DNA from: Pelagicoccus sp.
Lineage (GTDB): Bacteria > Verrucomicrobiota > Verrucomicrobiia > Opitutales > Opitutaceae
Assembly: GCA_028284635.1 (NCBI GenBank)
Contig: JANQRJ010000062.1
Coordinates: 1-40,175 of the forward strand
DNA length: 40,175 nucleotides
Reading direction: 5' to 3'
Position 1 is the first letter of the stretch, and every line of letters starts with the position of its first letter. A model generated the notes under the pieces. It did no database searches. It was given only the letters and a program-made list of their open reading frames with translations, and was not told the origin of the DNA. Shown here one piece after another: positions 1 through 40,175 of the stretch. The position numbers and the translations under genes are program-made.

Positions 1-46
1 CTACAGAGGGAACAACCGGTGCGGCAACGACGGAGCGTTGCCCTCC
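1..46. repeat. Half of an H-type (GGAG-headed) REP-like element; identical to the last 46 bp of the window
   Basis: These 46 bases are identical to 40130-40175. Read on the minus strand the unit begins GGAG and then folds as GGCAACG, a 6-nt loop, CGTTGCC. This is the foot-tetranucleotide-plus-hairpin layout of REP sequences. The left half of the element, seen complete at 40091-40175, is cut off here by the window edge. Confidence 0.75.
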
Positions 47-63
47 AAAGGATGCTTCTCACG

Positions 64-103
64 TTAAGTTGACGCCTATGCGCTCTGCGGGATCCGCGCC
101 ACG
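64..103. repeat. E-type repeat, 'empty' copy (E1)
   Basis: This 40-bp block is the inverted counterpart of two separated blocks near the other end. Bases 64-83 match 40053-40072 in reverse complement at 19 of 20 positions. Bases 84-103 match 39922-39940, with 19 bases identical in reverse complement. Here the two blocks are contiguous; at the other end they are split by a 112-bp palindromic insert. Confidence 0.7.
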
Positions 104-124
104 CATAACGCATGACACGGCACG

Positions 125-149
125 AAAAATGTGGGAACGCTCCCACATT
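125..149 (-). terminator. Rho-independent terminator of the reductase operon
   Basis: On the minus strand, 11 nt after the stop codon at 160, a 9-bp perfect stem (AATGTGGGA / TCCCACATT) with a 4-nt loop runs straight into five T residues. The position, stem and U-tract fit an intrinsic terminator for the gene at 160-1014. Confidence 0.75.
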
Positions 150-159
150 CGCTACACAG

Positions 160-1014
160 TCACTCAACGACGTCTCTCCATGAATGCTTGGGCTCATAGC
201 CTAGCATCCGCCGAGCCTTATCGATCGAAAGCAAGGTCTCGTTATCACCCGTGCCCTCTTTCAAGGAGCAGCCAGGAAAGACGGCCGCCAGCAAGTCACG
301 ATTCTTCCGCCGCATCACCGTATCGCCGGCCGCAATGATAAACGCCTCGGCCCCAGCCAGCTCCGCCTCCAAAGCCAAGCGGCAACTCATGCCAACGTCC
401 CGCGTATCGACGTAGCCCCAAAGATTCCACTTTCGCTTGAAAGGATCCTCTTGGAAACCTTCGAAACGCTCGTAGTCGTTAGGCAATATTATATTGGAAA
501 ACCTCAGACCAACGAAAGGCAGCCCACTGCGGCGGCTGAACTGCTTGGCCATTTCCTCCCCCACAACCTTCGAAAGCGAGTAAGAGGATTCCGGATACGG
601 AGCATGGCTTTCATCGATCGGGGCGATCTTCGGCTTAACGCTCTCGAATGGCAAGCCCAGCACCGTTTCGCTGGAAGCCCAAACGACTCGTTTCATTCCC
701 AGCGACACCGCAGCTTGGAAAACGTTGAACGTGCTGTTGACGTTGATATCGAAGGTTCGCGCCTCGGTCAACTTGCCCGGAGCGGGAATCGCCGCGAGGT
801 GGACCACCGCATCGAAGCCCTGCAACGCCTCCACCGTCTGGCCATAGTCGGTCAAATCCGCAGTGAGCGCGTCGACCTTTCCCACGCTTTCGTTCAGAGG
901 CGCTATATCGACGCTGCGCGCTACGTAGCCGTGTTCGACCAAATGTTCGATCGTAGCGACGCCCGCCTTGCCTGAGCCACCCGTCACTACTACTTTTTTT
1001 ATCGATTCAGACAT
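160..1014 (-). CDS. NAD-dependent epimerase/dehydratase (extended SDR)
   Basis: The 284-residue protein belongs to the extended short-chain dehydrogenase family, which uses NAD(P) on sugar nucleotides, uronates or similar substrates. A Rossmann glycine motif GGSGKAG lies at residues 12-18, and the catalytic pair is Y145-x3-K149 (YSLSK). A Ser/Thr-rich stretch near 114-117 (SSET) supplies the usual third residue. The C-terminal third resembles small uronate-dehydrogenase-like members, but the substrate cannot be read from the sequence. It starts 12 nt after the aldo/keto reductase stop codon and is followed by an intrinsic terminator, so it is the second gene of a two-gene operon. Regulation is probably by the ArsR-type protein upstream. 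The family is sure; the specific reaction is not. Confidence 0.88.
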   Translation of the reverse strand: MSESIKKVVVTGGSGKAGVATIEHLVEHGYVARSVDIAPLNESVGKVDALTADLTDYGQTVEALQGFDAVVHLAAIPAPGKLTEARTFDINVNSTFNVFQAAVSLGMKRVVWASSETVLGLPFESVKPKIAPIDESHAPYPESSYSLSKVVGEEMAKQFSRRSGLPFVGLRFSNIILPNDYERFEGFQEDPFKRKWNLWGYVDTRDVGMSCRLALEAELAGAEAFIIAAGDTVMRRKNRDLLAAVFPGCSLKEGTGDNETLLSIDKARRMLGYEPKHSWRDVVE

Positions 1015-1026
1015 GGCTATCCGCGT

Positions 1027-2037
1027 TTACAATCTGAATGAATGCGGACCGAAATTCGCTTCGTAAAAGGGACTCGCCATGCTCCCCGGAGGAACGATTT
1101 CATCGACCTTCTCCAGAACCTCAGCTGTCAGCTCCACCTCAAGCGCCTTCAGGTTGTCCTCAAGCTGCTCCATCGTTCGTGGCCCGATGATGGGGCTGAC
1201 GACGCCAGGCCTCTGCATGACCCAAGCCAAGGCAAACTGGGACAAGGAACAACCCACTTCCTCAGCCAGGGACTTCAGTTCCTGCACCACTGCCAAAGCG
1301 TCTTCCGTGTAGCGCCTGGCAAGCATAGGCGGCAGGTTTTCCTGACCGAAGCGAGTGCCTTCCGGCGGCGGGGATCCCTTCTCGTACTTGCCCGTGAGCA
1401 GACCACCCGCCAAAGGACTCCAGGGCATCGTCCCCAAACCGTAGCTCTGAGCCATAGGCAACAACTCGCGCTCGATACGCCGATCTAGGAGATTGTAGGG
1501 CGGCTGCTCGCTGATAAACCGGTTAAGCCCCAGCTCCCTAGACGCCCAAAGCGACTCCACCACCTGCCAGGCCGCAAAGGTCGTCGTACCAATGTAAAGC
1601 ACCTTCCCAGAGCGAACCAAATCGTCCAAGGCCCGCAAAGTCTCGTCGATCGGAATCGCCGGGTCCGGCCGGTGAATCTGATAGAGATCGATATGGTCGG
1701 TCTTCAGACGTCTCAGGCTCGCTTCGCACTGCTCCACTATATGCCGCCGAGAGTTCCCACGCATATTCGGATCCTCGTCGCTCATCACGCCATGAACTTT
1801 CGTCGCCAACACGATAGAGGAACGCTTGCCATTCCGTTTCAAAGCCTCGCCCGTGACTTCCTCGCTACGGCCGCGGCTGTAGACATTCGCCGTATCGAGG
1901 AAGTTGATACCGGAATCTATAGCGTGATCGATAATCGCGTACGAGTCCTCAGGCTCCGTCCTTCCACCGAACATCATGCAGCCCAGACAAAGGGGGCTCA
2001 CTTTCATACCAGTTCGTCCAAAACTTCTGTATTCCAT
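1027..2037 (-). CDS. Aldo/keto reductase
   Basis: The protein has 336 residues and a complete (alpha/beta)8 aldo/keto reductase sequence. The catalytic tetrad is visible as D48, Y53, K80 and H122 (the last in the DHIDLYQIHRPD stretch). The C-terminal segment with GPRTMEQL is the NADPH-binding part. The overall pattern is that of the YajO/general stress protein 69-like branch rather than sugar reductases. It is the first gene of an operon with the SDR at 160-1014. Its promoter at 2116-2147 contains a perfect 16-bp palindrome, and an ArsR-family gene lies just upstream in the same direction. I infer that the pair handles a carbonyl or sugar-like substrate under ArsR control; the substrate is unknown. 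Confidence 0.92.
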   Translation of the reverse strand: MEYRSFGRTGMKVSPLCLGCMMFGGRTEPEDSYAIIDHAIDSGINFLDTANVYSRGRSEEVTGEALKRNGKRSSIVLATKVHGVMSDEDPNMRGNSRRHIVEQCEASLRRLKTDHIDLYQIHRPDPAIPIDETLRALDDLVRSGKVLYIGTTTFAAWQVVESLWASRELGLNRFISEQPPYNLLDRRIERELLPMAQSYGLGTMPWSPLAGGLLTGKYEKGSPPPEGTRFGQENLPPMLARRYTEDALAVVQELKSLAEEVGCSLSQFALAWVMQRPGVVSPIIGPRTMEQLEDNLKALEVELTAEVLEKVDEIVPPGSMASPFYEANFGPHSFRL

Positions 2038-2115
2038 TGCTGTTTCTAAAAGCGCGTTGAGAGTTTATCGAAGAGAACTGCGCGTCGCAAGGGCGCAGAA
2101 GCTCTGCAGAAGTTT

Positions 2116-2147
2116 ATTCTATTAATCCGCATATGCGGATATGTCAA
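2116..2147 (-). promoter_or_regulatory. Promoter with palindromic operator for the reductase operon
   Basis: On the minus strand a perfect -35 box TTGACA occupies 2147-2142. The -10 candidate is TAATAG at 2124-2119 (17-bp spacer) or TAGAAT at 2121-2116 (20-bp spacer). A perfect 16-bp palindrome, ATCCGCATATGCGGAT (2125-2140), fills the spacer. Its size and place suit a winged-helix ArsR-type repressor, and such a gene ends 37 bp upstream. Transcription would enter the aldo/keto reductase gene, whose start is about 80 nt away. Sequence match only; no binding evidence. Confidence 0.65.
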
Positions 2148-2183
2148 ACTGTTTTCTGCAAATCGATCTCTAGGCAGCTCGAG

Positions 2184-2489
2184 CTACTCCTCCTCTCCAG
2201 ACTCCGCCTTCAGGCCAAGATTGCGGATAGCGGCCAAGGTTTCGTCCATTGTGGAGCGATTTATCCAGTAGTAGACGTCGCGGCACATCGCCTTTCGCTC
2301 CACCAGATCGTTGCGAAACAGAATAGCCAGATGCCTCGACACCGTCGACTGCGGCAGGTCCAGCTCCTCTGCCAGTTCGGTCACATTGCAGACCTGGGAG
2401 TGAATGTTCTCCGGAGGCAGCGAGTTCAAGATCCTCACCCGAATCGGGTCCGCTAAGGCTTTGAGGCGATGAATGAAAGGATCTCCCAT
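2184..2489 (-). CDS. ArsR-family winged-helix transcriptional regulator
   Basis: The core of about 101 residues carries the ArsR fold: RLKALADPIRVRILNSL near the N-terminus, the recognition helix region LDLPQSTVSRHLAIL, and the wing ending in YYWINRS. The frame stays open upstream to an ATG at 2642. I chose the ATG at 2489 because ArsR proteins normally start just before the first helix and the 51 extra residues look unstructured. One Cys sits at the recognition-helix side (NVTEL preceded by C) and another after the wing (KAMC). There is no classic ELCVCDL metal box, so the sensed signal is unknown. It lies divergent from typA and upstream of the reductase operon, whose promoter holds a palindrome it could bind. 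Confidence 0.82.
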   Translation of the reverse strand: MGDPFIHRLKALADPIRVRILNSLPPENIHSQVCNVTELAEELDLPQSTVSRHLAILFRNDLVERKAMCRDVYYWINRSTMDETLAAIRNLGLKAESGEEE

Positions 2490-2704
2490 GGCGATGGAGC
2501 GAGGTTGCTGGCAGTTTTCCCTCCGCTTGTCAATGAGCTCCACCAGCACCTCTCCCTCATGGGCTCGATCGGAAATGATGGGATTGCAGCTTCCAGTAGC
2601 CGAACTCGTATCGAGCCCAGCGACCCCAAAAACCACCCGCATCCACGCTTGCCAAAGCGCCTCGCGCCGGTCATTCGATGACGCCTTTCGGCACCAGGAT
2701 CACC

Positions 2705-4513
2705 ATGAAACGCAACCAAGACATCCGCAACATCGCCATCATAGCTCACGTCGACCACGGCAAGACCACCCTCGTCGACCGGCTCATGCAGGAAGGCGGC
2801 GTCTACCGCGAAAACCAAGCCGTGGCCGAACGCGCCATGGACTCCATGGACCTGGAGCGCGAGAAAGGCATCACCATCAAAGCCAAGAACACCTCGGTGC
2901 ACTGGCGCGGCAAGACCATCAACATCGTAGACACCCCAGGACACGCCGACTTCGGCGGAGAAGTGGAGCGCGTCATGAAGATGGTCGACGGCGTGCTCCT
3001 GCTCGTCGACGCCAAGGATGGCCCCCAAGCCCAGACTCGCTTCGTCTTGCGCAAGGCCCTCGGTCACGGCCTCAAGCCCATCGTGGTGATCAACAAGCTC
3101 GACCGGGAAAACGCCGACCCCCAACGCGTGCACGACCTGGTCCTCGAGCTCTTTCTCGCCCTCGACGCCGACGACGACCAGTTCAACGCTCCCTTCCTCT
3201 ACGGATCCGCCAAAAACGGCTTCGCCGTGCGCCATCTCGACGATCCCCGCGTCGACATGACTCCCCTCTTCGAAACCGTGCTCGAGCACATCCCCGCTCC
3301 CGAAGCGGACACTGAAGGCGACTTCAAGATGCTGGTCTCCAACATCGACTGGGACGACTACGTCGGCCGTGTCGCCATCGGCAAGATTCTCAGCGGCACC
3401 GTCAAGACCGGCGACACCATCCTCCGCGTCAAGCAGGACGGCAAGCGCGAGCGCGTCAAGGTCACCAAATGCTTCGAGTACAGTGGCCTCAAATCGGCCG
3501 ATTCTATCGAAGGGCAAGCAGGCACCATCGTCGGCGTCGCAGGCTTCGATGAGGTCGATATCGGAGAAACCCTCTGCCAACGCGAGGACCAGGAAGCCCT
3601 CCCCTTCGTCGAGATCGATCCCCCCACCATCATGATGCAGTTCGCCGTCAATGACGGCCCGCTCGCCGGACGAGACGGAAAGCTCGTCACCTCCCGCCAG
3701 ATCCGCGAACGCCTCTTCCGCGAGATGAAGACCAACGTCTCCATCCAAGTCGAAGAAGGCGAAACCAGCGGCCTGTTCAACGTCTCCGCTCGCGGCGCCA
3801 TGCAGATCGCCGTCCTCGTCGAGACCATGCGCCGCGAAGGCTTCGAAGTTCTCGTCTCCCGCCCCACCGTCATCACCCAGCAGATCGACGGCAAGACCTG
3901 CGAGCCCTTCGAAACCCTGTGGATCGAGCTGCCCGAAGACTGCATGGGCGGCATCATGGAGAACCTTAACAACCGACGCGGCATCATGACCAACATGGAA
4001 ACCCGCAACGGCATCGTCTTTCTCGAAGTGGAGATTCCCACCCGCGGCATCATCGGCTTCGAGATCGATCTGGTGAACGCCACCAGCGGCCACGGCATCA
4101 TGTCTCACCTTTTCAAGGAGTACCGCCCCATGGCCGGCGAGATCGTCACCCGCAAAAGCGGCACCCTCGTCTCCATGGACAACGGCAAGACCACCGCCTA
4201 CTCCCTCGCCGCCCTCGAAGAACGCGGCAAGCTCTTCGTCGGCGCCGGCGTCGAAGTCTACGAAGGCATGATCGTAGGGGAAAATCCACGACAAGGCGAG
4301 ATCCCCGTCAACCCCACCAAAGCCAAGCAGCTCACCAACTTCCGCAGCCAGGGGGAAGGCAAAGGCATCCAACTCAGCCCGCCCGTCACCTTCTCCCTCG
4401 AGCGTTCCATCGAATACATCGCCAGCGACGAATTCGTGGAAGCCACCCCCAACCACCTGCGTCTGCGCAAGCGCATCCTGAACTTCACCCAACGCAAACG
4501 CTCCCAGCGGTAA
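2705..4513 (+). CDS. typA: Ribosome-associated GTPase TypA/BipA
   Basis: This is a 602-residue translational GTPase of the EF-G-like family, which acts on the ribosome in assembly and stress adaptation. The G1 motif AHVDHGKTT lies at residues 14-22, G3 DTPGH at 76-80 and G4 NKLD at 130-133. The BipA-specific C-terminal domain follows, with the segment [13 protein letters not shown] near residue 540. Length and domain order are normal. The frame is open to 2678, but I chose the ATG at 2705 because AGGA stands 5 nt before it and the protein then begins as TypA usually does. It is followed by REP-like module A1 and stands alone on its strand. A 704-codon open frame on the opposite strand is a codon-bias shadow. 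Confidence 0.97.
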
Positions 4514-4537
4514 AGCAACTGCACCTGATCCGTAACC

Positions 4538-4640
4538 GTAGCGCGGAGCTTCAGCCCGCGGCCACATCGGTTGGATCCTTCATCGCCCTTCGAAAATGCT
4601 AAGGGTCTCCGACGGACGCGGGACTGAAGCTCCGCGCTAC
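4538..4640. repeat. A-type REP pair A1 (inverted, GTAG...CTAC)
   Basis: The left unit starts GTAGCGCGGAGCTTCAGC and ends in CCCGCG; its inverse ends ...GAAGCTCCGCGCTAC at 4640. Each unit is a GTAG tetranucleotide followed by a small CGCGG/CCGCG hairpin, and two units face each other across about 50 bp. This is the layout of a paired REP (BIME-like) module. It sits between typA and the YefM-YoeB pair. Confidence 0.8.
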
Positions 4641-4710
4641 GGCTTGTTACTTCCAAGTCGTTGGACTAGAAAGCTTGACAAACGAACGTTTTTACGTACG
4701 CAATCAAACT

Positions 4711-4953
4711 ATGACTACCGTGACTGCCACCAAAGCCAGAGGAAATCTCTACGCTCTAATCGACGAGGCTAATGCCTCGCACGAGCCCATCCAAATCACA
4801 GGCAAGCGAGGCAACGCCGTTCTCATTTCCGAGGATGATTGGCGTTCAATAAAAGAGACTCTATACCTTCAATCCATTCCCGGCATGGTAGAATCCATCC
4901 AAAAAGCTCGCGCTGAAGGTATTGAAAAAGCATCGGCCGACCTAGACTGGTGA
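4711..4953 (+). CDS. YefM/Phd-family antitoxin
   Basis: The protein has 80 residues from the ATG at 4711. An in-frame TTG at 4675 would add 12 residues, but it coincides with a TTGACA sequence that could be a -35 box. The N-terminal half has the Phd/YefM DNA-binding fold (TATKARGNLYALIDEAN, then the ITGKRGNAVLIS strand-turn). The C-terminal half, from about residue 50, is the charged segment that wraps the toxin in this family. It overlaps the downstream toxin by 4 nt (GTGA), which indicates translational coupling. In this family the antitoxin neutralises the toxin and represses the operon. The codon use looks more AT-rich than in flanking genes, consistent with lateral gain (judged by eye). 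Confidence 0.9.
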   Translation: MTTVTATKARGNLYALIDEANASHEPIQITGKRGNAVLISEDDWRSIKETLYLQSIPGMVESIQKARAEGIEKASADLDW

Positions 4954-5216
4954 GTTACGAAATAGTCTATTCGCGACAGGCCCAGAAAGATGCGCAGAAG
5001 CTCAAGAAAAGCGGCCTCAAAGACAAAGCGATCAAGCTGATCGAAACCCTAAAGGCCGATCCATTCCAAAATCCGCCGAGGTTTGGTGTCCTGAAAGGCA
5101 GTCTAGAGGGCTGCTACTCAAGACGAATCAATATACAACACAGGATTGTATATGAAATTTTCGAGGACAGGAAAACCGTGCACGTTCTACGAATGTGGTC
5201 GCACTACGGAGAATAG
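4950..5216 (+). CDS. YoeB/Txe-family toxin (ribosome-dependent mRNA interferase)
   Basis: The protein has 88 residues, with a GTG start overlapping the antitoxin stop as GTGA. In this family the toxin binds the ribosomal A site and cleaves mRNA when freed from YefM. The RelE-fold signature is clear: SRRINIQHRIVYEI in the second half, with H64-R65, and the C-terminal RMWSHYGE supplying His85-Tyr86. In most homologues the segment before the SRRI strand reads about PPPYEKL, and its Glu corresponds to the catalytic Glu46. Here the segment is PPRFGVL, so a Gly stands at that place. The toxin may therefore be weakened or may use another residue; this rests on a by-eye alignment. The pair is bracketed by A1 and A2. 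Confidence 0.9.
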   Translation: MSYEIVYSRQAQKDAQKLKKSGLKDKAIKLIETLKADPFQNPPRFGVLKGSLEGCYSRRINIQHRIVYEIFEDRKTVHVLRMWSHYGE

Positions 5217-5241
5217 AGCCACCATCTGCGCAAGCGTAACC

Positions 5242-5336
5242 GTAGCGCGGAGCTTCAGCCCGCGGCCATAACTGTAGCCGCATTCGTAAGAACACAGAAA
5301 ACCACGATACGGACGCGGGCTGAAGCTCCGCGCTAC
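5242..5336. repeat. A-type REP pair A2, with a decayed C unit in its loop
   Basis: The left arm starts GTAGCGCGGAGCTTCAG at 5242 and the right arm ends ...CTCCGCGCTAC at 5336. In the loop a degenerate C-type unit is visible (GTAGCCGCATTCGTAAGAAC, from 5274). On the minus strand the terminal GTAG provides the TAG stop codon (5335-5333) of the octaheme cytochrome gene. Confidence 0.8.
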
Positions 5337-7435
5337 TGATCAAGCCCCAGCTGCTCCGCGAAGACCCTATACTCCGCGTTCTCCGGAGCCAGCTCCAAGG
5401 CCCTCGCCAAGCTCTCTCTCGCCTTCCCAACATCCCCCGCCCGCGTTTGCGCAATAGCCAGCGTGTACCACCAGCGATCCTGCTCCGGTTCGCGAACCAG
5501 GGCCCGTTTCAACGCCACCGCTGCTCCGGCATAGTCCTCCATCTCTGCGAGGACCAAGCCGATCGCGTGATCATACAAGCCCGTCCTCGGATCCAAAGCG
5601 CTGCCGACCTTTAGATGCTTCAAAGCCTGCTCGCCCAGGCCGGCGCGATCCAGCAAGATGGCTACGTCGTAGCGGACCAGCGCCGTATTGCGGTCCATCG
5701 CCACCGCGCGCTCGGCGTACATAACCAAATCTTCGACCCGTCTCTCCGCTTGAGCCCACTCAGCCATGCGCAGCGCTCCAGCAACCCGGTCTGCGTTGTT
5801 TCGAGCGTATTGCCGCCACTCCTCGCTACGAGCCTGGTAACTGAAAAGCGTATCCATCGCCCGGATGCGCACAAGACGGGCCGGGTCTTCCGCCGCTTCA
5901 CGGGAGCCGGTCAACTCGTAGCCAGCGGAACGCAGCAGAGCCGATTCGGATTCTATCGCTCTCCTCGCCAGATCCTGAACTCGGCCATCCTCGCGAAACG
6001 GGAGCAGAAGCCTCAACCAGGCCGCCCGCCAATAGTCGTTCGTCTCGCCCTCCAATTGCTGCAGGATCGGCTCAGGCGAGTCCAGCTCTCCCTCGCGAAC
6101 CGCATGCATGACCGAGGCGCGCAGACGTCGCTCGGCGACACGCTCGCCCGCTCCATACATCCTATCGAACGAGGCCTCGACCCATTCCAGACCCTCCTCC
6201 TCATGGCACGAGCTGCACGCATTCGGCGTTCCGTATTCGCGAGTCAAATACGGATCGGGTATGGTGAAACCATGATCGCGTCTAGGATCTCGCGCCATGT
6301 AGGTACGCGACGGCATGTGACACTCGATGCACTGGTTTCCAGAAGAGCCAGCCGGGTGACCGCTGTGAGCAAGCTGGTCAATCACCGATGCCCCACGAAC
6401 TCCGCCCGCATGACACTGCATGCACAAAGCGTTGTTTTCCGTCGGCAAGATCAGCTCGTGGCTGTGCGGATTGTGGCAATCCAGACAACTCACCCCCATT
6501 TCGCCCATGCGGCTCAGCATCAGCGAACCGTAGACATAGTTTTCCTCATTCGCCTGACCTCCCAGAAAATAGGCCGTCGGGTGATCGGGAAGCATAAGCC
6601 GGAAATGGTCGTGAAAGCGTTCGCCCGCCTCGAAGTTCCCAGGCGATATTTCCTCGCGCCGAGCATGGCAGCTCGCGCAGTTCTCCATGTGCAAGGCTCG
6701 CGAAATAGTATCCGTTTTTTCATACGTTTCTTCTCTCGCCCTTTCGGCGTGACCCTCCAAACCAGTATGACATGCGATGCAGGTGATCGCCTGGCTGGTC
6801 CAGGTCGAATGGTAGCTATCGGCCACGGCGTCGTAGCCCTTGTCGTACTCCGTCATATGGCAAAAGGCGCAGTTCGAATTCCAGTTCATCCCCTGGGAAC
6901 TCCAATGCCCCCAATCGTGGGGCGAACGCTCCTCTTCGCCAAAGACGTCGAACCACTCTTTCTTCTCCGTATCCCAGCTCATGGCGTGAGCCTGGAGGCG
7001 CCCGTCCCGACCTTTGGCCAAGTATTGGCGAAGCGGATACTCGCCAATCGCAGCGACGACTTCCGCATCCGGCTCGCCCCGCTGAGCATCCTCTTCCGAA
7101 GGTGTTATGAAATAGCGACCATCTGTCTCTCCCACCTTGTAGCGCTTGCCGTTGGCGGACTCGATCCCGCCAGCGGCAAACGCCTCGGCATCCAAGCTGG
7201 AGTCCATCTCGCGGTTGGCGATCGCATGGTGGCTACGCAGCCATTGCTGGTACTCCTCCTCGTGGCAAGCCCGACAGCTCTGCGGGGACTTCCAGTCGTG
7301 GGACTCCACTTGAGCGACGACGGCTTCCGGCCCCTCTCCGTCGCCACAGCCGAAAAAGAAAAACGACGCCAGAACCAGCCATCCCAATCCTATCGTCGGC
7401 AACAACCATGATTTTCTCTTCTTCAGCCGCCTCAT
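5333..7435 (-). CDS. Octaheme c-type cytochrome lipoprotein with C-terminal TPR region
   Basis: From the ATG at 7435 the protein has 700 residues. The N-terminus is a basic-hydrophobic signal ending FFFFGC, a plausible though imperfect lipobox, so I expect a membrane-anchored periplasmic or exported lipoprotein. Eight CxxCH heme-binding motifs start at about residues 54, 189, 219, 253, 317, 338, 369 and 407. The region after about 430 is alpha-helical with TPR-like repeats to the end (for example ALKRALVREPEQ, SLARALELAPEN). This architecture is common in Planctomycetes and Verrucomicrobia, and the electron-transfer partner is unknown. It is the last gene downstream of the copper efflux genes, separated from them by about 260 bp holding palindrome F1. 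It may be only loosely linked to that operon. Its stop codon lies inside repeat A2. Confidence 0.88.
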   Translation of the reverse strand: MRRLKKRKSWLLPTIGLGWLVLASFFFFGCGDGEGPEAVVAQVESHDWKSPQSCRACHEEEYQQWLRSHHAIANREMDSSLDAEAFAAGGIESANGKRYKVGETDGRYFITPSEEDAQRGEPDAEVVAAIGEYPLRQYLAKGRDGRLQAHAMSWDTEKKEWFDVFGEEERSPHDWGHWSSQGMNWNSNCAFCHMTEYDKGYDAVADSYHSTWTSQAITCIACHTGLEGHAERAREETYEKTDTISRALHMENCASCHARREEISPGNFEAGERFHDHFRLMLPDHPTAYFLGGQANEENYVYGSLMLSRMGEMGVSCLDCHNPHSHELILPTENNALCMQCHAGGVRGASVIDQLAHSGHPAGSSGNQCIECHMPSRTYMARDPRRDHGFTIPDPYLTREYGTPNACSSCHEEEGLEWVEASFDRMYGAGERVAERRLRASVMHAVREGELDSPEPILQQLEGETNDYWRAAWLRLLLPFREDGRVQDLARRAIESESALLRSAGYELTGSREAAEDPARLVRIRAMDTLFSYQARSEEWRQYARNNADRVAGALRMAEWAQAERRVEDLVMYAERAVAMDRNTALVRYDVAILLDRAGLGEQALKHLKVGSALDPRTGLYDHAIGLVLAEMEDYAGAAVALKRALVREPEQDRWWYTLAIAQTRAGDVGKARESLARALELAPENAEYRVFAEQLGLDQ

Positions 7436-7491
7436 CCCGTACATTGACGGAAATCCACAGGCAGCCAGCAAGCGCTAAAGAAACTGGGAAC

Positions 7492-7508
7492 GCGGGCGGC
7501 TCGCCCGC
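7492..7508. repeat. Small GCG-GCT-CGC hairpin
   Basis: A 7-bp perfect stem GCGGGCG / CGCCCGC with a 3-nt loop. The GCG-NNN-CGC core is the same as in the four hairpins of element G (23047-23248). Confidence 0.6.
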
Positions 7509-7535
7509 AGCTAGCCTCGCGCCAAGCGTGTTAAC

Positions 7536-7558
7536 GTAGCGCGGAGCTTTAGCCCGCG
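7536..7558. repeat. A-type REP, single unit (A3)
   Basis: A lone unit GTAGCGCGGAGCTTTAG followed by CCCGCG. No inverted partner was found nearby. It lies between the cytochrome start and palindrome F1. Confidence 0.7.
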
Positions 7559-7597
7559 CGCGATGCGACGCCGGGCAGGAACTTGCCACTCGAATCA

Positions 7598-7657
7598 TCC
7601 GCCCCGCTGCGCAAACAAAACTTCAACGTTGAAGTTTTGTTTGCGCAGCGGGGCGGA
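7598..7657. repeat. F1: 60-bp perfect palindrome with TGCGCAA ends
   Basis: Every base from 7598 to 7657 pairs around a centre between 7627 and 7628, with no loop. The inner 40 bp run from TGCGCAAACAAAACTTC to its complement; the outer 10 bp on each side (TCCGCCCCGC / GCGGGGCGGA) extend the symmetry. The TGCGCAA ends match F2 and F3, but the central sequence differs. It lies between the hydrolase stop and the cytochrome start. Confidence 0.9.
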
Positions 7658-7695
7658 GTTTCCTGGGGAACGCGGATGGCCACGCGGAGCGAATT

Positions 7696-8562
7696 CTAGC
7701 GCTGAATCAGATCCTCTATCGCTCGAGCAATCTCCTGCGGATCCGTCCAGGGAATGAAGTGATTCGCCTCCGGCAGCATGCGAAGCTCGACTTGGGCTCG
7801 CTCTAAGGCCTCCACCACATAGGCCGCATTTCCTGGCGGAACTAGCGAATCCTTTTCGCCCTGTATCACGATCGCGGGAGCGGCAATTTCGCCCAGCTCG
7901 GGTCGAAGGGCTTCGAGTTCCCTCCGATGGGGAAAGATCTCGTCGTTGCTGTTTCTCCAGGCGGTGGGCAGCAACCATCGAACGAGCGGAAACTTGCCTA
8001 CCCAGTTAAACCACCTGCGCTTTTCCAGCTCCGGATCCATGGATGGAGCAACCAATACTAGACCAGCTACCGCGTCGGGAAAATCCACCGCAAGGCGAGC
8101 GATCACTGGGCCGCCCAGGGAGTGACCAACCCAGATTGCAGGCATCGGAGCGCCGCTAGCTGCCACCGCATCGTGGATACGCTTGGCCTGCGCCATAAGG
8201 GATGGCTCGGCAGTCTTCGGTAAGCTTCGCCCGAAGCCAGGCCGATCCACCGCCGTCACCGCGTATCGGGAATTCAACGACGGCTCTACGAGAAAACCGA
8301 TGAAACTATCCCAGCTCCCAGGCGAACCGTGCACCAGAACGACAGAGGGACCAGTATGTTGCCCGGAGCGGGCCACGAATATCATTCCCTGGGCATCTTC
8401 GTGCCGGTAGAGCCGAGGTTGCGGCTGTCCCGCTTCGGCAAAGCGGCGAGCGACCTCCTTGTCCGTCATCTGAAAACTCATGCAACCGGAAAAGCCAACC
8501 GCTACCGACAGCATCGACAGAAAAGCCAGAGCGCCGCCGAGCAGCGCCCAGCGTTTGCCCAT
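7696..8562 (-). CDS. Alpha/beta hydrolase, predicted lipoprotein
   Basis: The protein has 288 residues from the ATG at 8562, which begins 1 nt after the stop codon of the upstream gene; a longer in-frame start at 8589 would overlap that gene. The N-terminal hydrophobic stretch ends VGFSGC, a lipobox-like site. The alpha/beta hydrolase fold is clear: oxyanion region VLVHGSPGSWD, nucleophile Ser in GHSLGG, acid Asp in GEKDSLVPP and His in EANHF. The substrate is not evident. Tight coupling with the DUF3347 protein and CusA suggests co-expression during copper or silver stress, but a direct role in metal handling is not shown. Confidence 0.88.
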   Translation of the reverse strand: MGKRWALLGGALAFLSMLSVAVGFSGCMSFQMTDKEVARRFAEAGQPQPRLYRHEDAQGMIFVARSGQHTGPSVVLVHGSPGSWDSFIGFLVEPSLNSRYAVTAVDRPGFGRSLPKTAEPSLMAQAKRIHDAVAASGAPMPAIWVGHSLGGPVIARLAVDFPDAVAGLVLVAPSMDPELEKRRWFNWVGKFPLVRWLLPTAWRNSNDEIFPHRRELEALRPELGEIAAPAIVIQGEKDSLVPPGNAAYVVEALERAQVELRMLPEANHFIPWTDPQEIARAIEDLIQR

Positions 8563-8563
8563 A

Positions 8564-9190
8564 CTACGCTTTGGCGCCAGACTTCTCACATTTATCGCAA
8601 TCCTCGCAGCTTACGCAATCCTTGCATTCGCCTTGCGTGCAGCAACAAGCGGTTTTTTCGCCAGCTTCGTAAGTCGACGCAAGCATTCCACAGGTCAACA
8701 TGGAGGCTCCAAAATAGGGGTTGCGCAGGTCCTTGCTCGACTGCAGCCAGGCCGCGCCAGTGTTGTCGAAAGCCATCGGGCAGCGCATCTTGTAGACGGC
8801 CTGCGCATGACTGCCACCCTTCTCCATCTTGGCCACCAGGCCATCCGACCAGTCCTTGAATGCCAGCCGGGCAGCCGAGATGTCTTCAGCCTTTGCGATA
8901 GCCTGCACTCCGGCAAGCTCCTGAGAGCAGCAGTTGGCGCTCTTCGCCGAGCAAGACATCGATTCAACGGCGGCAAGCATTGCCTTCGCTCCAGCCCGAG
9001 CGGTTGCGAGATCGTCGTTCGCCAGAGCCACCTGCGTCTGGAAGTAGCTTTCGAGCTGGGCTCCCGAACAGGAGCCCTTTTTGGCGTAATCGTGGTCGGC
9101 ATTGGCGCCTGCGCCGCAGCCGCCACAGCGCGCGTGAAGATTGGATACAGCCGCAAAGGCTAGAATGAGTCCGACTATCTGTTTTTTCAT
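8564..9190 (-). CDS. Exported DUF3347-domain protein with Cys-rich tail
   Basis: The 208-residue protein has a signal peptide (cleavage after LHA near residue 20). The mature N-terminus then carries a CGGC pair. The body matches the DUF3347 pattern, ending in KMRCPMAF, AAWLQS and RNPYFGASMLTCG, the domain also found at the end of the CusB-like adaptor next door. The last 30 residues hold nine or so Cys (CCCTQGECKDC, CEDCDKC), an obvious site for soft metals. I infer a periplasmic Cu(I)/Ag(I) buffer or chaperone delivering metal to the pump. The start codon overlaps the cusA stop by 4 nt (ATGA), so it is translationally coupled to cusA. Confidence 0.87.
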   Translation of the reverse strand: MKKQIVGLILAFAAVSNLHARCGGCGAGANADHDYAKKGSCSGAQLESYFQTQVALANDDLATARAGAKAMLAAVESMSCSAKSANCCSQELAGVQAIAKAEDISAARLAFKDWSDGLVAKMEKGGSHAQAVYKMRCPMAFDNTGAAWLQSSKDLRNPYFGASMLTCGMLASTYEAGEKTACCCTQGECKDCVSCEDCDKCEKSGAKA

Positions 9191-12100
9191 AACGATGTTT
9201 CTAGGGGTTTGGTTTTAGACGTTCGTTTCAACTTAAGTTCCTCTACGAGACAGTAAAGCGTCGGCGCGAAGAAAACGGTGCAGACGGCGAAGAGCATGCC
9301 GCCGAATATGGGCAAGGCCATGGGCTGCATCACGTCCGATCCCCGTCCCGTCGAGGTCATGATTGGCAGCAGGGCCAAGAATGTAGTGGCGCTCGTCATC
9401 ATTGCAGGCCGGATGCGTCTGACGCCGGCCTCGACGACCGCGCGGCGGATTTCACTTGCATTGCTAGGACTTCGCTCGGCGAACACCTGCCGCAGGTAGG
9501 TGCAGATCAGTACTCCATCGTCCGTCGCAATGCCAAACAAGGCGAGAAAGCCGACCCATACCGCCACGCTGAGGTTGATCGTCTTGACCTGAAAGAGCTC
9601 CCGCATCTCGCTTCCGAGGAAACTGAAGTCCAAAAACCAGTCCTGCCCGTAAAGCCACAGCAGAACGAAACCGCCCGACCAGGCGAAAAACACGCCGGAA
9701 AAGACGATGAATGTCGTACCGACGCTACGAAACTGCAGATAGATCAAGATCCAGATCGCAATCAAGGCGACGGGCAAGACGAGACGCAGAGTCTTAGCCG
9801 CTCGCACCTGGTTCTGATAGGCGCCCGCAAATTCGTAGCGGACGCCTTGCGGCAAGACCAGTTCCCCGCTCGCCCGCTTCTCCCTCAGAACCTCAGCCAC
9901 CGTCTCGACGACCTCCACTTCCGCCAGACCGCTTTGCTTGTCGAACAAGACGTAGGAAAGCAGAAAGGAATTTTCGCTTCGGATCATCTGCGGCCCCCGC
10001 CGATAGGCAATGCTGGCAAGCTGCGTAATGGGAATTTGGGTACCGTCTGGAGACGCGATCAGAATCCGTTCCAATTCCTCGATCGAGTCTCGCCGTTCGC
10101 GCTGGTAGCGAACCCGAGCCGGATAGCGTTCGCGCCCCTCGATGGTCTGCATCACGCGCCGACCTCCGATAGCGACGTCGATCGCGTCCTGAGCCTGCCG
10201 CATCGAAATCCCGTAGCGAGCGATGGCAGTCCGATCGATCTCGATCTCCAAATAGGGCTTGCCGACCGTCCGGTCCGCGAAAACCGTCTCGCGGCGCAAA
10301 ACCGGTATCCGCTGCAAAGCCTCTTCAAGCCGACGTCCCGCCTCGTCCAGCGTTTCCAAGTCCGGCCCGAAGATCTTGAGCCCCATCGGGGACCGCAAGC
10401 CGCTCTGCAACATGATGCGACGCGTCTCGATAGGCTGCAGCTTGGGGGCCGAGGTTACCCCCGGCATTCTCGCCACCCGCTCTATTTCGTTCCAGATATC
10501 TTCCGCGCTACGAACCTCGTCACGCCACTGGCGAAAGGGACTACCGTGATCGTCGAGCACGAGCTCGCCATGCGCATCGCGTTCGAATTCCCCCAAAACC
10601 TCGTTCCAAGCAAAGCGTAGGATCCGCCCCTGATCGTCTTGCTTGTATTCGGATTTGTAGGTCACCACGGTTTCGATCATGGAGAGCGGAGCTGGATCGA
10701 GAGCGCTTTCCACCCGTCCAACCTTGCCAACCACATCCTCGACCTCAGGCAAGGCCTGGATCGCCTGATTTTGCAATGAGAGAACTTCGGTAGCAATGCC
10801 GATCGAGGCATGGGACATCACACTCGGCATGAACAGAAAAGCGCCTTCGTCCAGAGCCGGCATAAACTCGCGCCCAAGACCCGGAAAACGTTCCGCAGAC
10901 GCCTTCCAGAAATCCGTTCGTTTGATCGCATCCGGAGCGAAGGCGAAAACCTTGCTCCAGCCAAGCCAGACCAGGACGCCCGAAAAAAGGGCAGCAAAAC
11001 AGAAGGTCAAGAACATCGCCTTGCGTTCCAGTATCCAAGCCATGATTACGGAATACCAGCGCACCAGAAGCCGAGAGAGCAGCACGCCGCCGCCAAGAAG
11101 CAGCAGCGTGAAAACCACGTTCGACAGATCGGCATGCGGCCCCAACGGCTCCCAGTCCAAAGCGAGCAGAACGCCGAGAGCGATCGCCACGAGGATAGTT
11201 GCCACGCGCTTGAAAAAGCGGCCGCCAAACCTGTTTCCAAGGTAGGGCCGGACCGCCGGGCCGGCCGCATCGGCCTGTTTTTCTCCTGCAACGCGGCCGG
11301 CCCGGCGGTCCGGCCCTACCTTGGCGTTCTCACGAACGCGGCTACGGAAAAGCCTTCCGCTTCCAAAAAACGTATACGCCAGGGCAGGCACCACGGTCAG
11401 AGCAAGCAATATGCTGCCCAGGAGGGTGAAGGTCTTGGTGAAGGCCAGCGGTCGAAACAGCCGTCCCTCCTCAGCTACCATCGTAAAGACCGGCAGAAAG
11501 CTCACCACGGTCGTCAGCACTGCCGTCAGGATAGCCCCGCTCACCTCCGTACTGGCCTTGAAAATCACGCGACGCCGGGACTCCTCCTCGGGGGACTCCT
11601 CGAGCCGTCGCATGCAATTCTCCACCAGAACGACCGCTAGATCGACGATCGTGCCGATCGCGATGGCGATGCCAGACAAGGCGACAACATTGGCATCCAC
11701 TCCAAACAGGCTCATCGCCACAAAGGCGGTCAATACGGCAAGCGGCAACACGCTGGAAATAAGCGCCGCGCTTCGCAGTCGCATAACCATGAGCAGCACC
11801 ACAAATCCAGTAACCAAAATCTGGTGACGCAAAGCGATCTCCAACGTATCCAAGGTCTCCCCGATCAGGACGCTGCGATCGTAGAACGGCACGATCTTCA
11901 ATCGACTCACCCGACCGTCGGCCAGAGTCTTGCTCGGCAAGCCCGGCTCGATACGCTCGATCTGCTGCTTCACCCGCTGGATCGTCTCTAGAGGATTCGC
12001 TCCGAAACGGGCCACCACAACGCCGCCCACCGCCTCAACCCCACCCTTGTCCAGCACCCCACGGCGCGTAGCCGGACCAAGCTCTACCTCCGCCAATTGC

Positions 12101-12930
12101 TCCAGAGTCACCGGCACGCCATCCCGCTCCATCACAACCGCCTGGCGCAGATCCTCCAGGCTGCGGACGAAGCCTAAGCCCCGTATCAGATACTCGACCT
12201 GATTGATTTCGATAGTCTTGGCTCCGACCTCGTGGTTGCTGTCCCGCACAGCCTGGTATACCTGCTGTAGGGTAACGCCGAATACACGCAGAGCGTCAGG
12301 ATCCACATCCACTTGATACTCCTTGACGAAGCCGCCAACCGAGGCCACCTCCGACACGCCTTCCACCGCCTGCAGGGCATAGCGCGCCTGCCAATCCTGC
12401 ACGCTGCGCAGCTCCTCGAGATCCCAACCACCGGTGGGATTTCCTGCTTCGTCCCGACCTTCAATGGTATACCAGAACACCTGGCCCAAAGCCGTGGCAT
12501 CCGGACCCAGCCGAGGTTGCACGCCCGAGGGCAAGGCGTCCTGAGGCAGACTGGCGAGCTTTTCCAGAATCCGACTGCGCGACCAGTAGAACTCAACCGA
12601 GTCGTCGAAAATCACGTAGATCGAAGAGAAACCGAAACTCGAGCTGCTGCGAATCGACTTCACTCCGGGCAAGCCAAGCAGAGCGCTGGTCAGCGGGTAA
12701 GTGATCTGGTCTTCGACGTCCTGCGGCGAGTGGCCATCCCACTGCGTGAATACGATCTGCTGGTTGTCGCCCGTGTCCGGAATCGCATCGACCGCCACCG
12801 GCCGCCGCTCAATCCAGTCGAGCTTCCAGTCGAACGGAGCCACGACCAGACCCCACCCAACAAGCAGAAGAGCGAGCAAGCCGACGATCAGCCGGTTCTC
12901 CAGGCAGAACTTTACGACGCGGTCAGTCAT
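9187..12930 (-). CDS. cusA: CusA-like heavy-metal RND efflux pump (Cu(I)/Ag(I))
   Basis: This is a 1247-residue inner-membrane RND transporter that exports metal with proton influx. The TM4 segment GIAIAIGTIVDLAVVLVEN keeps the proton-relay Asp (D430) and Glu (E437). The three Met of the copper-binding triad of E. coli CusA are present at M701 (FLFMPSV), M751 (PLSMIET) and M840 (RRIMLQSG). This supports monovalent copper/silver rather than zinc or cobalt. It is about 200 residues longer than E. coli CusA. Part of this is a soluble insert near 757-805, and part is an in-frame REP-derived insertion at about residues 530-564 in the cytoplasmic stretch after TM6. cusB lies upstream, separated by a 204-bp nested hairpin. 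No outer-membrane factor gene is in the window. Confidence 0.95.
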   Translation of the reverse strand: MTDRVVKFCLENRLIVGLLALLLVGWGLVVAPFDWKLDWIERRPVAVDAIPDTGDNQQIVFTQWDGHSPQDVEDQITYPLTSALLGLPGVKSIRSSSSFGFSSIYVIFDDSVEFYWSRSRILEKLASLPQDALPSGVQPRLGPDATALGQVFWYTIEGRDEAGNPTGGWDLEELRSVQDWQARYALQAVEGVSEVASVGGFVKEYQVDVDPDALRVFGVTLQQVYQAVRDSNHEVGAKTIEINQVEYLIRGLGFVRSLEDLRQAVVMERDGVPVTLEQLAEVELGPATRRGVLDKGGVEAVGGVVVARFGANPLETIQRVKQQIERIEPGLPSKTLADGRVSRLKIVPFYDRSVLIGETLDTLEIALRHQILVTGFVVLLMVMRLRSAALISSVLPLAVLTAFVAMSLFGVDANVVALSGIAIAIGTIVDLAVVLVENCMRRLEESPEEESRRRVIFKASTEVSGAILTAVLTTVVSFLPVFTMVAEEGRLFRPLAFTKTFTLLGSILLALTVVPALAYTFFGSGRLFRSRVRENAKVGPDRRAGRVAGEKQADAAGPAVRPYLGNRFGGRFFKRVATILVAIALGVLLALDWEPLGPHADLSNVVFTLLLLGGGVLLSRLLVRWYSVIMAWILERKAMFLTFCFAALFSGVLVWLGWSKVFAFAPDAIKRTDFWKASAERFPGLGREFMPALDEGAFLFMPSVMSHASIGIATEVLSLQNQAIQALPEVEDVVGKVGRVESALDPAPLSMIETVVTYKSEYKQDDQGRILRFAWNEVLGEFERDAHGELVLDDHGSPFRQWRDEVRSAEDIWNEIERVARMPGVTSAPKLQPIETRRIMLQSGLRSPMGLKIFGPDLETLDEAGRRLEEALQRIPVLRRETVFADRTVGKPYLEIEIDRTAIARYGISMRQAQDAIDVAIGGRRVMQTIEGRERYPARVRYQRERRDSIEELERILIASPDGTQIPITQLASIAYRRGPQMIRSENSFLLSYVLFDKQSGLAEVEVVETVAEVLREKRASGELVLPQGVRYEFAGAYQNQVRAAKTLRLVLPVALIAIWILIYLQFRSVGTTFIVFSGVFFAWSGGFVLLWLYGQDWFLDFSFLGSEMRELFQVKTINLSVAVWVGFLALFGIATDDGVLICTYLRQVFAERSPSNASEIRRAVVEAGVRRIRPAMMTSATTFLALLPIMTSTGRGSDVMQPMALPIFGGMLFAVCTVFFAPTLYCLVEELKLKRTSKTKPLETSL
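11239..11345. repeat. D1+C3 REP composite inserted in frame inside cusA
   Basis: A perfect 30-bp inverted repeat (11239-11268 and 11293-11322) with a 24-nt loop forms a D-type pair (AAGGTAGGGCCGGACCGC...). It is followed at once by a C-type unit (CGTTCTCACGAACGCGGCTAC, ending 11345). The same D-then-C order, orientation and spacing occurs at 25795-25897. Here it is translated as part of cusA: the codons give RSRVRENA from C and KVGPDRRAGR ... GPAVRPYL from D, with no stop or frame change. Confidence 0.9.
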
Positions 12931-12935
12931 GAGGG

Positions 12936-13114
12936 GTAGCGCGGAGCTTTCGAAGTCGGGTCGTAGCTCGAAGAGCGAAGCCTGAAGCCCGCGTCCGCGA
13001 TTCTCTCATCATTCTCATCCTCTTCTTCATCCTCATCCCATGATAAAGATGAGGATGAAGAATAGGATGAGGATAAACAAACCATTGCGGCCGCGGGCTG
13101 AAGCTCCGCGCTAC
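12936..13114. repeat. A-type REP pair A4 enclosing hairpin P1, between cusB and cusA
   Basis: The outer arms are GTAGCGCGGAGCTTTCG at 12936 and ...GGGCTGAAGCTCCGCGCTAC ending 13114. The left arm is enlarged by a short insertion with CGAAG repeats. The loop holds the complete P1 hairpin. On the mRNA this nested structure fills nearly all of the cusB-cusA gap and ends 5 nt before the cusA start codon. Confidence 0.8.
13014..13071. repeat. P-type hairpin P1
   Basis: 24-bp arms (13014-13037, 13048-13071) with one mismatch and a 10-nt loop. The arm on the cusB mRNA side is pyrimidine-rich (CTCATCC, TTCTTCATCCTCATC) and the second is purine-rich. The loop text GATAAAGATGAGGATGAAG is shared with P6. 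It starts 63 nt after the cusB stop. Confidence 0.85.
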
Positions 13115-13134
13115 GGTTCGACCATCGCCCTTCA

Positions 13135-14916
13135 TCAGTACCTCCTCACCTCCGTACCGCAGCTCAGCATGCTTGCTCCGAAGTAGGGATTTCGCAGAGT
13201 CGCATCGCTCTGCAGCCAATCGGCTCCACGATCTGGATACACCATGGGGCAATTCATTCGCCACAGATCTTCTTCGAAAGCCGCCGGATCTCGCTCCACC
13301 GATTCGATCAGGGCTGCGCTTAGGATCTCGAAGTGCGGACGACGCATCTCTTCGATTCCATCAGCGGACTCTATGCCATGCAGACTGGAGTCCAATGGCG
13401 AGTCATGCCCCAGCAGCTCATGCAGGGCAACGGCGTTCTCTCGGGCCGCTGCGGCGTCATCCGCAGCGAGAGCGTCCTGAATTTTCAGATACAGCGGCAG
13501 GATGGAGCGAGCGGTTTCGAGATCGAGCTCGTCGAGGCTTTCGAGAGGCGAGGAGGACTGCATCATGCTCGACAAGCCTTGGATCTGCATGGCGCTATCG
13601 ATTTTGAAAGCGCCCCGAGAAACGACCTGCTCCCCTTCCTCAAGCCCCGAGACTACAGTGAAAACGTCGCCCGCCCGAGGTCCGATCACGATTTCTCGCC
13701 TTTCGTAGGCCGAACCGCTTTCCGATTTGGTCGCCACGTAGACCAAAGCTCGTTTGCCAGTGCGCAAAACAGCCGAAGTAGGCACCACTATCGGCGGCTC
13801 GGCGTCGGGATCGCTCACGTATCCAAGACTCTCGGCGGAAACCAGATCCATGCCACAAACGTCGCACTGGCCCGGCTCGTCCTTCACGATCTCGGGGTGC
13901 ATCGGGCTGATCCACTTGCCTGCATACTCGGGAGCGAATGCCAGACCGCCAGAGGCTAGACGAACGCTGGCCGTGGCGCGAACGAACATGCCCGGCTTCA
14001 GTCGTCCCGAATCATTGGATACATTGACACGGACGTGAGCCACTCGCGTCGCCATGTCCAGCTCCGGGGAAATGAAAGAGACCTTCCCCTCGAAGGTTTC
14101 TCCGGGATAGGCCTCTACGGTAAACGTGACGACCTGCCCCAATCGCAGCCATTTGAGATCGGACTCGTAGGCCTGCAGCATGAGCCAAAGCTGGGTCAGA
14201 TCGGCGATGCGGAACATGGTCGTGCCGGTATTCACATAGTCTCCTTCGCTGACCAGCTGGTCGATCACCACGCCTCCGACGGGAGCCTTGAGCTCGACCA
14301 GTTCGCTGGCTTCACCCGCCTGGATGATCTCTTCAACCTGCTCCTCAAGCAGATCCCACTGCAGGAGCTTCTGGCGGGCAGCCTGAACAAAGCGGCCCTC
14401 GGGATCGCGTTCGAAAGCGAGCAGGAGCTCCTTTTGGGCAGTGACCAGCTCTGGACTGTAGACGCGGGCAAGATGCTCTCCAAGGCCAACGCTGACGCCT
14501 TTGAAGTTGACGAACAGCTCGTCGATTCGAGCCGGAAAGCGAGCGGTCAGCGAACGGGTTCGTGTCTGGTCGAAGTCGATCGTCCCCGCCAGGCTGATAC
14601 GCTTTTCAGCTGGCCTCCTTTCGACAGCTACGGTTTCCACGCGAGCGCGCGCGGCGGCGGATTCGGAAAGCTCGAACTGCTGGAAGGAATCGGGATCGCC
14701 ACCCCCACCGCTCACGATCAGGTCCATGCCGCAAAGAGGACACTGACCGGACTCGGCAGAACGAATCTGCGGGTGCATGGAGCAGGTCCAAACCTGCTGT
14801 TCGGCAGCCCGAACGGCGGATGAGTCGGGCGGCGACCAAGGAGACGAACAACGTCCAAGCAGAAACGCCGCAACACTGACGAAGGCCGTAGCGATCCAAA
14901 TCTGGCTTTTCTTCAT
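13135..14916 (-). CDS. cusB: CusB-like periplasmic adaptor with two metal-binding domains and DUF3347
   Basis: This is a 593-residue membrane fusion protein linking the RND pump to the outer membrane. An N-terminal signal or anchor is followed by a heavy-metal-binding domain at about 42-66 (WTCSMHP ... CPLCGMDL). The barrel-sandwich/lipoyl and beta-barrel parts span about 105-325. Unusually, a second heavy-metal-binding domain is embedded at about 335-358 (WISPMHP ... CDVCGMDL). The C-terminus, about 465-590, is a DUF3347 domain ending RNPYFGASMLSCG. The same domain occurs in the separate protein at 8564-9190. The domain layout is that of copper/silver adaptors in Bacteroidetes-like and Verrucomicrobial genomes. 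The start ATG gives a normal basic-hydrophobic N-terminus. Confidence 0.94.
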   Translation of the reverse strand: MKKSQIWIATAFVSVAAFLLGRCSSPWSPPDSSAVRAAEQQVWTCSMHPQIRSAESGQCPLCGMDLIVSGGGGDPDSFQQFELSESAAARARVETVAVERRPAEKRISLAGTIDFDQTRTRSLTARFPARIDELFVNFKGVSVGLGEHLARVYSPELVTAQKELLLAFERDPEGRFVQAARQKLLQWDLLEEQVEEIIQAGEASELVELKAPVGGVVIDQLVSEGDYVNTGTTMFRIADLTQLWLMLQAYESDLKWLRLGQVVTFTVEAYPGETFEGKVSFISPELDMATRVAHVRVNVSNDSGRLKPGMFVRATASVRLASGGLAFAPEYAGKWISPMHPEIVKDEPGQCDVCGMDLVSAESLGYVSDPDAEPPIVVPTSAVLRTGKRALVYVATKSESGSAYERREIVIGPRAGDVFTVVSGLEEGEQVVSRGAFKIDSAMQIQGLSSMMQSSSPLESLDELDLETARSILPLYLKIQDALAADDAAAARENAVALHELLGHDSPLDSSLHGIESADGIEEMRRPHFEILSAALIESVERDPAAFEEDLWRMNCPMVYPDRGADWLQSDATLRNPYFGASMLSCGTEVRRY

Positions 14917-15105
14917 TTTGGAGAGGGTATTTGAAATCAGTACAGGTGTATCGAGAATTTAGGGATGGGGACGAAAGGCAGGCGTAATGCGGATCTCACA
15001 GGGCGGGACCTCGTCTGCGTAGGGCTGGCACTCGCGTCACGCCGCAGAGACCGAGAAGATTATGCCGTCTGCGGTCGCGGAACGAAGCGACGCGCTACGT
15101 CCGCT

Positions 15106-15501
15106 TCAAAGTGTCCAGACGCAATACGCCTGGGCCAGAGAAACCCCGACCAGACTATGAAGAGCGGTGACGTCAGTCGCTGGCAATGAGGCCGAAACGT
15201 CGCGCAAGACGGTCGCCTCCAAGAGATCGGCCGCAAAATGGCCCGAAGAGAAAGCGAGAGGCTTAGCCAACGAGAATCCAATTTCTCCGTCCATAATCTG
15301 GGACGACTTGGTCAGCTGGTGCGAACACTCCTCGGGCAGATCCTTTTCAGATTCGGCCGCATCGCTCGACTGAGAGCAGCACGAATACGCCCCAGAACTC
15401 CCAGTCGAACCGGTCTCCGAAGAAAACAGCTCGAGGCAGCAGCAAAGCGGATTCGCGATGCATAGCGCTAGGATCAGAACTGTGGACTTGAAGAGGTTCA
15501 T
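15106..15501 (-). CDS. Small exported Cys-rich protein at the head of the copper efflux cluster
   Basis: The protein has 131 residues from the ATG at 15501; the frame is open to 15549, but the signal peptide MNLFKSTVLILALCIANPL begins here. The mature part starts with a CCC run, and a further CC and single Cys appear near residues 41-60. The remainder is rich in Ser, Ala and Leu without a recognisable fold. I do not recognise the family. Its place as the first gene before cusB on the same strand, with about 190 bp between them, suggests a periplasmic metal-related or sensor role. That is context only. The 15502-15739 region upstream is the divergent promoter area, and I see no clear operator in it. 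Confidence 0.6.
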   Translation of the reverse strand: MNLFKSTVLILALCIANPLCCCLELFSSETGSTGSSGAYSCCSQSSDAAESEKDLPEECSHQLTKSSQIMDGEIGFSLAKPLAFSSGHFAADLLEATVLRDVSASLPATDVTALHSLVGVSLAQAYCVWTL

Positions 15502-15739
15502 CTTTTTCCGGACTGCAAAACAGACAATCAAGAACGCTCCGCAACGCAAGCTGCGTTCTGCCCTCGCCGCAATGTCGCCCGCAGGGTGTGATTCAAAGTA
15601 GTGGCATCGCTTCCAATCGTGCCACTCCCAACCACAGCGGAATAGATTCTGCTTGCCGCCATGCCTGCTTCATCCTTGAGAAGTAACGCCAATCGGCCTC
15701 CCAGCCGATGCTCAGAGATTCACCGCTCGATCCTAGACA

Positions 15740-17326
15740 ATGCGATTCACACGACTCCTCTCCTCTTCTATCTTCCTCGCTTGCGCCGTTTTGGCCATCC
15801 CAGGAATCGAACTCGCCGCAGCCGGCGCCCCGCATGGAGCCGATTCCCACGACATGGAACCTTTTCCGCTGGAACAGGAAACCTACGTAGCCGCTGAAGC
15901 GGAGGCCGCAGCCGAATTGGGTAGGGATCTGACTTTGATCGAAACGCTCAAGCTGAGGGCCAACGAGGACCCGTTCAACGTAGTCGCCACAGCGATCTTC
16001 TTCCTGGCGATTGGCCACACCTTCGTGGCGGGCTCGCTCATGAAGAGGGCCCACAAGTACGAGCACGAGCATCAAGCGAAAATCAAGGCAGGCCTCATCA
16101 AGACCCACGGGGAAAAGCATCCCGTGAGTTTCAAGGCCACGCTCTTCCACTTCCTCGGCGAGGTGGAAGCCATATTCGGCCTATGGCTGATCCCGCTCAT
16201 GGGCGCCATCCTATTCATGAAGGGCGGCTTGGGCGAAGGCTGGCACGTGTTCACCTACTATATAGACAACAGCAACTACGTCGAACCCATGGTCGTCGTC
16301 GTCCTCATGGCCATCGCTTCCTCTCGCCCCATCGTACAGTCCGCCCAACGAAACGTCACCCTCATCGCCGGGCTAGGCGGACGCACTCCGGCAGCCTACT
16401 GGTTTGCCATCCTCACCATCGCCCCGCTGCTCGGCTCCTTCATTACCGAGCCCGCCGCCATGACCATCGCGGCCATCCTGCTCGGACAGCAGTTCTACAA
16501 GTTCAACCCGTCTCCAACTCACAAATACGCCACCCTCGGCCTGCTCTTCGTGAATATTTCGGTCGGCGGCACCCTCACTCACTTCGCTGCGCCGCCCGTG
16601 CTCATGGTGGCCGGTACCTGGGGCTGGGATATGCCGTTCATGTTCACTCACTACGGCTGGAAGGCGACCATCGGCATCGTCATTTCCAATCTGGTCTATT
16701 ATGCGATGTTCCGGAAGTCGTTCGCTCAGCTGAAAAGCAAAGCGGCCAGCGCTCCAGACGAGGGCCCTCCTGAACACTACGCTCCTCTCTGGGTAGCAGG
16801 GGTGCATGCCGCATTTCTCGCCTGGACCATCGTGGTGCTGCACCACCCAACGCTGTTCATCGGCGGTTTCCTCTTCTTCCTGGCTTTCACCATGGCCACC
16901 GACCACCACCAAAGCCAGATACAGCTCAAGGGCCCAATCCTCGTAGGCTTCTTCTTGGCCGGCCTAGTCACGCACGGCGGCTTGCAAGGCTGGTGGATCT
17001 CGCCGGTGCTCTCTTCGCTGACCGAGCTGCCGCTCTTCGTCGGAGCAACGCTGCTGACCGCTTTCAATGACAACGCGGCGATCACTTTCCTGGCATCCCA
17101 AGTACCCGCCTTCAGCGAGCCGGAAGCCGCCATGCTGCGCTACTCGGTGGTCGCCGGAGCCGTCACCGGCGGAGGGCTCACCGTCATTGCCAACGCCCCG
17201 AATCCAGCCGGACAGTCGATACTCTCCAAGTATTTCGAAGGCGGCGTAGCTCCACTGAAGCTGGCTCTCGGCGCGGTTATTCCGACCGTGATCCTGGCGC
17301 TCTGCTTCATGCTGCTGCCTTACTGA
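15740..17326 (+). CDS. Putative Na+/H+ antiporter (PF07399-like)
   Basis: The protein has 528 residues. A signal-peptide-like N-terminus (MRFTRLLSSSIFLACAVLA) is followed by about 60 polar residues. Roughly ten to twelve membrane segments then run to a hydrophobic C-terminal end. Conserved polar patches sit in membrane regions, for example FITEPAAMTIAA, FVNISVGGTLTHFAAPP and TAFNDNAAITFLAS. These match the family annotated as putative Na+/H+ antiporters (ion transporter superfamily). It stands divergent from the copper cluster and upstream of a second antiporter on the same strand. The gap to that gene contains hairpin P2, so the two may be separate units. Ion specificity is not shown by the sequence. 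Confidence 0.85.
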   Translation: MRFTRLLSSSIFLACAVLAIPGIELAAAGAPHGADSHDMEPFPLEQETYVAAEAEAAAELGRDLTLIETLKLRANEDPFNVVATAIFFLAIGHTFVAGSLMKRAHKYEHEHQAKIKAGLIKTHGEKHPVSFKATLFHFLGEVEAIFGLWLIPLMGAILFMKGGLGEGWHVFTYYIDNSNYVEPMVVVVLMAIASSRPIVQSAQRNVTLIAGLGGRTPAAYWFAILTIAPLLGSFITEPAAMTIAAILLGQQFYKFNPSPTHKYATLGLLFVNISVGGTLTHFAAPPVLMVAGTWGWDMPFMFTHYGWKATIGIVISNLVYYAMFRKSFAQLKSKAASAPDEGPPEHYAPLWVAGVHAAFLAWTIVVLHHPTLFIGGFLFFLAFTMATDHHQSQIQLKGPILVGFFLAGLVTHGGLQGWWISPVLSSLTELPLFVGATLLTAFNDNAAITFLASQVPAFSEPEAAMLRYSVVAGAVTGGGLTVIANAPNPAGQSILSKYFEGGVAPLKLALGAVIPTVILALCFMLLPY

Positions 17327-17363
17327 GGGCCGGAGGAAGGCGGCCTTTCGCTCTCCAACGACA

Positions 17364-17436
17364 ATCTTCATCTTCTTCTACTTCTGCTTCTTCATCACTC
17401 CCCTCAGAAGAAGAAGAAGGGGATGAAGATGAGGAT
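17364..17436. repeat. P-type hairpin P2
   Basis: 30-nt arms (17364-17393 and 17407-17436, about five mismatches) around a 13-nt loop. The first arm is pyrimidine-rich (ATCTTCATCTTCTTCTAC), the second purine-rich. It begins 37 nt after the antiporter stop codon. Confidence 0.75.
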
Positions 17437-17542
17437 ACGATGCTGCCTTCGAGCGCCAACGCACTCCCACCCCTTTACCATTGCCCGACTTCGCTCTTTC
17501 CACTCGGCGGGTCTTGGATAGGCTACGTCGAAACCGCCTTCC

Positions 17543-19912
17543 ATGACCGCGCTTGAACTTCTCCCAAACCTCCTGTCCCTGCCCCTTGCTGCCTCGGCGA
17601 CCAGCTCCGCCATCCTCGCCGATCTCGCCTGGATCATGCTCGGAGCAGCCGTCGCAACCATCGTATTCAGCCGCATAAAGCTGCCACCGCTTCTTGGATA
17701 CATCGCGGCTGGTTTCTTCCTTGGCCCGAATCTCGGGCTTTGGCCGCCGCTCGTCACCCTGTCCAACGTACAGGAACTCAGCGAGCTGGGCGTGGTTTTC
17801 CTGATGTTCTACATCGGTCTGGAATTCAACCTCGAGAAGGTCCGCCAAGTCTTCGCTCCCGCCTTCGCCGCACTCGCTCTCCAGACGCTGCTTATGGTCT
17901 TCATCGGCCTGCAGGTCAGCAAATGGCTCGGACTCTCCACCATGGATGGCTGGTTTCTCGGCGGGGTTCTCTCCATCAGCTCTTCAATGGTATCCGTAAA
18001 GCTGATGCGCGAAAACGGTTCCTTCAATCGCCAGCACGGCCAGCAGGCGGTCGGCATCCTGGTCTTCGAGGATATTCTGGCCATTCTATTGCTGGTCCTG
18101 CTCAGCGGCATGGCCGTAGAGGGCGAGTTCGACTACGCGGCCCTCGGCAAGACGACCTTCTTCATTGGACTGTTTATCGTATCCGTTTTTCTGATCGGCA
18201 AGCTGGGGGCCAAGCGCCTGATAGCCATCCTCGACTCGCGCGGCACTACGGAAATGATAACCATGGTGACGCTGGGCCTGATCTTCGGAGTCAGCCTGAT
18301 CGCCGAGCAATTCCAGTTCTCTTGGGCGCTCGGCGGATTTCTGGCCGGAGCCATTTTCTCGAACTCCCGACTCGCTCACAAGATCGAGAGCCTCACCGAG
18401 CCCCTGCGCGACCTCTTCTGCGCCCTCTTCTTCGTAGCGGTCGGCATGCTCATAGAACCCTCCTCTCTCTGGGCGAAGGCCCCTGTCATCCTGCTCGTTT
18501 CCGCAGTCGTCATCGCAGGCAAGTTTTCAGCTTGCTGGCTCGGACTCTTTATCGCGGGGCAGCCAGCTCGCACCGCTGGTCGGGCCGCTCTGATCAAGGC
18601 CCAAATCGGCGAATTCAGTTTCGTCATCACCGCAATAGGAGCCAAGTACGCTGCCACCGGACCAGAGCTGCAGACCATCGCATCCGGCGTGGCCTTCGTT
18701 ACGATCCTGCTCACCCCAGCCCTGATCAAAGGCGAAAAAACCATTCTCGACTTCATCGAAGCCCGCACCCCGAAGGCGCTCAAGGAATTCTGCCAACTGT
18801 ATGCGAAATGGCAGGACACGCTCGAGCTGTCGTTCAACCGCAGCTCCATCAGCCTGGCTCGCAAACCGATCTTCCGAATCCTGCTCTACTTTCTCATCAT
18901 CAACTCCATCATAATCGGCGCCGCCATCGTCTCCAACCACGTTGCGAAGCCCGATTTCGTGCCGATCGAGCAAACGTTCTTTTCCCAGATCCTCTTCCTC
19001 TCCTCCCTGCTCTTCAGCCTGCCCTTCCTCGTGGATACGGTACGCAACTTCAACGTGCTCGTTCTCCTCCTCTCCGATGCCGCATTGAGCAAGCCGCTCT
19101 TCCAGCAGTTTTCCAGCGGCGCTTTTCGTTCCGTATTCAATGGATTGATACTGCTGCTTTTGCTCTTCGTCTACGGCACGGTATTTCTCATCGTAGCTGC
19201 CCAGTTCTTTCCTTCCGGGGCGATGTTCTTCGCCTTCTCCATCGGAGCCATCATACTCGGCCTCGCCTTCTGGAAGAGACTCGTGTACATGCACAACCAT
19301 TGGGAACTCGCCTTCATCGAGGCCATGGAAAACGAGTCGCGCAGCCAGATCGAGAAGCGCATCGCCACCAACCTAACCCAGCTCGAGCGCAAGGACCCCT
19401 GGCAAGTATCCGTGGAGGCCGTCACCATCGAGGCATCGTCGCGCTGGACCGGCAAAGAGATCCACGAGATCGACCTGCGCCGCCAGACCGGGGCGACGAT
19501 CGCCGGCATCGAACGCGGAGGCTTCGATCTGACGGACATACAGGCACACTCCCGCCTATTTCCCCACGACAAGATCTTCCTGCTCGGCGAGCCCGACCAG
19601 ATCGCGGCCGCTCGCCTCTACCTCAACCAGCCCAAGAGCGACGAAGAGCCAGCGCCTTCTCCCTTCAGCTTCTCCAAGGAAATCATCCCGCCCCTAAGCC
19701 CCTGGAACGGACTCTCCATCAAAGATACTCGACTCCGCTCCGATCACGGCGTCACCATAGTTGGGATACAAAGATCCGGCGAACGCATCGTCAGCCCCAG
19801 CCCCGACGAGATCGTACACGAAGGCGACCTACTTCTCCTCATGGGCGCCGCCGACAGACTCGAGCAAGTCAACCTTCTGCTGGAAACGGAGACCGGAGCG
19901 ACGCCCAACTAG
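17543..19912 (+). CDS. CPA2-family cation/proton antiporter with two RCK C-terminal domains
   Basis: The protein has 789 residues. The first 390 or so form the CPA2 exchanger domain, with LPPLLGYIAAGFFLGP near residue 50 and the ELGVVFLMFYIGLEF helix. A second membrane block with about four helices at 440-590 is unusual in length for plain KefB proteins. Two TrkA-C/RCK-C domains follow at about 630-700 (VTIEASSRWTGKEI ... KIFLLGEPDQI) and 715-785 (LSIKDTRLRSDHGVTIVGI ... GDLLLLMGAADRL). It is probably a K+/H+ or Na+/H+ antiporter gated by a ligand at the RCK-C domains. There is no NAD-binding RCK-N domain, so it is not a typical KefC. Palindrome F2 begins 30 nt after its stop. Confidence 0.9.
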   Translation: MTALELLPNLLSLPLAASATSSAILADLAWIMLGAAVATIVFSRIKLPPLLGYIAAGFFLGPNLGLWPPLVTLSNVQELSELGVVFLMFYIGLEFNLEKVRQVFAPAFAALALQTLLMVFIGLQVSKWLGLSTMDGWFLGGVLSISSSMVSVKLMRENGSFNRQHGQQAVGILVFEDILAILLLVLLSGMAVEGEFDYAALGKTTFFIGLFIVSVFLIGKLGAKRLIAILDSRGTTEMITMVTLGLIFGVSLIAEQFQFSWALGGFLAGAIFSNSRLAHKIESLTEPLRDLFCALFFVAVGMLIEPSSLWAKAPVILLVSAVVIAGKFSACWLGLFIAGQPARTAGRAALIKAQIGEFSFVITAIGAKYAATGPELQTIASGVAFVTILLTPALIKGEKTILDFIEARTPKALKEFCQLYAKWQDTLELSFNRSSISLARKPIFRILLYFLIINSIIIGAAIVSNHVAKPDFVPIEQTFFSQILFLSSLLFSLPFLVDTVRNFNVLVLLLSDAALSKPLFQQFSSGAFRSVFNGLILLLLLFVYGTVFLIVAAQFFPSGAMFFAFSIGAIILGLAFWKRLVYMHNHWELAFIEAMENESRSQIEKRIATNLTQLERKDPWQVSVEAVTIEASSRWTGKEIHEIDLRRQTGATIAGIERGGFDLTDIQAHSRLFPHDKIFLLGEPDQIAAARLYLNQPKSDEEPAPSPFSFSKEIIPPLSPWNGLSIKDTRLRSDHGVTIVGIQRSGERIVSPSPDEIVHEGDLLLLMGAADRLEQVNLLLETETGATPN

Positions 19913-19942
19913 GGGGCATTCATCTCTCCTTCATCAGCTCTT

Positions 19943-19982
19943 TGCGCAATAACTCTGATCAGCTGATCAGAGTTATTGCGCA
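19943..19982. repeat. F2: 40-bp perfect palindrome
   Basis: Perfect self-complement around 19962/19963, without a loop, from TGCGCAATAACTCTGATCAG to its complement. It is the same core as F3 except for one base, and the symmetry stops at the TGCGCA ends. Confidence 0.92.
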
Positions 19983-20058
19983 GATCCGGATTTCATGTCT
20001 TGGTTATACGGGCTCCATTTCTAACGTTCCGCTTCTTTTAAAAAACAGCTACATACCC

Positions 20059-20826
20059 ATGCGACTTGGCTACAAATCGAAGATCCTCCTTGAGATGATC
20101 GCCTCGGCGGGCGCGGACATCGCACAGTTTTGCATCTTTCCCACCTCTTCCTTGATGAAAGCGGGCGGATGGTCCGAGGAACGCTCCATGACCCGCCACC
20201 TCAAGACCATGGAGAACGAGGGCTGGATCGTATGGGACGACTCCAGGGAAAGCGGCAAATGGAGCTTGAAGGTCACCGCCAGCGGTAGAAAGACACTGAC
20301 ATCGGACTTCGACCCAGCCAAGGCATGGTCCAGGGAATGGGACGAGCAATGGCGCATCATCGGCTTCGATCTTCCAGAGCGTCAGCAAGATATGCGACGC
20401 GAGCTTATATCCTGGCTCAAAACCCAGCGCTTCGGCTGTCTGCAACACAGCCTCTGGGTGACGCCTTGTTTCGACGATTCGTGGCATGCCGATCTGGCCA
20501 AGCTTAAGTTCAATCCAGCCGCCGTATCCTTTATCGAAGGACGCTCGTTTTCCCGGAGTTCGAATGCCGATTTCGTCAGGCGAGCCTGGAACTTCGATGA
20601 GATCAATCGACTGTATCGAGAGCTTCTGAGTCTTCACGCCAAGAGTTCACGGCCCGAACCAGGGTCATCCGAATTCTCTTCCTGGATACAAAGCGAGACG
20701 ACCCTGTGGCAAAACGCATTCGAAAGGGATCCTTTCTTGCCCAAGCCGCTGCTGCCCAAAGGTTATCTTGGAGAAAAGGCCGTCGCGACAAGAGGGAAGA
20801 CCTACGCCTCGTTTCTCGCAAAATAG
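20059..20826 (+). CDS. PaaX-like protein (winged helix + Cas2-like domain)
   Basis: The protein has 255 residues. Residues 1-80 form a winged helix-turn-helix (SMTRHLKTMENEGWIVWD). Residues 97-140 carry the PaaX middle domain, which has the Cas2-like ferredoxin fold: WRIIGFDLPE, with Asp at the place of the Cas2 metal Asp, then LKTQRFGCLQHSLWVTP. The C-terminal part ends with the family-typical DPFLPKPLLPKGYLGEKA. PaaX of phenylacetate degradation is a repressor of about 300 residues that senses an acyl-CoA. No aromatic-catabolic gene is nearby, so that role is not supported. The gene stands alone between palindromes F2 and F3. It may bind them, either as an autoregulator or as part of a mobile unit. 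The start is the first ATG that gives a normal wHTH; no Shine-Dalgarno sequence is seen. Confidence 0.85.
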   Translation: MRLGYKSKILLEMIASAGADIAQFCIFPTSSLMKAGGWSEERSMTRHLKTMENEGWIVWDDSRESGKWSLKVTASGRKTLTSDFDPAKAWSREWDEQWRIIGFDLPERQQDMRRELISWLKTQRFGCLQHSLWVTPCFDDSWHADLAKLKFNPAAVSFIEGRSFSRSSNADFVRRAWNFDEINRLYRELLSLHAKSSRPEPGSSEFSSWIQSETTLWQNAFERDPFLPKPLLPKGYLGEKAVATRGKTYASFLAK

Positions 20827-20858
20827 AAAATGTCCGTCGATTTCAGGCAGCTTCGCCG

Positions 20859-20916
20859 CCCCCTTTCTGCGCAATAACTCTGATCAGCTGATCAGGGTTA
20901 TTGCGCAGAAAGGGGG
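20859..20916. repeat. F3: 58-bp palindrome with one mismatch
   Basis: Centre between 20887 and 20888. The 40-bp core is that of F2 with one changed base (a G-T mismatch). The symmetry extends 9 bp further on each side (CCCCCTTTC / GAAAGGGGG). It begins 32 nt after the PaaX-like stop and might also act as its terminator. Confidence 0.9.
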
Positions 20917-20952
20917 TGTGGTTGAGGTGGGCTAAGGGGTGTTGGGCTTCGG

Positions 20953-22083
20953 CTACTGGCAAGGCACGAGCTCCTGCACCAGGGCTTTGAGAAGGCCTAG
21001 TTCGGCGGGATTCAGGGAGCGGATTTCCAGACTGCTGCCGAATACGCGTAGGGTACCGACTTTGATCGGCTGTTCCTGCTCGTCGTCGAAATCTTCGAAC
21101 TCCTCGCTTGGCGGTAGTGGCTCAGGCAATACGTGGGCCTCGAATACCGATTCGCCAAACGGGTCCACGCCGAACTCGGGCGGATCTACTTCGACGAAAA
21201 CCGGGTTAGCTCGCAGAGCGCTGACCGCGTCGAGCTTGCTGACCGCCAGCTCGAGCTTCGCCGCATAGAGTTCATCCGAATTGGGATTTGGCGCGCTTCC
21301 CTGGAGGATCTCGCCGCTCTCGCTATCTAGCTCATCCTGGATCGAAGCGCAGAGATTCCAAATCTCGGGCAGTTTATTCTGCATCGAATCCGGAAGGGCA
21401 GAGCCATCGGGCAGGTAATCCAGTATCGCCGCGACGATGCTGTCCGTCGCGTCCGCAGTACCGACGAACACGCCAGGGATGACATAGAGGCAATTCTCGT
21501 GGCGAAGGAAACGACCGAACATCAAAGCGCCTTCCTCAAGCGGTTCCTGGTCTCCAAAATCCACATACAGATACTCCTGCTCGGGACGAAAGACATCTCG
21601 TGCCGTATAGTATGGCAGGGCGTCGTCGGCCACCACAATTTCGATCAGCAGAGCCTGGCTGCCAGCCAGCTTCTCGATCACGATTCGAGCGTCGTTGCGC
21701 AGACTATCAGCAGAGCCGGCAAAGGCCTCCTTCAGCTGCGGCAAGTCCCCTTGCCTGAGAGCCCGGTCGAGCAGCGACCATTGCGCTTCGTAGGCGATCA
21801 GCGGAAGATCGCGTTCCGGCAGGAAACGGCGTTCCATCGAACCGAAGCAATCGGCCCAGGCCTCCTGGCCCACCGTTTTCTCCAGCCAACGCGTAGCTCC
21901 AGTCATTCCCCTTCCAACAATCGCGTCGAAGGCTTCAGGGGCGTCGGGGTTGAAGGGATTGAAGGGGCATGTCAGCGGACACTTGAGCCTAGTAACGCGT
22001 TCCTCTCCACAACGCTGCGGAGAGACGATCGCGTCGAGCGCCGGACAGTAGCGTTGCTTAGAGCTGGAAGTCGAGGAAACCAT
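20953..22083 (-). CDS. Conserved-looking hypothetical protein with N-terminal four-Cys cluster
   Basis: The protein has 376 residues and I do not recognise the family. The N-terminus has four Cys at 13, 25, 35 and 39 (RYCPAL, PQRCGEE, LKCPLTCPFNPFNP), a spacing suited to a zinc or Fe-S site. The middle is mixed alpha/beta, and there is a strongly acidic stretch near 330 (PSEEFEDFDDEQEQ). There is no signal peptide or membrane segment, so it is probably cytoplasmic. It is transcribed away from the VapBC pair, with an A-type unit between them, and ends near palindrome F3. Base composition resembles the neighbours. A role in nucleic-acid handling is possible but not supported beyond the Cys cluster. 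Confidence 0.75.
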   Translation of the reverse strand: MVSSTSSSKQRYCPALDAIVSPQRCGEERVTRLKCPLTCPFNPFNPDAPEAFDAIVGRGMTGATRWLEKTVGQEAWADCFGSMERRFLPERDLPLIAYEAQWSLLDRALRQGDLPQLKEAFAGSADSLRNDARIVIEKLAGSQALLIEIVVADDALPYYTARDVFRPEQEYLYVDFGDQEPLEEGALMFGRFLRHENCLYVIPGVFVGTADATDSIVAAILDYLPDGSALPDSMQNKLPEIWNLCASIQDELDSESGEILQGSAPNPNSDELYAAKLELAVSKLDAVSALRANPVFVEVDPPEFGVDPFGESVFEAHVLPEPLPPSEEFEDFDDEQEQPIKVGTLRVFGSSLEIRSLNPAELGLLKALVQELVPCQ

Positions 22084-22161
22084 AACGACAGGAATCTAAG
22101 CAGCCTCGATCTCAACTCCAGCCGGAAAATGGCGAGCTTGGAAACGCGGGCCCGTGCAGCG

Positions 22162-22188
22162 TGGACGCGGGCTGAAGCTCCGCGCTAC
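22162..22188. repeat. A-type REP, single unit (A5)
   Basis: GACGCGGGCTGAAGCTCC followed by GCGCTAC: one inverse-oriented A unit ending in CTAC. No partner is visible within 300 bp. It lies between vapC and the Cys-cluster gene. Confidence 0.7.
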
Positions 22189-22231
22189 GGGAAGCGAAAT
22201 CATTCGTCTCGCAAGAAGAGAAGCAACTCAG

Positions 22232-22639
22232 CTACAAAAACGGAATCTTCTCGGCAACGTCCCCATGCAGAAGATGCAGAGCGGCATCGAAAGTGGCGAG
22301 GCGAGCTCCTCGTTTTCTAGCGAGCTCGGCCAGCCAAGCATCCGTTATCTGCTTGGGGCCTTGAAGCATTTTGCAGGACACATCGTTGTAGTCCAAGTCC
22401 GCGTCCCAGAACTCGTGGCTTGGATGCTTGGAAATCCGCTTGAGCGTATTCCACGCGGCCGCTGCCGTCGGATCTTCCGCCGTAGCCATATGAACCCGCA
22501 ACAGGGTTCCCTGCGTAACGCAACATGTAGCGAATTTTTGGATACAATCGGAGGCGTACCATTCGTGGGCGCTTGCGTGGTGGGTGTGGTTGGCCATGCA
22601 GAGCGCGACGAGAACGTTGCCGTCGAGCAGCCAAGTCAT
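22232..22639 (-). CDS. VapC-family toxin (PIN-domain ribonuclease)
   Basis: The protein has 135 residues with a PIN fold. The N-terminal acidic residue is in MTWLLDGNVLVAL (D6), the central segment reads TQGTLLRV, and later acidic residues are in TDAWLAELA and LATFDAAL. Family members cleave specific RNAs with Mg2+ and are inhibited by the partner antitoxin. The start codon overlaps the antitoxin stop by 4 nt (ATGA), the usual antitoxin-first order. The RNA target cannot be told. The gene lies in a repeat-rich stretch, with A5 after it and D3 before the antitoxin. Confidence 0.9.
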   Translation of the reverse strand: MTWLLDGNVLVALCMANHTHHASAHEWYASDCIQKFATCCVTQGTLLRVHMATAEDPTAAAAWNTLKRISKHPSHEFWDADLDYNDVSCKMLQGPKQITDAWLAELARKRGARLATFDAALHLLHGDVAEKIPFL

Positions 22640-22866
22640 AGATAGCGTTCTTCGATTTCGTCTACAAGTTCAGGAGTCACAGGCCGCGACCCACGAACGA
22701 CGGGAAATCCGTTTCTCGATTTCGCTCGTCTCCCCGGCCGGCTGGATTGCTCCTGGCTCTTTCGAAGCAGACGATTCAAGACCGAACTGATGGATACGCC
22801 TTCGCTTTTCGCGATGCTCTTGGCCAAGACGTAAAGATCCTCGTCGAGATTGACTGTCAATCGCAT
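22636..22866 (-). CDS. VapB-family (ribbon-helix-helix) antitoxin
   Basis: The protein has 76 residues from the ATG at 22866; a longer frame to 22902 adds 12 residues ahead of the normal RHH start MRLTVNLDEDLY. Residues 2-8 form the DNA-binding beta-strand, and the helices span about 9-40 (LYVLAKSIAKSEGVSISSVLNRLL). The basic middle and the acidic end (TPELVDEIEERYL) form the toxin-binding tail. It precedes vapC with a 4-nt overlap. RHH antitoxins of this type repress their own operon. Confidence 0.88.
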   Translation of the reverse strand: MRLTVNLDEDLYVLAKSIAKSEGVSISSVLNRLLRKSQEQSSRPGRRAKSRNGFPVVRGSRPVTPELVDEIEERYL

Positions 22867-22959
22867 GGCGTCCGGTATGGTGCAGTGGTGCAGCGGTGTC
22901 AATCATCTTGTGAACCGTCGCGCTTGCCGATCGGATTTCAAAGCGATACGAATTTGGTT

Positions 22960-22990
22960 CGAGGCAGGGCCCGTGCGCGCCCCTACCTCG
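22960..22990. repeat. D-type fragment D3 (short hairpin)
   Basis: CGAGGCAGGGC and GCCCCTACCTCG pair with about two faults around an 8-nt loop. The arm text CGAGGTAGGG is shared with D2 at 25792. It lies upstream of vapB, and I see no gene from 22867 to 23244. Confidence 0.5.
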
Positions 22991-23046
22991 TAAACCGGAC
23001 AATGAGGGGATTTCTGGATTCCCATCGCTTTAGACACACATGCCTT

Positions 23047-23248
23047 CTAGTGTGGTGTCAGCTAAGTTCGCTGCATAAATTGAAGAGCGCCCGCGTCTCG
23101 CGGGCTGCTTGAGGCGTTTCGCCTCAAGCGACTCAACCAGAGGGACTTGGGCGAGACGCCCAAGCCAACACGCGAGACGCGTGTGCTCCCCTTTGACTAG
23201 ACTTACTGACAACTAATAGTGTAGCAAACTTCGCTTACACCACACTAG
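23047..23248. mobile_element. Element G: 202-bp MITE-like unit with terminal inverted repeats and four hairpins
   Basis: The ends are imperfect inverted repeats of about 28 bp: CTAGTGTGGTGTCAGC at the left, and the inverse of CTAGTGTGGTGTAAGC at the right. Inside are four compact hairpins at 23089-23105, 23107-23129, 23146-23164 and 23168-23184. Their stems differ but all share a GCG-NNN-CGC tip (loops TCT, TTT, AGA, AGA). There is no open frame. The right-hand CTAG overlaps the hrpB stop codon. No transposase is present, so it would be non-autonomous. Confidence 0.6.
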
Positions 23249-25782
23249 CGCCACTCGTGCTTGGGGTAGCGGCCTTTGAGTTCCTTTTTGACTCCTTCGT
23301 AAGAGCCTTGCCAGAAGGCGGCCAGATCTTCGGTCATCTGGATGGGACGGGTATTCGGGGCGAGCAGCTCTATCACCGGTTTAACTCTGTCCGAACAGAA
23401 ACGCGGCGTATCCGTCAGATCATACAGACACTGGATTTTCGCAGACAGGACCAAACGCCCGCTTTCCTCCACTCTCAGGCGAGCGGGTTTGCCGTTGGCC
23501 AGCCGCAGACGATCTGGTAGCTCCTTTTCGACGAGAGCCACCGTCTCGCGGCCTACCCATTCCCGCAGAGCCGGCAACACGGGTGCCTTCTTCAAATCGC
23601 GCAGCTTCTTCGCGCCTAGGCAGCACTGCTCGACAAGCAAGGCACGGGCTTCCTCGTCGATCCTCTCGATTCCGTATTCGGGATACACTGACGCGAGCAA
23701 ATCGACTTTGCGGATGAACGACTCTACCGAATCGTCCCACATGTCGAGCTTCGCTCTGCCTTGCAGGACGACCGCAGCAAGCGCAGCGGCCGCTTTGCTG
23801 GGATCCGGATCGAGATCCTCCTTCACTTCGATATCCAGATCCTGGAACCGCACGGCGCGACGCTGTATAACTCGCTTCTGCTTTTCGTCGAACACCGTTT
23901 CCTCCACGTCGCTAAATTGCTGGGGAAACAGCTCCTCCAGCCAGGAACGCTCGATGGCCGAGCATAGGTTGAAGACCATGGCCACCTCGCCGCCTTGCCT
24001 GCCAATTTCGTTCGCCTCGCACGCCACCAACAGCTCGGCATCGTCCACCACGCTTTCCCGAGCCAGGCTGCCGCGACGGCCGCCGACCATCTCGCAGCGA
24101 AGGGTCCCACGATCCAAGCGACGGCAGACCCTATCTGGAAAGCCGAGTAGCAGGCACTTGCGAATCGCTACCTCGACCTCCTCCGACCAAACGCGGCCTT
24201 GCGATCCTCCGAGGCCACTCGCTTCGGCATATTGGGAAAGCTGATTCGCCACCTGCAACACCTGGCGGCACGTCTGGGCGTGTATCCCGATTTCCTGACA
24301 GAACCGCAAGTCGAAACGTTGCCGCAAGGCCGCATTCCAAGCTATCATCTGAGCAATTACGTCGCTGCGGCCAGCATCGCCCCACAGATCCTCGCGGCGA
24401 CGCTCCACCGATTTCTCGATCCGCCTGAGCAGGATGCTCTTCGACTGAGCCAAGGCAGCAGCCAAAGCGACTTCCTCGACGCAGTCCAATTCCCCTGCCG
24501 CGATCAGCATCGACGCATAGCGCGGATGCAAAGGGAAGGAGCCCATCACCCTTCCCCGATCCGTAAGTCTGCCTTTCTGGTCAATGCCGCCAAGTCCCCG
24601 CAAAAGTTGCAAAGCGTCAGCCAGACGCTGCTCGTCCGGCCGCTCGAACCAGGGAAACGTATCCACGGTTTCGACACCGGTTGCCAGAAGCGATAGAATC
24701 ATTTCCGACAAGTCTACCCGACGTATCTCTGGCTCTTCGAAGGGAAGCCGGGAGGCCTGCTCTCGTTCCGACCACAAACGGATCGCCAGACCTGGAGCCG
24801 TACGGCCAGCTCGGCCAGCTCTCTGTCGAGCAGACGCGTCGCTGATCTTCTCGATCCAGAGAGTATTCACCCCGCGAGAGGGATCGTAGCGAGCGATGCG
24901 GGCCTGGCCGCTGTCGACGACGATCCGCACGTTGTCGATGGTCAGCGAGGTCTCCGCCACGTTGGTCGCCACGATCACTTTGCGCCGCTCGCCGCCCTCT
25001 ACCGCCCGATCCTGGTCCTGTGGACTCAAGGAACTGTGCAGGGGCAGCAGCTCGAAATCGCGAGTGGAAAGACGCTGCCCCAAGGCGCCGATGGTTTTCG
25101 AAATCTCGAAGGCCCCAGGCATAAAAACCAGGACATGCCCTTCGGGCTGCGAGGCTACTGCATCCACGACTTGCCGAGCAGCGAGGTCCCAGATCGGAGT
25201 TTGAGCGGCAGCCGTCTTGAGATAGCTTACCTCCACTGGAAAGGTTCGTCCCTCGGAACGCAAAACGTCGCAAGGGTTCAAATACGTCTGCAAGGCATCC
25301 GCGTCCAAGGTCGCCGACATCACGATCAGCTTGAGATCGGGACGCGAAGCTCGTTGCAGCATCAAGGTTCTGGCCAGAGTCAGATCCGCGTGCAGGCTTC
25401 GCTCGTGAAACTCGTCAAAGACGATACAGGCGACTCCCTTGAGCTTCGGGTCGGATATGAGCCGTCGAAGCAGGATTCCTTCGGTGACGAAGCGTATGCG
25501 CGTCTCGCGAGAGACCGAGCTTTCGTGCCGCACTTGGTAGCCGACCGTCTTGCCCAACAGCTCGCCCATCTCGGAGGCCACTCGCTTCGCCAGCATGCGA
25601 GCGGCGATGCGACGGGGCTGTAGGACGACGACTTCTCCCGTATCCAGAAAACCGCCACGCAGCAGGAACTGAGGCGTTTGCGTCGACTTGCCCGATCCCG
25701 TGGGAGCTTCGACGATCAGACTATTCGTATCCGCAAGCCGACGACGGAATTCCGACTCGATTTCAAGGATTGGGAGGGGCAT
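23245..25782 (-). CDS. hrpB: ATP-dependent helicase HrpB (DEAH/RHA family)
   Basis: The 845-residue protein is of normal length for HrpB. Motif I GSGKST lies at residues 29-34, motif II DEFH at 123-126, motif III MSATLD follows, and motif VI is QRAGRAGR. The HA2-like region and the HrpB-specific C-terminal domain extend to the end. The biochemical role of bacterial HrpB is poorly known, and an RNA-related function is presumed. The start is 13 bp from repeat module D2 and downstream of lysA on the same strand. The stop TAG (23247-23245) is part of the CTAG end of element G. Confidence 0.95.
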   Translation of the reverse strand: MPLPILEIESEFRRRLADTNSLIVEAPTGSGKSTQTPQFLLRGGFLDTGEVVVLQPRRIAARMLAKRVASEMGELLGKTVGYQVRHESSVSRETRIRFVTEGILLRRLISDPKLKGVACIVFDEFHERSLHADLTLARTLMLQRASRPDLKLIVMSATLDADALQTYLNPCDVLRSEGRTFPVEVSYLKTAAAQTPIWDLAARQVVDAVASQPEGHVLVFMPGAFEISKTIGALGQRLSTRDFELLPLHSSLSPQDQDRAVEGGERRKVIVATNVAETSLTIDNVRIVVDSGQARIARYDPSRGVNTLWIEKISDASARQRAGRAGRTAPGLAIRLWSEREQASRLPFEEPEIRRVDLSEMILSLLATGVETVDTFPWFERPDEQRLADALQLLRGLGGIDQKGRLTDRGRVMGSFPLHPRYASMLIAAGELDCVEEVALAAALAQSKSILLRRIEKSVERRREDLWGDAGRSDVIAQMIAWNAALRQRFDLRFCQEIGIHAQTCRQVLQVANQLSQYAEASGLGGSQGRVWSEEVEVAIRKCLLLGFPDRVCRRLDRGTLRCEMVGGRRGSLARESVVDDAELLVACEANEIGRQGGEVAMVFNLCSAIERSWLEELFPQQFSDVEETVFDEKQKRVIQRRAVRFQDLDIEVKEDLDPDPSKAAAALAAVVLQGRAKLDMWDDSVESFIRKVDLLASVYPEYGIERIDEEARALLVEQCCLGAKKLRDLKKAPVLPALREWVGRETVALVEKELPDRLRLANGKPARLRVEESGRLVLSAKIQCLYDLTDTPRFCSDRVKPVIELLAPNTRPIQMTEDLAAFWQGSYEGVKKELKGRYPKHEWR

Positions 25783-25794
25783 GAAGATTTCGAG

Positions 25795-25897
25795 GTAGGG
25801 ACGGACCGCCGGGCCGTCCGCTATGGAGGATCTTGCAATGCGGACGGCCTCCCGACAAGTCGGGATCCCTACCCCTCGTTCTCACGAACGCGGCTAC
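25795..25897. repeat. D2+C4 REP composite between lysA and hrpB
   Basis: A D-type pair (GTAGGGACGGACCGCCGGG from 25795, inverse ending CTAC at 25872) is followed by a C unit ending CGGCTAC at 25897. This is the same composite as inside cusA, though with less perfect arms. On the minus strand the GTAG of the C unit supplies the TAG stop codon of lysA. Confidence 0.85.
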
Positions 25898-27156
25898 AGT
25901 TCGACCTTCGTCTCGTTTGCCCAAATCTGCTCGAGGGGCTGGCGTTCGCGGATCAGGGCAATCTCGCCGTTCTCGCGCAGCAGGACTTCGGCGGATTCCG
26001 GGAAGCTGTTGTAGTTCTTGGCGGCCATGCTGGAGCAGTAGGCCCCGGAGCCGCCGACCACGAAGAAGTCGCCAAGCTTGGCTTCGGTTAAACGGCGTGG
26101 CAGCAGGGCTTCGGGATCGCCTGGAGCTGGAGTGAGGATATCGCCGGATTCGCAACAGTGGCCAACCACGATATAGTCCTTCTCTCCGCGCGGCGAATCG
26201 TCGGCGGGCACGACCCAAAGCGGATGCTGAGAGCCGTACATACTGGGTCGCACGTTCTCGGTCATGCCCGTACTGAGCTTGAGAAAACTGTATCCAGATT
26301 CTCCTGTTTCGGCGACGTCCTGCACCCGGGCCAAAATCGCGCAGGCGTTTGCCACCAGGTAGGTGCCGGGCTCGATTTCCAGGTGCAGATTGCGACCCGA
26401 ACGGATTTCGAAGGCAGCAAAGGCTTCGTTCATACGCTCTCCTATGAGTTGCAGATCCGTGGTCTTCTCTCCTTCCACGCGAGCGACTTTGTGACCGCCG
26501 CCGAGGTTCAAATGAGTGACGGAAGGGAACTGCTCAACCAGCGCCAAATTCATGCCAACGACTTTCACCCAGACTTCGGGATCGCTGCCGCTGCCGATGT
26601 GCGAGTGGATTCTGAATACGTCCAGATCGTATCTGGCCACAAGCTCCTTCGCTTCATTGATCCGCTCGTGCCAGATGCCGAACGACGAAGCGGGACCTCC
26701 TACGTTGGTGCGATTCGTACCGCCCGAGCCGAGGCCTGGATTGAAGCGCAGACCGATCTTGCTGCCCGGCAACAGCGAGCCGAAACGCTCGAGCTGGGCG
26801 AGCGAGCAGAGATTGATCGAAATGCCGAGCTTCATGAGCTCTACGATATCGTCGGGCAGCTCCTGCGTGCTGAGCGAAATGCGCTCGGCATCGATACCAG
26901 CGGCGATCAGGCGGCGAACCTCATAGCCAGAACTCGCGTCGAAATGCAGCCCCATACTAGCAAAGAGGCGAAGGATGTTGCCATTCGGGCAAGCCTTCAT
27001 GGCATAGCGGGCTGTCAAGCCATGGCGATTGGGGAAAGCCAGCGCCTTGCGCGCATTCTCTCTCAGAATGGACTCGCTATAGACATAGCAAGGCGTGCCT
27101 ACCGAATTTTGGATACGTTCCGCGAGCTCGCGGGAAATGAAGTTTTGAGCGCTCAT
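25894..27156 (-). CDS. lysA: Diaminopimelate decarboxylase
   Basis: The protein has 420 residues from the ATG at 27156; the open frame to 27186 runs into the K repeat region and is unlikely. It is a fold-III PLP enzyme that converts meso-diaminopimelate to L-lysine and CO2. The PLP lysine is K54 in [10 protein letters not shown]. The phosphate-binding glycine region is [17 protein letters not shown] is the family signature, and HCCESGDIL supplies the catalytic Cys region near the C-terminus. Carboxynorspermidine decarboxylase is a related alternative, but length and motifs fit LysA better. It lies downstream of menB across repeat K and upstream of hrpB. Its stop codon is in a C-type repeat. 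Confidence 0.88.
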
Positions 27157-27171
27157 TTTAAATATATTTTG

Positions 27172-27239
27172 GCCCACAGATAGCACAGATATTCACAGAT
27201 CAGGAAAAAAATCCGTGTCAATCTGTGCGATCTGTGGGC
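27172..27239. repeat. K: CACAGAT-type hairpin between menB and lysA
   Basis: Arms GCCCACAGATAGCACAGAT (27172-27190) and ATCTGTGCGATCTGTGGGC (27221-27239) pair at 18 of 19 positions. The inner part has partial symmetry around a run of A residues. Similar CACAGAT hairpins are scattered in many bacterial genomes. It could end menB transcription. Confidence 0.75.
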
Positions 27240-27247
27240 AACTCTCT

Positions 27248-28084
27248 CTAAGGCATCCAGGGATACTGGGTGAAGTCGGGCTTTCGCTTTTCCAGGAAGG
27301 ATCGTTTTCCTTCGGTGCCTTCTTCGGTCATGTAGTACAGTGCGGTGGCATTGCCGGCGAGTTCCTGAATACCTGCCTGGCCGTCGAGCTCGGCATTGAA
27401 GGCGGACTTCAGACAGCGGATGGCGATCGGACTGTGCTGGAGGACGTCTTTAGCCCAGAGCACGCCTTCGTCTTCGAGTTCGGCGACGGGAACGACTTTG
27501 TTGACCAGGCCCATGTCGAGGGCGGCTTTGGCATCGTACTGGCGGCAGGTGTACCAAATCTCGCGAGCCTTTTTCTGGCCGACGATTCGGGCTAGGAAAC
27601 TGGCTCCGAAGCCTCCATCGAAGCTGCCGACCCGAGGGCCAGTCTGGCCAAATACGGCGTTGTCCGCCGCGATGGTCATGTCGCAGATGACGTGCAGCAC
27701 ATGGCCGCCGCCAATTGCATAGCCGGCTACGAGAGCGATGACAACCTTGGGAATGGAGCGAATGAGCTTCTGAAGGTCGAGGACGTTAAGCCGAGGCACC
27801 CCATCGTCGCCTATGTAACCAGCATGGCCGCGAATAGACTGGTCGCCACCAGAGCAGAAGGCGTATTTGCCGTCCGTGTGCGGACCCGCGCCGGTGAGCA
27901 GGATAACGCCGATCGACTGGTCCTCGCGGGCATCTGAAAATGCGGCGAACATTTCGTTAACCGTCTGCGGACGAAACGCGTTCCGCTTTTCTGGACGGTT
28001 GATGGTGACCTTGGCGATCCCGTTCCACTTGTGGTAGAGAATGTCCTGGTATTCTCCCACGCTCTGCCAATCTGCTTGCGACAT
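27248..28084 (-). CDS. menB: 1,4-dihydroxy-2-naphthoyl-CoA synthase
   Basis: The protein has 278 residues from the ATG at 28084; the frame reaches 28141, but that part is repeat P3. It is a crotonase-fold enzyme that closes the second naphthoquinone ring in menaquinone synthesis (OSB-CoA to DHNA-CoA). Distinct MenB features are [11 protein letters not shown] (residues 77-87), the oxyanion loop [11 protein letters not shown], and [15 protein letters not shown] with the catalytic Asp region. The C-terminus [11 protein letters not shown] is typical. The GGDQ form resembles the E. coli type. No other men gene is nearby. It lies downstream of an RluD-type gene on the same strand, separated by P3. 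Confidence 0.95.
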
Positions 28085-28130
28085 GGCAGGGGATAGTGAG
28101 AGCCGAAGGTGAGCCTGCAAGCCTAACGAT

Positions 28131-28246
28131 CCAATCTTCATCTTCTACTTCTTCATCTTCTTCTTCTGCTTCTGCTTCTGCTTCTGCTTCTGCTTCCCAA
28201 TGTCTTTTAGAAGAAGATGAAGAAGTAGAAGCAGATGAAGATGATT
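28131..28246. repeat. P-type hairpin P3
   Basis: The left arm, about 28133-28165, is AATCTTCATC-TTCTACTTC and so on; the right arm, 28207-28244, is purine-rich with AGAAGTAGAAGCAGATGAAG. The loop contains the TTCTGC tandem run. On the rluD mRNA the hairpin begins at the stop codon itself, pyrimidine arm first. The TAA stop (28247-28245) is formed at the repeat edge. Confidence 0.8.
28164..28193. repeat. Five tandem TTCTGC hexamers
   Basis: Five exact copies of TTCTGC occupy 28164-28193 within the P3 loop. Copy number of such short tandem repeats often varies by slippage. Confidence 0.9.
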
Positions 28247-29174
28247 AGGATTGTTGGAATCTTCTGAAATCCTCCGGCAGCTCGGCTTCGAGCTCTAGCT
28301 CTTCGCCGGTGATGGGGTGAGCGAACTTCAGGTAGGCGCTGTGCAGCATCACGCGCTGAGGCTGGCAGGAGAGTTTAGGCAGGTCGCGGTAGCCGTAGGT
28401 CCGGTCGCCGAGGATGATGTGGCCTATGCTTTTGAGGTGGACTCGAATCTGATGCGTACGGCCGGTGTGGATACGGCAGCGGAAAAGCGTGTACCCCGCA
28501 TCGAAACTGCGCACGGCATTCCAATCCGTGCGAGATTCGCGACCGCGGCCGCGGCCTTCGGTCGTGACCCGCATCTTGTGGCGCTGGTTGGGATTGCGCT
28601 CGATGGGACGGTCGATCACCCCGCTGAGCAGCTCGGGAACGCCACAGGCGAGAGCCAGATACTCCTTGACGAGCGAGCGCGACTGAAAGAGCTCGCTTAG
28701 AGCTCGATGGGCGACATCGGTCTTGGCCGCCATGATGAGACCGGAGGTTTCGCGATCGAGACGGTGCACGATACCAGGACGCTCCACCCCGCCAATGCCG
28801 CTGAGCTGACCGCGGCAATGGTGGAGCAAGCCATGGGCGAGCGTGACTTCGTCAGGACCCGCGCCTGGATGAACCACGAGCCCTGCCGGCTTGTTGACGA
28901 CCACCATGTGCTCGTCTTCGTAGACGATCTCGAGGTCCATTTCGACAGGACCCATATCGAGTTTCTGGATACTCGGCATGGAGAAGTGGACGACAGTCCC
29001 CTCGGTGAGCTTTCGGTTCTTGGGCACGGGTTTGCCGTCGACGGTGACGAGGTCGGACTCGAAGGCTCTCTGAAAATCGGCTCGGCTGTGATCGGGAAAG
29101 GCCTCGGAGAGCAGTTTGTCGATCCGCTGCTTGTAGACGCCTTCCGGCACCGTCCATTGGATGGGATCGCTCAT
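28245..29174 (-). CDS. RluD-type large-subunit rRNA pseudouridine synthase
   Basis: The protein has 309 residues. An S4-like RNA-binding domain lies at about 15-72 (RIDKLLSEAFPDHSRADFQRAFES). The RluA-family catalytic domain follows, with the active Asp D140 in GIVHRLDRETSGL. Further motifs are VVNKPAGLVVHPG and the C-terminal GRTHQIRVHLKSIGHIILGD. RluD makes pseudouridines in helix 69 of 23S rRNA; the S4 domain favours RluD over RluA or RluC, but this is not proven. The last codons and the stop lie at the start of repeat P3. Confidence 0.92.
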   Translation of the reverse strand: MSDPIQWTVPEGVYKQRIDKLLSEAFPDHSRADFQRAFESDLVTVDGKPVPKNRKLTEGTVVHFSMPSIQKLDMGPVEMDLEIVYEDEHMVVVNKPAGLVVHPGAGPDEVTLAHGLLHHCRGQLSGIGGVERPGIVHRLDRETSGLIMAAKTDVAHRALSELFQSRSLVKEYLALACGVPELLSGVIDRPIERNPNQRHKMRVTTEGRGRGRESRTDWNAVRSFDAGYTLFRCRIHTGRTHQIRVHLKSIGHIILGDRTYGYRDLPKLSCQPQRVMLHSAYLKFAHPITGEELELEAELPEDFRRFQQS

Positions 29175-29188
29175 GGGTTAGTTGGAAA

Positions 29189-29275
29189 TCCCGCGTTCTC
29201 ACGAACGCGGCTACAAAGTCACGGGTGTGGATAATATCGGTATGCTAGTGTAGCCGCGTTCGTGAGAACGCGGGA
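29189..29275. repeat. C-type REP pair C1
   Basis: Two C units, each a perfect 8-bp hairpin CCGCGTTC-TCAC-GAACGCGG, are placed in opposite directions with their GTAG/CTAC feet facing each other across 35 bp. The foot-to-foot order is the reverse of C2. It lies just upstream of rluD and after the deaminase stop. Confidence 0.85.
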
Positions 29276-29286
29276 TGTTGGCAGGT

Positions 29287-30273
29287 CTAGGTTGCATGCA
29301 AAACCTCATCAATTTCAGCAATGTATTCGCGTTTCAATGACGGATCAATACGGGCGTGCTCGAAACCGTTTTTGGCGAGCTGGGCGAGTTCGGCTTGATC
29401 GAAATCGAGGCGGGTGGCTAGGGCGCGATACTCGTCGAGCAGGTCGTTGCCGAAGCAGAGGGGATCGTCGGTATTGATGGTACAGGTAACTCCAGCATCG
29501 ACAAGCTTGCGCAGCGAATGCTCTTCGAGAGCGGGAAAAACCTGGAGCTTTTCGTTGCTCAGCGGACAAACATCGAGCACTGCCCCTTCGTCGGCCAAAC
29601 GTTGGAGCAAATCCTCGTCTTCAACCGCCCTGACGCCATGCTGGATGCGGCGAGAACCGAGCTCGTCCAGGGCTTCGCGGATCTTGTCCGGTCCGCCGAA
29701 CTCCCCGGCATGCGCCTTGACGATCTTGCCTGCCTCGCGACAGCGCTGCCAGACCGGCTGGGCCCAGTCCTCAAGCTCAAGCCATTCCTGGCCGTGCAGG
29801 TCGATGCCGTCGAGGTCCTCCCAGAGGTGGAGCTCGTCGATGATGGGCTTCATGAACGGCGTATAGCCATTGCGCACCATGCCGCCGATGATGCGTACCT
29901 CCATGCCAGCGGGAACGGCCGACTTGATAGCGGCAAGGATCTCGGAACCGGGGACTCCAATGAATTCCGACATGTGCAGATGAAAGCTTGTCTCGACGTA
30001 TTTGATATTCAAGGACGCCATCTTTTCGAACATCGCCTCGCAGGCTTGGTGGTAGCGCTCCGCAGAGTTGAACCACTCCATAGCGTGGCCGATGAGCAGA
30101 TTCTCGAACTCGACGAAGCTCGGGTAACGGTAGTCCGCGTGCCGAAATGGAGCCTCTTCCGGGAAGCGTTGCGGATCGAGCTCGACCAGGAGCTCGTACG
30201 GCAAGCCTCCCTCTATGTGGAGGTGGGTTTCCGTCTTGGGAATACGGCGGATGAAGGTGTCTAGGTCAGGCAT
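29287..30273 (-). CDS. Adenosine deaminase-family hydrolase
   Basis: The protein has 328 residues in a TIM barrel of the metal-dependent amidohydrolase superfamily. The zinc ligands H17 and H19 lie in ETHLHIEGG. A further metal His and catalytic Glu are in KAHAGEF, another His is in RIQHGVRA, the CPLSNEKLQVF motif follows, and the catalytic Asp pair is in INTDDPLCFG. This fits adenosine deaminase or the closely related adenine deaminase branch, and the substrate cannot be fixed by eye. The likely role is purine salvage in the cytoplasm. It is followed by C1 and preceded by A6, so it is probably a single-gene unit. Confidence 0.88.
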   Translation of the reverse strand: MPDLDTFIRRIPKTETHLHIEGGLPYELLVELDPQRFPEEAPFRHADYRYPSFVEFENLLIGHAMEWFNSAERYHQACEAMFEKMASLNIKYVETSFHLHMSEFIGVPGSEILAAIKSAVPAGMEVRIIGGMVRNGYTPFMKPIIDELHLWEDLDGIDLHGQEWLELEDWAQPVWQRCREAGKIVKAHAGEFGGPDKIREALDELGSRRIQHGVRAVEDEDLLQRLADEGAVLDVCPLSNEKLQVFPALEEHSLRKLVDAGVTCTINTDDPLCFGNDLLDEYRALATRLDFDQAELAQLAKNGFEHARIDPSLKREYIAEIDEVLHAT

Positions 30274-30286
30274 GAGGTTTTGAGAA

Positions 30287-30363
30287 GTAGCGCGGAGCTT
30301 TAGCCCGCGACCGCAGAGACAGGGGATCCTACAGAGCGGACGCGGGCTAAAGCTCCGCGCTAC
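30287..30363. repeat. A-type REP pair A6
   Basis: GTAGCGCGGAGCTTTAGCC at 30287 and its inverse ending GCTCCGCGCTAC at 30363. It is a clean pair with a loop of about 30 bp, which contains TCCTACAGAG, text also found in H at the window ends. It lies between the M29 peptidase stop and the deaminase start. Confidence 0.85.
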
Positions 30364-30377
30364 GAGAAGTGAATCAT

Positions 30378-31493
30378 CTAGTTTCCAATGAGCTTGTCAG
30401 GGTTGAGGGAGACAAGATCGTCGGTCACGAAAAGGCCGTCCTTTCGGATAAGCTTTCCGTCGAATCGGATTTCTCCGCCGCCATGATCCGGTCTTTGAAT
30501 ACAGACCATATCCCAGTGGATCTGGGACTTGTTGCCGTTGTTGGCCTCGGAGTAGGCTTGGCCGGGTGTGAAGTGGAAGGAACCGGCTATCTTCTCGTCG
30601 AAGAGGATGTCGCGCATGGGCTCCTTGATATGGGGGTTGAAGCCGAGAGCGAATTCGCCGATGTAACGAGCGCCTTGGTCGGAATCGAGGATTTCGTTTA
30701 GACGGGCGGTGTTGTTGGCAGTGGCTTTGACGATCTTTCCCTTTTGAAACTCAAGGCGTATGTCATCGAAGGATACGCCTTGGTAAATAGTCGGGGCATT
30801 GTATTGCAACACGCCTTCCACACTGTCGATCACCGGACAGGAGAAGACTTCGCCGTCGGGGATGTTGTGCGTACCGACGCAAGGCACCGCTCCAATGTCC
30901 TTGATGGAAAAGCGCAGATCGGTACCAGGACCTTTGATTTCCACTTGATCGGTTTGTCGCATGAGGATGGCCAGGGCCTCGCTGCCCTTCTTCATGCGAG
31001 CGTAGTCGAGATTGCAGACCTTGAAGAAGAAGTCCTCGAACGACTCGCTGCTCATGGTGGCTTGCTGGGCCATGGCGGCAGTCGGCCAGCGCAGGACGCA
31101 CCACTTGGTCTTGTTGACCCGCCAATCGAGAACCGGCTTCATGACCTGGGAAACGAGCTGGGCTTGTTCGGCGGGAACATCCGAGGTTTCGAAGATGTTG
31201 TGCGATCCACGCAACGCAATGTACGCATCCATATTCTTCATACGCTGGAGTTCTATTTGGCTTTGGATGCGCAGAGCCTCCTCCGTGCTTTCGAGCGATA
31301 TCTCGCGATTGACCCGAGCGTGGTTGAGATTGACGTACGGGATGGCCCCGAGCTCGCGGGCGGCGCGAATCAGTTCGACGATGATCTCGTCTGGCACGTC
31401 GAAAGCGTCGATGAGCAGTCGCTCGCCTTCTTTCAAGTCGGTCGAGTAGCGAGTCAGATTTCTAGCCAGCTGCGAATGGCGTGGATCGATCAT
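30378..31493 (-). CDS. M29-family aminopeptidase
   Basis: The protein has 371 residues, the usual size for M29 (AmpS/aminopeptidase T-like) metallopeptidases, which remove N-terminal residues and use two metal ions. The metal-site region is visible in the C-terminal third: [11 protein letters not shown] (Glu), then [16 protein letters not shown] (His and Tyr), then QIHWDMV (His-x-Asp). The N-terminal part forms the typical tunnel domain. There is no signal peptide, so it is cytoplasmic. Single-gene unit; A6 follows it and the P4 region precedes it. Confidence 0.92.
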
Positions 31494-31600
31494 GAGGTTC
31501 TAGGAACGGAAAACTTCTGGATAGGCAACAGATCTTTCCAGATGACGCAAGGCCACCTCCCGTGACGTAGCCGAACTCGACAGAGTTTGGTCCTCTCCCA

Positions 31601-31703
31601 ATCTTCATCTGCTTCTACTTTTTCATCTTCATCCGTTGAGGGATTACGATTAGGAGGATTAGGATTTTTAGAAGAAGATGAAGAAGTAGAAGCAGATGAA
31701 GAC
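31601..31703. repeat. P-type hairpin P4
   Basis: 33-nt arms (31601-31633, 31671-31703) with three mismatches. The 37-nt loop contains GATTACGATTAGGAGGATTAG. On the lpxK mRNA it starts 14 nt after the stop codon, pyrimidine arm first. Arms and loop are nearly the same as in P5. Confidence 0.88.
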
Positions 31704-31717
31704 TATCTGGGGCAACG

Positions 31718-32920
31718 CTAGCGTTTGACTAGCGTCTGTGAGAAGCAGATTTTGGATACGGCTTCCTCGAAGTCGTCGGCGCCTCGCATGATGTCGATTT
31801 CGAGGCGCAGGTAATAGAGAGGGATGTCGAAGTTCAGCTCTTCTGGGATACGCACGGCGTCCTTTTCCGTGGTGACGATGTAGTCGAGCTTCGCCTGCTT
31901 GGCCTCCTCGAAGATCTGGCGAAGCTCTCGACCGTCAAAACGGTGGTGGTCGAGAAAACGTCGCGTGTAGAGCAGATTGGCTCCGAGATTGCGGAGGAAG
32001 CCCTCGAAGCTTTCAGGCACCGCAATGCCGCTGAACGCGCCGATCCGCCGTTGCCGCAAGTCTTCCAACTCGAGCCGGCGGTCGCCGTTCACCTCCATGA
32101 GAAACTGGGGTCGATGGGCGCATTCGATGACGTCCACCCCCGGATTGTGTCTCTGAATAAGCGCTTCGAGCTCTGGATCTGGGGAACCATCGGACTTGGT
32201 AAGAAAGACGTACGACGCTCGTTTCAAATGCCGAACTGGCTCGCGCAGAATCCCGCGAGGCAGCAGAAAACGGTTTCCGAACGGATTGCTCTTGTCGACA
32301 AGCAGGAGATTGAGTCGGCCTTTGAGGGGCAAGTACTGCATCCCGTCGTCGAGAATAAGGGTGTCGCAACCGAACTTGCGAATGGCGTACAGCCCGCTTT
32401 TGACCCGATCCTTGTCCACCAGCACCACCACGCCAGGAAGGTTCCTGGCCAGCATGAAAGGCTCGTCGCCCGCCAACTCCGAATCGAGCAAAACCTGCTC
32501 TCCGTCGCTTACCACTTTCGGAGCCGGCGGCTCGCCACCGGTAACGAAGGTCCGCCAAAGTCGCGCGCCGAGGGACTCCTTCCTGTCGTCCTTGCTCTTG
32601 TAGCCGCGACTGAGAATGGCCACCTTCCGGCCTCGATTGTGCAGCGAGCGAGCGAACTTCTCTACCACAGGCGTCTTGCCGGTTCCACCCACAGTGAGAT
32701 TTCCCACCACTACCACGAGGCAGCCAAGGTGCTGATCTTTCAGAATGCGGTTCCCGTACAGAAAGAAACGCAGTTGCACCAGCCATCCGAAGACCAACGA
32801 AAGCCCCCGCAAGAACGCCCGCAAAGCCGTGGCACGCTTGCCTCGCCGCCGGTCGTAGACCACGTCCACCGCGAATTCCTCAAGCTGGTTGAGCAGTCGT
32901 TTCGATCTCGAGCTAGCCAT
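31718..32920 (-). CDS. lpxK: Tetraacyldisaccharide 4'-kinase
   Basis: The protein has 400 residues and phosphorylates the 4' position of the lipid A precursor at the inner membrane. A hydrophobic N-terminal region (about 35-55) anchors it. The P-loop is at 78-84 in [18 protein letters not shown], and the Asp-rich segment [12 protein letters not shown] follows. [15 protein letters not shown]-like text appears as [11 protein letters not shown]. It is about 60 residues longer than E. coli LpxK; the excess is mainly in an N-terminal basic extension and a mid-protein loop. This shows that the organism makes lipid A and hence has an outer membrane. It is divergent from topB. Confidence 0.94.
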
Positions 32921-33269
32921 TTATAGAGCGGACGAAAAACGGACTTGGAGACGCAGCTATTGGCATAAAGCCGGAATCCATAGACCACCCCGCTAAGCCC
33001 GCCAAGTCCAATTCCAACAACCTCTTAACCAATCGGCAGATTTCGATGCGCAACCTTGCCAAACGAAACGCAAGGCGCGGAATGACTCCAACTAGCGGAA
33101 ACATCCAACGGCTGACTTGAAAGGAAACGCGCATTCGTCCCCCGAAATCCACCGTGGAAAATAGTACTTGCCAGAAAATCGATTTGTCCCCATCGACGCG
33201 ATTTCGGCAAGTCTCGGCCCTCCGGAGCGGTTGACGGCCTTGCGAATTTCCCCACCAGCTCAACCATTC
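32921..33269. other. Gene-free divergent region between lpxK and topB
   Basis: 349 bp without a convincing gene, palindrome or clear promoter box. The frames open here are extensions of neighbouring genes or shadows. It presumably holds the promoters of both genes. Confidence 0.6.
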
Positions 33270-35786
33270 ATGAAGTCCCTAGTCATCGCGGAAAAGCCGA
33301 GCGTCGCTCGCGACCTGTGCAAAGCAATCGGCGGCAAGTTCGAGAAGCATGACGAGTATTTCGAGGGCGAAGAGCACGTCGTCACCTCTGCCGTAGGCCA
33401 CATCGTCGAGCTCTGCATGCCGGAGGACTACGACAAGCGCGACGCCTTCTGGCGTCTGGCGAACCTCCCAATCATCCCCGAGAAGTTCAAGCTCAAGCCC
33501 ATCGAGAAAACCGAGGCCAAGTACAAGGCCATAAGGAAGCTTCTCAAGCGTGCCGACATCGGAGCGGTGATCAACGCTTGCGACGCCGGCCGCGAGGGCG
33601 AACTCATCTTCTCCTACCTCTACAAGCTCTCCAAGTGCAAGCTGCCGGTCAAGCGGCTCTGGATGCTCTCCATGACGCCGGCAGCTATCCGCGAATCATT
33701 CGCCAATCTCCGCTCCGGCGAGGAAATGGAAAACCTCGCCCAAGCAGCCCAGTCTCGCTCCGAAGCCGACTGGCTCGTCGGCATCAACTGCACCCGAGGC
33801 GTCACCAAGCGGCTTTATGGCTCCCGGGCCGGCAACGTGGCCGGCGTAGGACGCGTGCAGACCCCTACTCTTGCCATCGTCGTGGAGCGCGAACGCGCCA
33901 TCCAGGCATTCAAGCCGCGCGACTTCTGGCGCATCACTGCCGACTTCGGCGTCACCGAAGGCTCCTACGAAGGTCTGTATCAAAAGCCGAACTACAAAAA
34001 GAACGACGACGAGCACGATCGCGTGGACCGCATTTGGAGCGAAGAGGAAGCCAACAAGGTGGTGGCCATACTCCAAGGGGCCAGCAGCGCGACCGTCACG
34101 GAAGAGAAGAAGAAGTCCCGCCAGGCTGCCCCTCGTCTCTACGATCTCACCACGCTCCAGCGCGAGGCCAACACCCGCTACGGCTTTTCCGCTCGACGCA
34201 CCTTGCAGCTCGCTCAGGCGCTGTACGAGAAGCACAAGATGATCACCTACCCGCGCACCGACTCCAAGGCCCTGCCCGAGGACTACCCGGAAACGGTTCG
34301 CAAAACCCTGCTCTCGCTTGAAGACAAGCTCGGCGAAGTCGCAACTCGAGTCGTATCCAAGAACTGGATAAACCCGAAGGACAAGCGCGTCTTCAACAAC
34401 AAGCAGGTCTCCGATCACTTCGCCATCATCCCCACCGCCGAAGCTCCGAAGAAGCTCAGCGAAGAGGAAGCGAAGGTCTTCGACATGATCGCCCGCCGTT
34501 TTACGGCCATCTTCTACCCAAGCGCCGAATTCGCCATCACCACTCGTCTCAGCGAAATCGAAGGCCTAATCTTCCGCACCGAAGGCAAGGTGCTCGTCTT
34601 CCCAGGCTGGCTCGAGGTTTACGGCAAGGGAGCTGCCGACGCGGACGAAGACAGCCTACCGGCTCTCTCCACCTCTGACGGAGACCCCGCCAAGGCCAAG
34701 CTGCAGGACTACGCTCTGCTCAAAGAGGAGACCAAGCCGCCCGCCCGCTACACCGAAGCCACTTTGCTCTCCGCCATGGAAGGCGCCGGCAAGCTCGTCG
34801 AGGATGACGAACTCGCCGACGCCATGAAGGACAAGGGGCTCGGCACGCCCGCTACCCGTGCCCAGATCATCGAACGCCTTATCGCCGAACGCTACCTGGA
34901 GCGCGATCGCCGCAATCTCCTGCCCACCCCGAAAGCCGAGACCCTGCTCGACTTCCTCGCCTGCGTGCAGGCCGAGGCCCTGACTAAGCCCGAACTTACC
35001 GGCGAATGGGAGTCCAAGCTGCACAAGATCGAGGACGGTCAGCTCAAACGCGAAACCTTCATGAAGGAGATCGTCGGCATGACCAAGGAGATCGTGGAGC
35101 GCATCAAAACCTTCTCCGAAGATGTGGATGCGATGCCGCTGACCGACCTCAAGTCCCCCATCGATCAGCAACCTCTTTACGAATCCATGCGGGCCTACCG
35201 CACCAAGGAAAACGATTTCGCCATCTACAAGATCATCGGCAATCGCAAGATGGATATCGAGGAGCTACGCGAGCTGCTCGAGAAGCGCCGCATCGGCCCG
35301 CTCGACGACTTTCGGTCGAAGACCGGCAAACCCTACAGCGCCAACCTCCTGCTCGACGAGGAAACCAACCGCGTGAAATTCGACTTCGGCAACGGAGAGG
35401 GCGAGGGAGGCAACGGCAAGGTCGACTTCTCCGAACTCGCCCCGTTCGCCAAATGCCCTCGCACCGGGGGCGATGTCTTCGAAACCCCCGCCGCCTACAT
35501 CGTTCGCGTGGTCAAGGATGGCGAAGAAACCACTCCGATCCGCGTCAGTCGGAAGATCCTCGATCGGGAGATCGAACGCGAACAGGTGCTCAAGCTGCTC
35601 GAAAACGGCAGGACCGACCTCATCGACAAGTTCTGGTCCAAGCGCACCAAACGTCCCTTCGACGCCTATCTCGTCCTACAGCCCAGCGGGCGGACGAAAT
35701 TCGAATTCCCGCCTAGAGCCGCAAAAAAAGCCGCCAAAAAGGCAGCGAAGAAAACGGCGAAAAAGAAACAGGCAAAGGCCAAGTAA
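33270..35786 (+). CDS. topB: DNA topoisomerase III-type (type IA) enzyme with Lys-rich tail
   Basis: The protein has 838 residues from the ATG at 33270; the open frame begins at 33168, but MKSLVIAEKPSVARDLCKAI is the normal family start. The TOPRIM domain has E8 in EKPS and the acidic DAGREGE at 105-111. The catalytic Tyr is Y327 in MITYPRTDS. The C-terminal part has short topoisomerase C-terminal repeats (GPLDDFRSKTGKPYSANL, then LIDKFWSKRTKRPFDAYL) instead of four-Cys zinc fingers. It ends in a Lys/Ala-rich tail (KKAAKKAAKKTAKKK) like the DNA-binding tails of other bacterial topoisomerases. It relaxes or decatenates single-strand-containing DNA. Its end is convergent with a small membrane protein, with P5 between them. 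Confidence 0.93.
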   Translation: MKSLVIAEKPSVARDLCKAIGGKFEKHDEYFEGEEHVVTSAVGHIVELCMPEDYDKRDAFWRLANLPIIPEKFKLKPIEKTEAKYKAIRKLLKRADIGAVINACDAGREGELIFSYLYKLSKCKLPVKRLWMLSMTPAAIRESFANLRSGEEMENLAQAAQSRSEADWLVGINCTRGVTKRLYGSRAGNVAGVGRVQTPTLAIVVERERAIQAFKPRDFWRITADFGVTEGSYEGLYQKPNYKKNDDEHDRVDRIWSEEEANKVVAILQGASSATVTEEKKKSRQAAPRLYDLTTLQREANTRYGFSARRTLQLAQALYEKHKMITYPRTDSKALPEDYPETVRKTLLSLEDKLGEVATRVVSKNWINPKDKRVFNNKQVSDHFAIIPTAEAPKKLSEEEAKVFDMIARRFTAIFYPSAEFAITTRLSEIEGLIFRTEGKVLVFPGWLEVYGKGAADADEDSLPALSTSDGDPAKAKLQDYALLKEETKPPARYTEATLLSAMEGAGKLVEDDELADAMKDKGLGTPATRAQIIERLIAERYLERDRRNLLPTPKAETLLDFLACVQAEALTKPELTGEWESKLHKIEDGQLKRETFMKEIVGMTKEIVERIKTFSEDVDAMPLTDLKSPIDQQPLYESMRAYRTKENDFAIYKIIGNRKMDIEELRELLEKRRIGPLDDFRSKTGKPYSANLLLDEETNRVKFDFGNGEGEGGNGKVDFSELAPFAKCPRTGGDVFETPAAYIVRVVKDGEETTPIRVSRKILDREIEREQVLKLLENGRTDLIDKFWSKRTKRPFDAYLVLQPSGRTKFEFPPRAAKKAAKKAAKKTAKKKQAKAK

Positions 35787-35797
35787 AGAGGCCATTC

Positions 35798-35914
35798 ATC
35801 TTCATCTGCTTCTACTTCTTCATCTCCTTCATCACCGTTGAGGGATTATGATTAGGAGGAAGAGGAGGATTAGGATTTTTAGAAGATGATGAAGAAGTAG
35901 AAGCAGATGAAGAT
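35798..35914. repeat. P-type hairpin P5
   Basis: 27-bp perfect arms (35798-35824, 35888-35914) enclose a 63-nt loop with GATTATGATTAGGAGG and GGATTAGGATTTTTAG. It lies between two convergent genes, 11 nt after the topB stop and 3 nt after the stop of the opposite gene. The pyrimidine arm therefore comes first for both. Confidence 0.9.
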
Positions 35915-35917
35915 CAG

Positions 35918-36256
35918 TTAGCTTACGAGGACTTGCTCGTACATCGTCGCGAGGAAGGTCCCGATCGCCAGCACTGTCGTCACCGCGATGAAACGCCAGT
36001 CTTCCGAACGCTTGACCACCAGATAGGCGATGCCGATCCCAAGCAACGCGTTCAAAGCGAACTGCGTTCCGACCAGGAGGCCGACCAGTTCGTAGTCGAA
36101 CTTCGATTCCGCCACGTAGTAGAAACCGCTGGCAGTCGCCTTGAGCCCTCCGAAGACGACTCCTGAGGTACAAATCCGTCGCGTCTTGGACGCCATGACG
36201 GCTAGGATGATGAGGAATAGGAGGCTTAACAGCATGGCGATCGTCGGTTCGGGCAA
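35918..36256 (-). CDS. Small hypothetical membrane protein
   Basis: The protein has 112 residues with about three membrane segments: residues 7-22 (AMLLSLLFLIILAVMA), about 58-80, and 88-108. A short basic stretch (SKTRR) follows the first segment, suggesting that this loop is cytoplasmic. I do not recognise the family. It is convergent with topB and separated from ugd by 280 bp containing REP pair C2. Codon use and length make it a plausible gene, but nothing indicates its function. Confidence 0.6.
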   Translation of the reverse strand: MPEPTIAMLLSLLFLIILAVMASKTRRICTSGVVFGGLKATASGFYYVAESKFDYELVGLLVGTQFALNALLGIGIAYLVVKRSEDWRFIAVTTVLAIGTFLATMYEQVLVS

Positions 36257-36391
36257 TTCGGAGCAGCTGGCAGCCTGACAATCGGAGCCCTACGTAAGCC
36301 GTTTAGGGAAACGCTTTAGAGCAAACCGCATTTTAAAACCCGTTTACAGAAAGGCGAAGCAATTCATCCAGAAGCGCCTAGTTGTCTCCTT

Positions 36392-36464
36392 GTAGCCGCG
36401 TTCGTGAGAACGCGGTTCCGCTAGCTGTCGGTCAAGGCCTCCGCGTTCTCACGAACGCGGCTAC
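36392..36464. repeat. C-type REP pair C2
   Basis: GTAGCCGCGTTCGTGAGAAC starts at 36392 and its inverse ends GCGGCTAC at 36464. Each unit is an 8-bp hairpin, the feet point outward, and 26 bp lie between them. The surrounding 36257-36536 has no gene. Confidence 0.88.
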
Positions 36465-36536
36465 ATACGCAGAGCATTGTTGTTGAAACACACTCGCCTA
36501 GCAGGGGACGCGATAAAATCGAGAAACAAGCGTTAG

Positions 36537-37901
36537 CTACTGGCCAATTGCAAAGACCTCGAAGCCGATCTTGCGCAACTCCGTGTGGTCGAGGATGTTG
36601 CGACCGTCGAAAAGAAAGGCGGGCTTCATCATGTCGTCGTAGATACGCTGGTAGTCGAGCTCCTTGAAAGAGTCCCACTCGGTCAGAATAGCCAGTCCGT
36701 GAGCCCCCTTGGCAGCCTCATACGGATCGGAACAGATAAGCGCTTTGTCGTTTGGCTTGCCGTCGGCATCCGTCTGGGGTTGCTGCAGATCGTAGAATAT
36801 CTGATCGGCCGAAACCTTCGGGTCGTAAATGGCGAGAGTCGCCTGCTCTTCGAGCAAATCGCGGCCGACGTAGATCGCGGCGGATTCGCGGGTATCGTTG
36901 GTGTCCTTCTTGAAAGCGAAGCCGAACATGGCGATGCGCTTGCCGTTCACGGTATTGAAGAGCGTGGTGACGATCTTGCTCGAGAAGCGGCGCTTCTGCC
37001 AGTCGTTCATATCAGTGACCTGCTCCCAGTACCGAGCTACGTCGGGCAGGCCGAAATGCTCGCAGAGGTAGACGAGGTTCATCAGGTCCTTCTGAAAGCA
37101 AGAACCGCCGAAGCCGACCGAAGCCTTCAGAAACTTCGGTCCGATGCGCGAATCGCGACCGATGGCGTTTGCGACCTCATCGACATTGGCGCCCGTCTTT
37201 TCGCAAAGGGCCGAGATCGAGTTGATGCTGGAAATACGCTGGGCGAGAAAGGCATTCGCCACCAGCTTGGAGAGCTCTGAAGACCAAAGGTTCGTCGTAA
37301 TGATGCGATCGCGTGGTATCCAGTTTGCGTATACATCGACCAGTTTTTCGATGGCAGCCGGACTTTCGCCACCGATGAGGACTCGGTCGGGGCAATTGAG
37401 GTCGTCTATGGCGGTGCCTTCAGCGAGGAATTCCGGATTCGAGAGAACATCGAAGGTCACTCCCGGACGGGAATTCGCTCCGAGTACGCGCTTGAGCGAC
37501 TCGGCAGTACGCACCGGGATGGTCGACTTCTCGACGACGAGTTTCGGCCCCTCCGCATGCTCGGCAATCATGCGAGCGCAAAGCTCGATGTACTTCAGGT
37601 CAGCAGCCTTGCCCGAGCCCGTGCCGTAGGTCTTGGTCGGAGTGCCTACGCTGACGAAGATGATGTCGGCATCCCGGATGGCGGGAACCATGTCGCTCGT
37701 GAAAAACAGATTCCTGCCTCGATTGGCCTGCACGATGTCGTCGAGCCCCGGCTCGAAGACTGGCAACTCCGCCGAATTCCAGGCGGCGATTCGCTTTTCG
37801 TTGATGTCCGCCACGGTAACTGTGATGTCGGGACACTTGTGGGCGATCATCGCCATTGTAGGGCCACCTACGTAGCCTGCTCCTAAGCAACAGATTTTCA
37901 T
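36537..37901 (-). CDS. ugd: UDP-glucose 6-dehydrogenase
   Basis: The protein has 454 residues and oxidises UDP-glucose to UDP-glucuronate with two NAD+. The Rossmann motif GAGYVGGPT starts at residue 7, and the catalytic Cys is C268 in [20 protein letters not shown] and the C-terminal [13 protein letters not shown] are conserved. The length and the extended C-terminal part resemble the longer (animal/plant-like) branch rather than the 390-residue bacterial type. It supplies glucuronate for surface polysaccharide or LPS. It is divergent from the M14 gene and stands alone. Confidence 0.95.
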
Positions 37902-38040
37902 CGAATAACGGTTTTCAAGTTGTGAGGATTAGAGTTGAGCGAAGTCTCGAACCTGTGACAGCCAAGATCCCGGACAAACAACCCACGCTTGATCGTCCGC
38001 ACAATGAAAAAGCTTAAAAGATTGTTTACGCCCCACACCC

Positions 38041-38808
38041 ATGTCAGATCCCGCTGAACTTCTCGAGACCCTGTCCTCCTCGGCTCAGGCTCGAGGTTGT
38101 CGGATCAAACGCTATGGCGAAATCGACGGCTACCCACTGCTAGCCTTCCAGCGCTACGACGAGCCCGAGGCGCCCCACCTGTACCTTTCCGCTGGCATCC
38201 ATGGCGACGAACCCGCAGGCCCCTCCGCACTCGTTCCTCTATTGGAGAGTCCCGAGATCCTCCAAGGGCTCAATCTCACGATCTGCCCCATCCTCAATCC
38301 CACCGGACTAGCCGCAGGCTCGCGGGAAAACGCCAATGGCGTCGATCTCAACCGTGAATTCCGAAACCCGAAGGCCGCCGAGATCAAGGCCCTCGCCGCC
38401 TTTATCCAAGACCTTCCCTCAATCGACTTCTCGATCGCTCTACACGAAGACTGGGAAGCCAAAGGCTTCTACCTCTACTATCTCAACGAGGAAGCCGACT
38501 ATCCGATCGCTCGACGCATCATCGAAAAAGTCGGCCAGATAGGCCCCATCGAAACCGCCACCATCATCGACGAACGCGAAGCCCAAGGCGGCATCATCAA
38601 GCCACCTCAACCCTTCAAGCCCGAAGAACGAGAGCAGTGGCCCGAAGCGTTCTTCCTGTATTCGCAAAACAAGCACGATCACCTGACGCTCGAGACCCCC
38701 AGCTCCTTGAAGCTCGAAGAACGGGTGCCTCTCCTCGTTGCCGCCGTATCGGAAGCAGTTCTATGCATCCGAGATCCCGCCGCCAAACGAAAGGACCGAC
38801 AGCCGTGA
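38041..38808 (+). CDS. M14-family metallocarboxypeptidase/amidase
   Basis: The protein has 255 residues with a zinc carboxypeptidase-like core. Zinc ligands H54 and E57 lie in AGIHGDEPAG, and the third ligand is H135 in ALHEDWE. Substrate-side motifs NPTG (86-89) and GVDLNREF (100-107) are also present. There is no signal peptide, so it is cytoplasmic. Family members include peptidoglycan-peptide amidases (MpaA-like) and succinylglutamate desuccinylase-like enzymes; the short length leaves the substrate open. It is followed on the same strand by the ECF sigma gene about 75 nt later. Confidence 0.87.
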   Translation: MSDPAELLETLSSSAQARGCRIKRYGEIDGYPLLAFQRYDEPEAPHLYLSAGIHGDEPAGPSALVPLLESPEILQGLNLTICPILNPTGLAAGSRENANGVDLNREFRNPKAAEIKALAAFIQDLPSIDFSIALHEDWEAKGFYLYYLNEEADYPIARRIIEKVGQIGPIETATIIDEREAQGGIIKPPQPFKPEEREQWPEAFFLYSQNKHDHLTLETPSSLKLEERVPLLVAAVSEAVLCIRDPAAKRKDRQP

Positions 38809-38883
38809 ATAATCCAGCCGCCAGACTCGTCCCAACCGCACATTCAACGCATCCCGCCGAGGTCATTGCTGGCCTCAAATAGC

Positions 38884-39456
38884 GTGAATCCGCCATCCGA
38901 AACAGAACTCGTCGCCAAAGCCCAAGGCGGCGACAGATCCGCCTTCGACCAGCTCGTGGCTTTGCACTACGACAAGGTCTACGGCCAGGCGCTTCGCATG
39001 ATGAAATCGACCGAGGAAGCCAAGGATGTAGCCCAACTCGCCTGGATAAAAGCCTGGCGCAAGCTCTCCACCTTCCGAAAGGAGTCCGCCTTTACCACCT
39101 GGATCTACCGAATCACCACCTTCACCGCGCTCGACGCCATCCGCAAGCGAGACAGCCGCCGCGAATCCTTCGTCGAGCAGGAATTTCTGGAAAACGCCGC
39201 CCACTTGGAATCTTCTCCCGTTGCCTCAGCCCAGCAAATCCGCAGCCTAGAACGCAAGGAACTCCTAGAACGCATCCAAAACGCTATGGACCAGCTTCCC
39301 GAAAAACTGAAAACCGCGCTCCAGCTCCGCGAAATCGAAGGCCTTTCCTACGAGGAAATCGCCCAGCGAACGGAGTGCAAAATCGGCACCGTCATGTCCC
39401 GCCTTTTCAACGCCCGCAAAACCGTGCAGAAACATTTAGCCGACCTCATGTCATGA
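38884..39456 (+). CDS. ECF-type RNA polymerase sigma factor
   Basis: The protein has about 190 residues. Sigma2 lies at about 15-80 (AFDQLVALHYDKVYGQALR, then DVAQLAWIKAWRKLSTF and TWIYRITTFTALDAIRK). Sigma4 lies at about 130-185 (QLPEKLKTALQLREIEGLSYEEIAQRTECKIGTVMSRLFNARK, shown only in part by its key residues). I chose the GTG at 38884; a TTG at 38866 is possible, but its GAGG lies only 3 nt ahead. The stop overlaps the next start (ATGA). No anti-sigma factor gene is visible, and the coupled partner is a small exported protein. The signal it answers to is unknown. Confidence 0.9.
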   Translation: MNPPSETELVAKAQGGDRSAFDQLVALHYDKVYGQALRMMKSTEEAKDVAQLAWIKAWRKLSTFRKESAFTTWIYRITTFTALDAIRKRDSRRESFVEQEFLENAAHLESSPVASAQQIRSLERKELLERIQNAMDQLPEKLKTALQLREIEGLSYEEIAQRTECKIGTVMSRLFNARKTVQKHLADLMS

Positions 39457-39902
39457 AAGCATTGCAAAACCTCATCGCCCTCTTCGCCCTCGCCTTTCTC
39501 GGGCTTGCCCTCGCTCCCCAAACTGTCGCCGAAGAGCAGGTAAGCGTCCGAGCAACCCTCATCCTAGGCTCCAATGCCGGGACCGGCGTCGACCGCTCTC
39601 TCGCCAAGTACGAGCGAAACCTCACCCGCGTCCTCCGCTTCGACTCCTTCAAGCAAGTCGGTTCGGGCTCCGCCAGGATCGCCGCTCCAGGCTCAGCCAC
39701 CATCGGGCTCTCCAACGGCCACACCGTGCAGGTAAACCTAAAAGACGCCGGAGAAGGCAAGCTGCGCATATCGCAGAAGTGGAGCAAGTCGGGCCGCATC
39801 CTCGTCAACACCACCACCCTCACCGCGCGCAACCGCCCCCTCGTGCAAGTCGGCCCCGCCGAAGGAGACGGCAAACTCATCCTCCTGCTGGTAGCCAACT
39901 AG
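39453..39902 (+). CDS. Small secreted protein coupled to the ECF sigma factor
   Basis: The protein has 149 residues from the ATG overlapping the sigma stop (ATGA). A signal peptide covers about 1-26 (ALFALAFLGLALAPQTVA, cleaved before EEQ). The mature part is mostly beta-like and Ser/Thr/Gly-rich (VSVRATLILGSNAGTGVD, then FKQVGSGSARIAAPGSATIGL). It ends in a hydrophobic LILLLVAN. I do not recognise the family, but the layout resembles small periplasmic partners of sigma factors. There is no second membrane segment and no zinc-binding anti-sigma motif. A periplasmic sensor or a regulon product are both possible. Confidence 0.75.
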   Translation: MKALQNLIALFALAFLGLALAPQTVAEEQVSVRATLILGSNAGTGVDRSLAKYERNLTRVLRFDSFKQVGSGSARIAAPGSATIGLSNGHTVQVNLKDAGEGKLRISQKWSKSGRILVNTTTLTARNRPLVQVGPAEGDGKLILLLVAN

Positions 39903-39940
39903 CGTCGTGTCGCGAGTAAAACGTGGCGCGGATCCCGCAG

Positions 39941-40052
39941 GCGGGACCGCGTCCGCGATTCGCCCTCATCATCCCCCTCCTCATCCAAGGATAAAGATGA
40001 GGATGAAGAAGATGATGAGGATAATGAAACGATGAGGACGCGGTCCCGCTCT
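39941..40052. mobile_element. 112-bp palindromic insert within E2
   Basis: The ends are GCGGGACCGCGTCC (39941-39954) and the perfect inverse GGACGCGGTCCCGC (40036-40049). The interior is hairpin P6. E1 at the other window end lacks it, so one copy has gained it or the other has lost it. Confidence 0.55.
39965..40019. repeat. P-type hairpin P6
   Basis: Arms CTCATCATCCCCCTCC... (39965-39986) and the purine-rich inverse ending GATGATGAG (40019), with about three faults. The loop GATAAAGATGAGGATGAAG matches P1. It starts 62 nt after the stop of the secreted-protein gene, pyrimidine arm first. Confidence 0.8.
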
Positions 40053-40090
40053 GCGCATTGGCGTCAACTTAAGCCAAAAGGCGGTGGGCA

Positions 40091-40175
40091 GGAGGGCAAT
40101 GCTCTCCCGCGACTGCGGGACCGCGGAGCCTACAGAGGGAACAACCGGTGCGGCAACGACGGAGCGTTGCCCTCC
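40091..40175. repeat. H-type REP-like pair, complete; its right half equals bases 1-46
   Basis: The ends GGAGGGCAATGCTCT (40091-40105) and the inverse of GGAGGGCAACGCTCC (40161-40175) match at 13 of 15 positions. Each half is GGAG plus a hairpin. Between them lie CCCGC-GACT-GCGGG and the text CCTACAGAGGG. Confidence 0.75.

Follow-up and report, generated by a model that had tools for sequence, protein, structure and literature searches.

We identified a gene for a CusA-type RND metal efflux pump in the window (the whole 40,175-nt stretch of Pelagicoccus sp. DNA that was analysed), and a gene for a CusB-type membrane fusion protein upstream of it. The pump gene is a single uninterrupted frame that matches ACR_tran (PF00873, E 9.1e-178; AcrB/CusA family), and the cusB-type frame is also open. 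Within cusA lies an insert that is very probably a composite of GTAG-tagged repetitive extragenic palindromic (REP) sequences, namely an inverted pair of D-type units (a REPIN-like dimer) and an adjoining C-type unit. The sequence on either side scores as coding (34.0 and 36.1, hexamer score) and, given the open frame, cusA would be translated through the insert. The window has no Rfam match at gathering thresholds. The features are as follows (window positions):

9187..12930, minus strand: gene of a CusA-type RND metal efflux pump (1247 aa), with an open frame across the insert (PF00873; best solved match E. coli CusA)
13135..14916, minus strand: cusB-type membrane fusion protein gene, upstream of cusA (PF16576, PF19335)
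11237..11345, minus strand: whole probable REP composite (C unit and D dimer), 109 nt, read as cusA residues ~529-565
11237..11268, plus strand: D-type GTAG REP, one dimer arm, with GTAG at 11242-11245
11269..11292, no strand: spacer separating the D arms, 24 nt
11293..11324, minus strand: D-type GTAG REP, the other dimer arm, identical to the reverse complement of the first arm
11325..11345, minus strand: C-type GTAG REP GTAGCCGCGTTCGTGAGAACG, exact

In the minus-strand order of cusA, the C unit GTAGCCGCGTTCGTGAGAACG (11345-11325) precedes the D dimer. The D arms (11237-11268 and 11293-11324) are 32 nt each and 100% complementary across a 24-nt gap. The original prediction of a perfect inverted repeat was right as to perfection, but gave the length as 30 bp. 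These are the longest perfect arms among the 59 surveyed clusters with a D+D- pair, which suggests a recent event, and the insertion is probably recent. The peptide read from the composite (CusA residues ~529-565) is RSRVRENAKVGPDRRAGRVAGEKQADAAGPAVRPYLG. Comparison with homologues puts the addition at ~36 residues, in line with the ~35 anticipated, and the expected REP-like D and C composite in frame within cusA was borne out (11237-11345, in an open frame of 1247 aa). The borders of the insertion are approximate because the short loops of homologues are too diverged, and the insert is known from one genome of the species, in one assembly. The predicted RNA fold of the element and its flanks (136 nt) has an energy of -103.2 kcal/mol (mean of shuffled sequences -58.85, z -12.4) and includes the hairpin of the C unit.

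Repeat families in the genome

The genome (4.57 Mb in 104 contigs, 96.35% complete) contains many copies of both units. BLAST of the 109-nt element gave at least 73 matches (40 of 225 first-look candidates were scored). We identified 218 C-type sites at ≤3 mismatches and 27 sites of the D unit found in cusA, also at ≤3 mismatches; reversed control patterns gave 0 in both cases. With stem variants allowed in the D pattern, 200 sites were found at ≤2 mismatches and none with the control. When unit bodies were searched for without the tag, 147 of 148 for D and 133 of 138 for C had GTAG in front, in stretches preselected with GTAG-bearing patterns; in pattern-selected copies the invariance of GTAG is by construction and is no test of the tag. 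The base before GTAG in exact C copies is a pyrimidine in 122 and a purine in 8 (n=130), and this T or C may represent a target-site preference.

Across 13 distinct variants of the D stem, 99.1% of cells are paired over nine pairs, of which five are determined by the fixed letters of the search pattern and four vary on both sides. Nineteen cells are altered on both sides, and in this count together with the pairing fraction none of 500 shuffles was as high. The number of covarying pairs (101/500 shuffles) and of further pair types (355/500) is unremarkable.

Copies were surveyed in 150 stretches (785 kb, window included) around listed copies, with flanks scored by a hexamer model. The survey is partial, covering 156 C and 166 D units (≤3 mismatches), compared with 218 C (≤3) and 200 D (≤2) in the genome. 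Units in the 197 clusters are mainly arranged head-to-head: 59 clusters contain a D+D- pair and 50 a tagged C+C- pair, with five tagged C-C+ pairs. Both unit types occur together in eight clusters. The mean number of reading frames without stops is 4.0 of 6 over 184 clusters, after 13 of the 197 near stretch ends were dropped.

At ≤2 mismatches the C unit is present in 5 of 61 genomes of the family, with 196 sites in the genome studied here and at most nine in any other, and is thus nearly restricted to this genome. D-like matches were found in three congener genomes (G001, G004 and G005), with none in four others (G002, G003, G006 and G007). Thus, the D family predates both the species and the event in cusA, and only the cusA insertion is shown to be local.

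The insert in the CusA protein

The two closest CusA proteins, from same-genus genomes G002 and G004, share 73% identity with the pump over residues 1-528. The stretch that spans residues 516-592 in the protein studied here (P0001) has 77 residues, versus 41 in both of these homologues. This difference of 36 residues corresponds to 108 nt, compared with the element of ~109 nt. In tblastn, the match to the G002 and G004 proteins ends at residue 527/528 and restarts at 568, and a third same-genus CusA (G006) matches residues 1-522 and 570-772. In these alignments, the 109-nt segment in cusA is an insertion without counterpart in the closest homologues, as proposed at the outset, and the genome search likewise found the DNA to be repeated (218 C and 200 D sites; 6/197 surveyed clusters in genes).

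The inserted peptide did not resemble any part of 92 CusA homologues (best phmmer E 3.2), which are not all independent, as L138 (Pelagicoccus mobilis) is probably the same sequence as the G004 protein. No C or D units (≤3 mismatches) were found inside the matched gene of any of the 92; two D-like sites of L142 lie outside the gene. That the segment is a chance palindrome, or an ordinary part of CusA rather than a mobile element, is extremely improbable. The variable length of the loop among CusA proteins would be compatible with this idea, but the element has hundreds of genome copies, with none for the control, and is missing from the closest homologues.

Among 80 named homologues, the loop is 38 to 99 residues long. 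In a group of 12 relatives (L010-L021), nine have 86 residues in the same stretch, two have 41 and L021 has 62. The sequences suggest that the loop after TM6 accepts additions repeatedly. By eye, an additional hydrophobic segment is present in this loop in nine of the 12 relatives (L010-L018). A further 17 more distant RND relatives (L022-L038), in which 10 residues replace the 51 between P0001 residues 525 and 575, were excluded from the loop-length comparison.

An AlphaFold2 model of CusA residues 330-720 (35 sequences) has a mean pLDDT of 74.9. Foldseek ranked CusA first for this model, with a TM-score of 0.34, and given this score only helix borders and confidence were used. In the model, the TM6 helix runs to residue 522 and the membrane helix after it begins at 570, which places the insert in the stretch after TM6, as expected. 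Blocks of the insert have pLDDT values of 49-56, versus 81-91 in the adjacent helices, and contain short helices of low confidence. Thus, the insert is predicted to be a low-confidence linker after TM6, in a loop that we take to be cytoplasmic from known RND topology.

This location, between the two halves of the pump, and the very stable RNA hairpin could point to co-option of the insert, with the hairpin or the peptide tuning cusA translation, mRNA stability or regulation of the pump. We consider this improbable, as the segment was not found in the relatives compared, the same elements occur in unrelated proteins in differing reading frames, and there is no sign here of selection on the peptide. 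Less probable still is a specific role in which the mRNA hairpin would act as a built-in translation pause at the boundary of the pump halves, slowing the ribosome during insertion of the first six TM helices. If this were true, a selfish repeat would have been turned into part of membrane-protein biogenesis.

REP clusters inside and outside genes

The placement of the 197 clusters was judged from a custom hexamer score and not from gene annotation. At least one flank has no clear coding signal in 109 clusters, and 19 are too close to a stretch end. The remainder lie between same-strand (44), convergent (21) or divergent (4) flanks. Of the 197, six clusters are in frame inside genes (7 were flagged, and the one at window position 25795 was dropped). 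Excluded from this count are 27 clusters in a long open frame with a one-sided coding signal, a few of which are borderline (e.g., C62:13624, with scores of 5.5 and 8.9). The six intragenic cases are:

cusA (P0001): C unit and D dimer
TPR protein (P0002): one C unit, L056:2501-2521, which reads VLTNAAT
FabA/acyltransferase protein (P0004): D dimer
P0005 (C52): single D unit, up to 3 mismatches
RecB (P0006): D-type REP
RecC (P0007): D dimer

The weakest of the six is P0005, for which the right flank scores 8.8, the TPR match is under the Pfam cut-off and the description as a membrane protein was made by eye. The neighbouring recC and recB genes both contain D-type REPs in frame (L108:4766-4838, at G000:C64:82874, and L245:2501-2527, at G000:C64:78680). 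Homologue comparison of the intragenic cases covered cusA, RecC and RecB. The RecC segment is absent in seven of seven congeners, which match to residue 80 and then from residue 126 or 127, and this case is cleaner than that of cusA. RecB aligns poorly around the insert, and the frame obtained from congener L282 was just 100 residues long, which makes RecB a weaker case than RecC.

The hexamer score classes ~84% of the window as coding, and at least 74% of the bases surveyed overall. Six clusters of 197 in genes is thus far fewer than random placement would give. The copies are many, dispersed and mostly intergenic (218 C and 200 D sites; 6/197 in genes), as is characteristic of REPs. The expectation that REPs are mostly extragenic holds here, and agrees with the statement, in the text available for PMC12306157, that they seldom overlap coding regions.

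A second composite occurs in the window:

25795..25897, minus strand: degenerate D dimer and C unit, between the HrpB-type helicase and PLP decarboxylase genes

BLAST places this composite at 25793-25897. It was proposed to be the same composite as in cusA, located outside genes; it is present, but with a degenerate D dimer, and the decarboxylase gene takes its TAG stop (25894-25896) from the GTAG of the C unit. Thus, it is not strictly extragenic. Its flagging as an intragenic cluster came via an antisense frame of 155 codons alone (scores 8.2 and 13.1), and real genes end and start there. The window contains other C units or dimers, at 5274-5294, 29194-29270 and 36392-36464, and none was flagged inside a coding frame.

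The scarcity of clusters in genes (6/197, despite a window that is ~84% coding) implies that most gene insertions seem to be removed. The cusA insert could be in the same position, as a young deleterious allele that inactivated or weakened the pump and is heading for loss; the longest perfect arms of the 59 D dimers suggest youth, and the RNA hairpin is extreme. This is unlikely, if somewhat less so than co-option, as the 1247-codon frame is open, its flanks score as coding (34.0 and 36.1), the cusB-type frame upstream is open, and the hydrophobic segment in the same loop of nine of 12 relatives indicates that the site tolerates additions.

Origin of the insertion and comparison with known systems

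We favor, with considerable confidence, an explanation in which a REP composite inserted into cusA on the branch leading to this species, once that branch had separated from the congeners compared. The composite would have survived because the added length is divisible by three (108 nt relative to the short loops; by arithmetic, 87 and 21 nt each keep the frame), because the reading frame used bypasses the TAG within GTAG, and because the target, the loop joining TM6 to the membrane helix that follows, varies in length in this family. Translation of the composite would add ~36 residues as a linker on the cytoplasmic side, and the pump is most likely still functional. The insertion is probably tolerated rather than functional, with neutrality as the presumed state. 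The composite most likely arrived by movement involving a RAYT-type transposase, as hypothesised for GTAG REPs in the portion of PMC3733652 consulted. We did not identify a RAYT flanked by C or D REPs: there are two PF01797 genes, with no C (≤5 mismatches) or D (≤8 mismatches) units in 6 kb around either, in a genome that is 96.35% complete in 104 contigs. One RAYT (PF01797) frame, L136:3018-3872, has the peptide RSAELQPA close to both ends, and this sequence may mark another repeat family that flanks the RAYT.

The cusA gene provides a clean example of a coding sequence that contains a REP dimer, which is absent from homologues in the same genus. Such cases allow measurement of the rate at which REP insertions in genes are tolerated (6/197 here) and of the protein sites that accept them.

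REPINs have reportedly been described in Pseudomonas fluorescens. The likeness lies in an inverted REP pair that forms a single hairpin and has many copies per genome, and the cusA D dimer is such a pair, with 32-nt arms and a short spacer of 24 nt. Unlike REPINs, the dimer is in frame within a gene, and no RAYT was found beside the REPs of this genome.

According to the original prediction, Rickettsia is the main source of known in-frame palindromes. This is out of date, as a catalogue of intragenic GTAG REPs has been available since 2013 (Di Nocera et al., 2013; PMC3733652), and the cusA case is thus less surprising than was held. According to the sections of that paper available, several species have intragenic GTAG REPs, with the largest count in the verrucomicrobium Opitutus terrae; their targets include recBCD (recB is named) and uvrA genes; and dimers or grouped repeats in ORFs encode 20 to 30 aa, with some clusters encoding 43 to 82. 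Its main text, as far as available, makes no mention of efflux or transporter targets. Judged by title, it was the only one among the papers listed that deals with intragenic REPs, and in the literature searched we found none that joins Pelagicoccus with repetitive extragenic palindromic sequences. The cusA composite has the anatomy of GTAG-tagged REPs as described there. Features in common, in the text available, are the GTAG end, the short stem, grouped and mostly intergenic units, the head-to-head arrangement as the commonest dimer, TAG used as a stop codon, some copies in ORFs, and recBCD targets. The species differ, and the likeness is one of described features.

Palindromic elements of Rickettsia (RPE; Ogata et al., 2000, 2002, via the available text of PMC3733652 and PMC5896051) are also palindromic repeats in frame in unrelated proteins, in another phylum and likened here by description. 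In Coxiella, QMITEs are miniature inverted repeats, some in the frame of ORFs, and their stem is discussed as a possible RNase III site (PMC5896051, in part). They share in-frame inverted repeats and a stable stem with the cusA composite, again by description, and are MITEs of another phylum. In nematomorph mitochondria, perfect inverted repeats occur in genes and both arms encode conserved protein (PMC6649704, in part), whereas the cusA palindrome is an added segment. The cusA case extends the known picture without altering it; its kind has already been described, including in a related bacterium.
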